48,010 nucleotides of DNA from the IMG/VR virus record IMGVR_UViG_3300021420_000009, positions 1 through 48,010 of that record; one strand, written 5' to 3'. The notes below the pieces were generated by a model. The model was given only the letters and a program-made list of their open reading frames with translations, made no database searches and was not told the origin of the DNA. The stretch comes from a virus. The translations under genes were made by a program, and so were the position numbers. This document shows positions 1 through 48,010 of the stretch, piece by piece (the stretch's first letter is position 1; every line of letters begins with the position of its first letter).

Positions 1-545
1 GAATGTTCCCGCACGAGTTTTTATATCAAATATTATTAAACGGAGACTTAAAAGATAATTATCAAATAGATCCCAAAGATTCCTGGGTATTAGCTGCTGC
101 TGAAAAAGATTTGCCTATTTATACCCCAGGTTGGGAGGACTCAACCCTTGGGAATGTTTTTGCTGCTTTATGTGTTAAAGGAGATTTTGAACCATACCTA
201 ATTAAGTCAGGTATCGAATACATGATGGACTTAGCTCTCTGGTACGATGAAACGAGTAAGCAGCATGACATGGGATTCTTTCAAATTGGCGGTGGTATTG
301 CTGGCGATTTTTCTATTTGTGTGGTACCTCTACTTCAGCAAGATATGAAAAAGAAAGATACTAAACTCTGGAGTTACTTCTGTCAGATAAGTGATGCTGT
401 TGAGTCATATGGTGGATATAGTGGAGCTTCTGCGCGGGAGAAGATTACTTGGGGTAAGTTGAGTGTTAATACTCCTTCTTTCATGATTCAATCAGATGCA
501 AGTATAGTGGCTCCGTTGATATTTGATTCGGTGCTTGGTCTATGA
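1..545 (+). CDS. Deoxyhypusine synthase family protein, C-terminal part (gene continues from 47409 across the contig ends)
   Basis: This is residues 160 to 339 of a protein that starts at 47409 and crosses the contig ends; the ATG at 3 is internal. The deoxyhypusine synthase family moves the aminobutyl group of spermidine, via NAD, onto a protein lysine or, in some members, onto a small amine such as putrescine. Visible family motifs in full-length numbering are PGWEDSTLG (201-209), FFQIGGGIAGDF (251-262), GYSGASAREKITWGK (297-311) and SDASIVAPLIF (323-333). The lysine of ITWGK (residue 311, bases 456-458) corresponds to the catalytic lysine of the eukaryotic enzyme. The length is near that of the family and nothing looks broken. 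The sequence resembles bacterial 'deoxyhypusine synthase-like' proteins more than eukaryotic ones. The substrate cannot be told from sequence. Confidence 0.9.
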   Translation, partial: MFPHEFLYQILLNGDLKDNYQIDPKDSWVLAAAEKDLPIYTPGWEDSTLGNVFAALCVKGDFEPYLIKSGIEYMMDLALWYDETSKQHDMGFFQIGGGIAGDFSICVVPLLQQDMKKKDTKLWSYFCQISDAVESYGGYSGASAREKITWGKLSVNTPSFMIQSDASIVAPLIFDSVLGL

Positions 546-629
546 AAGAGTATAATATAATAGATATCTATGTTACCTATCTATGCCATGTGTGGATAAT
601 TGGGATAAAGCCTATATCTGTTTTAGTTT

Positions 630-923
630 ATGAGATTAACTGATCTTAATGTTCGTTGGATTTATTGGTCAGATGGTACTGGACCTATAGCTATAGAATT
701 TGATTGTCCTATTCATAAAGAAAAACATAAAATTAAAGTTGATTTCAAAAATCCTATGAACAATGCAAAAGCAGTAATAAGAAATAATTTATGGACTAGA
801 GAAGGTGAAATATTTGATAATTTATCTTTTACTCCTTCTATAGATTATACTAAATATGATAATGGGGTGGTTAGAGATTCTTCTTGTTGGCATGGATTTA
901 TTACTAAGGGTGAAGTAATATAA
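630..923 (+). CDS. Small phage protein resembling DUF6527
   Basis: A 97-residue protein. An N-terminal region has a cysteine-containing strand (FDCPIHKEKHKI), followed by WTREGEIFDNLSFTPSID and a C-terminal CWHGFITKGEV. The pattern 'TPSI ... WHGFI.xGEV' recalls the widespread phage family annotated DUF6527, whose function is not established. The stop overlaps the next start (TAATG at 921-925), so it is translationally coupled to the large virion gene downstream. It sits 84 bp after the deoxyhypusine synthase gene in the same rightward transcript. Family assignment is from memory of the motif and is tentative. Confidence 0.6.
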   Translation: MRLTDLNVRWIYWSDGTGPIAIEFDCPIHKEKHKIKVDFKNPMNNAKAVIRNNLWTREGEIFDNLSFTPSIDYTKYDNGVVRDSSCWHGFITKGEVI

Positions 924-3886
924 TGTATCCTCCAGCTCAACCTTTTAGACAACCTCAAGTACCTGATTTCTTTGAGCCTCCTCCAGAAGAACCAAAGAAA
1001 CAGGAAGTTCCTGACTTCTTTGAGTCTAGTGCTCCAGAGAAGAAGGCAGAGGTTCCTAAGGCTATAGACTATGGTTATGGTCCAAGATGGGATGAGAAAT
1101 CACAATCTTATTCTGGTAAACCTAAAGGATTAGGCCACTTAGGACCACTACTTAGATCAGATGGTAAAACAGTAGAAAGTGAATACTCTATTGATGGAGA
1201 AATAAACGGAAAACCTACTCAATATCCATCTATAGTTCCTACTCTTACTAAAGAAGAAGTTAATACTTTACTTAATGCTAAAGATAGTGATAAGTTGCCA
1301 GATAGTATTTATCAAAAAGCCGAAGCTTATGCTACTCAAAGAGTTAATGCTGGAAAAGATCCATTTGCTGGTCCGGGAGAGCAGCAAAATTTATATCCTG
1401 AAATACCAAGACAAAAGGTAACTCCTAATGGTACTAAATTTGAATTTCCTCAAGCTAAAGCAACAGGAGATAAATCCTTCTTAGACTCATTCTCAGAGGA
1501 AGCTAAAGGATTTCTTAGTAAACATCCTTTGATACAAAAGTTTTTCACTCCTACTACACAAGAAGAATATTATGGTAAGGATCAATCATTAATTGGGCCT
1601 AAAACTAGACAATCTTTAGATACTCCACTTTTACCAGAAATGACTAGTCAAGCTGCTGGAAGATTGACAAGAGGAGTATATAATAAAGCAGTTAGACCAT
1701 TAAGTAGTCCAGCTAACCTTATATCTAATACTCTATTAGGTGCTGCTACTCCTAAAAGTATTCCTAATGTGGGAGAAGTAGAAAGTGAAATACCTAAGAC
1801 TACCCCAGAAGTAGAAACTCCACCGCCCGCGGCTGAATCTACGGCTTCTCCGCAGCAACCAGAGAAACTCCATCCCGCCCTGGAAAATTTGATTAAGCAA
1901 GATGTAATGTCAAGGGATAGAGCTACCGAAATTCATAATGTGATGAAGGGTGGTAGTAAAGAGGGAGTTGATATACCTGAGATAGCTACTGATAATCCTG
2001 TTCCTGATTTCTTTATTAAAGCAGAGGAAGTAGAATCTCCTAAGCCCCCATCAGCTCCATTTGCCTCACGTTTAGCAGATTGGGTAAATGCTCGCTCTGC
2101 ATCAGATGTAGCAGGATATAGAAATAAGCAACTATTCCAGCATCTCGACCGCGAAGGAATTAAAGGTATTCTAGACTATCAAGAGAATCCATCTGACCCA
2201 CTATATAATCCACTTAAGGAGTACTTCTCAGGTAAGCGAGAGGAGTTACTTAAGTCTGGGTTAGAGATGGGAGATAAGGGAGATCATTATCTTCCTCAGT
2301 TATGGGATAATACACCTCAAGAAATCGAGGCGGCTACTGGTCAGAGGTTAGGACTTAAACCTTCCTTTTCCTTTGAGTCGGTAGTCAAAGACTACCATCA
2401 AGGTATCTCTATGGGTTTAGTCCCTAAGTTTGAGAAACTCTCAGATTTAGCTGGGTGGTATGAGAAAACAGCAGAGAAGAATCTAGTTGATAGAAATTTC
2501 TGGAACTCTATGAAAGAGAATGGGGAGATAAGTAGATTCCGTTCTACCCAAACTCCAGTAGCTCTAGATCCTAATACTACTCCTAACTTTGTATCTTCTA
2601 AGAATACTAGAGTATGGTATGCTTCTCCTAATGTAGCTCAGAAGATAAATAATGTATTAGGACAAGCAAGTGGGCCACTTCAGACTGCATCTAATATTAC
2701 TGGAACTATGAAGAATATGATGATGAGTGTAGGTGTACCTGGGACTGGTATTAGTCCACATGGATTCTCTACATTAGCTAGGGGAGCTTTATTTGATCCA
2801 TCTATGGTTCCTGATTTAGCTATGACTATGCTTAGCCCCCGCCGCGGATTAGCTACTATAGATGCCTCAGTCATGGATGGTAGACTAGAAAGATTTATGA
2901 AAGCTGGAATGACTTTCTCTAGTGAGGAACATTCCTTCTCTGCGCTAACTCGTCCTGAGGAAGTATCTCAGTCTAAGATTATAAATGCTCTAGAAGATGC
3001 TAAGAAAGTTAAAGATAATCTATTTGAGAAGCCTATCTTTGGGCGCCTTGTTCCTTCTGCTAAGATTAACCTGGCTACTAAACTAGAAGAAAGCATGATT
3101 AAGAAAGGAGTAGAGGAAGGACAGGCTACTAAGGAAGCTGCTCATGCAGTCAATAATATCTTTGGTGGTATTAATGTTAAGGAATTAGGTAGAGATCCTA
3201 ACTTCCAAGCCTCTCTTAGAACTTTCTTCTTTGCTCCTGACTTTGCTGAGTCTAATATTAATATAAGTAAGGAAGTAGTTAAGTCTCTAATGAATCCTAA
3301 TGATGCTGCTGGAGCACCTTATCGCAAGGCAGTAATGAATCTAGCTGCTCTCTATGTAGGAGGTAACTTACTTAATAAGAAGCTCTCTGGTCATTTTATG
3401 TTTGAGAATGATCCTACTCATACCTTCTCTATAGAAACAGGAGCGGTGGATTCGCAGGGTAAGAAGCAACATATTAATATATTAGGGTCCGCCGCGGCTG
3501 TTCCTCAGCTCTTATCAGAGGTAGCATCAGCAATAGCCCATAACCGAGCAGATATGATACCTAATATAGTTAGAGCTAGGCTATCACCTACTGCTAACTT
3601 AGCGGGAGATATAGTTACTAATAAGGACTTTGCTGGCAGGAATATACTAGGACCAAACAAGTTTGGGCAGCCACAAACTCCAGCAGCACAGTTAGGAAAC
3701 TTAGGTAGAGTAATATCTGATAGAACACTTCCATCATCACCTACTGCTGCCTATGATTATGCAACAGGTAATATAAGTGGTCAACAGGCACTTCCTAGGG
3801 TATTGGGGTTACCTGAAACATATTCTAAAGATCCTGATGAACAACAGCCTACTGGATTTAGATTGCAGCAGAGTATGAGGCCATAA
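923..3886 (+). CDS. Large virion/ejection-type protein (987 aa)
   Basis: The longest gene of the phage. Residues 1-60 are proline- and acid-rich with VPDFFE twice; a third VPDFF is near residue 355. Residues about 50-150 (YGYGPRWDEK ... GLGHLGPL ... YPSIVPTLT ... AEAYATQRVNAGKDPF) match a module common in phage internal or tail proteins. The remainder is long, mostly helical and lacks recognisable catalytic motifs. Its place at the end of the late operon, after two other internal-virion-like genes, fits a DNA-ejection or inner-core protein. Start is TAATG-coupled to the previous gene and the end is TAATG-coupled to the next. A lytic or polymerase activity is possible but I see no support. Confidence 0.65.
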   Translation: MYPPAQPFRQPQVPDFFEPPPEEPKKQEVPDFFESSAPEKKAEVPKAIDYGYGPRWDEKSQSYSGKPKGLGHLGPLLRSDGKTVESEYSIDGEINGKPTQYPSIVPTLTKEEVNTLLNAKDSDKLPDSIYQKAEAYATQRVNAGKDPFAGPGEQQNLYPEIPRQKVTPNGTKFEFPQAKATGDKSFLDSFSEEAKGFLSKHPLIQKFFTPTTQEEYYGKDQSLIGPKTRQSLDTPLLPEMTSQAAGRLTRGVYNKAVRPLSSPANLISNTLLGAATPKSIPNVGEVESEIPKTTPEVETPPPAAESTASPQQPEKLHPALENLIKQDVMSRDRATEIHNVMKGGSKEGVDIPEIATDNPVPDFFIKAEEVESPKPPSAPFASRLADWVNARSASDVAGYRNKQLFQHLDREGIKGILDYQENPSDPLYNPLKEYFSGKREELLKSGLEMGDKGDHYLPQLWDNTPQEIEAATGQRLGLKPSFSFESVVKDYHQGISMGLVPKFEKLSDLAGWYEKTAEKNLVDRNFWNSMKENGEISRFRSTQTPVALDPNTTPNFVSSKNTRVWYASPNVAQKINNVLGQASGPLQTASNITGTMKNMMMSVGVPGTGISPHGFSTLARGALFDPSMVPDLAMTMLSPRRGLATIDASVMDGRLERFMKAGMTFSSEEHSFSALTRPEEVSQSKIINALEDAKKVKDNLFEKPIFGRLVPSAKINLATKLEESMIKKGVEEGQATKEAAHAVNNIFGGINVKELGRDPNFQASLRTFFFAPDFAESNINISKEVVKSLMNPNDAAGAPYRKAVMNLAALYVGGNLLNKKLSGHFMFENDPTHTFSIETGAVDSQGKKQHINILGSAAAVPQLLSEVASAIAHNRADMIPNIVRARLSPTANLAGDIVTNKDFAGRNILGPNKFGQPQTPAAQLGNLGRVISDRTLPSSPTAAYDYATGNISGQQALPRVLGLPETYSKDPDEQQPTGFRLQQSMRP

Positions 3887-4233
3887 TGTATATATTACTT
3901 CTATTAGCACAGATGATGACAATGGAAGATAAACTATCTTGGACTGTGCCTAACGTAACTGCTGCTCAGGCACAGATGATGATTTATAAGTATTATATAG
4001 GACCATCAACGGTAGGAGTAGAATTAACTGGAGTGATATGTAAGGAATCAGCTCCAGTTAATCCTGTCACAATATGCAGAGCAACTATGCCTAAGCTTAT
4101 GTTAGGTGGGTATACTATATACATTACATCTACTGATCCTATTACTAAAGTAGAGAGTAATAAAGGTACTCCTTATACTTTTACCTTAGTAAATAAGCCT
4201 CCTACTCCTACTAATATAGGGAATACTCCCTAA
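3886..4233 (+). CDS. Small beta-rich protein, last gene of the rightward arm
   Basis: A 115-residue protein with a hydrophobic N-terminus (MYILLLLAQMMTM) and then one beta-sandwich-like domain. The pattern WTVPNVTAAQAQ ... VELTGVICKE ... GGYTIYITSTD ... PYTFTLVNKPP resembles a fibronectin-III or Ig-like fold. The start overlaps the stop of the large virion gene (TAATG). Its stop (4231-4233) overlaps the stop of a convergent small gene on the other strand, so this is the meeting point of the two arms. The role is unknown; a virion surface or tail accessory is plausible. Confidence 0.55.
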   Translation: MYILLLLAQMMTMEDKLSWTVPNVTAAQAQMMIYKYYIGPSTVGVELTGVICKESAPVNPVTICRATMPKLMLGGYTIYITSTDPITKVESNKGTPYTFTLVNKPPTPTNIGNTP

Positions 4234-4346
4234 TCTGAGCATGTAGCAGATTCATAATCTATATGACATGGATGTCCAGGATGCTTAACTACGTAAAGTC
4301 CTAAAATTATCATCAATATTAGAATTATCTTTTCTGTTCTACTCAT
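4230..4346 (-). CDS. 38-residue single-pass membrane peptide
   Basis: A short gene with the ATG at 4346-4344. It encodes MSRTEKIILILMIILGLYVV, a clear membrane segment, followed by KHPGHPCHIDYESATCSD, a short tail with two Cys and three His. The start overlaps the last 8 bases of the preceding gene (ATGAGTAG), and the stop overlaps the stop of the convergent late gene by 4 bp. It is the last gene of the leftward arm. Function is not recognised; a small membrane effector is possible. Confidence 0.6.
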   Translation of the reverse strand: MSRTEKIILILMIILGLYVVKHPGHPCHIDYESATCSD

Positions 4347-4572
4347 CTCTCTCACCCACTATAATCTCTCTCACTGTCTCAAGGTATACTATTTGATCTA
4401 CTGCTTCGTTGATTGCTTCATCTAGAAGGTCAAGAGCAGACTTAGAGCTCAAATCGCCTCCATGCTCTCTCTGACCTTTTCTATACTTCAAATCTACTAG
4501 AGTATCAAAGTTCTCCTTTATACGCTTCAAATGTGCTTCCTGGTCTGGTGTCATGCTTTCGTTCTTAGCCAT
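4339..4572 (-). CDS. Small all-alpha protein resembling MazG-type NTP pyrophosphohydrolases
   Basis: A 77-residue helical protein with the core KYRKGQREHGGDLSS followed by LLDEAINEAVDQIVYLETVRE. The E-x3-E-x2-D spacing on one helix is like one half of the all-alpha NTP pyrophosphohydrolase fold. The EHGGDL element recurs in unassigned phage proteins. It directly follows a MazG-like gene and its start overlaps that stop (TAATG), suggesting a partner or a diverged paralogue. Activity on nucleotides is inference. Confidence 0.55.
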   Translation of the reverse strand: MAKNESMTPDQEAHLKRIKENFDTLVDLKYRKGQREHGGDLSSKSALDLLDEAINEAVDQIVYLETVREIIVGERDE

Positions 4573-4889
4573 TATCTATTCCCTCCCCCAATCCTAAATC
4601 CCTCAGGATATCTCGCCTTTAGTTTTTGATTATTCTCTACTGCTATCTGCGCAAGTGTGTACCCAATAAGTCTAGCCCTTGCAGTAATGTAATAAAGTAA
4701 ATCTCCTAATTCTTTAGCTTCTGTATCAGTATTATGTGGGATACCGTGAAATAATCTTTTCTTTTCTGCTTCTGCTAACTCTCCTGCTTCTCCTACAATA
4801 CCTAATAGAGCATTCATCATTTGGTCACTTGCACTTACGGTAGAGTTCCAAGTCTTAGCTACTCCTGCCTCATATTGGTCAAAGGTCAT
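4572..4889 (-). CDS. MazG-like nucleotide pyrophosphohydrolase
   Basis: A 105-residue protein with the family signature GIVGEAGELAEAEKK (acidic E-x2-E metal-binding helix), then KELGDLLYYITARA (E-x2-D helix) and the C-terminal KLKARYPEGF often seen in MazG-like proteins. Members hydrolyse non-canonical or surplus (d)NTPs to monophosphates. In phages they may lower (p)ppGpp or adjust the nucleotide pool. It is embedded in the replication operon: its start overlaps the upstream zinc-finger frame by ATGA, and the stop overlaps the next start. The family call is firm, the substrate is not. Confidence 0.85.
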   Translation of the reverse strand: MTFDQYEAGVAKTWNSTVSASDQMMNALLGIVGEAGELAEAEKKRLFHGIPHNTDTEAKELGDLLYYITARARLIGYTLAQIAVENNQKLKARYPEGFRIGGGNR

Positions 4890-5086
4890 TTCTTGCCTCT
4901 TAGTCTTATTTTGGTTTTACCTATTTTCTCACCTGTTACCTTTTGCTTGTTCTCTGTTACTATCTCCATAGGCTTTATCATAGGTAAGTTGACTTTGATC
5001 CAAAGGGCTACCACCTCCTGTCTGCATTCTAAGCATATCCTCTCTTTGCTTGGATTCTGCCGCTTGCACTTTTCGCATATCCTCAT
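4886..5086 (-). CDS. Small four-cysteine zinc-finger protein (overlaps the 4929-5237 gene)
   Basis: A 66-residue frame with CEKC ... CLEC: Cys4, Cys7, Cys18 and Cys21, a compact zinc ribbon, followed by a lysine-rich tail. The stop overlaps the MazG-like start as ATGA, the same junction style as its neighbours, which argues that it is translated. A GAGG lies very close to the ATG (2-nt gap). It overlaps the 102-residue gene for 158 bp in another frame. Either this is a real dual-coding stretch or one frame is not expressed. Role unknown. Confidence 0.5.
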   Translation of the reverse strand: MRICEKCKRQNPSKERICLECRQEVVALWIKVNLPMIKPMEIVTENKQKVTGEKIGKTKIRLRGKK

Positions 5087-5237
5087 ATATTCTAAGTTCG
5101 GTATCTATTTCTCTTAAATCCATTCCGGCGTCACATACAGCGTGCCAATCTCCACTATCTAGTTTCATTTTTAAGTAATCTATTAAGCACTTCTTCCTCA
5201 GGTTGAGTGCTTGTTCCTTGCTGATTGTCTGCATCAT
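4929..5237 (-). CDS. Phage protein with a DWHxVxDAGMDLRE motif
   Basis: A 102-residue protein with helical N-terminal part LRKKCLIDYLKMKL and SGDWHAVCDAGMDLREIDTEL. This motif recurs in unassigned small phage proteins encoded near replication genes. After residue 75 it becomes low-complexity and Gln/Ser-rich, and that part shares its DNA with the zinc-finger frame. An ATG just upstream (5247) opens only a short different frame. I recognise the family but not a function. Confidence 0.65.
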   Translation of the reverse strand: MMQTISKEQALNLRKKCLIDYLKMKLDSGDWHAVCDAGMDLREIDTELRIYEDMRKVQAAESKQREDMLRMQTGGGSPLDQSQLTYDKAYGDSNREQAKGNR

Positions 5238-5323
5238 CTACTGCCATCCTTTCTAGTATACCGTAATAACGTAGAAGCAACAACTCCACCGCCGCGGCTA
5301 GTATTGCATTATCGGCCAATAAA

Positions 5324-5434
5324 CTATTGGTAGTATTTAGGTGCCTCCCTTCTAGCTTTTGCTATTACAGCTCTCTTGCCTTGGTCTTTGATTCGTTTTA
5401 CTTCTTGGAGGATAGAGTTTTCTGAGGTGCTCAT
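5324..5434 (-). CDS. 36-residue basic peptide
   Basis: The ATG at 5434 overlaps the stop of the DHH phosphoesterase gene (ATGA). The product begins MSTSENSILQEVKRIKDQ and ends KARREAPKYYQ. It is strongly basic and probably one helix. The coupling to the upstream gene is the main support. The 86 bp between it and the next gene contains a GC-rich GCCGCGGC element and no other frame. Function not recognised. Confidence 0.5.
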   Translation of the reverse strand: MSTSENSILQEVKRIKDQGKRAVIAKARREAPKYYQ

Positions 5435-6246
5435 ACTATATCCTCCTCGAAGCCTGCTGCATTCCTATGGCCGCCACCACCCATACTAGAGGCTATGGCA
5501 GATACATCGAAGTCTCCAATAGAGCGCAAAGACCATAGTTTCTTACCTATTAGAAGGTTGTCACAATAAGCAGCAGAGAAAGCAGCCTTCGGAAATTGCT
5601 TACAGAGTAGATTACCTACTTCAGAAGCGAATACACCACCATAAGGTCTATTAACTACAGGTACTTCATATCCACTTATATTCTTTAAGACTGCGCCCTT
5701 ACAAATTTCTTCTACCTTCTGATCCTGGAAGCGGAGGATAGCAGTTCCTTCCCTCACAGCATCAGGGATAGGAGTAAGTCTTAGTTTATTCCATACTTCT
5801 AAATCTCTAGGATAGGAAGCAAGCCAAGCAGAGAACTCTTTACTTCCTGAGAGTTCAAAGAGCCACAAGTCTCTATCTCTAATGTACTTAATAAAATCAG
5901 GTACATGAGCAGAGACAAAATGCTTCCAAGTTAGAGTAGCCCCTGATTCGTTCATATCAAAGACTATGTTTAATTTGGGGGCGGTGAGGTTTCGTAGATT
6001 TTCCTCTGCTGTCTTATGATGATCTAATACAGTTACTCCTGCTGAGCGGTTTGCTAACGCTAATAGAATATCCTTTGGATAGGAGAAATCTAAAATCCAT
6101 ACAGTTTGATCATCTGGAATCTCTGGTATTGGAGTACCATAAGAAACAGGATGAAGTGTACAACTAGGATTTACAAACCTTGCGATGAAAGCACAGGCAA
6201 ATCCATCGTAGCACGAGTCGTGATACAGCACGTGAATCATAGTCAA
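5431..6246 (-). CDS. DHH/DHHA1 phosphoesterase (nanoRNase / oligonucleotidase-like)
   Basis: A 271-residue protein. The DHH domain shows D10 and D14 (YHDSCYDG), D53 (VWILDFSY) and the name-giving DHH at 75-77 (VTVLDHHKTA). The DHHA1 domain ends with the substrate-binding GGGGHRNAAGF (256-266). Family members are metal-dependent phosphodiesterases acting on oligonucleotides, cyclic dinucleotide products or single-stranded DNA ends. In a replication operon, degrading short DNA/RNA products is likely; removal of cyclic-nucleotide defence signals is another possibility I cannot test. The start is coupled by ATGA to the upstream helicase gene. Confidence 0.85.
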   Translation of the reverse strand: MTMIHVLYHDSCYDGFACAFIARFVNPSCTLHPVSYGTPIPEIPDDQTVWILDFSYPKDILLALANRSAGVTVLDHHKTAEENLRNLTAPKLNIVFDMNESGATLTWKHFVSAHVPDFIKYIRDRDLWLFELSGSKEFSAWLASYPRDLEVWNKLRLTPIPDAVREGTAILRFQDQKVEEICKGAVLKNISGYEVPVVNRPYGGVFASEVGNLLCKQFPKAAFSAAYCDNLLIGKKLWSLRSIGDFDVSAIASSMGGGGHRNAAGFEEDIV

Positions 6247-7451
6247 CTCTCCTTTACCTTTCCCTTAAGGAATATAGACTCATAAGCCTTCAATCCTACA
6301 GCATCCATGCTTAAATACAAATCATGCCCATTACGCTCTACTTGCATAAATCCCATCTCTACTAGAGTATTAGTGCAAGCATCTATCTCTACTGATAGAA
6401 CTCCATCAGGGTATAACTTTTGTAGTATAATCCTCCTTGATAATCTATGTTCTGGGTTAGAATGTAATATCTCCATTATCTTCTTTAGAACTGGAGATAG
6501 TTGAGAGGTTCCTTTGCTATTATCAGTAGTTACTCTAGTTGCATTAGATGAGAAGTCAGAGCATACTTTAATAGAAGATTCTACATAGGCTTCCTTAAGT
6601 TCCATAGCTCCATCTGCTAATGCTATTAGCATAGCTACTTTTAATACATGATCTCCCAGTCTCATTATAGTTCCAGTATTATCATCTATTTCTAATTTAT
6701 CTATTTCATGATACCATGCACGGTAGAGATTTTTACCGGGTGTACTCCAAGCTATAGGACCAGTAAGTTTACCTATCTCCCGCAGCTGAGTCTCATAGTA
6801 ATCTAAGTTTAGAGTACGGTTAGGTTTGTCTACGAGTGAATTACTCCTATGCTTCTTAGTCTCAAGTATAATAAAAGTCCTACCTATGAAGCCACCTTCA
6901 ATACTATTAGTCTGAATTGCTTCGCGGAAGTGAGGTGAGTTAATACCACCTATCATAGTTATATTTGGTCTCTTAAGGGACTCCCCTCCTGATTTAAGAG
7001 AGTTCTTCCACGGATTAGTCTCATAGTAGTGTCCATCATATAAATCTGTGAGGATTGTGAGAGCTTGTGGATCTTCTACTAGAGAGGAAGCAAACTCAGA
7101 AGCAGAAATAAAAGCAGTAGCTTCTACCAGGGGCGGCTGTCCTTCCCTACTATAAGCTTTGCCTAATTGTTCTACTAGGGACTGGATACTCATACGCCCT
7201 GATATGATACGTGTATTAGCTACTCTTGTTACTAACTCTTTAGCTTTGTTAATTGGAACGCCCTTACGTAATCCTGACTTACCGAAAAGGAACACATAGA
7301 TGTTGGGATACAGGTGGCCTACATCGAACCTATCCAAATATACTCTATTACTTACTGTTGCCGCGATAGCTGTAAGGAAGCTCCAATACCAATAACTAGA
7401 TGGTGATTCATATTCGTCAACATCGTTTAGCCACTCTTCGATTAAATTCAC
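6243..7451 (-). CDS. DUF3987-like replicative ATPase/helicase
   Basis: A 402-residue P-loop protein. FLFGKSGLRKGVPINKAKEL is a Walker-A-like loop, FISASEFASSLVED lies near the Walker B region, and EGGFIGRTFII carries a likely arginine finger. This set is typical of DUF3987-type proteins, which occupy the helicase position in many phage replication modules. A C-terminal winged-helix-like segment (RRIILQKLYPDGVLSVEID) follows. It overlaps the polymerase and DHH genes by 4 bp each. No primase domain is visible in it or elsewhere in the window. Confidence 0.75.
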   Translation of the reverse strand: MNLIEEWLNDVDEYESPSSYWYWSFLTAIAATVSNRVYLDRFDVGHLYPNIYVFLFGKSGLRKGVPINKAKELVTRVANTRIISGRMSIQSLVEQLGKAYSREGQPPLVEATAFISASEFASSLVEDPQALTILTDLYDGHYYETNPWKNSLKSGGESLKRPNITMIGGINSPHFREAIQTNSIEGGFIGRTFIILETKKHRSNSLVDKPNRTLNLDYYETQLREIGKLTGPIAWSTPGKNLYRAWYHEIDKLEIDDNTGTIMRLGDHVLKVAMLIALADGAMELKEAYVESSIKVCSDFSSNATRVTTDNSKGTSQLSPVLKKIMEILHSNPEHRLSRRIILQKLYPDGVLSVEIDACTNTLVEMGFMQVERNGHDLYLSMDAVGLKAYESIFLKGKVKES

Positions 7452-9913
7452 AGCTCAACTTCTTTACCTTCGTACCAATCATGTTCGTATAGGACAACTT
7501 CTACTGGGATGCTGAGTAAGCCACGGGAGAGTGAGCAAGAGGAAAAGTCAATCGGTTTTTCTAGTTCTGTTTTAAGTAATTTAGCTTGTTCTTCCCAAAT
7601 AGACTTTGGAGATTGAAAACAAATTGAATCGTGCCACTCCAAACAGAACATTAAATCCTTATCTTTTTCTTGTGCTCTGAGACAGGCCAATCGGAGAGCG
7701 TCCGGGACAGTCCCTTGAGGTATTGTTGCGTATCCTTCTCTATACAAAGCTTCATCATCCCTGCCAAGGAATCTTCTTCTTCTTCCGAAAGGATTATAGA
7801 GTGTTCTTGATTCGTCGATATGCGCTCTAACTTCCTCATGGTATATTGCCCTTACATTAGGTGAGTATTGATGGAATTTATCTAGTATCTGCCCACACTT
7901 CCACTCCGATAATCTTAAATCAATTCCATTCTTCCTACTCTCAGTCATAGTGCTGACCATTAGAGTATGCTTACCTTCTCCATAGTTACCACCATGACCA
8001 CCTTTCTTTCCTACATATCTCTCAAGTGAATCTACATCTTTCATGAGTACTAGAGGATCTTTCTTCTTTAGAAGTTCTACAGCTTCCTTAACTGTAGTCT
8101 TTCCTAGCTTCTTATCATAGAACCAACTCGCCCTAAGTCTGTGGGCATCACCCCCCAGAGTCATAAACTCTAAGAGATCCACATCTTTAGCAAGGTGAGC
8201 AGTTATCCATCCTTCTGCATTTTTATAATCAAGTTCAATGATGTAGCAACCCTTATGCGGTCGTATTGCTTTTCTGATATCCTTTCCCTGACCTCTCTTA
8301 GGAATCGTGTGAAAAGCAAGACCAGATAAGAATGGTCTGATTGGAGCATCAGGTTTACTGGTGGAAGAACGTCCAGTCTCAGTTCCGCAGCTATTATAAC
8401 TTGTTCTAAGTTTTCCGTCAAAGTCAAGTTTAATATCAATGGAGGTTGATTTGGCTTTTTTGAGTCGGCGGACATCTAATAACCTCTCGCAGAAGCTACG
8501 TTGGTTCTCATTTTTAATAGTGTTAGCAAGTAAGCCATAGATAGTATCTTCATCTGTTCCTGTGCGACCAGGTATCTTTAATTCCTCATACATTACTTTA
8601 GCTACTTGCTGCCAACTTCCTGTATTGAATTGGTGTCCAGCTATTTTATATAAATCTTTCTCTGCTTCCTGAATTAGCATCTTATATTTAGGAGCTAGTA
8701 CTTCATCTCTATAGGCTAAGTCAAAATCAAATCCTACCGCCTCGACTTCTTTGTAGAACTTATGGAGTCTTTGAGGAAGTAACTCGTAGAACTTCTTGAG
8801 GATGGGATCTTCTTCCAGCTCCTTCCACATTTCTTCAAATTCTTCAAATTCGGTGGAGGCGTCCTTAGCATTATAGAGCAGAACTTTCTTGATATCATCT
8901 TTTTTCGGATCAAAGTCTCTATAGTCATCCTTATAATAAGGTTCTCTTGTATAAACCGAGCAGAAGAAAGCTTGACCTTTACTTGGATATTCTGGCTCAA
9001 TCGTAGAACCAAGTAAGTATAAGTCTTGGATTTTCCCTCTGATTCTGAAGCCAAGGTCATTGAGCTTTTCTTCGTCATACTTTAGGTTAAGTCCAATCTT
9101 TTCTAAGTCAGGATTGCCTAGAATTTCTTGGACTGCTCTCCAGATTAAGGTGAGGTCAGTATCAGTGATGTTGGAGAACTTGAAGTTTTTTAGGGTATTA
9201 ACTAAAGGGATTGTAAAGCCTTCGCCGCGGTGGAATGAGAATCCTATCATAGATGGACAAGAACCACCTGCTATTGCTTCTATATCTATAGCACATCGTG
9301 GTTTTCCTCTACGTGCTTCAAAATAGGAAATTACTTGCTGAGCATTCTCAGCTATCTGTAAATTCCGGTGCGGCAGAGTTAAGTCTCTAGTTAGACTCTC
9401 CTCCAATGCCCTACCAACATCAAGCTTACATATGTGATAATAACTGTACTTAGCATGTACTTCGGTGTCAGAATCTCTGCTCCAAAGAAACGCAGCTGGA
9501 TGAAAAGTAGAGACAACTTTAGGAAGTCCATTAATAGAAGGGAGGATACTACCTCTCCAGCGAGTAATTTTCTTAAGCCCGGTAACAGCATTTAATGCCC
9601 TTTCTCCTAATGCTAGGATACAGTTAGGACGTATAGTTCGTATTTCATCCCATAGTTCAGAGTGAAGTTTATTGAGGTCAAATCCAGACTGCTTAAAATT
9701 AGCCCAAGAGGAGTTAGGAAGTTGGTACTTACAGACATTAGTTGTATATATTTCATCTCTTGATATATCATTTGCATATAACCAATCATTTAGTATTTGA
9801 CCTGCCGGACCTGTGAATGGCCTGCCTGATTCTACTTCTGAATAGGATGGAGCTTCTCCTATAGCCATTAGTTTGGCCGTAGAACTTCCATATCCTGGGA
9901 CGTATGTAGACAT
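7448..9913 (-). CDS. Family A DNA polymerase with N-terminal uracil-DNA-glycosylase-like domain and 3'-5' exonuclease
   Basis: An 821-residue three-domain protein. Residues 1-170 are a UDG-superfamily domain: GEAPSYSEVESGRPFTGPAG (19-38), YTTNVCKY and STFHPAAF (135-142). Residues about 200-360 are the exonuclease with D210/E212 (AIDIEA), D280 (GLNLKYD) and Y347-D351. The polymerase has TETGRSS (511-517), motif A D562 (LDYKNAEG), an O-helix with R632, K636, H640 and Y644, and motif C H761-D762 (EWHDSICF). The position normally Phe or Tyr in the O-helix is His640. I chose the ATG at 9913, which overlaps the upstream stop as TAATG, rather than 9961. A UDG-like domain on a phage polymerase is known from SPO1-type phages. 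The replicative role is secure; glycosylase activity is not. Confidence 0.9.
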   Translation of the reverse strand: MSTYVPGYGSSTAKLMAIGEAPSYSEVESGRPFTGPAGQILNDWLYANDISRDEIYTTNVCKYQLPNSSWANFKQSGFDLNKLHSELWDEIRTIRPNCILALGERALNAVTGLKKITRWRGSILPSINGLPKVVSTFHPAAFLWSRDSDTEVHAKYSYYHICKLDVGRALEESLTRDLTLPHRNLQIAENAQQVISYFEARRGKPRCAIDIEAIAGGSCPSMIGFSFHRGEGFTIPLVNTLKNFKFSNITDTDLTLIWRAVQEILGNPDLEKIGLNLKYDEEKLNDLGFRIRGKIQDLYLLGSTIEPEYPSKGQAFFCSVYTREPYYKDDYRDFDPKKDDIKKVLLYNAKDASTEFEEFEEMWKELEEDPILKKFYELLPQRLHKFYKEVEAVGFDFDLAYRDEVLAPKYKMLIQEAEKDLYKIAGHQFNTGSWQQVAKVMYEELKIPGRTGTDEDTIYGLLANTIKNENQRSFCERLLDVRRLKKAKSTSIDIKLDFDGKLRTSYNSCGTETGRSSTSKPDAPIRPFLSGLAFHTIPKRGQGKDIRKAIRPHKGCYIIELDYKNAEGWITAHLAKDVDLLEFMTLGGDAHRLRASWFYDKKLGKTTVKEAVELLKKKDPLVLMKDVDSLERYVGKKGGHGGNYGEGKHTLMVSTMTESRKNGIDLRLSEWKCGQILDKFHQYSPNVRAIYHEEVRAHIDESRTLYNPFGRRRRFLGRDDEALYREGYATIPQGTVPDALRLACLRAQEKDKDLMFCLEWHDSICFQSPKSIWEEQAKLLKTELEKPIDFSSCSLSRGLLSIPVEVVLYEHDWYEGKEVEL

Positions 9914-10152
9914 TAGAGAAATGACTTTGTTGAATCTGTATAAGTGCCACAAATAAGACAATTACCATCTAGATGCCATGTACCACCTGTAGGATTACAA
10001 TTTAAGCAGGACAGACACATAATATTAGCATCTGAAGGATAATCGCAAGATATACAAATTTTCTTATCTCTATCTAAAACTTGTCTAGTACATCCATGAT
10101 TACAAATATCTACATCACCAAAAGGACTATTAGGAAAATATTCCCAACTCAT
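9913..10152 (-). CDS. Cysteine-rich zinc-binding protein
   Basis: A 79-residue protein with nine cysteines in paired arrangement (CNHGC, CISC, CLSCLNC, CLIC), suggesting two zinc ribbons. It lies immediately upstream of the DNA polymerase gene and is coupled to it by TAATG. No enzymatic motif. A replication or transcription accessory is a guess from position only. Confidence 0.6.
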   Translation of the reverse strand: MSWEYFPNSPFGDVDICNHGCTRQVLDRDKKICISCDYPSDANIMCLSCLNCNPTGGTWHLDGNCLICGTYTDSTKSFL

Positions 10153-10155
10153 ATA

Positions 10156-10317
10156 TTACCTTTCGTAGAACACTTTAAGACACATTAAACATTTGATTCT
10201 AACAATTTCTACTGGATATGGAAAATCAACATCCTCTGCCTCCCACTTATATTCGAGGCGGTGGAGTGTTAGTCTCCAGTGTAGGAAGGCATGGAATCGA
10301 GCTAGAAGTAATCTCAT
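10156..10317 (-). CDS. 53-residue basic protein with a CLMC pair
   Basis: A short gene of 53 codons starting with MRLLLARFHAFLHWRL and containing a single CxxC (CLMC) near the C-terminus. The ATG lies one base after the preceding stop (TAGTATG), and the stop is three bases from the next start. The tight packing is the evidence for expression. Function unknown. Confidence 0.5.
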   Translation of the reverse strand: MRLLLARFHAFLHWRLTLHRLEYKWEAEDVDFPYPVEIVRIKCLMCLKVFYER

Positions 10318-10318
10318 A

Positions 10319-10477
10319 CTAAAAATCAAAAATGTACTTAATCCATCTTCTCTTACTACACCAACAACATTTCTGTTCTATATATAAATCTTCTTCTAGA
10401 TTACAGAAGTAACTAACAGTATGTCTAGTTTCTTCCTTACCTGTAGGATGCCAATGATGAAATATATGTATTCTCAT
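10319..10477 (-). CDS. 52-residue His/Cys-rich protein
   Basis: The ATG at 10477 overlaps the upstream stop (TAATG). The product begins MRIHIFHHWHPTGKEE and has a CCWC cluster (residues 37-40) plus Cys25. The many His and Cys suggest metal binding. It belongs to a run of four tiny coupled genes before the polymerase. Function unknown. Confidence 0.5.
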   Translation of the reverse strand: MRIHIFHHWHPTGKEETRHTVSYFCNLEEDLYIEQKCCWCSKRRWIKYIFDF

Positions 10478-10677
10478 TAAACCTTAGTCTTTCCCCAATG
10501 CTCAGTCATAATTGATTTACCTTCGGTTTTAAGTCGTTTATGCAGTTCATTGAAAAATTCTCTAGTTTGAGCTTCTAATTCATCTGATCTTTTTACTTTA
10601 TCGGTATAAATATGTGTATGAATACAAATAATTCCTCCAGCTACATGAAATTCCATATCTACTGCATTTCTAATCAT
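10477..10677 (-). CDS. 66-residue hypothetical protein
   Basis: Begins MIRNAVDMEFHVAGGIICIH, a short beta-like region with several histidines, followed by a charged helix (DELEAQTREFFNELHKRLK). First gene after a 211-bp structured intergenic region and the head of a tightly packed cluster of tiny genes that leads into the DNA polymerase. No family recognised. Confidence 0.55.
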   Translation of the reverse strand: MIRNAVDMEFHVAGGIICIHTHIYTDKVKRSDELEAQTREFFNELHKRLKTEGKSIMTEHWGKTKV

Positions 10678-10888
10678 ACATCACCTAAAACGATAGGAGG
10701 CTGCTATAGGATAATACATTCCTTTAAGGAGTAGTTATCTATGAGCAGCCTCCCTTTCCTTTCTATCCCAAACAAGTTATATTGATAGTACTTTAAGACT
10801 TAACTTGCGGTCATCGCGGAGTGTTTTCCGATTAGGAGTAACACATGACCGGACTATCAATAAAGTTAGTCATAGAATAGAAAGAAAC
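10678..10888. other. Structured intergenic region in the leftward arm
   Basis: No gene seen. It contains nested inverted repeats: GGAGGCTGCT (10696-10705) pairs with AGCAGCCTCC (10744-10753). Inside lie ATAGGAT/ATCTAT (one bulge) and the small palindrome TCCTTTAAGGA. A second inverted pair, GGTCAT / ATGACC, flanks 10810-10850 and includes a copy of the 15-mer GTCATCGCGGAGTGT (10810-10824), which is found again at the late promoter. On the leftward transcript the first hairpin ends about 20 bases before the 10677 start codon, so it could act as an RNA control or processing element. Confidence 0.55.
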
Positions 10889-11152
10889 TTATTGCCTTGT
10901 TAAGCTATGTTGTTGCATTTCTTCCATTAGCTTTACGAACTCTGCTACATCTGGAGAAGTTTTAATCATCTCCAGCATTCTATGAGCATAGTCCGCAATC
11001 TTACCATTGTAGTCAAGGTTAGATTGGAGAGCTTGGATGAATGTAGGTGTTGATTGTTTATTTGAGGGAGCATTAGCATTAGCCATTCCTCTTATTCTTT
11101 CTAATCTCTCTAGCTCTGCTAATTGTGCTCTCTTTTGCTCTAGTTCATTCAT
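10889..11152 (-). CDS. 87-residue helical protein
   Basis: A mostly alpha-helical protein with an N-terminal coiled-coil-like stretch (NELEQKRAQLAELERLERI), a polar linker and a second helical part. The start overlaps the upstream acidic gene's stop as ATGA. It is the last gene before the structured intergenic region at 10678-10888. Not recognised. Confidence 0.6.
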   Translation of the reverse strand: MNELEQKRAQLAELERLERIRGMANANAPSNKQSTPTFIQALQSNLDYNGKIADYAHRMLEMIKTSPDVAEFVKLMEEMQQHSLTRQ

Positions 11153-11325
11153 AGACCATCCTCATCATCTTCATCTTCTGAATCATCAAGCAAATCTTCG
11201 TCTAAATCTTCGGAGATAGCATCTACAGTATCTTCATCTTCATCTTCAAATTCATCAGTGTCGTCTACAAGGTCGTCCTCAGGATCTTCCGTTTCATCAT
11301 CAGTTAGGTAGATAAGGCTGCTCAT
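11149..11325 (-). CDS. 58-residue extremely acidic protein
   Basis: Starts at 11325 after a strong ribosome site (GGGAGG about 9 bases upstream). After MSSLIYLTDDE nearly every residue is Asp or Glu. Very acidic small phage proteins often mimic DNA or form tails of ssDNA-binding partners, and this one is next to the ssDNA-binding-like gene. DNA mimicry is only an inference from composition. Coupled to the next gene by ATGA. Confidence 0.6.
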   Translation of the reverse strand: MSSLIYLTDDETEDPEDDLVDDTDEFEDEDEDTVDAISEDLDEDLLDDSEDEDDEDGL

Positions 11326-11339
11326 AATTTACCTCCCTC

Positions 11340-11756
11340 TTAAGCTACTGGAGCAAACATATCCCAGTTATTACCCATCTTACCAGCAGGATTCTTCTTA
11401 GTCTTAATAATTCCTGGAGCATTGTGAGCTTTCACAGAGCGGCCTTTCATAAAGCCCAATTCCAATTCCAATCCAGACTCAGGAATCTTATCAGGAACAC
11501 TTGCTCCTGCTGCTCTCCAGAGAGGAATAGCAAAACCAAATCCTTTTTCAGAGACATTGATAAACACTTTCTTGCCTACAAAACCTTTACTGGTTTCGTT
11601 ATCCGCGGCGGTAATCTTACCAGTGTAGACATACAAATCAGCACCTTCAGAATCCTTCTTCTCCGTGAGGTCATCGAAAAAGATAGTATACCAACCTTCA
11701 TCGAAAACATTAGTTGCTTGTTCTACATGTTCCTGAGTCAATTTAATTCGGGGCAT
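11340..11756 (-). CDS. DUF669-like single-stranded-DNA-binding protein
   Basis: A 138-residue beta-rich protein with GWYTIFFDDL, VYTGKITAAD, GKKVFINVSEKGF and a C-terminal GIIKTKKNPAG ... WDMFAPV. The arrangement, and its position immediately after a Sak4-like ATPase gene, match DUF669-type proteins thought to bind ssDNA with phage recombinases. The acidic last gene of the pair (11149-11325) may complete the module. Function is by family and context rather than catalytic motifs. Confidence 0.65.
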   Translation of the reverse strand: MPRIKLTQEHVEQATNVFDEGWYTIFFDDLTEKKDSEGADLYVYTGKITAADNETSKGFVGKKVFINVSEKGFGFAIPLWRAAGASVPDKIPESGLELELGFMKGRSVKAHNAPGIIKTKKNPAGKMGNNWDMFAPVA

Positions 11757-11764
11757 TTTTTCTC

Positions 11765-12553
11765 CTACTTAATTTGGATACCTTGTGGTTTGGTTGTGGT
11801 TAGCTTGATGTTATGTTTGGTTAATTCATTTTGTACCTCCAAGAACAAGCGTTTATTCGTGAGCGGGATAGAAGTAGGCAGAGGAAGGGAAGTCTTGGCC
11901 ATTTCATCTTCTGTGGATTGAGTTAGGACTATGTATTCCCTATCTCCGCCGGAGGATACTAGCTGTTGCAGTACCCATACTTCATCGAAGTAGTCTGGAA
12001 TTATGGAGCTAAGTTTATTACCATAAGTTACTATAGGACGAGTCTTAGTAATAGTCATTGTTTTGCCTTGGCCTGTAGTAGAGAGACGTTCTACGGGATG
12101 GGCAGTAACTATTACATGAGCATCTTTCCGCTCTTGAAGCATCTTAAAGATTTCGAGGAACTTTGTCACAAGTGTAGTTTCTACTGAGTATTCATCGAAG
12201 GATGGAACATTAGTCTTAGCTAATATCTTTCCACCTGTCTCTTGAAGTGAATATAGAACTACTGATGTAGTGCAAGAGGTGATAGAATCGAGAACGACTG
12301 TAAGATAAGGACAATAGTTGACGAGGGAGTCTATCTTACTCTTGAACTTGTCTATATTGGAGAAGTTATAGGAGTCATATTCAATCGCGCGGTCAGGAAA
12401 GTCTTTCTTAATCGTAGACATCCTATTATCGAAATCAAAGACATACATAGGGTCAGGAAAGGAAGCATAGCCTCTTGTCTTGCCCATACCATTGACGGAG
12501 ACTAACATGAGCTTGAGGTACTCGCCTAAGACATATGAGTTAGTATGTGGCAT
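11765..12553 (-). CDS. Sak4-like RecA-fold ATPase (recombination)
   Basis: A 262-residue P-loop protein. Walker A is VSVNGMGKTR (19-28), YVFDFDNR (37-44) is typical of this group, and Walker B is LTVVLDS (84-90). VIVTAHPVERL is the usual sensor-like strand. Sak4 proteins are short RecA/Rad51-type phage ATPases that anneal single strands with an SSB-like partner, here probably the next gene. It also resembles the generic phage 'AAA domain' nucleotide-binding family, so the recombination role is likely but not certain. Confidence 0.75.
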   Translation of the reverse strand: MPHTNSYVLGEYLKLMLVSVNGMGKTRGYASFPDPMYVFDFDNRMSTIKKDFPDRAIEYDSYNFSNIDKFKSKIDSLVNYCPYLTVVLDSITSCTTSVVLYSLQETGGKILAKTNVPSFDEYSVETTLVTKFLEIFKMLQERKDAHVIVTAHPVERLSTTGQGKTMTITKTRPIVTYGNKLSSIIPDYFDEVWVLQQLVSSGGDREYIVLTQSTEDEMAKTSLPLPTSIPLTNKRLFLEVQNELTKHNIKLTTTKPQGIQIK

Positions 12554-12556
12554 AAA

Positions 12557-12703
12557 TTATTGGATCAAATAAACATTACCTTTATCATCTCTAGTTACCA
12601 TAATAGTCATAGATTTATCTGGAAAGTTTCCTTTTTTAATAATAACATGACCAATACAATTTTCATAAGGTTTTAATAGTTCAATCAATCTTGATACCGT
12701 CAT
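12557..12703 (-). CDS. 48-residue hypothetical protein
   Basis: An ATG at 12703 is preceded by AAGGAT at a suitable distance. The product begins MTVSRLIELLKPYENC and continues with a beta-hairpin-like region (SMTIMVTRDDKGNVYLI). It fits exactly between neighbours and ends 3 bp before the Sak4-like gene. Not recognised. Confidence 0.5.
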   Translation of the reverse strand: MTVSRLIELLKPYENCIGHVIIKKGNFPDKSMTIMVTRDDKGNVYLIQ

Positions 12704-12729
12704 TTTATTTATCCTTCAAAAAATTGGCA

Positions 12730-12984
12730 TCATTTTCCTTTTATCAATTCAGGTAGTTCTGATACTAAAGCTATTTCATTTATCCAATTAGTAGTCAATG
12801 CAAATTTATAATGTATTTGAAATCCTCCACTACATTCTTCAATTAGTATACCTACAATAGTTATACTTCTTGGTCTTGAATTACTATAGGTATCATAGTT
12901 TCCATTATAACAAGCAATATAATAATCTATATCATCCTTTAAGAATACAGCTTGACCAACTTTGAACTTTGGAGTTGAATTCAT
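12730..12984 (-). CDS. 84-residue hypothetical protein, SH3-like start
   Basis: Begins MNSTPKFKVGQAVFLKDD; 'FKVGQxV' is typical of small SH3-like or KOW-like barrels. It is followed by strands rich in Tyr and Asn (IACYNGNYDTYSNS). Part of the unbroken leftward operon. No assigned family. Confidence 0.55.
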   Translation of the reverse strand: MNSTPKFKVGQAVFLKDDIDYYIACYNGNYDTYSNSRPRSITIVGILIEECSGGFQIHYKFALTTNWINEIALVSELPELIKGK

Positions 12985-12992
12985 ACTTTCTC

Positions 12993-13178
12993 CTACAGAA
13001 AGTGAATAGACACTATATCATCTAGAGAGTACTCAGTACCTTTGACGTAATCAGTGCTACGGTCCTCACCTAGAATATAGATATAGGAGCCAGAACCAGG
13101 TATGTTCCTATAGTCTATCTGCTCTACGAAAGTATAGATTATTTCAGTTCCATCTCGGAGAGTTACTTTAATTTTCAT
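12993..13178 (-). CDS. 61-residue hypothetical protein
   Basis: A small, probably all-beta protein (MKIKVTLRDGTEIIYTFVEQ then GSYIYILGEDRS) ending LDDIVSIHFL. It begins one base after the upstream gene's stop. No recognised family. Confidence 0.55.
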   Translation of the reverse strand: MKIKVTLRDGTEIIYTFVEQIDYRNIPGSGSYIYILGEDRSTDYVKGTEYSLDDIVSIHFL

Positions 13179-13179
13179 T

Positions 13180-13389
13180 TTAATCCCTAGTAAGATACTG
13201 CATCATAAACACATAAGCTAGTTGCTCATCTGTAAGTGATTTTAGAAAATCTACTATCCTTTCTTGCAGTTCTGGAGTAAAATCAGTCCCATATAAGGTT
13301 CCCATATCAGTAAGGTCATCTAACTTTGAAGTAACAAAAGATAATATCAAAGGACAATCATGTAATCTAGCATATTTTGTATCAGTCAT
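13180..13389 (-). CDS. 69-residue hypothetical protein
   Basis: A helical protein (TPELQERIVDFLKSLTDEQL) starting MTDTKYARLHDC. Its start lies inside the last codons of the GTG-initiated gene upstream (8-bp overlap), which supports coupled translation. No recognised family. Confidence 0.55.
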   Translation of the reverse strand: MTDTKYARLHDCPLILSFVTSKLDDLTDMGTLYGTDFTPELQERIVDFLKSLTDEQLAYVFMMQYLTRD

Positions 13390-13498
13390 TATTAAGTTCC
13401 TTTAATCTATCATAAATGAAAAACGTATCATTTCTATGTTTATAAGTATTCCACCTGAATCGAATGTTGTCGATTACGAGTAGAATTAAATCAACCAC
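13382..13498 (-). CDS. 38-residue peptide with GTG start
   Basis: A GTG at 13498-13496 is preceded by a perfect AGGAGG seven bases upstream, inside the end of the preceding zinc-finger gene. The frame encodes MVDLILLVIDNIRFRW, then a polar segment, and ends eight bases into the next gene. The strong ribosome site and the double overlap make it more than chance. The N-terminal half could be a short amphipathic membrane helix. Confidence 0.5.
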   Translation of the reverse strand: MVDLILLVIDNIRFRWNTYKHRNDTFFIYDRLKELNND

Positions 13499-13874
13499 TT
13501 CCAAACCTCCTTTTGAACTTTTGCATTAATTCATCCACAGTAGGTTCCTTCTTAGGTTCCTCTGGAGTAAGTAACTTATCTAATAGCTCAGACTCCGCCG
13601 CGGGGATTGTCTCTTTCCTTATAGCTCTTACTTTAGGAGAGGTACTACTTGGCTTCAGTCTACAGTCACTACAGTGTGGACGCGTAGTTAGCTTTGATAG
13701 TGGCCCTAGTATGAAAGTTTTATGACAAATAAAGCATTCACATTCCCTTCCTTTAAGAGTCTCTGGTAAGACAAAGTGAGAGCAACCAGGCAATACGCAT
13801 CTAAATATAATATAGTCCTTCTTCTTACCTAACTTAGTTTTCTCGTAGCGGTGGACGTGGTTTAGTGCGGCCAT
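13491..13874 (-). CDS. Zinc-finger protein (127 aa)
   Basis: Residues 5-70 hold a His/Cys-rich fold: HVHRYEKTKLG, FRCVLPGC, CECFICH and HCSDC, enough ligands for two zinc sites. The C-terminal third is acidic and basic linker (TPEEPKKEPTVDELMQKFKRR). Similar proteins occur as unassigned genes in other phages. Binding to DNA or to host RNA polymerase is possible but unproven. Confidence 0.6.
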   Translation of the reverse strand: MAALNHVHRYEKTKLGKKKDYIIFRCVLPGCSHFVLPETLKGRECECFICHKTFILGPLSKLTTRPHCSDCRLKPSSTSPKVRAIRKETIPAAESELLDKLLTPEEPKKEPTVDELMQKFKRRFGSG

Positions 13875-13875
13875 T

Positions 13876-14220
13876 TTAGTTTACCGATGTAGGATTTGTT
13901 CCTTCCATTTCAATCTTATTCTTTGCTACTCTATAGATTAAATTAGCTAATTCTAGTGCTGATGCAGTAGTAAATCCTAATACATGCTTTCCATCTTCAA
14001 AGGATATTACTATAGCATCATCTAATACACCTACTTTAATCAAACCAGGCTGCTCTGCCTGTTTTATTTCTGTCCTTAAAGGGGTTATAAGGTTCTCCAG
14101 TTCTATAATAGTTAAGGATAATTGCTTCTCGCATCTTCGGTGCCGTTTTGCAAGCTCGTAGGTATAAGCAATCAGTATTAAACTTATTGCAGCTAGAATA
14201 ATCGGGAGTGTATATACCAT
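13876..14220 (-). CDS. Membrane-anchored protein overlapping the Cas4-like gene
   Basis: About 114 residues. An N-terminal membrane helix (TLPIILAAISLILIAYTY) is followed by a coiled-coil segment and a C-terminal domain with VLDDAIVISFEDGKHVLGF and ASALELANLIYRV. I prefer the ATG at 14220, with AAGG at good spacing, over 14229. The first ~62 codons lie out of frame on the 3' end of the Cas4-like gene (about 185 bp). A textbook membrane-plus-coil reading is unlikely by chance, so this seems a true overlapping gene. Spanin-like topology came to mind, but the position among replication genes does not support it. Confidence 0.55.
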   Translation of the reverse strand: MVYTLPIILAAISLILIAYTYELAKRHRRCEKQLSLTIIELENLITPLRTEIKQAEQPGLIKVGVLDDAIVISFEDGKHVLGFTTASALELANLIYRVAKNKIEMEGTNPTSVN

Positions 14221-15025
14221 CGGAATCATCCTTAAGCCAACGTAGAACGCGAGAAGTAATATCTGCTATAGTCTCATCTAATAGGAATTGGTCGTATGAG
14301 CGAATCCACCGCGAGAACTTATCCTGAGGTTTTAAGGACTTCTGTTTGCCTATATGATTAATCTTAATTCGGGTGCGGTTGAAGGCCCATGAGTAAAGCA
14401 TAAACTGATAGGATAGTTCATCAGGCTCTCTGTTCCTACCGATAAATTTATGGTCTACCAAATCTAATTTACCATCCTCAGAGCGGACTTCTAAGTCTAT
14501 TACTCCCTCTATGATAAGTGTAAGTCCTTTACGGGAGTCATATAAGGACTGAATTATATTGTTTAATCCATCTGTTCCATTTGTATAAGTAGACCGAAGT
14601 ATCTCTATCTTCTTTTCTATCTCTGCATCTTCACTGTCGGATTGTACATAATAGTCCTTATCCTCAAATAACTTAATAGCGAAAGGTTCCTCAACCCGCA
14701 CCGGGTTCCATCCATCATTTCTCCAGTACTCTACATTCTCTAAGCAGAGTAGGATTATCCTCTCACAATCTTCTACGGGTAGTTGTAGCCCAGAGGAATA
14801 AAATAAGCGTGTCTGTTCCTCTGCGGCATCTTTAGATTGGGAGTGAGTCATAGCTAACTTACGAGATGTATAATAGTACCTCATAAAGAGGTGGCCTAAT
14901 TCTCCCTCTTGAAAATAAATTGGCTTATCCTCTTTTAAGGTTAAATGACGGTTATGTGCATAGTCCGCGCGACGAGCACAGGATAAGTTGCTTAAAAAAG
15001 TTGCAGAGAAAGAGAAGTTTTTCAT
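14036..15025 (-). CDS. Cas4/RecB-like PD-(D/E)XK nuclease with Fe-S cysteines
   Basis: A 329-residue protein. Nuclease core: H45 (GELGHLF), D177 (EGVIDLEV), D191-x-K193 (LVDHKF) and Q207-x3-Y211 (YQFMLYSWA). Cys16 near the N-terminus plus Cys279, Cys286 and Cys292 at the C-terminus have the spacing that binds a 4Fe-4S cluster in Cas4, AddB and Dna2 proteins. Such enzymes resect or cleave DNA ends. With the Sak4-like ATPase and helicases nearby it is probably the recombination/replication exonuclease. The start overlaps the upstream cold-shock-like gene's stop by 1 bp. Confidence 0.85.
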   Translation of the reverse strand: MKNFSFSATFLSNLSCARRADYAHNRHLTLKEDKPIYFQEGELGHLFMRYYYTSRKLAMTHSQSKDAAEEQTRLFYSSGLQLPVEDCERIILLCLENVEYWRNDGWNPVRVEEPFAIKLFEDKDYYVQSDSEDAEIEKKIEILRSTYTNGTDGLNNIIQSLYDSRKGLTLIIEGVIDLEVRSEDGKLDLVDHKFIGRNREPDELSYQFMLYSWAFNRTRIKINHIGKQKSLKPQDKFSRWIRSYDQFLLDETIADITSRVLRWLKDDSDGIYTPDYSSCNKFNTDCLYLRACKTAPKMREAIILNYYRTGEPYNPFKDRNKTGRAAWFD

Positions 15026-15270
15026 CAGACTTCCTCAGTAAGCACAGTAACATAATTGGCCCGATATCCCCTATGCGGATCTTTAGATGGAGTAAAGGAT
15101 ACTTTCATACCCTTCTTAAGGTCTAGAAAGTTTAGGGTATCCTGTTTAAGGCTCGTCCAATGGCAGAAAAAGCGGATAAACTTCCTTTCCTCTGAAGTAA
15201 TAAACATATATCCCTTTTCTAGATTTATTTGGGATATTTTACCTTGGATGGGAGTTTCTTCTAGAGTCAT
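15025..15270 (-). CDS. Cold-shock-domain-like protein
   Basis: An 81-residue protein. GKISQINLEKGYMFITSEER, then KFIRFFCHWTSL and LDLKKGMKVSFTPSKD match the pattern of cold-shock (OB-fold) proteins, with the aromatic RNP-like strand and an RFFxH element. It probably binds single-stranded RNA or DNA. It precedes the Cas4-like nuclease and overlaps its start. Confidence 0.75.
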   Translation of the reverse strand: MTLEETPIQGKISQINLEKGYMFITSEERKFIRFFCHWTSLKQDTLNFLDLKKGMKVSFTPSKDPHRGYRANYVTVLTEEV

Positions 15271-15284
15271 GTTAGTTTAGCTCC

Positions 15285-15482
15285 TTATGAATATAATCTT
15301 TTAGTAAATTCCTTAGTAATAGCTTCTTTAGCTTCATTAATCGAAATCTCTCCTATTGCAGGAGATATTTGTTTAGCCATTTCAATTATTTCTAAACATG
15401 TTGCCTCTACCTCCATTTCAAATCGTCGGCGGTAGAAGGTAGCACTTTCTACTATTTCATCTAATATATTTTTAGGATCCAT
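15285..15482 (-). CDS. 65-residue helical protein
   Basis: A small alpha-helical protein (MDPKNILDEIVESATFYRRR ... ISINEAKEAITKEFTKRLYS). It belongs to a run of four short genes between the SNF2 helicase and the Cas4-like gene. No family recognised. Confidence 0.5.
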   Translation of the reverse strand: MDPKNILDEIVESATFYRRRFEMEVEATCLEIIEMAKQISPAIGEISINEAKEAITKEFTKRLYS

Positions 15483-15503
15483 CAGAGTTATTCTCCAAAC
15501 AAA

Positions 15504-15704
15504 CTAAATAGGATTATTATCAATAGAAAACTCAGCAACAAAAGAAGCAATCCTACTGATAATTCTATAAAATTCTTCATTCTCTCCTGCATTGATAAAC
15601 TCTTTACGAAGTGAAGCATTTATAACTTTAGCTTCGTGGTAAGTAAGGACAACAGAGGGAATCTCTATATCTGATGGAGAAGAATTGCAGGTGATGAATT
15701 TCAT
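15504..15704 (-). CDS. 66-residue hypothetical protein
   Basis: The start at 15704 overlaps the ClpX-finger gene stop (ATGA); an earlier ATG at 15758 is unlikely because it would overlap that gene by 58 bp. Product: MKFITCNSSPSDIEIPSVVL, then TYHEAKVINASLRKEFINAG and a helical end. Function unknown. Confidence 0.55.
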   Translation of the reverse strand: MKFITCNSSPSDIEIPSVVLTYHEAKVINASLRKEFINAGENEEFYRIISRIASFVAEFSIDNNPI

Positions 15705-15898
15705 TTGGTTTCTTCTTTTTTCTTTAGTTCTATAATCTCTTGATAAGCTGTAATACAATCATTACAAATAGCAACATCATCAGGATTTCCTTTAGTAATT
15801 AAATACTTAAATGTATTATATATTCTACCACAAAAAGAACATTTCCATAATCTCAATATAGTAGTTTCCGTAACATCATTTTTCTGTTCTTTGTCCAT
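15701..15898 (-). CDS. Stand-alone ClpX-type zinc-binding domain protein
   Basis: A 65-residue protein. WKCSFCGRIYNTFKYLITKG then VAICNDCITAYQEII gives Cys20, Cys23, Cys45 and Cys48. This closely follows the N-terminal zinc domain of ClpX (CSFCGK ... LI.G ... ICDECI ... EII), which dimerises and docks adaptors and some substrates. No AAA+ part is present. A phage protein with only this domain could bind ClpX or its adaptors and redirect ClpXP, but that is inference; it may simply share the treble-clef fold. Confidence 0.7.
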   Translation of the reverse strand: MDKEQKNDVTETTILRLWKCSFCGRIYNTFKYLITKGNPDDVAICNDCITAYQEIIELKKKEETK

Positions 15899-15922
15899 AA
15901 CCTCACCTATAACTAATAACTA

Positions 15923-15940
15923 CTCCACCGCGCGGCGGAG
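15923..15940. repeat. GC-rich palindrome between genes
   Basis: CTCC-A-CCGCGCGG-C-GGAG is an 18-bp palindrome with one mismatched pair (A/C), in an otherwise AT-rich gap between two small genes. On the leftward transcript it is followed by GGAGTAGTTATTAG, like the sequences after the two other intergenic hairpins of this arm (16170-16192, 18420-18436). No run of T follows, so it is not a classical terminator. Confidence 0.6.
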
Positions 15941-15946
15941 CCACCC

Positions 15947-16135
15947 TTACTTTTGAGTAGAAGTAGAAGTAATTAGTTCAATTAATATTACACATATTGC
16001 AGACTGCTTAGAGGCTATAGAGGCTATAGCTTCATATTCTAAACTATCCATACCAGCACGACTAAAATCATTAGACATTCGTTTAGCTTCCCTTCCCATT
16101 GATGTAAGTAATCCTATAAGTAATTCCTTATCCAT
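15947..16135 (-). CDS. 62-residue helical protein
   Basis: MDKELLIGLLTSMGREAKRM, then a second helix and a hydrophobic third (SAICVILIELITS). It starts after the leader module at 16136-16192 with GTGGAGTTACTAGA just ahead of the ATG. No family recognised. Confidence 0.5.
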   Translation of the reverse strand: MDKELLIGLLTSMGREAKRMSNDFSRAGMDSLEYEAIASIASKQSAICVILIELITSTSTQK

Positions 16136-16137
16136 TC

Positions 16138-16192
16138 TAGTAACTCCACTCGTTGCTTAGATAACTCCTCCCGCATTCCCGTAGGGTGCGGG
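16138..16192 (-). promoter_or_regulatory. Hairpin-leader module after the SNF2 helicase gene
   Basis: Immediately after the helicase stop, CCCGCA (16170-16175) pairs with TGCGGG (16187-16192). On the leftward transcript this is followed by GGAGTTATC and, near the next start, GTGGAGTTACTAG. The same order (GC hairpin, GGAGTWA, GTGGAGTWACTA, ATG) occurs at 18388-18436. It probably works as an RNA processing, stability or translation element. Confidence 0.5.
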
Positions 16193-17827
16193 TTAGGCTG
16201 CAAGTCTCCACTTCGGTTTACCCACTCTCACCAAAGCATCAGCTAAATCAGCTAATACCTCATTTTCTGCCATACTACCTTTAACTCCAGTAGTTCCTTC
16301 CTTTACCCAAAGTCTCTTTTTCTCTACCATTTCAGTAAGATAATCATCTATCGTAGCTATAGCTATGATATAATCAATAGCTATATGGTCCGCTGTAGCT
16401 CCTGGCCTAGAGAAACGTCTCTCTGCTTGTTCTTCATTTACACTATTCCATTGTCTCTCTACTTGAATAACATCAGAGCATACACCCTGTAGACCGTCTA
16501 ATCCTTCCCCGCCGGCGAGTGTAGAAATTATGAATATTCTAGGTTCGGTAGGACTAGCAAATTCTTCTACTAGACGGTTCATATCTGTAGAGTCCGCGCC
16601 ACCTTTTAGTCTTAAGCATTTGGGCATTCCGCCCGCGGTCAGATACTTATTTATCTCTGCCTCAATCAAATCGCCCACGTCTATATGATGATGATAGATA
16701 ACTAATTTCCTATTAGTAGAGAGTAGAAATTCAGTAGCTTTGTCTACTACTGTTTCTATCTTAGATAGTCCAGTGATATGCCTAAGCTTAGTTAGCATCT
16801 CTAAGATGTTAGAATAATAACTTAAGTCTTTCTTCTTACCCGCCGCGGCCTTCATAAAGTCGTCTAATTCTTCTATTCCAGCATCATAAGCTTCTTGTAA
16901 ATCTTTATCTTCTATATCACAATACTCAAAGTTACGCCGTTCAAGAGGTAAGTCTGGTAGAACTTCTTCCCTAGTATGATGGATGATAAAATGTTTGGTT
17001 AGCTCGCGGAACCTTTCAGGGTTCCTTAATCCTGTAGGCTTCTTAAAGCTTCCCCTATACTCAAAGTTACAATGCTGCTGAAAGAATTGTTCCTTAATAG
17101 GAAACATCGTAGGCTGGAGTATATTTAGAATCGGGAAATATTCTAGAGCATTATTCTTAAATGGAGTAGCAGATAGACCAAGTATGTGCTCAGACTTCTT
17201 ACATACCTCTGATACTGCCTTATAGCGGTCAGAGGTTAGCTCTTTGATATGTTGCACTTCGTCTATGATGATAGTCTTAAAACCGAAGTCTCCGAGACGG
17301 TTAGAGCTAACTCTGTCATCTAAAACTTCTGCCCGAACATCTGATGGATTCTTATACTTCTTATTGAACTTCTTAACTAAATCAAAGGATATAATGTGGA
17401 ACTTAATCCCAGGTATCGGGACTTGCTTTCCATTCAAGATTAGGAGCGGCGTCTGGCCTGTAATAGATAGAACTTGCTTAAGCCACTGGATTAGAAGCTT
17501 AGACTTGCATATGATTAAACAGGGAAACATCTCAGGATGGTTATAGAGAGTGAATAAGGAAGTAATAGTCTTTCCTAATCCACACTCATAAGTAAGTAGA
17601 ACACGAGCATTAGCAGACTCGATTGTATTTATATCTCGGTCTTGGAAAGGGTATAGCTCTTTGCTACCGTCTAAGGCTACTTTCTTCCTCTCTGCCGTAG
17701 TAATGGAAGATACTATAGAGGAGTGACCGCAGCGGTAGGTAACTATAGTCATAGAACCGAGCGAAGTTAAACTAGCTTGCTCAGCGATTTTATTACAGTT
17801 TGCGCAGCGTAGGACTGTGATACTCAT
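16193..17827 (-). CDS. SNF2/SWI2-type DEAD-like helicase
   Basis: A 544-residue superfamily 2 ATPase. An N-terminal zinc motif (Cys8, Cys11, Cys33, His35) precedes Walker A ECGLGKT (81-87), motif II DEVQH (189-193), motif III LSATP (218-222) and, in the second lobe, AGGEGLDGLQ and motif VI AERRFSRPG. SNF2 proteins translocate on double-stranded DNA. In phage replication modules they may remodel forks or displace proteins, and no known phage-specific partner is visible. The gene overlaps the upstream N/Y-rich gene by 4 bp. Confidence 0.88.
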   Translation of the reverse strand: MSITVLRCANCNKIAEQASLTSLGSMTIVTYRCGHSSIVSSITTAERKKVALDGSKELYPFQDRDINTIESANARVLLTYECGLGKTITSLFTLYNHPEMFPCLIICKSKLLIQWLKQVLSITGQTPLLILNGKQVPIPGIKFHIISFDLVKKFNKKYKNPSDVRAEVLDDRVSSNRLGDFGFKTIIIDEVQHIKELTSDRYKAVSEVCKKSEHILGLSATPFKNNALEYFPILNILQPTMFPIKEQFFQQHCNFEYRGSFKKPTGLRNPERFRELTKHFIIHHTREEVLPDLPLERRNFEYCDIEDKDLQEAYDAGIEELDDFMKAAAGKKKDLSYYSNILEMLTKLRHITGLSKIETVVDKATEFLLSTNRKLVIYHHHIDVGDLIEAEINKYLTAGGMPKCLRLKGGADSTDMNRLVEEFASPTEPRIFIISTLAGGEGLDGLQGVCSDVIQVERQWNSVNEEQAERRFSRPGATADHIAIDYIIAIATIDDYLTEMVEKKRLWVKEGTTGVKGSMAENEVLADLADALVRVGKPKWRLAA

Positions 17828-18387
17828 TTTGAATACTCGATATACTCTATAACTTTACAGTTATATTCCTTAGCTAGGTTAGTTACAATAGAGTTAAAAT
17901 GATTAGCAAATTTTACTGCATATTTATCAGTAAACCATTCTTTATCTGATAAAATAATTAAGTGTGTAGGAATACAGATAGATGACCTATAACCTTCTTT
18001 GTAATGAAAGACTTTTCCATATAGTAGGGTTTTTCCGCATATATAATAATTATTATAATAACTATAATAATTATTATTATAATTATTATAATAATAATTA
18101 TAATTATAATTATTATTATAATTATTATAATAATTATAATTATTATTATAATTATTATTATAATTATAATAATTATAATTATAAACTCCCTTTGAGTTAT
18201 CTTCTAGTGGATTACCTTTAACTTCTTCTCCTTTAGGCCATAGAAAATCTATATTAGTAGATTTAAGATGTTTTTCTAAATCATTGAATGAATTATTAAT
18301 ATACCAATTACGGTAACCTACTAGAGCATTTTCTCTAGTTAAGTCTTGGATAGAGATGATTTTTTCTTTAGGTCCAAATTGACACAT
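17824..18387 (-). CDS. Phage protein with a pure Asn/Tyr insert
   Basis: A 187-residue protein in three parts. The N-terminal domain begins MCQFGPKEKIISIQDLTREN and includes ALVGYRNWYINNS; the C-terminal domain has YGKVFHYKEGYRSS then a conserved-looking ICIPTHLI. Between them residues 69-115 are only Asn and Tyr except one Ser, encoded by an A/T-only tract. The two ends look like one folded domain interrupted by a low-complexity, prion-like loop. I do not know a function. It is translated after the hairpin-leader module (GTGGAGTAACTAAC before the ATG) and overlaps the helicase start by 4 bp. Confidence 0.65.
   Translation of the reverse strand: MCQFGPKEKIISIQDLTRENALVGYRNWYINNSFNDLEKHLKSTNIDFLWPKGEEVKGNPLEDNSKGVYNYNYYNYNNNYNNNYNYYNNYNNNYNYNYYYNNYNNNYYSYYNNYYICGKTLLYGKVFHYKEGYRSSICIPTHLIILSDKEWFTDKYAVKFANHFNSIVTNLAKEYNCKVIEYIEYSK
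18040..18185. repeat. A/T-only low-complexity tract
   Basis: About 146 bp made almost only of TAT, AAT and ATT steps, with a single C inside. It is imperfect and trinucleotide-phased, encoding Asn and Tyr on the minus strand. The plus strand is also open here with Asn/Tyr codons, which is a side effect of the composition. It probably arose by slippage. Confidence 0.85.
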
Positions 18388-18440
18388 GTTAGTTACTCCA
18401 CTAGAGTTAGTTACTCTCCCGCCCGTAGAACGGGCGAAGT
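18388..18440 (-). promoter_or_regulatory. Hairpin-leader module before the N/Y-rich gene
   Basis: CGCCCGT (18420-18426) and ACGGGCG (18430-18436) form a 7-bp stem with a 3-base loop. Read leftward it is followed by GGAGAGTAACTAAC and then GTGGAGTAACTAAC directly before the ATG at 18387; GTTAGTTACTC occurs twice with 16-18 bp spacing. The stem has a second, covarying copy inside the next upstream gene (19008-19024). It lies between two genes of one transcript, so RNA processing or translation control is more likely than termination. Confidence 0.55.
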
Positions 18441-18443
18441 AGT

Positions 18444-19313
18444 TTAATTATCCCTTAGACTCTCACTCACTTTAATAGACTCCGCACTAGCCTTACCTTC
18501 CTTCAAGTCCCAAAGTCCTTTAGCCTTAGCTCGGGATAGTCCGTTTTTCATTAGCTTAGCAATCCATTTTTCTTCTGCTGAGACTCTAGGATTAGCTACT
18601 TTACTTTCCTTAACCTCTGTCTGGAATCTACTTTCGTCGTCTCCAGGTTCTAGGAACTTCTTATTCCGTTTTTGACCTACTCTAGTAACTTCAGACTCAC
18701 ATATCCTGATGTATACTCCGAGTCTCTGATACAGGCCAATCTTAGCCTTCAATTGTTCATCGGTTAGGCTCTCTATAGAAGTAGCTATGTATCGCCTTAA
18801 CTGTAGTTCATCGTCTATCTTAAACTCTGACTTATGCCCATCAGGTTCCGTAACAGTGAATACAGTAAGTCTCTCAGGATATCGGAGCGGCGAGAATAGA
18901 TGGGATTCGCTCTCTTTAACTTCTGGAGAGACTTGTTCGCTATCTAGTGGAGTCTCTTTCTTGTTTAGAAGGTTAGAGAGTAAGTCACTTGAGGTATTGC
19001 CTTCAACCGCCTGTAGAACAGGCGAAGTAACTTCTACTGACTTACCTATTAGCTTATCTAAGAGTGATAGTTCTACTTTATTTTCTACTGGTTTAGATAT
19101 TCGTTCATCTATAACCAGTGAGTCGGCCCGGGGCGGACGATTTGTGGTGTTTTGGGGTGTAAAAGGCTCTAAAACAGGGTCTACACTGTTAGTAGGTTGT
19201 TGGCCTATTGTTAGCTCATTGTTGGTAGGTTGTTGGTGTGTTTGTGTCCCCTGTAGGGGACGGTCCCCCTGTAAGTCCTTCACTCCTAACAAGTTAGCTA
19301 GTGTGCTGTCCAT
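18444..19313 (-). CDS. Disordered-linker protein with three LLxxLL-type motifs, first gene of the leftward operon
   Basis: A 289-residue protein. The first ~150 residues are polar and disordered (many T, Q, N, P) but contain three similar short helices: STLANLLGVKDL, LSLLDKLIGKSV and SDLLSNLLNKKE. The second half is folded (YPERLTVFTVTEPDGHKSEF; RRYIATSIESLTDEQLKAKI), ending in a basic helical segment (EEKWIAKLMKNGLSRAKAKG). Its 5' coding DNA contains the left iteron array, so the gene overlaps a probable origin. A sigma-70-like promoter lies just upstream. Candidate role: initiator or replisome hub, by position only. Confidence 0.6.
   Translation of the reverse strand: MDSTLANLLGVKDLQGDRPLQGTQTHQQPTNNELTIGQQPTNSVDPVLEPFTPQNTTNRPPRADSLVIDERISKPVENKVELSLLDKLIGKSVEVTSPVLQAVEGNTSSDLLSNLLNKKETPLDSEQVSPEVKESESHLFSPLRYPERLTVFTVTEPDGHKSEFKIDDELQLRRYIATSIESLTDEQLKAKIGLYQRLGVYIRICESEVTRVGQKRNKKFLEPGDDESRFQTEVKESKVANPRVSAEEKWIAKLMKNGLSRAKAKGLWDLKEGKASAESIKVSESLRDN
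19008..19024. repeat. Coding copy of the CGCCYGT-AGA-ACRGGCG stem-loop
   Basis: CGCCTGT, loop AGA, ACAGGCG, followed by AAGTA. Compared with 18420-18436 (CGCCCGT-AGA-ACGGGCG, then AAGTA) both arms differ by one base and the two changes compensate, so the stem is preserved. Here it lies within the coding sequence of the 18444-19313 gene. Confidence 0.7.
19182..19236. repeat. Left iteron array, five 11-bp units
   Basis: Read on the minus strand: CCAACAACCTA, CCAACAATGAG, CTAACAATAGG, CCAACAACCTA and CTAACAGTGTA, back to back. The consensus CYAACAAY matches the right array (19568-19633), which lies in the opposite orientation. The units fall inside the start of the 18444-19313 gene. Tandem 11-bp units of this kind are typical initiator-protein binding sites. 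Confidence 0.75.
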
Positions 19314-19567
19314 AAAGTCCTTAGGCCCTCTCCCCCTACACCCGAGATACTAGCACACTTACCTCCCCCTGTCAAGTGTCCTCAGGGGAGGACAGTGTGT
19401 AAATATGACACACCCTATAATCAGTGTGGTATATCTTTACCTATAATATATGTATATATAGAAGATATATATATAAGAGAAAAGAGGGGAGGGGATACCC
19501 CCCTACTCGGAACGCCGTAAGTCGTTGACCCGTCGGGGGTTAGGTCGTCTGCCCTAAACATTGTGCA
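19237..19567. other. Candidate replication origin core between the iteron arrays
   Basis: Mainly non-coding between two inverted iteron arrays. It contains an A/T tract (about 19436-19484, TATAATATATGTATATATAG and related steps) suitable as an unwinding element, a G-rich stretch (GAGGGGAGGGGATACCCCCC), the hairpin CCTCCCC ... GGGGAGG (19362-19400) and the palindrome GTCCCCTGTAGGGGAC near 19247-19262. The leftward promoter at 19347-19375 is also here. The origin call rests on architecture and on adjacency to the replication arm. Confidence 0.55.
19347..19375 (-). promoter_or_regulatory. Leftward sigma-70-like promoter
   Basis: On the minus strand, -35 TTGACA (19375-19370, perfect), a 17-base spacer and -10 TAGTAT (19352-19347, 4 of 6). 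Transcription would begin about 19340 and reach the ATG at 19313 after a short leader with AAGGA. This is the likely main early promoter for the replication arm and lies within the candidate origin. Confidence 0.75.
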
Positions 19568-19633
19568 CCAACAATGCTCCAACAACGCTCCAACAATGAG
19601 CTAACAATGCACCAACAATGCACTTACAACGTA
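19568..19633. repeat. Right iteron array, six 11-bp units
   Basis: On the plus strand, contiguous: CCAACAATGCT, CCAACAACGCT, CCAACAATGAG, CTAACAATGCA, CCAACAATGCA and CTTACAACGTA. The shared core is CYAACAAY. The array is inverted relative to the left array about 330 bp away. No coding frame covers it. Confidence 0.8.
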
Positions 19634-19663
19634 GACGGCGTGTAAAATCCGTGTAAACAAGAT

Positions 19664-19691
19664 AAGTCTTAGATATCATTATCTATGACTT
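19664..19691 (-). terminator. Hairpin at the end of the 19683-19829 gene
   Basis: AAGTCTTAGATA (19664-19675) pairs with TATCTATGACTT (19680-19691) with one mismatch and a 4-base loop. The arm contains the stop codon of the small leftward gene and is followed on that strand by ATCTTGTTT. A weak intrinsic terminator or 3' end stabiliser; it would also shield the iterons from transcription. Confidence 0.45.
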
Positions 19692-19829
19692 GTCTTCTGT
19701 TTCAATGAGGTAGATAGCTGTTTCATTCCAGAAAATCCTTATAAACTCTGGTAAGCTATCATCATGGTGCTCTATCTCGAATTGGTTTAATTTATTAATA
19801 AAATCTTCTAGAATTTCTGATAGCTTCAT
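19683..19829 (-). CDS. 48-residue acidic protein
   Basis: An ATG at 19829 is preceded by AGAGGGAT. The product begins MKLSEILEDFINKLNQFEIE and continues HHDDSLPEFIRIFWNETAIY. It is acidic and helical. It lies downstream of a strong terminator, so expression would need read-through or a promoter I cannot see. Not recognised. Confidence 0.5.
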   Translation of the reverse strand: MKLSEILEDFINKLNQFEIEHHDDSLPEFIRIFWNETAIYLIETEDKS

Positions 19830-19850
19830 ATTATCCCTCTGAATAAAGAA

Positions 19851-19887
19851 ATAGCCCCTCTAATCACATATGGACTAGAGGGGCTAT
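19851..19887 (-). terminator. Strong intrinsic terminator of the 19898-20377 gene
   Basis: ATAGCCCCTCTA (19851-19862) and TAGAGGGGCTAT (19876-19887) form a perfect 12-bp stem with a 13-base loop. On the minus strand it is followed by TTCTTTATT. It begins 10 bp after the stop codon of the upstream gene and, with the promoter at 20426-20454, makes that gene a self-contained transcription unit. Confidence 0.85.
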
Positions 19888-19897
19888 CAGTTGACTA

Positions 19898-20377
19898 CTA
19901 CGAAAGAATCATCTTAACCGCTTGCGCTGCCGTTTTCTTCAGAGATTTCATAATCTCCCGTGCGGCAATCTTGAGGGACTTCCTCTGTTCATCGTCGAAA
20001 GACTCGGGAATGAGACCGTAGAATGGGTCACTTGCTTGATCAGCGAACATCCGATTCGCTCCGATAGCCGCAGCCAAGGTGAGTCTCTTTTCATCTCCAC
20101 CGAGAGAGTCTAGAACTTCCTTAAGACTCGGAACGTCGGCGGGAAGAAACACTCCAGTTTCCTCAACTGTCGTGCTACCGTCTGTATTCTTTGTCTCAGT
20201 CTTAGTCACCTTCTGAGACATAACTACTTCGCCTGCCTTATTCTTACGGACGTTACCCTTATCGTCCAAGGCAGGCTCCATGATAGGGATATTCCTGAGG
20301 CGAAACCCCTGATACTTAAACTCTCGGACGCCAAGACCCTTACCCTTACGCTTGCCGGTCAGTTCATACATTGCCAT
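19898..20377 (-). CDS. Unassigned protein of a moron-like cassette (159 aa)
   Basis: The N-terminus is basic (MAMYELTGKRKGKGLG). A variable middle (TKTETKNTDGSTTVEETG) is likely disordered, and the C-terminal half is helical (PSLKEVLDSLGGDEKRLTLA ... LKIAAREIMKSLKKTAAQAV). Codon choice is more GC-rich than in its neighbours. It has its own consensus promoter, ribosome site (TAGGTG six bases before the ATG) and terminator. I do not recognise a family. The basic ends suggest nucleic-acid binding; an early regulator or a host-directed protein are both possible. Confidence 0.65.
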   Translation of the reverse strand: MAMYELTGKRKGKGLGVREFKYQGFRLRNIPIMEPALDDKGNVRKNKAGEVVMSQKVTKTETKNTDGSTTVEETGVFLPADVPSLKEVLDSLGGDEKRLTLAAAIGANRMFADQASDPFYGLIPESFDDEQRKSLKIAAREIMKSLKKTAAQAVKMILS

Positions 20378-20425
20378 ACTGTCACCTACTTGCTACGTTG
20401 GGTTAATTCCCAAGCGTTGATAGAG

Positions 20426-20454
20426 ATTATACCATAGCTTAGCTCATTTGTCAA
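20426..20454 (-). promoter_or_regulatory. Perfect sigma-70 consensus promoter
   Basis: On the minus strand, -35 TTGACA (20454-20449), exactly 17 bases, then -10 TATAAT (20431-20426). Both hexamers are full consensus. It drives the 19898-20377 gene and predicts very strong early transcription by unmodified host RNA polymerase. Confidence 0.9.
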
Positions 20455-20622
20455 GTGTGGTAGAAAGTGGACGATTGGGGAAGTCCCGAGTTAATTTTAC
20501 TCACTGACCATACCTCAATCGTCCCTTAGCCTTAACTCTTTATCCTACTCGGTCGTAAACTGTCTACTTTCGTAGACTCCTAAGTAGTTACTTAGGTAAG
20601 GACTAATCCTATAAGCTAACCC

Positions 20623-20663
20623 CTCTAAGTAGGCTCATACCTCACATATGAGCTAACTTAGAG
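20623..20663. other. Two-tier symmetric stem-loop
   Basis: CTCTAAGT (20623-20630) with ACTTAGAG (20656-20663), then a 2x2 internal loop (AG/TA), then GCTCATA (20633-20639) with TATGAGC (20647-20653), closing a 7-base loop. All 15 pairs are perfect. Orientation cannot be decided because the structure is possible on both strands. Confidence 0.7.
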
Positions 20664-20672
20664 CTATTAACT

Positions 20673-20768
20673 CTACAGGTTATCAAGTCCCTGCACAATC
20701 ACAGTAAGACCGATAGCTGAGAGAAACAATACAGTTACGAAACCGATGATAGCAAACAAAGTAAACAT
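20673..20768 (-). CDS. 31-residue membrane peptide
   Basis: An ATG at 20768 is preceded by AAAGGAG six bases upstream. The product begins MFTLFAIIGFVTVLFLSAIG and ends LTVIVQGLDNL. It is almost entirely one hydrophobic helix, with a polar end. Small phage peptides like this can be antiholins or superinfection-exclusion or host-takeover factors. It sits among the stem-loops, upstream of the moron-like cassette. The ribosome site and hydrophobicity are the evidence. Confidence 0.5.
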   Translation of the reverse strand: MFTLFAIIGFVTVLFLSAIGLTVIVQGLDNL

Positions 20769-20823
20769 ACACTCTCCTTTAGTCAAAACTAGTCCTGGCG
20801 TACTCGAAAGTGAGCTAATCTTT

Positions 20824-20926
20824 TAGGTTAGGTTATAAACTTGTCTTTATGTTCAACTGATAATCTTGCCTATTACTAGGAACGAAGTTATCAGCGGCGC
20901 GGACTGAGTAGTTATAACCTAACCTA
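20824..20926. other. Long nested stem-loop, 15-bp outer stem
   Basis: TAGGTTAGGTTATAA (20824-20838) pairs perfectly with TTATAACCTAACCTA (20912-20926). Inside lies CTGATAA ... TTATCAG, and inside that CCTA-ttac-TAGG. Three coaxial tiers over 103 bp, non-coding on both strands. It looks like a selected structure, either RNA or extruded DNA. Confidence 0.7.
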
Positions 20927-20956
20927 TTAGTCTATAAAGCAGAGTCTATGCCAGAG

Positions 20957-21039
20957 CTAATCTATCAATTCATTAGGCAATCCGCCGCGCGGCTTAGTCA
21001 TAATGTATTGATTCTATACCTTTCGCTATGTAAGATTAG
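20957..21039. other. Second nested stem-loop with GCCGCGCGGC tip
   Basis: CTAATCT (20957-20963) with AGATTAG (21033-21039). Directly inside on the 5' side, ATCAATTCATTA (20964-20975) pairs with TAATGTATTGAT (21001-21012) with one mismatch. The apex carries the palindrome GCCGCGCGGC (20984-20993). About 30 bp separates it from the previous element, so the two may form one functional unit. Confidence 0.65.
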
Positions 21040-21191
21040 ATTAATTCCGCTAAGTTATTGATTCTAAACTACTTAAAGTGTAGTGATTACTTTCGCCTAC
21101 CCTATACCCATACCTGCCAGGAAAGAGTCTCATGCCCATTGGAAGGAGGATAATAATCACCGACCTGGGAATTAAAGAATTCTAAACACCA

Positions 21192-21216
21192 AAATTTTAT
21201 ATAAAAAATAAAATTT
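21192..21216 (-). terminator. A/T-only hairpin at the end of the HNH gene
   Basis: AAATTTTAT (21192-21200) and ATAAAATTT (21208-21216) form a 9-bp stem with a 7-base loop that includes the stop-codon region of the HNH gene. With no G:C pairs it would be a weak terminator. Confidence 0.35.
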
Positions 21217-21688
21217 AGTACTTTAATCTAAATCTAATTAAATCTCTCACAGCTAACCCATGTAGTGTAGCATCTCTTAAATTATCTCCTAATTTGCCTA
21301 ATTCTGAATCGTCCCAATCAGGAATATTAAGATATTTCTTATATCTTCTAGTTATCCATTCTTTTATAAATTCTTTTCTTTGTCTAGGAGTCCAGAGAGG
21401 TCTTGCTCCTAAAGCAGAGTTACATTCATGACAGCAGCGGACTTCTATAAACGAATATCTAGAAGCTAATCCTAAATCTATTAAAGTTTGTCTTACAGAT
21501 CGAGGAGGTATATGATCTATAGTATCTGCTAATAATCCACAATAGTGGCAGACATGCTCAGTTTTTCTTTCTTCTAAACTTCCATAAGTTCTACATGAGT
21601 CACCACAGAATTTCTGCCACGGACGAGTAGGTGTAAAGAGTTTACTACATACTAAGCAAGCAATGTCTGGGAGTTTCTTCTGAATCAT
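21215..21688 (-). CDS. HNH endonuclease
   Basis: A 157-residue protein. A treble-clef-like N-terminal zinc motif (CLVCSKLF ... KFCGDSC) precedes the HNH core CHYCG, DTIDHIPPRS and RCCHECNSALG. I start it at 21688 (AAAGGA before MIQKKLPDIACLVC). The longer frame to 21808 would begin within the promoter described below. Free-standing HNH genes in phages are usually homing endonucleases or packaging nicking partners; here it lies far from TerL and beside structured DNA, favouring a selfish element. Confidence 0.8.
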   Translation of the reverse strand: MIQKKLPDIACLVCSKLFTPTRPWQKFCGDSCRTYGSLEERKTEHVCHYCGLLADTIDHIPPRSVRQTLIDLGLASRYSFIEVRCCHECNSALGARPLWTPRQRKEFIKEWITRRYKKYLNIPDWDDSELGKLGDNLRDATLHGLAVRDLIRFRLKY

Positions 21689-21779
21689 TGGTTCCTTTCT
21701 AATCTTATATTTTATAAGGTAAGTCCAACCCGCGGCGCCTGGCGCGACTTGGCTCCGCGCATGACTTGCCCGACGACGC

Positions 21780-21808
21780 ATTATAATGCATTTCTGAGCA
21801 TTTTGCAA
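21780..21808 (-). promoter_or_regulatory. Leftward promoter with phased GCATTT repeats
   Basis: On the minus strand, -35 TTGCAA (21808-21803, 4 of 6), a 17-base spacer, then -10 TATAAT (21785-21780, perfect). The -10 lies in the palindrome GCATTATAATGC. On the plus strand GCATTT repeats at 21788, 21798 and 21809, i.e. one helical turn apart. This arrangement suggests an operator for a repressor. It would transcribe the HNH gene with an ~85-base leader. Confidence 0.7.
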
Positions 21809-21941
21809 GCATTTTTCGCTGTCGTGCTCGCGGACGCGCGCGGTCGATTATGCGTTATCCTATAACTTATACGAGGCTAGTGCTAAATGTAGTAGCTCGA
21901 CTGGAGTTAAATACCTTAGATAGTGTTAGTTACGAGAAGAC

Positions 21942-21971
21942 TTGACAGGGTAGTTCGGGTCGTGCTAGGAT
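21942..21971 (+). promoter_or_regulatory. Rightward promoter of the structural arm
   Basis: -35 TTGACA (21942-21947, perfect), 18-base spacer, -10 TAGGAT (21966-21971, 4 of 6). The first late gene starts at 22042. The 15-mer GTCATCGCGGAGTGT (21978-21992) begins seven bases after the -10, about where transcription would start, and may regulate this promoter. Confidence 0.7.
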
Positions 21972-21977
21972 GGAGAA

Positions 21978-21992
21978 GTCATCGCGGAGTGT
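21978..21992. repeat. 15-mer box GTCATCGCGGAGTGT (second copy at 10810-10824)
   Basis: The identical 15 bases occur only twice that I can find, both in non-coding DNA and in the same orientation: here at the late promoter start region and in the structured intergenic region of the early arm. An exact 15-bp match outside genes suggests a shared binding site. Confidence 0.6.
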
Positions 21993-22041
21993 CTTTCTTT
22001 ATGGACAATAGTTAAAGTGTATTCTATTTAGGACATAAGTT

Positions 22042-22569
22042 ATGGGATATATCAGTACAGAAGAAATGCAGGAACGGCTTGAGTTTACACGAGTAAATAA
22101 TGAAGTAGCTGCCTCTCCTGTTATTTTCTCTCCTATGCACGATCATAGTGATAATAGGAGAACAGAAGATGAGCGAGTATTAATTGGTACCCTAGCAAGG
22201 TTAAGTGGAAGTCCTGCTGCTACTGCTAGAGAGTTAGGGCTGCCTCGGACTCAAGTTAATTCTTATAAAGATGGACATAGATGTACTGAATCTCAAGTAG
22301 ATTCTGAATTTCTAGAAAAAATAAATAATAATGTAGCGAAGTTACGGGAGAGAATCGAAGGTAAGATTGAACTTGCCATTTCTCATATTACAGAAGATAA
22401 ACTATGCAATGCAAAAGCAGTTGAGCTTGCTCAGATAGCTGCTTCTCTCTCTAAGACTACTCTGAATATTAAAGTAGAAGAAAAAGTTAATAATAATGTT
22501 CACTTCCACTTCTTCCGTCCGAGGTGCCGCGCGGAGGATGAATTTCAGGTTATAGATGTGAAGGAGTAG
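22042..22569 (+). CDS. Terminase small subunit-like protein
   Basis: A 175-residue protein with a helix-turn-helix at about 57-78 (SPAATARELGLPRTQVNSYK), a helical middle (EKINNNVAKLRERIEGKIEL) and a variable C-terminus. A DNA-binding HTH followed by an oligomerisation helix, as first gene of the packaging/structural operon, is typical of small terminase subunits that select phage DNA for TerL. TerL itself is 2.8 kb downstream, further than usual, so a late transcription regulator is an alternative. Confidence 0.6.
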   Translation: MGYISTEEMQERLEFTRVNNEVAASPVIFSPMHDHSDNRRTEDERVLIGTLARLSGSPAATARELGLPRTQVNSYKDGHRCTESQVDSEFLEKINNNVAKLRERIEGKIELAISHITEDKLCNAKAVELAQIAASLSKTTLNIKVEEKVNNNVHFHFFRPRCRAEDEFQVIDVKE

Positions 22570-22571
22570 TT

Positions 22572-22787
22572 ATGGATAATTTAGTTCCTTATGGAAGTGC
22601 TATTCAAATGAATACTTCTGGTAACTATCAGTGTTATCCCTATGTAGATCAAGTCCCAGATTATTATTGCTACTATCCTATTTATACAGAACCTAAAGTA
22701 TGTTCTACTACTATTCATGTGTTTCCTTGCTCTCATTGTAAGAAGTGTCAGTGTGGTCTAGTTTCACTTCCTATTTCCAAGAAGTAA
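22572..22787 (+). CDS. Cysteine/tyrosine-rich small protein
   Basis: A 71-residue protein: Tyr-rich front (DQVPDYYCYYPIYTEP) and a tight cysteine cluster (CSHCKKCQCG) near the end. Four bases separate it from the next start. Metal binding is likely from the cluster; role unknown. Confidence 0.5.
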   Translation: MDNLVPYGSAIQMNTSGNYQCYPYVDQVPDYYCYYPIYTEPKVCSTTIHVFPCSHCKKCQCGLVSLPISKK

Positions 22788-22790
22788 GCT

Positions 22791-23021
22791 ATGGAACAGC
22801 CGCGGCGGAAGCGCCCATCTTATAAATTTAATGCCTCAGGTCTATACTATAAGTTACTCTCTATAGTAACAGAAGGGAGTGAAGATGCTCAAGGGAATAG
22901 AACCGGGAATGGAGAAGATAGCCTCCATGACGAGTCAGAAGTCAGGACTAGCAAAAGAGAAAGTAAAAGGACTAAAGAAACCAGGAAAAGGAATTTCGGG
23001 ATTTCTCAAAAAGAAGCCTAA
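22791..23021 (+). CDS. Small protein; second half shares DNA with the next gene
   Basis: A 76-residue frame. The first ~36 residues (MEQPRRKRPSYKFNASGLYY, KLLSIVTEG) read like a protein. From about residue 32 the frame runs out of phase over the 22885-23043 gene, and its composition becomes Arg/Ser/Glu-rich, as expected of a shadow reading. Either a genuine overlap or a site where a +1 shift would join the front part to the downstream basic frame. Function unknown. Confidence 0.4.
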   Translation: MEQPRRKRPSYKFNASGLYYKLLSIVTEGSEDAQGNRTGNGEDSLHDESEVRTSKRESKRTKETRKRNFGISQKEA

Positions 23022-23043
23022 GCTAATTGGAAAGGGAATGTAG
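22885..23043 (+). CDS. 52-residue strongly basic protein
   Basis: An ATG at 22885 has GGGAG six bases upstream, and the stop TAG directly abuts the ATG of the next gene at 23044. The product begins MLKGIEPGMEKIASMTSQKS and ends KKPKLIGKGM, about one third Lys and Gly. A DNA- or membrane-interacting peptide is plausible. It is more protein-like than the overlapping frame. Confidence 0.5.
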   Translation: MLKGIEPGMEKIASMTSQKSGLAKEKVKGLKKPGKGISGFLKKKPKLIGKGM

Positions 23044-23757
23044 ATGAAGTCACTTATTCAATATCCTTTAGAACAAAATCCAGTTCAAGCTCCCGCCCCG
23101 CAGATAGTTATTCCTTCTAATTTTGCCTCTGGTGCGCTTCCTATAGGACAGCCTACTATAGCCGTCGGTGGAGTTCATGGAGAGCAAATAGTTAATACTT
23201 TGCTCGGTCAGTACTATGCGCTTACTAGAGCAGGACTTGTCTGGAATTTCTCTACTGTCGTAGCAGGAGTAGCTATTCCTATTTCTTCTGGTACTGCTCC
23301 GCCTTTTGGAATCTGGAATCCTTCTGATTCTGGAAAGTTAGTAGTTCCTCTAATTTATACTAATGCTTATGTATCTGGTACAAACGTCCAGACTGGTATT
23401 GGTCTTGGTTGGTTAGCTGCTACCGGTTCTTCACTTGCTACTGCTGCTCCACTTTCTGCTCTTACTAAAGTAGCTCCTACAAATACTCTATTGGGGTTTG
23501 GTGGTTCTCCATCTGATGTAACTGGATTCTCTGCTTCTACTCTTACTACAGCAGGTAACTGGATGTTGTCTATTGGACAGAATACATTTACTGGTGCTGC
23601 TACAGTACCTACTTCTATTAATGGTCCTATGATGATGGACTTTATGGGAACTCTGCTTATTCCTCCAGGTAATATGGTTTATCCTATGGGAAATGCTGCG
23701 TCCGTAGGACTATATCAGCAATCTATTATTGCTGCAGTTCTTCCGTATCCTAACTAA
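23044..23757 (+). CDS. Beta-rich virion protein (237 aa)
   Basis: Gly/Ala/Thr/Ser-rich with regular strands (TRAGLVWNFSTVVAGVAIPI; GLGWLAATGSSLATAAP), ending SIIAAVLPYPN. Low charge and repetitive beta pattern fit a capsid decoration or fibre-like structural protein. Located in the first cluster of the late arm, before TerL. No precise family recognised. Confidence 0.5.
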   Translation: MKSLIQYPLEQNPVQAPAPQIVIPSNFASGALPIGQPTIAVGGVHGEQIVNTLLGQYYALTRAGLVWNFSTVVAGVAIPISSGTAPPFGIWNPSDSGKLVVPLIYTNAYVSGTNVQTGIGLGWLAATGSSLATAAPLSALTKVAPTNTLLGFGGSPSDVTGFSASTLTTAGNWMLSIGQNTFTGAATVPTSINGPMMMDFMGTLLIPPGNMVYPMGNAASVGLYQQSIIAAVLPYPN

Positions 23758-23791
23758 GATACTGAAGGATTTTTCATTAAGCCATTTACTT

Positions 23792-24124
23792 ATGGATGCT
23801 ACACAGAGTAATAGAACTACTTTATTTGTATGGGCAGTTATTTTAATATCTGCTTTTACTGTAGCAGCTATTACTACTTTAGCTATACTTAAGCCTAATG
23901 ATACATCTACTGGAACTATAATTCTAGGAATTACTATCCCATGTATAATGGGATTTCTCGCCGCGGCCGTGCAGCAGGTTCACTTAGCTGTTAATAGTAG
24001 ACTTTCTGAGTTACTTAACTTAACTGCGGCTTCTTCTCTAGCACAAGGTAAACTCTCTGCTAGAGTGGGAGAGGATATAAGAGTAGATAAAGTGGCAGCA
24101 GATTTGAAGGAAGGGATAAAGTGA
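23792..24124 (+). CDS. Two-helix membrane protein, holin candidate
   Basis: I place the start at the ATG 23792 (MDATQSNRTTLFVWAVILIS), after the previous stop, instead of an earlier in-frame ATG. About 110 residues with two membrane helices (about 10-34 and 41-66) and a polar, helical C-terminus. The topology resembles class II holins. It overlaps the next small membrane gene as GTGA. A SleB-like hydrolase lies 19 kb away, so lysis genes are not clustered and the holin call is tentative. Confidence 0.5.
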   Translation: MDATQSNRTTLFVWAVILISAFTVAAITTLAILKPNDTSTGTIILGITIPCIMGFLAAAVQQVHLAVNSRLSELLNLTAASSLAQGKLSARVGEDIRVDKVAADLKEGIK

Positions 24125-24315
24125 TAGAATCTCTTATTCCCATTGTAGTAGTAATCTTAGTAGTGGCTCTACTTATTTGGGTAGTAGAAGCTACTATCGG
24201 TCCTATCCCGCCGCCGATTAAGATTGGGATTATAATTATCATTGCTCTCGTAGTCTTGATTTATGCTCTGAGGATTTTAGGTATCTCAGATAGTTTCTAC
24301 CCAGCTAGGAGATAG
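24121..24315 (+). CDS. Small two-helix membrane protein (GTG start)
   Basis: A 64-residue protein: SLIPIVVVILVVALLIWVV, a proline-rich turn (GPIPPPIKIG), and IIIIIALVVLIYALRIL. The GTG start overlaps the upstream stop (GTGA). The hairpin of two hydrophobic helices around prolines is typical of small holins or pinholins. Either this or the upstream gene could make the lysis hole. Confidence 0.55.
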   Translation: MIESLIPIVVVILVVALLIWVVEATIGPIPPPIKIGIIIIIALVVLIYALRILGISDSFYPARR

Positions 24316-24318
24316 TAA

Positions 24319-24849
24319 GTGAACATTGCAGATTACATCCAGTTCCTCCCACAAGTACAAGCAGCTTTTGCTACTCAAGGAATTACTATTAGTTTGGTTC
24401 AGATAGAAGGTATTGTAGCAGAGCTACTTCCTCTATTCTCTACTCCACCCGCTCCTGTAGTTCTACCCGTAAGTGGCACTCAAGGAATGCAAGACTCTCA
24501 ATTAACTTCAGTAGGAATGCAGCTACTCGGTCGTCCACTCACTGTTAACATCTGGCAGAATGATCCAAATTATATGCAAGATATTGCTAACTCCCCAGAG
24601 GCCATAGCATTTGCTGCTAGGTCTAAAGGGGTAGTTCTTACAGGAAATTGGGGCGGTGTGGATGATCCTAGATTTCCTGGATTAAGGGCTGCTTTAGTTA
24701 GTGGATTAACTGGAGAAGCTGCTGTTAATGCAGCAGGTCTTGGTTATGCTTTTGAACCTGATAAGAATGTATATGCTGTCCCAGTTCCGCCCGGCGGCTA
24801 TATATTAGTAAACGGACAAGGCGGATATGATTATGCTCCCGGGGGATAG
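24319..24849 (+). CDS. Unassigned late protein (176 aa, GTG start)
   Basis: The GTG at 24319 follows three bases after the upstream stop. An N-terminal helical part (MNIADYIQFLPQVQAAFATQ) and a proline linker precede a domain with NIWQNDPNYMQDIANSPEA and GVVLTGNWGGVDDPRFPGL. The C-terminus is Gly/Pro/Tyr-rich (VPPGGYILVNGQGGYDYAPG). A structural or peptidoglycan-related role is possible. Not recognised. Confidence 0.5.
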   Translation: MNIADYIQFLPQVQAAFATQGITISLVQIEGIVAELLPLFSTPPAPVVLPVSGTQGMQDSQLTSVGMQLLGRPLTVNIWQNDPNYMQDIANSPEAIAFAARSKGVVLTGNWGGVDDPRFPGLRAALVSGLTGEAAVNAAGLGYAFEPDKNVYAVPVPPGGYILVNGQGGYDYAPGG

Positions 24850-25094
24850 TGGGACTTAAAAGTAAATTAGATAAGGAATTAATTAAGATTTCTTGTCTAG
24901 GAATACACCATCAGGTAATCGAACAGAAGTTAGGATTGGGTAGTAAAATGGCATGGCTTCAAATTATTCTGACTCCCATTGAGAATGATCCTACTATTGT
25001 TACTGATGTTATGGCTCTTATTGGTAAGGTAGTTAATAAGAATCCTGCTATTGTTGCTCAGGTTGCTACTGCTGTTAAGGCTTCTACGAAGTAA
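24849..25094 (+). CDS. Small helical protein (81 aa, GTG start)
   Basis: The GTG start shares its G with the upstream TAG. The C-terminal 48 residues (MAWLQIILTPIENDPTIVTD, then ALIGKVVNKNPAIVAQVATA) are a regular helical unit. An ATG at 24948 before MAWLQ is an alternative start with a weaker ribosome site. Function unknown. Confidence 0.5.
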   Translation: MGLKSKLDKELIKISCLGIHHQVIEQKLGLGSKMAWLQIILTPIENDPTIVTDVMALIGKVVNKNPAIVAQVATAVKASTK

Positions 25095-25098
25095 GGTT

Positions 25099-25227
25099 AT
25101 GGATAAGATTCCAGCTAATCCAAATTCAATTGAAAATGGAATGACAGATCCACAACCAGAGAAAGGCTCAAAAGGATCAGCTTGGAGAGCACTTGTATCT
25201 TGGTTAAAGGGTTGGGTGAAGAAGTAA
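25099..25227 (+). CDS. 42-residue peptide with amphipathic C-terminus
   Basis: An ATG at 25099 follows AAGG. The product begins MDKIPANPNSIENGMTDPQP and ends RALVSWLKGWVKK, a Trp/Lys amphipathic helix. The stop overlaps the next start (TAATG). The C-terminus resembles membrane-active peptides; that is inference. Confidence 0.5.
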   Translation: MDKIPANPNSIENGMTDPQPEKGSKGSAWRALVSWLKGWVKK

Positions 25228-25361
25228 TGGATCCAAGATTGCTTTTAATTGTTGCTGCCTTTGCTGCTACATATTGGGTAGGAGAAGAAGCAGTTAAAGG
25301 TATTAAAAAAGTAGATCATAAAGTTTGTCATGTAATTACTTTAGGACATAAGTGTAAATAG
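25227..25361 (+). CDS. 44-residue peptide with hydrophobic N-terminus
   Basis: MDPRLLLIVAAFAATYWVGE then a basic segment and CHVITLGHKC with a Cys pair. A short signal-anchor-like helix is followed by a small, possibly disulphide-bonded tail. Coupled to the preceding peptide by TAATG. The next gene (TerL) begins 29 bp later. Confidence 0.5.
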   Translation: MDPRLLLIVAAFAATYWVGEEAVKGIKKVDHKVCHVITLGHKCK

Positions 25362-25390
25362 TAGGTTTCGTGAGTAAGTAGCTACGGTAA

Positions 25391-27046
25391 ATGCCTGAAA
25401 AACCTCTATCCTGGAAACCGACACTAAAGCAGGAGTATTTCCTTGGACTCCCTTTAACAATCAAAGAAGCTCTCTACGGTGGAGCCGCAGGTCCAGGTAA
25501 ATCTGAAGTATTACTTCTATATCCAATAATCCACCGCTGGCACGAACATCCGAAGTTCAAAGGTGTATTCTTCCGCCGCACTATGCCAGAGTTGAAAACG
25601 GAGATAATTCCTCGCTCTAAGGAATTCTTTGACTTACTTGGAGCTAAGTTTAATCAAACTGATTCTGTATGGACTTTTCCTTCTGGTGGATTATACTTCT
25701 TTGCTCACGTAGAGCATGAGAAAGATGTTCATAAGTATGATACTACTCAAATTTCCTATGCTGCTTTTGATGAACTTACTTCTTTCCTTGAGTATCAATA
25801 TCTTTATATTACTTTTGAACGTGTTCGGTCGGCTGCTCCTTGCCAGATTCACCTCCCTAATCCTTGTAATTGTATTTCTCCTGATATACTTCCTGCTATA
25901 TGTAGGTCCGGTAGTAACCCTGGAAATATAGGACATTCCTGGGTAAAGAAAAGATTTATAGATCCTTCTCCTACTGGAATGGAGATTATTCGTGGTAAGG
26001 GAGGAAATAAACGCTTTTTCATTCCTGCTAATGTAGATGATAATATTCATGTTGATCCTTCTTATAAACAATCCCTAGATGCTTTGCCCGAAGCGGAGCG
26101 TAGAGCTAAGAAATTCGGTGATTGGTCGGCTTATGAGGGGCAAGTATTTAGTGAGTTTAGGGATATTAAATATCCTGATGAGCCTGATAACGCTATCCAT
26201 ATATGTAAGCCTTTTGATATTCCTTCCTTCTGGCCTCGCATTGCTTCTTGTGATTGGGGTTATGCTCCTCCTGCTGGTACTTATGTTCCTTTTGCAGCTA
26301 TTTCTCCTACTGAAAGAATATATATTTATAGAGAGTTATTCTGGCAGGAGACTAAAATAGAAACTTGGGGAGCTGAGCTTAAACCTTATTTGGAAAAGGA
26401 TAAGGTTGAGTCTTGTGTTATTTGTCACTCAGCTAATTTCCACCGCGGAGAGCCTCATACTATTCTAGAACAAGTAGAGGTAGCTACTGGGTTTAGTTTT
26501 AGATTAGGTTCTAGGGGCCGCGTAGCAGGTAAAATGCTACTCCATGAATATCTAAGATGGAGAGAAAAGAAGATTCCTGACTCTGAACTTCCAATCTATG
26601 ATGATGAAAGAGCTAGATGGTTGCTCAGAAATGAGGGATTAGATTCATATAAGAAATATTTGAGCATATTCGAGCCAATCCCAGAGGAAAAGAATATACC
26701 TAAAATTCAGATATTCTGGGATGAGGAAACTAAAGAAGGATGCCCACTCTTAATCAATGCTATTAAATCTTGTGTTTATGATAAGACTAATAAAGAAGAT
26801 GTAGCAGAATTTCCTGGTGATGATCCTTATGATGCTATTCGAGATTTACTTCATTCAGTAGATGCCTTCTTTGAAGAATCTGGTGCTCGTTTTAAGAAAG
26901 TACAGGAACAGCAGAAAGTCCTTGATCAACTTCGAGATTCAAATGATCAGACTTCTTTCTATAGGAATATGAGAAGGATTGAATCTGAGAATGTAGTCAA
27001 GCCTATCACAAGGAGATTCAGTGGAAGGTCATGGCATCATAGATAG
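25391..27046 (+). CDS. terL: Terminase large subunit
   Basis: A 551-residue packaging motor. ATPase: Walker A GGAAGPGKS (30-38), Walker B YAAFDE (123-128), coupling motif SNPGNIGHSW (175-184). RuvC-like nuclease: first Asp D288 (SCDWGYAP) and a final DDPYDAIRDLLH. At the position where the second acidic residue is expected (usually 'xDPxxW/F') the sequence is VICHSANF, with His346. TerL cuts concatemers and drives DNA into the prohead at the portal, which is encoded two genes downstream. Confidence 0.92.
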   Translation: MPEKPLSWKPTLKQEYFLGLPLTIKEALYGGAAGPGKSEVLLLYPIIHRWHEHPKFKGVFFRRTMPELKTEIIPRSKEFFDLLGAKFNQTDSVWTFPSGGLYFFAHVEHEKDVHKYDTTQISYAAFDELTSFLEYQYLYITFERVRSAAPCQIHLPNPCNCISPDILPAICRSGSNPGNIGHSWVKKRFIDPSPTGMEIIRGKGGNKRFFIPANVDDNIHVDPSYKQSLDALPEAERRAKKFGDWSAYEGQVFSEFRDIKYPDEPDNAIHICKPFDIPSFWPRIASCDWGYAPPAGTYVPFAAISPTERIYIYRELFWQETKIETWGAELKPYLEKDKVESCVICHSANFHRGEPHTILEQVEVATGFSFRLGSRGRVAGKMLLHEYLRWREKKIPDSELPIYDDERARWLLRNEGLDSYKKYLSIFEPIPEEKNIPKIQIFWDEETKEGCPLLINAIKSCVYDKTNKEDVAEFPGDDPYDAIRDLLHSVDAFFEESGARFKKVQEQQKVLDQLRDSNDQTSFYRNMRRIESENVVKPITRRFSGRSWHHR

Positions 27047-27404
27047 ATTCCTAAATTGGATTAGGGATTTAGTTGAGTCTAGACATACGTATAAACTAGA
27101 GCTCCACCGCTGCCAGAGCTGTGACTATCTAAGAAGTTTAATAGATCAAGAGAAGGAAGAAAAGAAGAATCTACTAGCTATCATAAAAGATTTTAATACT
27201 CCTAAAGTGGTTGAGGTAAGAGAAGAAACAACTCCGCCGCGGCCAGTCCCTACTTCTTCTTATATTCCTTTCAGGGTTCGTAGGCAGCAATTAGAGCAGG
27301 CTTCGATGGTAGAGAAAAAGAGACAGGATGAATTGAAATTGCAGAGAGTTGAGGAAAGTAAATCTACTGAGCAATTGGAAGATGAGTTATTAAATGACAA
27401 ATGA
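27021..27404 (+). CDS. Small coiled-coil protein with CxxC (GTG start)
   Basis: A 127-residue protein starting at GTG 27021, with AGGAG five bases upstream inside the end of terL. Features: CQSCDYLRSLIDQEKEEKKN near the N-terminus, a proline linker, and a charged C-terminal helix ending LEDELLNDK. Similar small proteins are found between terminase and portal genes of other phages; no defined function. Confidence 0.6.
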   Translation: MEGHGIIDRFLNWIRDLVESRHTYKLELHRCQSCDYLRSLIDQEKEEKKNLLAIIKDFNTPKVVEVREETTPPRPVPTSSYIPFRVRRQQLEQASMVEKKRQDELKLQRVEESKSTEQLEDELLNDK

Positions 27405-27561
27405 TGAACTTATTAAACAATTAGAGTATATAGCAAAATATCCCTATCCTGTATATAAGGTAGATGATAAAGAAATGGTTCCTTTAATGTATGCAGATTA
27501 TCCACGTAAGGCTGCGCAGACATTGATTGATAATATTAAAAGTTCTGTAGTGGAGAAGTGA
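27394..27561 (+). CDS. 55-residue hypothetical protein
   Basis: An ATG at 27394 lies within the end of the preceding gene, and the stop overlaps the portal's GTG start (GTGA). Product: MTNDELIKQLEYIAKYPYPV ... YADYPRKAAQTLIDNI. Tight coupling on both sides supports it. Function unknown. Confidence 0.55.
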   Translation: MTNDELIKQLEYIAKYPYPVYKVDDKEMVPLMYADYPRKAAQTLIDNIKSSVVEK

Positions 27562-29894
27562 TTCTCTTGAAAGATCACAAAGAACTCTCCGATACGATTA
27601 AGGATAACCTCCTAACAATCATCAAGAACTTTGATGATGAGGATAGGTATGTAAGGGAGCGTCAGCTTAGGCAATGGAAACGTCTCGAATATATGTGGTC
27701 TGGATTCTCTCAGATTTGGTGGGATAACGTAGCACATGATTGGAGAGTTTGGGGAGTAGGAGATGAGGCTCAAGGTAATGATGACAACTTCTTCTATGAT
27801 AAACCCGTTAATGTATTTCGAGCTTACTTGGAATCTATTATTGCTGCTCTCTCTGTAAATGTACCTGCAATCAAATGTAGTCCAGATGACGCACAGGATG
27901 ATTTGGATATCCAGACATCCAGAGCTGGAGACAAGATAGGCAAACTTATTTATAAGCATAATGATGCTCAACTCTTATTCATCCATGCCCTCTATATTTA
28001 TTGTACACAAGGAATGATAGCTGCTTATAATTATACTGATTGTAATGAGAAATATGGTACTTATCAAAAGCCTCAGTATGAATCGAGCGAAGAAGTAGAA
28101 CTTACTAAGTATTGTAAGAATTGTGGAAATGAAATTGGTCCGGCTGATGTTCAGAAATCAAATGAATATTCAGCTATGAAAGAGGCAGAATATGATCCAG
28201 ATGACGATGACGCTGCTGTTGATTCTCTGTTACAGGATGATGGTGTTCTCTGCCCTAAGTGCCAGCAAAGCTTAGATACTGAAGTAAAAGCTAAGAAGGT
28301 TATAGTTACTCGTTTCGTGGGAAGATCCACCGCCCCGAAGTCCCGGCAGAAGATAGAAGTTTATGGTGGTCTATTTGTAAAAGTTCCAGTCTATGCGAAG
28401 AATATAAAGAAAACTCCTTACATAGCAAAGCTAGAGGAAGAACACTATACATTTGCTATGGAGGAGTTTCCAGATCTAAAAGATAAAATAGGGCCTAATT
28501 CTTCCTCATCTTATGACCCATATGAAAGATGGGCGCGGTTGAATACTCAATACTTAGGAGATTATCCTAATAATACAGTTACTAGAGCAGATTGGTGGCT
28601 ACGTCCTAGTACTTTCTGTATTATAAGAGATGAGAAAGAAGCTAAGCAATTAAAGAAAGAATTTCCTGATGGTGTTAAAGTTACATTAATTAATGATCAA
28701 ATTGCATGTGCGGTCAATGAGGATCTTGAAGATCATTGGACCCTTACTGAAAATCCTCTTTCTAGCTATGTTCATTTTGATCCTCTTGGAATGCTACTCA
28801 CGTCTATCCAAGAGATAACTAATGATATTCTCTCTTTAGTACTTCAGACTATGGAGCATGGAATTGCTCAGACTTTTGCTGATCCTACAATTCTAAACTT
28901 TGAACAGTATAGACAAACAGAAGTCCGCCCAGGAGATATATTTCCTACTAAGATCCATACAGGTAAGGCTATAAAGGATGGATTTTATGAAGTCTCTACT
29001 GCTACTCTTAGCCCAGAAATTGAACCTTTTTCAACCAGGCTTGAGAGTATGGGACAGTTTGTTTCTGGCGCTTTGCCTTCTGTATTTGGTGGTGATCAGT
29101 CTAATTCTAGCAGGACTGCTGCCCAATATGCTATGAGTCGCTCCCAAGCACTTCAGAGACTTCAAACTCCTTGGAAGATGTTAATTACTTGGTGGAAGAA
29201 TATCTTCTCTAAAGTAATTCCTGCTTATATTAAGAATGTAGAGGAAGATGAACGCTATGTAGAGAGAGATGTTACTGGGAATTATGTTAATATTCTTATT
29301 CGCAAAGCAGAATTAGAAGGCCAAATAGGAGATGTGGAAGTTGAGTCAGCAGATCAATTACCTATCTCTTGGGCACAAGAACAAGATATGATTATTAAGT
29401 TATTTCAGATGAATATTCCTGAAATAACTCAAGCTCTTACTTCACCTGAGAATGCTTATCTACTGAAAGAAGCATTGGGACTTCCAAACTTCTCCGTTCC
29501 AGGTGAAGGAGATAGAAATAAACAATATGATGAGATTCAAATTCTTATCAACGGAGAAACAATGCACGGCCCAGATGGAACAGAGCATTCGTCTGTGGAA
29601 CCTGAATTACTCGTAGATAATCATATGATTGAAGCTCATATACTTCAGTCTTGGTTAGTAGGTGAAGCTGGTAGGATAGCTAAGATAGATAAGCCTAAAG
29701 GTTATAGGAATTGTCTAATTCATCTCCAAGAACATATCCAGATGGGTAGGCAATTAACTCAGAGTAATCAACCGCCGCCGAAGGGTCCGCAGCAACAATC
29801 ACAGTTAAAGAAACCTACAGGTCAGCCACAAATGCCAAGACCTCAAGTTACAGGAAAACCAAATGGACAAGCCGGCCAGCCAACAGTTGCCTGA
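27558..29894 (+). CDS. Portal protein
   Basis: A 778-residue protein starting at GTG 27558. The N-terminal part has RQWKRLEYMWSGFSQIWWDN and AYLESIIAALSVNVPAIK. A zinc-ribbon-like insert (YCKNCGNEIG ... CPKCQQSL) follows, then a helical wing/stem region (LTSIQEITNDILSLVLQTME, SNSSRTAAQYAMSRSQALQR) and a long polar C-terminus rich in Q and P. Size, order (TerL, portal, scaffold, capsid) and the stem pattern identify a large podovirus-like portal through which DNA passes. The zinc insert is unusual for portals. Confidence 0.82.
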   Translation: MILLKDHKELSDTIKDNLLTIIKNFDDEDRYVRERQLRQWKRLEYMWSGFSQIWWDNVAHDWRVWGVGDEAQGNDDNFFYDKPVNVFRAYLESIIAALSVNVPAIKCSPDDAQDDLDIQTSRAGDKIGKLIYKHNDAQLLFIHALYIYCTQGMIAAYNYTDCNEKYGTYQKPQYESSEEVELTKYCKNCGNEIGPADVQKSNEYSAMKEAEYDPDDDDAAVDSLLQDDGVLCPKCQQSLDTEVKAKKVIVTRFVGRSTAPKSRQKIEVYGGLFVKVPVYAKNIKKTPYIAKLEEEHYTFAMEEFPDLKDKIGPNSSSSYDPYERWARLNTQYLGDYPNNTVTRADWWLRPSTFCIIRDEKEAKQLKKEFPDGVKVTLINDQIACAVNEDLEDHWTLTENPLSSYVHFDPLGMLLTSIQEITNDILSLVLQTMEHGIAQTFADPTILNFEQYRQTEVRPGDIFPTKIHTGKAIKDGFYEVSTATLSPEIEPFSTRLESMGQFVSGALPSVFGGDQSNSSRTAAQYAMSRSQALQRLQTPWKMLITWWKNIFSKVIPAYIKNVEEDERYVERDVTGNYVNILIRKAELEGQIGDVEVESADQLPISWAQEQDMIIKLFQMNIPEITQALTSPENAYLLKEALGLPNFSVPGEGDRNKQYDEIQILINGETMHGPDGTEHSSVEPELLVDNHMIEAHILQSWLVGEAGRIAKIDKPKGYRNCLIHLQEHIQMGRQLTQSNQPPPKGPQQQSQLKKPTGQPQMPRPQVTGKPNGQAGQPTVA

Positions 29895-31080
29895 TGCTAC
29901 TGGTACTGAATCAGTAGATGATATTATTAAATTCTTCGGGGCGGACGATGACCCGAATGAACCCAATGAAGAAGTAGTCTCTGAATTAATAGCTGCAAAT
30001 GATCCAGAGACTATTGAGAAGGGTAAGAATAAGAAAGAGGTTGAGGAACCTGAGAAGGAAGAAGTACAGGAACTAAAACTAGATGATGAGGAAATACCAG
30101 AAGCAGTACTTCCTCGCCGACAAGTTATTCTAAAGAAGTATCCTGAGCTATTCAAGGACTTCCCGGCAATAGAGAAGGCTATGTATAGAGAGCAAGCCTA
30201 TACAGAAGTCTTTCCTACAGTTAAGGATGCTAAAGAAGCTGCTGAAGTAGCTCAAGAATATCAGAAATTTGAAGATAAGATCCTAACTGGTGATCTTGAA
30301 GATCTTCTAACTTCTGTTAAGAAGAATGATAATGAAGCTTTTGTTAAGATAGTAGATGGAATTCTTCCTACTATTTCTAAGATAGATCATCAAGGTTATC
30401 TATATATCCTCGGTAGCGTCCTAGAAAATACTATTTATTCTATGGCTACTGAGGGGAATAACCAAAATAATGATAATCTGAAGTCCGCGGCCAAAGTCCT
30501 TCAGATGTTTGTTTTTGGTAACTCGGAGATTAAGAATCCTACTCAGTTAGGGAAGAAGATTAAAGCTCTAGCTAGACCAGAGAATGATTCTATAGCACAA
30601 GAAAAAGCTGCCTTCTTTCAAGAGAAGCTTGATAATGCTAAGACTACTATTTCTGGTCGTACAGAGAATCTTCTTAGGTCTGCCGTAACTAAGATTATTG
30701 ATCCTAAAGATTCTATGAATGCTTATACTAAGAAAACTGCTATTAATGATGTTATCTCCCTAATTGAATCCAATATAGATGCAGACTCAAGATTCAAGTC
30801 TACAATAGATCGTCTATGGGAGAAGGCATCTAATAGTGATTTCTCTGAAAGTTCACTACTTGATATTCGTAATACTTATCTTGCTAGAGCTAAGACAATT
30901 CTTCGCCAGAGTGTTGATAAGGTAAGAGGCGATGCCTTGAAAGGTCTTAGTTCTAGGAGAGATAAGAGAGAAGAAGTAGAAGAAGAAAGAGAAGTTAGGT
31001 CGCCTAGGAGAGAGAAAGAAAAAGAGGAACAGCGGCCTAAAAAGAGAATGAGTACACTTGAATTTCTAAGCCAAGATTAG
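29863..31080 (+). CDS. Scaffolding-type protein
   Basis: A 405-residue protein between portal and capsid genes. It has an acidic disordered N-terminus, KKYPELFKDFPAIEKAMY (residues ~89-106), long helical middle regions and a highly charged basic/acidic C-terminal coil (RDKREEVEEEREVRSPRREK). This pattern is typical of internal scaffolds that template the prohead and are then removed. It overlaps the portal gene by 32 bp. No protease is visible. Confidence 0.75.
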   Translation: MDKPASQQLPDATGTESVDDIIKFFGADDDPNEPNEEVVSELIAANDPETIEKGKNKKEVEEPEKEEVQELKLDDEEIPEAVLPRRQVILKKYPELFKDFPAIEKAMYREQAYTEVFPTVKDAKEAAEVAQEYQKFEDKILTGDLEDLLTSVKKNDNEAFVKIVDGILPTISKIDHQGYLYILGSVLENTIYSMATEGNNQNNDNLKSAAKVLQMFVFGNSEIKNPTQLGKKIKALARPENDSIAQEKAAFFQEKLDNAKTTISGRTENLLRSAVTKIIDPKDSMNAYTKKTAINDVISLIESNIDADSRFKSTIDRLWEKASNSDFSESSLLDIRNTYLARAKTILRQSVDKVRGDALKGLSSRRDKREEVEEEREVRSPRREKEKEEQRPKKRMSTLEFLSQD

Positions 31081-31090
31081 AGGTTATTAT

Positions 31091-32356
31091 ATGGCACTTG
31101 TAGAGAGTCAGGTCACGGGACTAGAACTCGAAAGAGTTATTCCCAAGGTTCGGACTCTTTTTGAAAGAGAAGATAAGTTTTATTCATCTATCGAAAAGAG
31201 ACAGGTAGAGAAGATTTCTAATCGTCAGATGAGAGTTCCACTTGAATTGCGTCCTGGTGGTTCATTCTCATACTTTACTGCTGATGGTGGTGATCTTGGT
31301 AGAGGTGGTGGTCCTACTTTTGATAAGGCAGTTCTTACTGCTGTATTCATGGCAGAAGCTATTGAATACACGAAGCTAAGTCAGTGGGCCACTGATGATG
31401 AAAGGAAAGCAGTAGTTTCTTCTGTTAGGAGACTTACTGCTACTGCACTAGATGAAATTCGCCGACAAATCGACGCTCAGATGCAGCAGAATGGTTCTGG
31501 TCAGATTGGAACTATTACTTCTGTAGCAACAGCGGCGGGAGTTGATACTTATACTTGTACTACTGATGGCTTCGGTGTGAAGCTAATGCGCTTCGGCCAG
31601 ACCATTCAGGTATTTGATACTACCGGAGTTACACTTAGGGGTTCTGGCGTTATTACTACTTATGATCTTGTTAATAAAAAGGTATCTGTCACACCATCCA
31701 TCGCAGGTGCGATAGCTACTGATATCATTGTTACTAATGGTATCTCAGCTCCTTCTAGTCTACAAGGTCTATATGGAGTTCCTTACCATCATTCTAATGC
31801 TACTACTGGTACTTGGCTTGGATTTACTAGATCAACTACACCGGAAATAGTAGCTACTGGAGTTAATGCTAATTCTGCTGCATTGACACTTCCTCTTGCT
31901 CGTCTATCTATCAATGCTATTGGGAATAGGATTGGAATGGATGAATCCTTTTCTCCTGTAGCATGGATGCACCCCTGTCAGGCTCAGGCTTATGAATCTA
32001 TTGGTCAGCTTGTGACTATGATTCATAAGCAACCTAAAGATGAATCATTGAATCTTTATTTTGGTTCTGGCTTTGGTAGTGAAGGTATGCAAATGGCTGG
32101 TGCTCCAGTCAGAACTACTTTCATGTGGGATAAGACAAGGATTGATTTTGTTATTAAAGAAGTCTGGGGCCGCGCGGAGATTCTTCCTATTGGCTTCTAT
32201 CAGACTGATGGAAGAAAGACATTTGAGATCAGGAGTGCGAGCGGTGGTGTAGCTACTGCTGATATCTTCTATATGGTAGTTGGTATGCAGACGTTCATCT
32301 CGAATCCACCTGCGTGCTCTTTCATTTACACTTTACAGGTACCCTCTGGGTATTAA
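31091..32356 (+). CDS. Major capsid protein
   Basis: A 421-residue protein following the scaffold gene. Features fit an HK97-type fold: N-terminal arm, DKFYSSIEKRQVEKISNRQM, a glycine-rich loop (YFTADGGDLGRGGGPTF), a spine-helix-like stretch (RRLTATALDEIRRQIDAQMQ), a beta-rich insertion domain (VDTYTCTTDGFGVKLMR ...) and a C-terminal P-domain. Position and size support the call. The short gene just after it may be its decoration protein. Confidence 0.82.
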   Translation: MALVESQVTGLELERVIPKVRTLFEREDKFYSSIEKRQVEKISNRQMRVPLELRPGGSFSYFTADGGDLGRGGGPTFDKAVLTAVFMAEAIEYTKLSQWATDDERKAVVSSVRRLTATALDEIRRQIDAQMQQNGSGQIGTITSVATAAGVDTYTCTTDGFGVKLMRFGQTIQVFDTTGVTLRGSGVITTYDLVNKKVSVTPSIAGAIATDIIVTNGISAPSSLQGLYGVPYHHSNATTGTWLGFTRSTTPEIVATGVNANSAALTLPLARLSINAIGNRIGMDESFSPVAWMHPCQAQAYESIGQLVTMIHKQPKDESLNLYFGSGFGSEGMQMAGAPVRTTFMWDKTRIDFVIKEVWGRAEILPIGFYQTDGRKTFEIRSASGGVATADIFYMVVGMQTFISNPPACSFIYTLQVPSGY

Positions 32357-32365
32357 GGAGGAAAT

Positions 32366-32686
32366 ATGAGTGATCTATATGCCCAGAACTTCTCTAGCTT
32401 TCAGACTAATCAGCAGCCGCTCCCACCGACTATTGCATCTGCTGCTACTATTGCTCCTATTACACGTTTGACTTTTATTACTGGTACTACTCAAGTAGCT
32501 ACTATTACTCCACCTATGACTGGGCATCATGAATTGGTGCTTATTTTTACTAATGGTTCTCCTGGTGCTTTGCTTACATCTGGAAATATTAAAACTGCTT
32601 TGCAGCCTATTCAGAATCTTCCTATTGTTCTTCAATGGGATCCAGTTACAGCTTTGTACTGGGGTTGTGCTGGTACTTTGACATAA
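32366..32686 (+). CDS. Small beta-rich protein after the capsid gene (possible decoration protein)
   Basis: A 106-residue protein with a strong ribosome site (AAGGAGG). Thr/Ile/Pro-rich with repeating strands (RLTFITGTTQVATITPPMTG; HHELVLIFTNGSPGAL). Similar short receptor- or surface-type domains decorate heads. Position directly after the capsid gene supports this; no family is certain. Confidence 0.55.
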   Translation: MSDLYAQNFSSFQTNQQPLPPTIASAATIAPITRLTFITGTTQVATITPPMTGHHELVLIFTNGSPGALLTSGNIKTALQPIQNLPIVLQWDPVTALYWGCAGTLT

Positions 32687-32690
32687 AGGG

Positions 32691-32763
32691 ATTAGAGGTG
32701 AGTAGGTTGTTGTTTATATGTAGTGTGGTGTATAAATAGCTAGGGCACTTACTCACCTCTAAT
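32691..32763. other. Perfect 14-bp inverted repeat after the capsid genes
   Basis: ATTAGAGGTGAGTA (32691-32704) and TACTCACCTCTAAT (32750-32763) are perfectly complementary, enclosing 45 bases that contain a second pair TTTATA (32713-32718) / TATAAA (32731-32736). It lies between the capsid cluster and the next gene. No T-run follows, so it may set a stable 3' end or act as partial terminator controlling high capsid mRNA. Confidence 0.7.
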
Positions 32764-32768
32764 ATATC

Positions 32769-32933
32769 ATGAGAGATAAAGAAAGACATAAAGATCAAAA
32801 TAGGTCATGGTATTATAAAATAAGAGCTAGAGGAATATGCTATCTTTGTAAAAAACCAATAGCTGATGATATTCCAACTTTAGCACATCCTGAATGTAAT
32901 AAGAAACAAAATGGAAAGCATAGAAACACTTAA
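32769..32933 (+). CDS. 54-residue zinc-finger-like protein
   Basis: Begins MRDKERHKDQNRSWYYKIRA and has CYLCKKPIADD ... LAHPEC: two cysteines, a histidine and a further cysteine, as in a small treble-clef or half HNH. It overlaps the next gene by 23 bp. Similar small phage zinc proteins exist, function unknown. Confidence 0.5.
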   Translation: MRDKERHKDQNRSWYYKIRARGICYLCKKPIADDIPTLAHPECNKKQNGKHRNT

Positions 32934-33474
32934 CAAACGTCTCATAGAGTACTGGGGATATGGTAATGGAGATTCTCCTAACTTCCGTATAGTATTCTCT
33001 GATGATCAGCTAGAGAAACAGTATGGAACTAGATCTAGATTTACTTCAAATGGAGTTTTATTAGGAACTGATACAAGTGTAGCTGAAGTTCCTAAGTATT
33101 CATGGATTATAGGAAAGTATCTTCTAGAGCAGCTTCAAGAAGTTCCACTTATTAATAAACGAGAATTGCTAGATAGAAAGTTATCATATGAACCGCGGTG
33201 GACTTTTGAGAATGCTCAAGGGAATCCACTTCCTCCTAAGTGGGAAGTTTGTGAGTTAGTTATTCTTTCTATAATGAAGAATAGAGGGCCTAAGCATTTT
33301 GCGAAATATACAGAAGGTGATCCAGTCCAAGAGAGATTAGAAAGAGTAATGAAGATAGAAGATGAGTTATATGGGAATGAGAGTAATCTAGGGGATGCTC
33401 TTGCCCATAAGCAGGGAGTGGCACTAAATAATAGAGATATGGAGTTACCACGTGTTGACAAATCCACTCGATAA
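32911..33474 (+). CDS. Unassigned virion-region protein (187 aa)
   Basis: Features: NKRLIEYWGYGNGDSPNFRI, TDTSVAEVPKYSWIIGKYLL, LPPKWEVCELVILSIM, and a charged C-terminus. The motif around PKWEVCELVI recurs in phage genes located between capsid and adaptor. Its function is not established. The following gene starts within its end. Confidence 0.55.
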   Translation: MESIETLNKRLIEYWGYGNGDSPNFRIVFSDDQLEKQYGTRSRFTSNGVLLGTDTSVAEVPKYSWIIGKYLLEQLQEVPLINKRELLDRKLSYEPRWTFENAQGNPLPPKWEVCELVILSIMKNRGPKHFAKYTEGDPVQERLERVMKIEDELYGNESNLGDALAHKQGVALNNRDMELPRVDKSTR

Positions 33475-34135
33475 AGCGACTATGATTAGTATCGTGCCTT
33501 TCGATGTCCCGATGGTCTTTCCTACTATTACACCAGGTAAGTTTCTAATTCCCGCCGCGGCGGATGATGACTTTAATATATTAGTCCTTGGTCCTTCCTT
33601 CTGGTATCAGGACATGGGAGAGGATAGGCCAGCTATTAGAGTGGCTGAATCATCTATTCAAGTAGCTACTTCCTTTGTAAATGATTTCTGTAATAGTCAA
33701 TTAGGTATGAGTGAAGATGCTAAGCCAGGACTTATGTTTGTTCCTGGTGCTAAGACTAAGCATGAGATTAGAGGTGATAAGGGACTAGCAAAGGATCTCT
33801 TAGATTTAGATACTAAACAAAAGAAGTGGTTTAAGAGTCTAGTAGAGATTGCTGATATCCTATGGATTAATACTAATGGACAGCCAGCAGCTATAAGCGC
33901 AACTGCTCGACTAGCTGCTCAGAAGCTAAATCTTAATCATAAGGAATGGCTTAAGGATACTCATACAGTTGACTTAGTACGCTGTCCAGCGTGTGGAACC
34001 TTAAAAGATCCTCAGTTCCCCGTCTGTACGGCCTGTCACACCATAGTTGACCCAGTAAAATATGGTCAGATGGGACTAGTTTCCATGAGTGAAAAGAGTC
34101 AAGTAAGTAATACCCTTCAGCAATTGGTGAAGTAA
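33452..34135 (+). CDS. Structural-region protein with zinc ribbon (227 aa)
   Basis: The probable start is GTG 33452, which has GGAG seven bases upstream; an ATG at 33482 (MISIVPFDVPMVFPT) is an alternative. The N-terminal half is beta-rich (PGKFLIPAA ... NILVLGPSFWYQDMG); the C-terminal part has CPACGTLKDPQFPVCTACH, a zinc ribbon. It sits between the capsid and the adaptor-like gene. Possible head-completion or stabilising protein; not recognised. Confidence 0.55.
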   Translation: MLTNPLDKATMISIVPFDVPMVFPTITPGKFLIPAAADDDFNILVLGPSFWYQDMGEDRPAIRVAESSIQVATSFVNDFCNSQLGMSEDAKPGLMFVPGAKTKHEIRGDKGLAKDLLDLDTKQKKWFKSLVEIADILWINTNGQPAAISATARLAAQKLNLNHKEWLKDTHTVDLVRCPACGTLKDPQFPVCTACHTIVDPVKYGQMGLVSMSEKSQVSNTLQQLVK

Positions 34136-34837
34136 ATGCCTGCCTCTATTCTAGCATCAGTAGTTCTAGCTCGTTCTGCTGTAATGCTAAATGACCCTAC
34201 TCAGGCTAGATTTACTAATACTGTTCTACTCCCTTATCTTCAAATAGCCTTTGATGACTTGATGCTAGAGTTTCAGGAAAATAATGTGGAAGTAACTAAT
34301 GAGACTTCTGCAGTTATTACTATTCCTATTAATGCCACTCCTGGTACTCCTGTAGTACTTACTCAAACTTCATCTCCTGCATATCCTGCTGATCTTATAG
34401 ATATCCAAAAGATATCTGAGAGGTTATCAGGTACTACTAATGACTTCCTGCCTATGACTAATAAGGAATTTCTACCTGAGACTTCAGTTCTTACTAATGA
34501 ACTTTCATGGTATACTTGGTCACAGCAGCAGTTGTCCTTTATAGGTGCTCTAACTGTAAGAGATATACTAATTAACTATGTAGGATATTCTCTTATAAGT
34601 CCAGTAGCAGCTAATACACCAATTACTTTATTTCAATCTATCGTTTACTTAGCTCCTAGGACTGCTGCTTATGCTGCTGATCTTATAGGTAATAATCCTA
34701 CTAGAGCAGCTTCGTGTGCGGCAGCAGCTCAGAGAGCATTAGATAGTTTACTTTCTATTTCTGCTAAAGGTAAGCAGAATATTGCAACTAGAAGGCGTCC
34801 ATTCCGCGCAGGTTATAAGAATAGAGGTATAGCTTAA
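34136..34837 (+). CDS. Head-tail adaptor-like protein
   Basis: A 233-residue protein: helical start (LNDPTQARFTNTVLLPYLQI, then AFDDLMLEFQENNVEV), a beta-insert (TSAVITIPINATPGTPVVLT), and a second helical part (AAYAADLIGNNPTRAASCAA). The four-helix-plus-beta organisation and the position upstream of tail genes fit the ring protein bound below the portal. Starts directly at the stop of the previous gene. Confidence 0.55.
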   Translation: MPASILASVVLARSAVMLNDPTQARFTNTVLLPYLQIAFDDLMLEFQENNVEVTNETSAVITIPINATPGTPVVLTQTSSPAYPADLIDIQKISERLSGTTNDFLPMTNKEFLPETSVLTNELSWYTWSQQQLSFIGALTVRDILINYVGYSLISPVAANTPITLFQSIVYLAPRTAAYAADLIGNNPTRAASCAAAAQRALDSLLSISAKGKQNIATRRRPFRAGYKNRGIA

Positions 34838-34882
34838 TCCTGTTAGGTAATTCCTAATGTCCGAAAGGATGGGAGAGTTAAG

Positions 34883-35869
34883 ATGATTCAAAATCCGAAC
34901 ATGTGGGCTGCTCTAAGAGACAACGTTGTTAATGGAGTTTTTTCGGTTAACGGTGTAGGATCTCCTGTGAGTGGTACTTTTGCTTCTTCTGGTTATGGAG
35001 TCTGTGGATTTGGTTCTCTTTATACTGATACTACTAATGGAAATGTTTTTATCAATGAAGGAACTACTACAAATACATATTGGACTCCAATCTCATATGA
35101 TCAGCGTGGTCTAATGGGATGGTATACGGATTTTAGGGATGGTATTGGTAAAGCATTAGCTGATACAGCTGCTACTGTTACTCTAGCTGGTAATGGTCTT
35201 AGAGTATTTGGTTCTGAGGTTGTAGCTACCGACTCTGGATTAGTTATTACTATGGGTAAGGCAGGTTCGGTCGGTTCACTTTCATCCTCTGCTACTTCTA
35301 CTTTTGGTGTAGCTCTTGGATTTGGTCTTGGTGGTGCTCCTACTTCTCTATTTGAACCCGATACAAATGCTACATTTGTAATGGATTGCTGGACTGCTCA
35401 GCATACAGCGGTAACCGCGCGGCAATGTTTCATTGGTTTCTGTTCTGCTCTTATAGATGCTATGATTGCTCCCGCTTCTGGAGCTACTACAGTTATAAGT
35501 CTAACTGCAACCCGTGGAGCAGATTGTGTAGGATTCTATGCAAGTTCAGCTCTTACAGATGCTTTTGTAAATTGGTTTGGTATTAGTGATGCTGCTGCGG
35601 CTACTGCTACATTATCTACTGCTACTACTGCTGCTCTAACAGTTCCTACTCTAGTCTCGGCGGTTGAAGTCTATCAGAGATTTAGGGTAGAGGTAGATGC
35701 TAATGGTGGTTCTCGCCTTTTCATTAATAAACTTCTAGTTAAAACTTTCCCAGCAGCTACTAATACAGTTACTACTGCTCTTTCACCTGTTATTGTTCTT
35801 GCTGGAACTACTACTACTGTGGCTACTATGTTGGTTAAGCAATTTGGAGCCTGGGGAGTTAGAGTATGA
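34883..35869 (+). CDS. Beta-rich virion protein (328 aa)
   Basis: Preceded by a good ribosome site (GGGAGAG). Nearly all beta structure, rich in Ala, Thr, Val and Gly. Segments such as YQRFRVEVDANGGSRLFINK resemble a jelly-roll / concanavalin-like fold, common in capsid spikes and receptor-binding proteins. Position before the propeller-like tail gene suggests a head spike or tail surface protein. Confidence 0.5.
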   Translation: MIQNPNMWAALRDNVVNGVFSVNGVGSPVSGTFASSGYGVCGFGSLYTDTTNGNVFINEGTTTNTYWTPISYDQRGLMGWYTDFRDGIGKALADTAATVTLAGNGLRVFGSEVVATDSGLVITMGKAGSVGSLSSSATSTFGVALGFGLGGAPTSLFEPDTNATFVMDCWTAQHTAVTARQCFIGFCSALIDAMIAPASGATTVISLTATRGADCVGFYASSALTDAFVNWFGISDAAAATATLSTATTAALTVPTLVSAVEVYQRFRVEVDANGGSRLFINKLLVKTFPAATNTVTTALSPVIVLAGTTTTVATMLVKQFGAWGVRV

Positions 35870-36150
35870 GGACTAAAAAAGAAGCTATGCAGAAGATAGT
35901 AGATGCCGCGGCGGGTAGAGAAGAATCCCTTATCCCAATGGGAGATCCTTATTGGGATGTTAGGAATGAAGTTATTGCTGCTCTCCCTAATCTTCCAGTG
36001 GAAGTAGAGACTGAGAAGTTAGTTGAGAAAGTAGAAGAAGATCAAACTCCTAAGGAAGTAGAATACAAACCTATTATTCAAGATGCTAAACCTCCTGCAT
36101 CTACTCACTCAGAACCACGAGACCCACTTCTCTCTAGACTAATCCACTAA
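35866..36150 (+). CDS. 94-residue charged linker protein
   Basis: A helical start (MRTKKEAMQKIVDAAAGREE) is followed by an acidic, proline-containing disordered region. Overlaps the previous gene by 4 bp (ATGA) and ends one base before the next start. No family recognised; a small virion accessory is likely from position. Confidence 0.5.
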   Translation: MRTKKEAMQKIVDAAAGREESLIPMGDPYWDVRNEVIAALPNLPVEVETEKLVEKVEEDQTPKEVEYKPIIQDAKPPASTHSEPRDPLLSRLIH

Positions 36151-36151
36151 A

Positions 36152-38050
36152 ATGCGCGACCATACAGGAGATACCATCGGTTCGTTTAATGGATTATGGG
36201 CTAGAGGTAAATCTATAGATACCTGTCCAAGAGATCATTTTACTGATGGTCTTAATTTTGAATGTTTAGAACAAGGAGTAAAGTCTAGATGGGGATTCGA
36301 TACACTTGTCACTACATCTTCAGTAATGAGAATGTATGTCTATAAGTTATATGGACAAGCTGATCGAATCCTCTTTCTAGATAATAATGGTTCTATATGG
36401 GATAGTACTAATCTTGTTTCTCCTATTCTTACTATCAACGGAATGCTAGATTTTGCATTTGAGAATATAAATGGATTTGCTTATATTTCTCCCTCTGATG
36501 GATTTGTAGGGATGGCAGGTCAGAGTTTATATGTATATATAGGCTCTGGTACTGCTCGCTTGGCGGCAGGAGTAGCTCCTGTTGGTTCTGCATTAGTAGC
36601 AGCTAATTCAGCTACTTCTGGTAATTATGCAGCTGGATTACATATATTCTCGGTAGCTTATGAAACAAATACAGGATTTATTACTCCTCCTGGTCCTGCT
36701 GTGTTCGCTCAGTTGGTAAGCACAGGAGGTCTATCAGTTGATTTATCTAATATCCCTACTGGTGGTTCTGATATAGTTGCTAGAAGAATTCTATCTACTC
36801 AATTAGTAACTAATTATAATGGAGATCAGCAAGGGTATGAATTCTTCTTTGTTCCTAATGGGAGAATCCCAGATAATACTTCTACGACCTTTACCATTTC
36901 AGCATTTGATGCAGATCTATTCACATCTGCAGACTATCTGTTTGATTTGTTTCCTCTCATACCTGCTGGGAACCATATTTCAGTCTACAGTAACCGGCTG
37001 TGTATGGGCGGTGAGAATGCTAATCCATCGGTAGAAAGAATATCTCAAGCAGGTCAGCCAGAGGCAATAAATCAAGCTAGTGGATTACTTCAAATTGACT
37101 CGGCTAATGCTTCCTCAGCAGTAACTAACTGTCAGGCTTACCGAGGTATTCTATATATTGCTAAGAGGAATAGGTTCTACGCAGCTAACGACAATGGAGG
37201 TGATCCTGCTACTTGGCAAGTTCTTCCTTTAGATCAAGGTCATGGAGCTGACTTACATACTATAGCTACTGTTCTTGATACAGGTGGAGTTAACATAGAT
37301 ATAGTTTTAGTAGGAAATGTATCAGGACTATGGATATTTAATGGAACTCTAAACTTTCCTGCTCTATCTTGGAAAATAGATGATATATGGAAAAGAATTA
37401 ATAAGAAGTATTTCCATCTAGTTCATATAGTATTAGATACTACTGCAAGTAGAGTCTACTGTACCATACCCCTTGATTCAGCTATAGCTCCATCTCATAT
37501 TCTCGTAATGGATTATGAGACTTCTCCTTCTATGGATTATACTTTAGTTAGGTGGCTACTATGGACTTTACCTGTAGTTCCTACTACCGTGGCGGTAGAG
37601 ACAGTTACTTCTACTCAGATACCTCAACTTCTAGTTGGTTCTAGTGCAGGAAATATTTATAATCAAGATCTTACAGCGTTAAATGATTTTGGCAATCTTA
37701 TTCCTACTCCTTTTATACAAACAGCTTTAATGCCATGTCCTATTGCTAATGCTCTTTCAGGTTTAACAGAGAATTCAGATGGGACTATACTACACTTTGG
37801 TAGTGTTAGGCTTAGGGTATATGGTTCTGGTACTCTTTATGGGACTATGTATTCTTATGATGGAGCTACCTCTGATGTGCTTGCTCCTTATACACTGAGT
37901 TCAGTACCAGGGGTTGAGAAGAATCTTATTTCTTTCATGACTGGAGAGAGATCATATTTAAATCTATCTCTTAATAATGTGAATGATTGGTTTAAGATTA
38001 ATAAGATTAGGTTCTTTACTAATAAACTTTGGGAAGAGGTACCGGGCTAG
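36152..38050 (+). CDS. Propeller-like tail protein (tail nozzle candidate)
   Basis: A 632-residue, almost entirely beta protein with recurring blade-like units (DRILFLDNNGSIWDS; GFAYISPSDGFVGMAGQSLY; GILYIAKRNRFYAANDNGG; IDIVLVGNVSGLWIFNG). Podoviruses such as T7 have a beta-propeller nozzle protein (gp12) of related design below the adaptor. The N-terminus (SFNGLWARGKSIDTCPRDHF) resembles other phage proteins of this position. The call as nozzle is an inference from fold and order. Confidence 0.6.
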   Translation: MRDHTGDTIGSFNGLWARGKSIDTCPRDHFTDGLNFECLEQGVKSRWGFDTLVTTSSVMRMYVYKLYGQADRILFLDNNGSIWDSTNLVSPILTINGMLDFAFENINGFAYISPSDGFVGMAGQSLYVYIGSGTARLAAGVAPVGSALVAANSATSGNYAAGLHIFSVAYETNTGFITPPGPAVFAQLVSTGGLSVDLSNIPTGGSDIVARRILSTQLVTNYNGDQQGYEFFFVPNGRIPDNTSTTFTISAFDADLFTSADYLFDLFPLIPAGNHISVYSNRLCMGGENANPSVERISQAGQPEAINQASGLLQIDSANASSAVTNCQAYRGILYIAKRNRFYAANDNGGDPATWQVLPLDQGHGADLHTIATVLDTGGVNIDIVLVGNVSGLWIFNGTLNFPALSWKIDDIWKRINKKYFHLVHIVLDTTASRVYCTIPLDSAIAPSHILVMDYETSPSMDYTLVRWLLWTLPVVPTTVAVETVTSTQIPQLLVGSSAGNIYNQDLTALNDFGNLIPTPFIQTALMPCPIANALSGLTENSDGTILHFGSVRLRVYGSGTLYGTMYSYDGATSDVLAPYTLSSVPGVEKNLISFMTGERSYLNLSLNNVNDWFKINKIRFFTNKLWEEVPG

Positions 38051-38859
38051 TGGCCTCAACTCAAACTGCTCAATTGCTCAATGATTTGAATAATTCTGGC
38101 CTCCAAACCAGTAATCCTCCAGTCTATAATGCTATATTAGGGCTGATTCAAACAGTAGATGGACTATCCACAGACCTTCAAACTCAGATTAACCTATTAG
38201 CTCCCGGCGGAGTGGGGGTTATTCCTAATAATGTTACTGGATTTATAGTACTTTTTACTTCAACCAATGTAATTTTATCCTGGATTCCTCAAGGTGCTGG
38301 ATTTTCTTATGAAATTAGAGTTGGATCAGTATGGGAAACTTCTAATTATGTAACAACTACTATAGCTTCTTCTGTTCCACTTAATCCACTTCTCGTAGGG
38401 ACTTATACTTATCTTATTAAAGTTGTTGGACCTACAGGTAATTTTTCTACTAAAGCTACTCCAGTTACTTTTACTATTCCTGCTCTTGGTCCTATAACTT
38501 TAGCTGCTGTTAATCTATCTAATAATATATTATTTAACTGGAATGCTCCTACATCTACTTTTACTATTGATCATTATATATTTACTAGAAATGGAGTATC
38601 TATAGGTACTGTAAATTCTACTTTCTTTGTGTATAATGAATTAGTAGCTGGGACTTATACATATACAGTACAGGCAGTAGATATTGCAGGTAATACTAGT
38701 GCTATTACATCAGGTTCTACTATTACAGTGAATGTATTATCTCCGCCTGGCTTCACAGCCGCGGGGACTTTAAGTGATACTCTATTTGATGGTACTAAAT
38801 TTAATACTGTCCTTGAACCTAACTCGCCTAGATTACTAGCTAATGTACTTACTTGCTAA
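38050..38859 (+). CDS. Fibronectin-III-like tail protein (GTG start)
   Basis: The GTG at 38050 shares its G with the preceding TAG; an in-frame TTG further upstream is less likely. About 269 residues: a helical start (TQTAQLLNDLNNSGLQTS), a spacer, then two fibronectin-III-like repeats (NVILSWIPQGAGFSYEIRV ... ILFNWNAPTSTFTIDHYIF) with similar TYTYLIKV/TYTYTVQA strands. Such proteins sit on tails and contact host surface sugars or other tail parts. Confidence 0.65.
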   Translation: MASTQTAQLLNDLNNSGLQTSNPPVYNAILGLIQTVDGLSTDLQTQINLLAPGGVGVIPNNVTGFIVLFTSTNVILSWIPQGAGFSYEIRVGSVWETSNYVTTTIASSVPLNPLLVGTYTYLIKVVGPTGNFSTKATPVTFTIPALGPITLAAVNLSNNILFNWNAPTSTFTIDHYIFTRNGVSIGTVNSTFFVYNELVAGTYTYTVQAVDIAGNTSAITSGSTITVNVLSPPGFTAAGTLSDTLFDGTKFNTVLEPNSPRLLANVLTC

Positions 38860-38868
38860 GGAAAAGAT

Positions 38869-39213
38869 ATGATTAGAAGTAATAGAAGTAGAGAAGGGTA
38901 TTTAATGATAGATAACCGAGGAGGTCCAGGTACTACTAAAGATTTTGTTAGACCTTCTGGTAATATATGTCCAGCAGTAGGAGAAGGTAAGTTATTTGAG
39001 AGTGCTACTAAAGTATGTGGTCATTGTAGTCAGATGATTCTTCTAAATCCAGATAGGAAAAGAGAACGTCACTATTGTCCTAATTGTGATGATTTTATTT
39101 GTGATGTATGTGCCGAAATAAGAAAGAATACTCTTGAATGTGGAATGATGAAGAAAGCTTATCTTGAAAAACAAGAATCAGAGGCTATTAAACTTAACTT
39201 AAGTGAGGTATAA
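38869..39213 (+). CDS. Zinc-binding protein (114 aa)
   Basis: GYLMIDNRGGPGT near the N-terminus, then a cysteine-rich zone: CGHCSQMILLNPDRKRERHY, CPNC and CDVC, enough for two zinc ribbons. Proteins of exactly this plan are common in tailed phages between tail genes; their role is not established, though a virion-associated zinc protein is assumed. Confidence 0.65.
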   Translation: MIRSNRSREGYLMIDNRGGPGTTKDFVRPSGNICPAVGEGKLFESATKVCGHCSQMILLNPDRKRERHYCPNCDDFICDVCAEIRKNTLECGMMKKAYLEKQESEAIKLNLSEV

Positions 39214-39214
39214 C

Positions 39215-39721
39215 ATGGCAGCATGGTCTTTCAAATGGGCTACTTGGACTCCTGTTGCAGTAGCAGATGCTACTAACTATACTGATAATGGTTATATGGG
39301 ATTAATGGGAGGTTCTACTACCCAAATGGGTAGAATTTTAGAGATTTATATGGGAGGACAGAATGCTGCCTCTGCTGTAATGGAAATGATCTTTTCTAGA
39401 GATTCTACTGTACAAGCAACACCTACTGCTTTAACTACAGGTCAATCTCTTGCTGCATTTCATCCTTCTACTGCTGCATTAGGGGCACCTCCTGTTGCTT
39501 TTACTGCTTCTACAACTAAACCACAGAGGTCTGCTACTTTAGGTTTACTTAATCTAAGCTTCAATGCCTTTGGTTCTGTAGTTAAATGGTATACAGGACA
39601 GGAAGAATATATGGCTTATCTTGGTAATACTGCTTCTATAGGAGAAATGAGTTTATCAGGATATACTGGAACAGCTGTAGGTGCTTCAATAGGTGCTCAT
39701 ATTATCTTTGAACCATTTTAA
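39215..39721 (+). CDS. Unassigned virion protein (168 aa)
   Basis: I start at ATG 39215 (MAAWSFKWATWTPVAVADAT), with GAGG seven bases upstream, in preference to a GTG four codons earlier. Beta-rich, low charge, with GGQNAASAVMEMIFSRDS and SATLGLLNLSFNAFGSV. A structural role is inferred from composition and place among tail genes. Confidence 0.5.
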   Translation: MAAWSFKWATWTPVAVADATNYTDNGYMGLMGGSTTQMGRILEIYMGGQNAASAVMEMIFSRDSTVQATPTALTTGQSLAAFHPSTAALGAPPVAFTASTTKPQRSATLGLLNLSFNAFGSVVKWYTGQEEYMAYLGNTASIGEMSLSGYTGTAVGASIGAHIIFEPF

Positions 39722-41431
39722 ATGGCTATAGCCTTCGACGCTGCGACTGACTTAGGAAGTAACGGGGGAAGTACTAATTCCCTTACTCATGCACACGTGT
39801 GTACTGGAAGTAATCTTGTACTTATTGTAAATTTTGTTGGTGATAATATACCAGGAAATGATGATATAACTGGGGTAACTTATAATGGAGTCAGTATGAC
39901 TCTTATTGATAAAGTTACTACTCTTAGTGATAGATATAATTATGTATATATTTTAGTAGGACCTTCTACTGGAAGTAATAATGTTGTAATTAACTGTACT
40001 AATAATCATTATCTTGTTGGAGAAGCCGCATCATATACTGGATGTGCTCAAACAGGACAACCAGATTCACATAATAAATCTACTGGTACTCCAACAGCTA
40101 ATGTTGATTTACCTACTGTATTAACTTCTACAGTAGCAGATAATTGTTGGGTTATATTAGGAGTTTGGGAGTATAATGGACTTTCTGCTGGAACTGGAAC
40201 AACTGTTAGAATTATAGAATCTACATTTAATGGTGGTGGAATTTTTGATTCTAATGGGGTAGTTACTCCTCCAGGAACTAAAACATTAAATACGAAGGTA
40301 TCTAATCCAGCAAATAGTGGAAGAATAATATTTTCTATTGCTCCATTTATTGTATCTGGAAATAATCCATTTTTTACTACTGAATTTGATACTCCTAGAT
40401 TGAAGTTATCTTCTAAAGATGCTAATTATTTATCTTCTCTACCTGATAGTTTAGTAGGACACGATATCTTTTTCGGTAGTGGAAGTCCACAGACTTATAT
40501 AGATACTCCGCCGCGGAGGAAGAATTTACCTCCGCCGGATTGGATATATCAAGGATTACTTACTTATGGAAAAGATCAATTCTTTACTATAGGTGGCCCT
40601 CAGTATGACTATCCTAATCCAAATAGAAAGAGAAATCTTCCAGATTTACTCTCTCATTCTGATACTAAGATAAATTTTCTTGGAAAGGATACATTCTTTG
40701 GTCCTCCGGGTATGGGACCAAATTATGATTATCCTAATCCTAATAGAAGAACTAATCTTCAGGATTTATTAAAATATGAAAAAATAATATTTCCTTCTTT
40801 AGTCCTAACCTTTTCTAACTGTTCTTGGGCAGGTCATTTTATAAGGAATAGTTGGGGTTCCCCAGCTGATCAAGTAAATGCTGGATATCCTATATATATT
40901 CAGCCTTCTGAATTAAGTGGATCTTATTCTAAAATACTTGATTTTGGTACTTCTGCTATTAATATTATAATTAATCTTACTTATTCGACTAATGTTATAG
41001 TTCCTGGTATTACTTTAGCATTTCAGATTGCTTGGTCTAATGATAATATAACTTATACTAATTTACCTGCTGGGACTTCTGGATTTATAACATCTAATTT
41101 CCGTTATATCAAAGTAACTATTACCTTTACTGCATCTACTCGCCAGGCACTAACTGAACTTACTAATTTAACTGTTAATTTATCAGTTCAACAGATAATG
41201 GATAGTGGTACTGTTTCTGCTCTTGCATCAGATTCAGGTGGTACTTTAGTTACTATGACTAGAACTTTCTTAGCTCCTCCAGTTATTACTTTTACTCCTA
41301 TTTCAGTACAACCAATTTATGCTGTAGCTACTAATGTTACTGATACTACATTTAACGTATTAATCTTTGATAGTAGTGGTAATAGAATTAGTGAAACTAT
41401 AGGTTGGCACGCTCGTGGGATTGCTCTTTAG
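39722..41431 (+). CDS. Tail fibre / receptor-binding protein with PNPNR repeats
   Basis: A 569-residue protein. Residues 1-210 form a jelly-roll domain (GVTYNGVSMTLIDK ... IFSIAPF). Residues about 220-345 carry three copies of a linker: TYIDTPPRRKNLPPP, YDYPNPNRKRNLPDLL and YDYPNPNRRTNLQDLL. The C-terminal third is beta-rich and ends with TFNVLIFDSSGNRI ... GWHARGIAL, which resembles an H-type lectin domain. Likely binds host glycans. The copies may be assembly or flexibility modules. Confidence 0.6.
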   Translation: MAIAFDAATDLGSNGGSTNSLTHAHVCTGSNLVLIVNFVGDNIPGNDDITGVTYNGVSMTLIDKVTTLSDRYNYVYILVGPSTGSNNVVINCTNNHYLVGEAASYTGCAQTGQPDSHNKSTGTPTANVDLPTVLTSTVADNCWVILGVWEYNGLSAGTGTTVRIIESTFNGGGIFDSNGVVTPPGTKTLNTKVSNPANSGRIIFSIAPFIVSGNNPFFTTEFDTPRLKLSSKDANYLSSLPDSLVGHDIFFGSGSPQTYIDTPPRRKNLPPPDWIYQGLLTYGKDQFFTIGGPQYDYPNPNRKRNLPDLLSHSDTKINFLGKDTFFGPPGMGPNYDYPNPNRRTNLQDLLKYEKIIFPSLVLTFSNCSWAGHFIRNSWGSPADQVNAGYPIYIQPSELSGSYSKILDFGTSAINIIINLTYSTNVIVPGITLAFQIAWSNDNITYTNLPAGTSGFITSNFRYIKVTITFTASTRQALTELTNLTVNLSVQQIMDSGTVSALASDSGGTLVTMTRTFLAPPVITFTPISVQPIYAVATNVTDTTFNVLIFDSSGNRISETIGWHARGIAL

Positions 41432-42121
41432 ATGGCTAATAAGTTCATCCGCTATAATCCATCTGGATCTAATTACTTTGAGTATGATTCATCAGTAGCT
41501 CAGGATGGAAGTGGTCCTTGGTTATTGCTACCTATAGATGCTTCTCAGATTACTGCTAGTCAATTAGCACTAGCTCGTGGCGGAACTAAATCAGATTTAT
41601 CTGCTACAGGTGGAACTAGTCAAGTATTAAAACAAGTATCTACTGGAGCACCAGTTACAGTAGGTCAGTTAGCTTCTAGTGATTTAAGTGATGGACCTTT
41701 TACTACATTTACTCCTACTTATGGAACTTGGACTCCAGTAATAGGTAGTGATGCTGGACAAAGTGGACAAACTTATTCTGTACAAATCGGTCAATACTTT
41801 AAGTTAGGAAGATTAGTTATTGCGAATTTCGTAGCTACTTTGTCAGCTAAAGGAACAATAAGTGCTGGTACAGCAAATATTCAAGGTTTACCATTTACAT
41901 CCCAATCCACCGCAGGCTTCTTTCAAGCTGGGACGGTATGTGAATTCGAGAATTTGGTGAGTAATTGGGCGAGTTTAAGTATTAGAGTTCAGCCTAATAC
42001 AACCTTTGCCTATCTGGTAGATGTCGCAGCGGGTGGAAGTTCAAGTAGTGGGTTCCCGAACGCTACGGAAATCACTAACACTACCCGCATTATCGGGTCG
42101 ATGAGCTATCTTACCCCATAG
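41432..42121 (+). CDS. Tail fibre protein
   Basis: A 229-residue protein: an N-terminal attachment-like part (RYNPSGSNYFEYDSS), a fibre repeat (LARGGTKSDLSATGGTSQVL) and a receptor-type C-terminal beta domain (WTPVIGSDAGQSGQTYSVQ ...). From about base 41900 the DNA is clearly richer in G and C than in the neighbours, suggesting the C-terminal domain was exchanged with another phage. Typical modular fibre. Confidence 0.65.
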   Translation: MANKFIRYNPSGSNYFEYDSSVAQDGSGPWLLLPIDASQITASQLALARGGTKSDLSATGGTSQVLKQVSTGAPVTVGQLASSDLSDGPFTTFTPTYGTWTPVIGSDAGQSGQTYSVQIGQYFKLGRLVIANFVATLSAKGTISAGTANIQGLPFTSQSTAGFFQAGTVCEFENLVSNWASLSIRVQPNTTFAYLVDVAAGGSSSSGFPNATEITNTTRIIGSMSYLTP

Positions 42122-42129
42122 GAGAACTT

Positions 42130-42402
42130 ATGCCAGGAATGATAGTCACAGCAACTCAATTAAATCAACTTTGTGGTAATGTATCACTTAATATTCTCAC
42201 TGGATATGTAACTGCTACATATATTAATAATTGGCTACTTGCTAATCCAGTAGTAGGTGGAGTAGACCCATTAGTAACTATAGGAATGTCTGCTTCAGAT
42301 GCAGTAACTATTAGAGCAGCAATGGCTGATTTGGCATTCCAGAAAGTTTCAGCTTTTGACTCTAGCCAAAATGTAAAAGCTCTCTATGGATTAGGTGTAT
42401 AG
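42130..42402 (+). CDS. 90-residue fibre-cluster protein
   Basis: A helical/beta small protein (MIVTATQLNQLCGNVSLNIL ... ADLAFQKVSAFDSSQNV) encoded between two fibre genes and directly followed by the collar-domain fibre. Could be a fibre chaperone or a hinge. Not recognised. Confidence 0.5.
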   Translation: MPGMIVTATQLNQLCGNVSLNILTGYVTATYINNWLLANPVVGGVDPLVTIGMSASDAVTIRAAMADLAFQKVSAFDSSQNVKALYGLGV

Positions 42403-43434
42403 ATGGCTGATTGGTCCCATCCAGTTCTGACAGATCTATATACTGATGTTTTAACTACCTATTTGAATGGTAGACTAAATGATTGTGGAACTCTATTTAA
42501 TACAGCTCCATCTAATCAACCAGATCATGTAATTCGATTCCTTCGATCTCCTGGATTATTTCAAGAATGGTTAAGTGCTACTTGGAATCCACTTCTATTA
42601 GATGTAACTGGTGGTGGGACTGGAGCTTCTACTGCTTCTGGAGCTAGAACTAATTTAGGATTGGGTACAATGTCTACTCAATCTGCCGCCGCGGTTGCTA
42701 TAACTGGTGGTACTGAGTCTGGGGTAACTATAGATAATACTAATAATATTGATGCAGGGGCAATTACATCAGGAACAGTGGCCACGGCTAGATTACCTAC
42801 TGCATTCCAATCTGGAATGATGGTAATGTATGGTGGTGCTGCTGCTCCTTCTGGTTGGGTTCTATGTGATGGTTCTGCTATATCACGAACTACTTTCTCT
42901 ATTCTATTTGGTGTAATTGGAACTGCCTATGGAATAGGTGATGGTTCTACTACATTTAATGTTCCTGATTTAAGGCAGAAGTTTCCATTAGGTACTGCTA
43001 CCTCAGGTACTGGAAGTACATTAGGTGGAAGTGGTGGTTCTATAGATCATACTCATACCTCTGCTGCGCATACACATACAAGTGCAGCTCACGTACATGG
43101 AACAAGTGTTATAACGGTTCCTCATAGCCATACTATATCAGGTACTCATACACATGGAGTATCTATAAATGTTAATAGTGGAGTTGAGAGTTTTGATTCT
43201 GCTACAGGTATTCTGGGTGGTGGTCTGAATGTTGCTGGTATTAACCATGTTCATCTAGTATCAGTAGTAGGTACTACTGCTGCATCTTCTCCAGGTTCTA
43301 CTGATTCAGCTTCCCCAGGACTATCAGGTTCTACTGATTCCACTACTCCAGGTTCTACTGGTTCTACTACTCCAGGAGTAACAGGTACAAATAATCCTCC
43401 TTTCTGCGTAGTAAACTATATTATTAAGACATAG
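42403..43434 (+). CDS. Tail fibre with phage collar domain
   Basis: A 343-residue protein. After an N-terminal part and a fibre repeat (GGGTGASTASGARTNLGLG) comes the collar domain at 138-200 (GMMVMYGGAAAPSGWVLCDG ... NVPDLRQKFPLG). A His-rich segment (HTHTSAAHTHTSAAHVHG) probably binds metal ions along the fibre axis, as in T4 gp12-type fibres. A Ser/Thr/Pro/Gly repeat precedes the usual closing FCVVNYIIKT. Host recognition at the baseplate/tail tip is the likely role. Confidence 0.85.
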   Translation: MADWSHPVLTDLYTDVLTTYLNGRLNDCGTLFNTAPSNQPDHVIRFLRSPGLFQEWLSATWNPLLLDVTGGGTGASTASGARTNLGLGTMSTQSAAAVAITGGTESGVTIDNTNNIDAGAITSGTVATARLPTAFQSGMMVMYGGAAAPSGWVLCDGSAISRTTFSILFGVIGTAYGIGDGSTTFNVPDLRQKFPLGTATSGTGSTLGGSGGSIDHTHTSAAHTHTSAAHVHGTSVITVPHSHTISGTHTHGVSINVNSGVESFDSATGILGGGLNVAGINHVHLVSVVGTTAASSPGSTDSASPGLSGSTDSTTPGSTGSTTPGVTGTNNPPFCVVNYIIKT

Positions 43435-43436
43435 GT

Positions 43437-43889
43437 ATGAGAATGGACTTTTCATCAATATCATCATATGAGATAGTAGCTCTTACCATCTACGGTGAAG
43501 GTAGAGGTGAGCCAATAGAAGGTCAGATTGCTATTGGATGTATTATTAGGAACAGAGTACATGAAGCCACTATTAGTAAAGGTTATAAAGATATATGTCT
43601 AGCCCCACTTCAATTTTCCTGTTGGAATGAGAATGATCCTAATAGGAAGTTACTTGAGTCTATAGTAACTAAGATGCAAGGTGGATTTTTATCTACTGAT
43701 AATACTACTGATCCTGTTCTCCGTCAATGTATTTATGTATCTAAAGGTATAGTAGATTGGGATATTATGAGTAATATAGGATCATCTACTAATTATATGA
43801 CTAAGCAGCTATATAATGCTAATCCACCCGTCTGGGCAAGGGAATTAAAGGTATCCTCAACTATTGGGAAGCATGTATTTCTAGTATGA
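43437..43889 (+). CDS. SleB/CwlJ-type cell-wall hydrolase
   Basis: A 150-residue protein with LTIYGEGRGEPIEGQIAIGC, an IRNRV strand and CLAPLQFSCWNENDPN, the signature of the Hydrolase_2 (SleB/CwlJ) family. The catalytic Glu is likely the one in YGEGRGE. It degrades peptidoglycan, either as endolysin or as a virion enzyme at entry. No signal peptide, so a holin would be needed for lysis. Overlaps the next gene as ATGA. Confidence 0.8.
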   Translation: MRMDFSSISSYEIVALTIYGEGRGEPIEGQIAIGCIIRNRVHEATISKGYKDICLAPLQFSCWNENDPNRKLLESIVTKMQGGFLSTDNTTDPVLRQCIYVSKGIVDWDIMSNIGSSTNYMTKQLYNANPPVWARELKVSSTIGKHVFLV

Positions 43890-44272
43890 ATATACGTCAC
43901 CTGGTCGAGAAGGACGAAATTCAACTTATACGGATACATGAGAACTTTAGGGAAGAATTCCCTTTAACTGATCTTACTAATCAACCTAATTACTTAGGTA
44001 AGATAGTTATAGTAGATGATAATGATAAAATAATAGTAGCTGGTGGAGTTCGCTCCATAGCTGAAATAGTAGCAGTTAGCAATAAGTCAGTACATATTCG
44101 GGAGCGGCGTGAGGCATATCTTAAATTCTTACTTACTTGTGAGTTTCTATCTAAAACAGTCTATGATCAGCTTCATATATCTATAATAGATCCTATATGG
44201 GAAGAACATCTACTCAAGTATGGCTTCCGAAGAACTAAAGGTAATATGATGTATAGGAATATAGAGAGGTAG
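43886..44272 (+). CDS. GNAT-fold-like phage protein
   Basis: A 128-residue protein: LVEKDEIQLIRIHENFREEF, KIVIVDDNDKIIVAGGVRSI, and a C-terminal EEHLLKYGFRRTKGNMMYRN. The order of strands and the 'LLKYGFRR' end resemble GNAT acetyltransferases often encoded near phage fibres and lysins. I cannot confirm an intact acetyl-CoA loop. Overlaps the hydrolase gene. Confidence 0.6.
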   Translation: MNIRHLVEKDEIQLIRIHENFREEFPLTDLTNQPNYLGKIVIVDDNDKIIVAGGVRSIAEIVAVSNKSVHIRERREAYLKFLLTCEFLSKTVYDQLHISIIDPIWEEHLLKYGFRRTKGNMMYRNIER

Positions 44273-44277
44273 TTGTT

Positions 44278-45789
44278 ATGTATACTCCGTTTAATCATAA
44301 ACTTTTAAGTTTAGTTTTACTGCCTCTCCAAGCAAAAGGGGACCATGATGCTGTAATGAATAATATTAACACACAACAATCTGCAGCTAATACACAAAAT
44401 CAGCAGATTGCAAATACAGCTAATCAGCAAGTAGCTAATGCAGGAACGCAAGATACTAGCCTGATGAATCAAGTTACTTCTAATGCCACTAATATGGGTT
44501 CTCAGGGCTATATTGATAGCCTATTTAATTCCGTCGGCGGAGTAGGTGGAGTTAGTGGTGGTATTGATCAAAGCACGATAGACCAGATGGGAGCAGTTCC
44601 TTATGCTGGTTATCAAACTATGAGTCAAGGTTTAACTCCACAATTTACTAATGCAATAAATCCTACTATTCAAACATTAGCTACGGGTGGTGTTGACTCT
44701 GCCGCGCAGCAGAATTATTTAGGAGATGGAACCTATCAGAATTTTGCTACTACTGGTGGAATGACTGATCAACAGCAGCAACAGTATCTTGCTCAGTCTC
44801 TATCTCCTTTATATGCTACTTATGCTAATGCTCAGAATAGTCTAGACCAATCTAGAGCATTAGCTGGTGGTAATATGGCTAATTATGGCGCGGTACAGTC
44901 TCAAATGGCTAGACAGCTAGGGACTACCGCGGCGCAACAATCTACTAATGCACAGTCTGGATTAAACCAACAATTAGCTGCTAATAAGTTAGCAGGTGCT
45001 CAAGGGTTAACTCAAGGTCAGGCTGCTTTATCATCTCAACAGAGTCAGAATGAACAAGCATCAGTTAGTGCTCAGATACAAGTACAGCAACTAAATGCTC
45101 AAATGCAAGCTGCTGGACTTGCTGGAATGACTCAAATTGAACAAGATAAACTACAAGCTGAATTACAGAATGCTCAAATTAATGAGCAAGCTAGTTATAT
45201 GAATGATCAGGTTAAATTGCAGAGTATTGGACTGCAAGCAGGTATTCAGTCTAATGCTAATCAGCAGTTACTTGGTGCCTATAGTGCAACTCCGGGTGCT
45301 CTAGCACAATCTGAGAATTATCAGTTGCAGAATCAAGGACAGAATAATCAAGCTAATCTAGGGTATATAAATGCACAGATTGGGGCTTCTCAGATTCCTG
45401 GTAATTTCCAGTCTGCTTTAGGTAATATTGGAAGCTTAATTGGATTGGGGAGTAACGCAGTAGGCGCTACACAAGGAGCTTTAGGTAATAATCAAGCTAA
45501 TGCTAGTGGTGGAGGTGGAGGAATACCTCCAGGTGAAGTAGGTTATCCAGGTACTACTCCTACTAGTCCTGGAGTTGATCCTAGTAATCCCACCCCAGTT
45601 ACAGGAGCACAGGTTATAGATCCTAATACTGGATTACCTTATGGTGACTCAGGTACGGGTAGTGGTGGTAATAATGCTGTAGGTGGTGGTGGAGGTAGTA
45701 CCGATTACTCTAATCAATCTGGTAATACATTACCATATCAATATAATCCCTACGCTAATACCAATAATATTTATCCTCAAATGGGATAA
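44278..45789 (+). CDS. Gln/Ala/Asn-rich internal virion protein
   Basis: A 503-residue protein with long Gln/Ala/Asn-rich helical stretches (NTANQQVANAGTQ; QQSQNEQASVSAQIQVQQLN), probably coiled coils. A short hydrophobic N-terminus (KLLSLVLLPL) precedes them, and the end is Gly/Pro-rich. Proteins of this composition in podoviruses form the inner core and are ejected with DNA. It is followed by two other candidates for ejection proteins. Confidence 0.6.
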   Translation: MYTPFNHKLLSLVLLPLQAKGDHDAVMNNINTQQSAANTQNQQIANTANQQVANAGTQDTSLMNQVTSNATNMGSQGYIDSLFNSVGGVGGVSGGIDQSTIDQMGAVPYAGYQTMSQGLTPQFTNAINPTIQTLATGGVDSAAQQNYLGDGTYQNFATTGGMTDQQQQQYLAQSLSPLYATYANAQNSLDQSRALAGGNMANYGAVQSQMARQLGTTAAQQSTNAQSGLNQQLAANKLAGAQGLTQGQAALSSQQSQNEQASVSAQIQVQQLNAQMQAAGLAGMTQIEQDKLQAELQNAQINEQASYMNDQVKLQSIGLQAGIQSNANQQLLGAYSATPGALAQSENYQLQNQGQNNQANLGYINAQIGASQIPGNFQSALGNIGSLIGLGSNAVGATQGALGNNQANASGGGGGIPPGEVGYPGTTPTSPGVDPSNPTPVTGAQVIDPNTGLPYGDSGTGSGGNNAVGGGGGSTDYSNQSGNTLPYQYNPYANTNNIYPQMG

Positions 45790-45797
45790 GGTGATAT

Positions 45798-46982
45798 ATG
45801 TATCCTCCAATGGATAATCTAGCATCTCTAAGATTACATAATCTTTTTATGCCGCAGGGAGTAGGTGATCCTCCGCCGGAGTCTAATCCTAATGGTAATC
45901 CATTACCTCCGCCGCAACCTGCTCCTAATCCTACTCCACAAGATAGTGGAACTTTAACTGATCAACCTTATGATGTTCAGCAAAGGATGAAACAGTTATA
46001 TACTCCTTCTACTTCTGCTCAGACTGCTTACTCTGATGCAGCTAAGAATATTCCAAGTGTTAATACCCCAAGTAGAATGAGAAGAATAGGAGCTATGATA
46101 GCTGGATTGAATGCTCCTAATGGTGGAGCTGCTTATGATACTGCTTCTAGAATAGTAAATGATCCTAATACTCAGGCTATGAATAGATATAGGCAGCAAG
46201 TATCTGCTTTGCAGCCTGCTGCGGCTCAAGAGCAATCTCAGAATAAGATAGATCAACAAGAAGCATTTAAGGTTATAGCTGATGAACAGGTTGCTAAGAA
46301 GGAAGCTGATCTAAAAGCTAATAATATACTAAAAGATAAGCAAGCAGAAGAAAAAATACAGATAGCAGCTAATAGAGCAGCAGCTTATACATTTCATCAA
46401 AATAATCCTATATGGAAAGCATCTATTACTCCAGACGGAGAATTAGTATATACTAATCCTCAAGATCCAACAGCTAAACCAGTTTATACTAGTGTTAATA
46501 CTTATCATGATGTAGGTGACTTAGAAAAACTTAATCTTGGATTACAAGCTGCACAGGCTAGAGTTAATACTCAACAAGCAGGAGCTAATCAAAGGAATCA
46601 AGTTACTATAGCTGGTGCTGCTGCTAGAACTGATGCTCAACAAATAGGAGCTAATACTAGAGCTGCTGGTGCTCAATCTGGTGCTACTGATAGAACTAAT
46701 ATAAGGGAACAAGGAGCCACCGATAGAAGGAATACTCCACCGCCGACGAAAACTGTTACAACTACTATTTCTCCTGATAAGCAGAGTAAGACAGTTACTA
46801 CTGGGACTGCAAGGACTACTGATGTTGATTTGAGTAAAGGTAAGAATACTACTCCTGCTCCTGTAGATACTGGAACGGTCCAAATGAAGCATCCCGTAAC
46901 AGGTAAAGTAGGACCTGTTAAGAAAGAAAATGTAGAAGCTGCTAAGAAAGCTGGTTATACAATTGTATCGGATGGTCAATAA
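45798..46982 (+). CDS. Second internal/ejection-type virion protein
   Basis: A 394-residue protein: proline-rich N-terminus (PPPESNPNGNPLPPPQPAPN), helical centre with repeating Ala/Gln heptads (AQARVNTQQAGANQRNQV; AAARTDAQQIGANTRAAG) and a C-terminal motif KHPVTGKVGPVKKENVEAA ... AGYTIV seen at the ends of other phage virion proteins. The stop overlaps the next ATG (TAATG). Confidence 0.6.
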   Translation: MYPPMDNLASLRLHNLFMPQGVGDPPPESNPNGNPLPPPQPAPNPTPQDSGTLTDQPYDVQQRMKQLYTPSTSAQTAYSDAAKNIPSVNTPSRMRRIGAMIAGLNAPNGGAAYDTASRIVNDPNTQAMNRYRQQVSALQPAAAQEQSQNKIDQQEAFKVIADEQVAKKEADLKANNILKDKQAEEKIQIAANRAAAYTFHQNNPIWKASITPDGELVYTNPQDPTAKPVYTSVNTYHDVGDLEKLNLGLQAAQARVNTQQAGANQRNQVTIAGAAARTDAQQIGANTRAAGAQSGATDRTNIREQGATDRRNTPPPTKTVTTTISPDKQSKTVTTGTARTTDVDLSKGKNTTPAPVDTGTVQMKHPVTGKVGPVKKENVEAAKKAGYTIVSDGQ

Positions 46983-47419
46983 TGGAAATAACTAAAGAAG
47001 AGTATTTAGCTTGGGCTGCTGGTATATTTGAAGGTGAAGGTTCAACTAATAGATATAATCCAATAACAGTAGCTCAGAAAGATCCTTGGATATTATATAA
47101 ACTAAAAGAATTATATGGTGGTTCTATAACTTATTATAATGATAAAAATATATTTGTATGGTATTTAGGTAGTGAAGAAGGTAGAAATCTTCTAAGATCT
47201 ATGATACCTTATTTATCTCCTAGAAGATTACAACAAATAGAAAATAATAATGTCCTTAAAACTTTATATGAAATGAAAACACATTGTAAGAATGGACATG
47301 AGTTTATAGAGTCTAATACTGTATTTGCTTCTAATGGAGCTAGACAATGTAGAATTTGTATTAATTCATGGCATCGCGAACATCGTAAAAAACTAAAGTT
47401 GGTGAGAGATGCTTCCTAG
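46982..47419 (+). CDS. LAGIDADG-type homing endonuclease with C-terminal zinc finger
   Basis: A 145-residue protein. AWAAGIFEGEGS (11-22) is a LAGIDADG-family helix with the catalytic acidic residue; one copy implies action as a homodimer. After the beta-saddle (VWYLGSEEGRNLLRSMIPYL) comes a zinc module CKNGHEF ... CRIC followed by NSWHREHRKK. Free-standing homing genes cut the corresponding site of competing phages and spread with nearby DNA. It sits between an ejection-protein gene and the deoxyhypusine synthase gene, overlapping the latter by 11 bp. Confidence 0.8.
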   Translation: MEITKEEYLAWAAGIFEGEGSTNRYNPITVAQKDPWILYKLKELYGGSITYYNDKNIFVWYLGSEEGRNLLRSMIPYLSPRRLQQIENNNVLKTLYEMKTHCKNGHEFIESNTVFASNGARQCRICINSWHREHRKKLKLVRDAS

Positions 47420-48010
47420 AGAAATGAAAGCTGGAAGATATAAAGATAAACCTTTAGCTACTGGAAAAGTAGCTAGTTTTATCCAGCGAAATTATCATCA
47501 CTTTAATTCTGCAGTAGTTAAAGATTCTATAGAAGCCTATATTAAATTATTAAACTCTGGTGGTAAGATGTTCCTCTCCTTAGCAGGTGCAATGAGTACT
47601 GCTCAGTTGGGGATTTCTTTAGCTGAAATGATTAGACAAGATAAGATTCATGGAATATCGACAACGGGCGCCAATCTTGAAGAGGATGTATTTAATTTAG
47701 TTGCTCATGATTCATATATAACTATAAGCAATTATCGTAATATTACTCCAGAAGATGAAAAAGAATTAGCAAAGAAGAAGATTAATCGAGTTACTGATGT
47801 TGGAATACCAGAATCAGTAGCAATGTCTCCTATAGAAGATGCCATTATATCTAGTTGGGAACAAGCTAGAGATAATGATGATAGAATGTTCCCGCACGAG
47901 TTTTTATATCAAATATTATTAAACGGAGACTTAAAAGATAATTATCAAATAGATCCCAAAGATTCCTGGGTATTAGCTGCTGCTGAAAAAGATTTGCCTA
48001 TTTATACCCC
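47409..48010 (+). CDS. Deoxyhypusine synthase family protein, N-terminal part (continues at base 1)
   Basis: The ATG at 47409 (MLPREMKAGRYKDKPLATGK) starts within the end of the homing endonuclease gene. Residues 1-159 lead in frame to the part at 3-545, giving 339 residues. Visible here are FLSLAGAMSTAQLGISLAEM (55-74) and the NAD-contact motif TTGANLEEDVFNLVAH (85-100), with the HD of AHDSY following. The last 127 bp repeat bases 1-127. The whole enzyme appears intact. Similar bacterial proteins lack an eIF5A partner and some act on polyamines; I see no candidate substrate protein or other polyamine gene in this genome. Confidence 0.9.
   Translation, partial: MLPREMKAGRYKDKPLATGKVASFIQRNYHHFNSAVVKDSIEAYIKLLNSGGKMFLSLAGAMSTAQLGISLAEMIRQDKIHGISTTGANLEEDVFNLVAHDSYITISNYRNITPEDEKELAKKKINRVTDVGIPESVAMSPIEDAIISSWEQARDNDDRMFPHEFLYQILLNGDLKDNYQIDPKDSWVLAAAEKDLPIYT
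47884..48010. repeat. 127-bp exact copy of bases 1-127 (circular assembly overlap)
   Basis: The last 127 bases are identical to the first 127, within the deoxyhypusine synthase gene. The length equals a k-mer size often used by short-read assemblers, so this is most simply an assembly overlap showing a circular or circularly permuted genome, not a real terminal repeat. The gene reads through in frame, supporting a single copy. Confidence 0.9.

Follow-up and report, generated by a model that had tools for sequence, protein, structure and literature searches.

The window (the whole stretch of DNA that was analysed, a viral contig of 48,010 nt) carries a gene of the deoxyhypusine synthase (DHS) family that is divided between the two contig ends. 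By direct comparison the first 127 bases are identical to the last 127, and this exact repeat indicates that the contig is a circle of 47,883 bp. The features at and around the gene are listed here in circular order.

44278 to 45789, plus strand: 503-aa late protein of family c1, conserved upstream of the DHS-family gene in 12 contigs
45798 to 46982, plus strand: 394-aa late protein, equivalent of a gene of about 310 aa (c3) by position only
46982 to 47419, plus strand: free-standing HNH endonuclease (phrog_5046, E 3.9e-11)
47409 to 47883, plus strand: DHS-family gene, 5' part, codons 1-158 plus base 1 of codon 159
47884 to 48010, no strand: terminal repeat, an exact 127-bp copy of 1-127 (sequence identity)
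1 to 545, plus strand: DHS-family gene, 3' part, with the GGG loop and the catalytic lysine K311
630 to 923, plus strand: 97-aa protein, weakly DUF6527-like (PF20137, E 0.0013, below the cut-off), between the DHS-family gene and the large downstream gene
923 to 3886, plus strand: 987-aa protein whose C-terminal part distantly matches the large c10 protein

The frame of the 5' part stays open up to the contig end, and each part matches PF01916 alone (E 5.6e-20 for the 5' part and E 5.6e-25 for the 3' part). At the 3' end of the contig only 47409-47883 is unique sequence, and joining it to 1-545 gives a single frame of 339 codons and a stop. The earlier note had proposed this 339-residue frame across the ends, and it holds. 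In L001, L002, L090 and others the full-length gene lies inside the contig, at the equal place and with the same kinds of neighbours, so the join is credible even without reads. A gene that straddles contig ends might be an assembly artefact in which a host gene was fused to a phage contig. We consider this extremely unlikely, as the ends overlap exactly over 127 bp and the GC and GC3 of the gene resemble those of the neighbour genes; synteny with 12 other contigs that hold the gene at the equal place rules it out.

The genome is that of a phage. Its plus strand encodes a terminase large subunit, major head protein, tail collar, cell wall hydrolase and tail proteins, and its minus strand a PolA, an SNF2-like helicase, a DUF3987 protein and a PD-(D/E)XK nuclease. 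PolA (7448-9961, minus strand) is one protein with a fused N-terminal uracil-DNA-glycosylase domain (PF03167 at 22-165, PF00476 at 426-623). No isolated close relative of the phage was found, the terminase matches being about 27-35% identical and those of PolA about 22-28%. A host search with the DUF3987 gene in Acidobacteriota and Verrucomicrobiota, to which L035 and L007 respectively belong, gave no match, a result that is uninformative on the host.

In the 13 contigs of the lineage whose gene order was compared (window included, some of them cut), the DHS-family gene is found close to where the late operon ends. It usually comes after c1 and c3 and before the c10 protein (about 1000-1390 aa), beyond which the strand switches to DUF3987 and PolA. 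The window departs from this order in part. Similarity of the 394-aa protein was found to L001 only (24%), with no match to the c3 profile, and the 987-aa protein aligns to c10 with an hhalign probability of 75% (E 2.5e-5). The HNH gene directly upstream, which overlaps the start of the DHS-family gene by 11 bp and has a low GC3 (0.13), had no counterpart at this position when gene order was compared with the relatives; together with the DUF6527-like gene it is an extra insertion in the window. The late-operon position described in the earlier note stands, and its label of ejection-protein genes is plausible by order, size and composition, with no library match that names them as such. As a separate observation, RIIA-like/GHKL ATPase profiles match the c10 protein of L122 (10996-15165) at 309-409, in contrast to that of L120, and in another phage lineage (L100, 1816-11844) a DHS-like gene lies directly before a giant frame of more than 3300 aa.

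None of 80 DUF3987-related phage loci carried a DHS-family gene (0/80). In 52 of these 80 DHS-free loci the gene of about 400 aa and the giant gene were readable as neighbours, and in 51 of the 52 they were within 70 bp of each other, mostly with a 1-base overlap. Since the flanking genes abut in these relatives, the loci represent a natural empty site, and the DHS-family gene was inserted between the two genes and kept. Because both are late genes, expression of the inserted gene is expected to accompany that of the virion genes.

The 339-aa protein matched Pfam PF01916 with 143.7 bits (gathering score 27) and E 9e-42 over profile positions 11-286 of 288, and matched no other Pfam family. The phage thus encodes a full-length enzyme of the DHS family, as had been claimed from the letters alone, and the motifs then pointed out (TTGANLEED, the GGG core FFQIGGGIAGDF and the lysine of ITWGK) are all present. 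The best NCBIfam match was NF001980 (PRK00770, homospermidine biosynthesis) with 126.5 bits, under its cut-off of 450, and the CdmS model NF002699 gave 78.3 bits, under its cut-off of 500. The bacterial relatives score in a similar range against the same models, which places the whole subfamily outside NCBI's named families.

In an alignment with human DHS, the residues K329, W327, E323, S317, D238 and D342 correspond to the identical K311, W309, E305, S299, D205 and D324 of the window protein, and these six residues are kept wherever a sampled bacterial or phage homologue extends over the site. Both the NAD site and the catalytic lysine are thus intact. The polyamine site is not: D243, H288 and D316 of the human enzyme are replaced by N210, D261 and Y298, and N106 by A61 when the gap-free alignment is extended. 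N210, D261 and Y298 are near-invariant within the subfamily. The residues N106, D243, H288 and D316 of a true eIF5A-modifying DHS are therefore missing here. As for the active-site substitutions that the earlier note had considered as evidence against it, the catalytic positions are free of them and four polyamine-site positions carry them. Catalytic residues that are kept and pocket residues that are replaced indicate that the chemistry is retained and the polyamine pocket altered; judging from the alignments, the altered pocket appears to match that of no characterised enzyme checked.

Since the window protein spans the contig ends, the protein of L002, 66% identical to it, was chosen for AF2 modelling (pLDDT 94, pTM 0.92). 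The best PDB matches of this model were DHS structures, with Z of about 30 and rmsd of 2.2-2.7 Å over about 295 residues (human DHS, Z 30, 295 residues). The predicted structure of this relative thus has the DHS fold, in agreement with the family assignment. The first ten residues were of low confidence (mean pLDDT 55).

A short peptide, M[LIM]PR[ED], begins 15 phage homologues and none of 79 bacterial homologues. In the window it reads MLPRE (47409-47423, plus strand). In L002 its start codon is GTG, and in L089 and L133, where the gene surroundings also differ, it begins some codons downstream of the start of the longest frame, and it is retained across proteins about 50-66% identical to that of the window. 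The idea that overlapping genes force this conservation was rejected, because in most relatives the upstream gene overlaps by few bases or none. A single change, that is, a single origin of the 15 peptide-bearing sequences, was obtained in 30% of bootstrap trees.

Pairwise dN/dS within the lineage of the window was 0.05-0.11 for pairs with estimable dS, several pairs being saturated, and the gene is under strong purifying selection. This result bears on whether the protein is an enzyme at all. A structural or binding virion protein that has retained the DHS fold would agree with the fixed place among putative internal virion genes, with the phage-specific N-terminal peptide and with drift, in one subclade, of the loop that precedes the active site (D290 to N, S294 to E). 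We nevertheless judge it very improbable, given that the catalytic residues are all kept in each phage member covering them and that selection is strong throughout.

Relatives are encoded in at least 570 stretches of species-representative genomes, the best 80 of which are about 55-64% identical and belong to Acidobacteriota, Bdellovibrionota, Verrucomicrobiota, Planctomycetota, Bacteroidota and others. Scans of viral contigs found the gene at 6 loci at first and in 53 contigs with an alignment-based method, in several uncultivated lineages. A tblastn search of INPHARED phages with the 339-aa protein gave no match, PHROGs contained no family for it, nothing significant was found among the viral structures of BFVD, and plasmids gave archaeal DHS only (21-23% identity). 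The genuine phage genome, the bacterial relatives of about 60% identity and the selection mark the gene as an auxiliary metabolic gene.

Trees were built with the 80 nearest bacterial matches as the bacterial sampling. In a quick tree of 132 sequences, in which long branches are present, 6 changes of the virus label are required, 3 or more of them on well-supported branches, which indicates several transfers and argues against a single ancestor as the source of the gene in all phages. A careful tree of 66 sequences groups 12 sequences of the window's lineage with support 98/96. It leaves a largely viral group, and the Bacteroidota-like phage sequences stand apart, as separate insertions near Bacteroidota.

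The surroundings of the gene in bacteria point to polyamines. The arginine decarboxylase gene speA and/or the agmatinase gene speB lie within 3 kb in 17 of the 80 best bacterial loci, many of which have cut flanks, and a tight speA-speB-DHS order is found in three bacterial loci (L032, L074, L085). No eIF5A domain was detected in the bacterial genomes carrying the subfamily (0/8), nor in the phage records (PF01287, 0/20). The loss of the polyamine-site residues, the speA/speB neighbours and the absence of eIF5A from these bacterial genomes suggest that the enzyme is most likely SpeY-like and not eIF5A-modifying. DHS homologues named SpeY act as homospermidine synthases (PMC9992855, PMC10407285), and speY clusters with anomalous speD in bacteria and archaea (PMC10407285).

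A SpeD homologue and a DHS-like enzyme were found together in 10 phage contigs of other lineages (L006, L093, L094, L095, L110, L112, L113, L114, L119 and L121), and none of the 10 carried SpeE. The two genes are 0.06-3 kb apart in six of them: in L094, L110, L112, L113 and L114 SpeD precedes the DHS-like gene on its strand by about 1-3 kb, and in L006 it adjoins that gene on the opposite strand. SpeD without SpeE in ten phages suggests a phage-encoded route from putrescine or agmatine to homospermidine. The SpeD of L112 reads ESHISVHSFEDKGY. A proline retained by true AdoMetDC is, according to PMC10407285, not conserved among the homologues that decarboxylate arginine, and we infer that the proline meant is that of the usual HTWPE motif. 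Phage SpeD homologues with the L112 type of sequence may therefore decarboxylate ornithine or arginine. Neither the arginase family (PF00491) nor a PLP ornithine/arginine decarboxylase (PF02784) was present in the phage records; the window phage, with no SpeD, arginase-family or PLP decarboxylase gene of its own, would rely on host putrescine. The possibility of homospermidine-like polyamines raised in the earlier note thus gains support from the link of the subfamily to speA/speB and from the SpeD homologue in other phages.

The reading that we favour, and hold to be somewhat probable, is that of an acquired auxiliary metabolic gene for an active, NAD-dependent, SpeY-like homospermidine synthase used late in infection. 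The intact gene, its family, its catalytic residues, the fold of the L002 relative, the purifying selection, the fixed location and the empty site support it directly; that the protein is catalytic, uses putrescine, is expressed late and benefits the phage is predicted. A diamine, most likely putrescine, would bind and have its amine oxidised by NAD, the 4-aminobutylidene group would then be held on K311 as an imine, and its passage to a second putrescine, followed by reduction, would give homospermidine. Expression together with the virion genes would fall at the time when packaging and late translation need polycations most. Phage replication requires polyamines, and homospermidine, a DNA- and RNA-binding polyamine, is most likely the product, predicted to be made late in infection. 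Against the assignment to SpeY, both the window protein and its bacterial relatives miss the NCBI homospermidine-family cut-off by far.

The substrate could instead be agmatine, two molecules of which would yield caldomycin (1,9-bis(guanidino)-5-azanonane), converted to homospermidine by a host ureohydrolase. Agmatinase often adjoins the gene of the bacterial relatives, and CdmS likewise lacks the human D243 and D316 (PMC10981699), where the window protein has N210 and Y298; the replacements in CdmS are different (F204 and L286), and we regard this substrate as unlikely. Another donor/acceptor pair, e.g., spermidine and putrescine as in plant homospermidine synthase, or another triamine, would fit a polyamine site without a characterised counterpart among the enzymes checked and the description of DHS as highly promiscuous (PMC7780104). 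The speA/speB neighbours and the phage SpeD without SpeE favour putrescine or agmatine over spermidine, which leaves such a pair a low probability.

Aminobutylation of a protein lysine, in host EF-P or a virion protein, as true DHS acts on eIF5A, is permitted by the family chemistry, and the gene does lie among virion genes, while its phage-specific N-terminal peptide might serve to bind another phage protein. The missing eIF5A domains (0/20 phage records, 0/8 bacterial genomes), the change of N106, D243, H288 and D316 to A61, N210, D261 and Y298, and the polyamine genes that accompany the bacterial subfamily all argue against it, and a crude motif scan of the window ORFs for hypusination-like loops gave none. 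We therefore consider it quite unlikely, and the modification of a host or virion lysine or altered host translation, which the earlier note had also entertained, found no support in the eIF5A counts or the pocket residues. It is more doubtful still that the peptide steers the enzyme to the virion or to a phage protein, either for aminobutylation of a virion lysine or so that homospermidine is made at the packaging site; if true, a peptide-directed, virion-linked polyamine or lysine-modification system would be one not known in any virus.

Returning to the SpeY-like homospermidine synthase, the window protein shares with SpeY of Anabaena and Ca. Pelagibacter (PMC9992855, PMC10407285) the DHS family, the catalytic lysine, an organism without eIF5A and a polyamine gene context, here in the bacterial relatives. 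Unlike SpeY, it is encoded by a phage in a late operon, carries the phage-specific N-terminal peptide and falls below the NCBI homospermidine cut-off, and its activity is predicted. With eukaryotic and archaeal DHS (human 1dhs/6xxj; P. horikoshii 7cmc) it has in common the fold (Z about 30), the NAD motif and the equivalents of D238, E323, W327 and K329, but identity is only about 17-24%, N106, D243, H288 and D316 are replaced and an eIF5A partner is missing. CdmS of Thermus thermophilus (PMC10981699) is also a bacterial DHS homologue with D243 and D316 replaced, by F and L there and by N and Y here, where the score against the NCBI model is low.

The statement that no phage pathway with this enzyme is established needs to be divided. 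A survey of the virosphere by BLASTP found no SpeY or DHS homologue in viruses or phages (Li et al. 2023, PMC9992855), and a text search for DHS and auxiliary metabolic genes gave nothing beyond that paper; the viral use of the DHS family is therefore new. Homospermidine synthesis by a phage is not, since phages with a non-homologous homospermidine synthase (HSS), e.g., phi-RSL1, are known (PMC9992855). HSS of phi-RSL1, Achromobacter phage Motura and chloroviruses (PMC9992855) is, like the window gene, virus-encoded and serves homospermidine, as is predicted here, but it belongs to a non-homologous family related to carboxyspermidine dehydrogenase; no homology to it was found, PF01916 being the sole match. 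The SpeD, SpeDA and SpeDC decarboxylases of phages (PMC9992855) are likewise polyamine auxiliary genes, for a different enzyme and step, and SpeD homologues occur in the 10 other contigs with a DHS-like enzyme and not in the phage of the window. If active, the window enzyme would provide a second virus-encoded route to homospermidine, non-homologous to HSS, and which polyamine these phages make in infection is now directly testable. In a pooled scan of L112, L095, L119 and L006, genes for PRPP synthetase, nicotinamide phosphoribosyltransferase, a sigma factor and a DprA-like protein were observed near the DHS gene.
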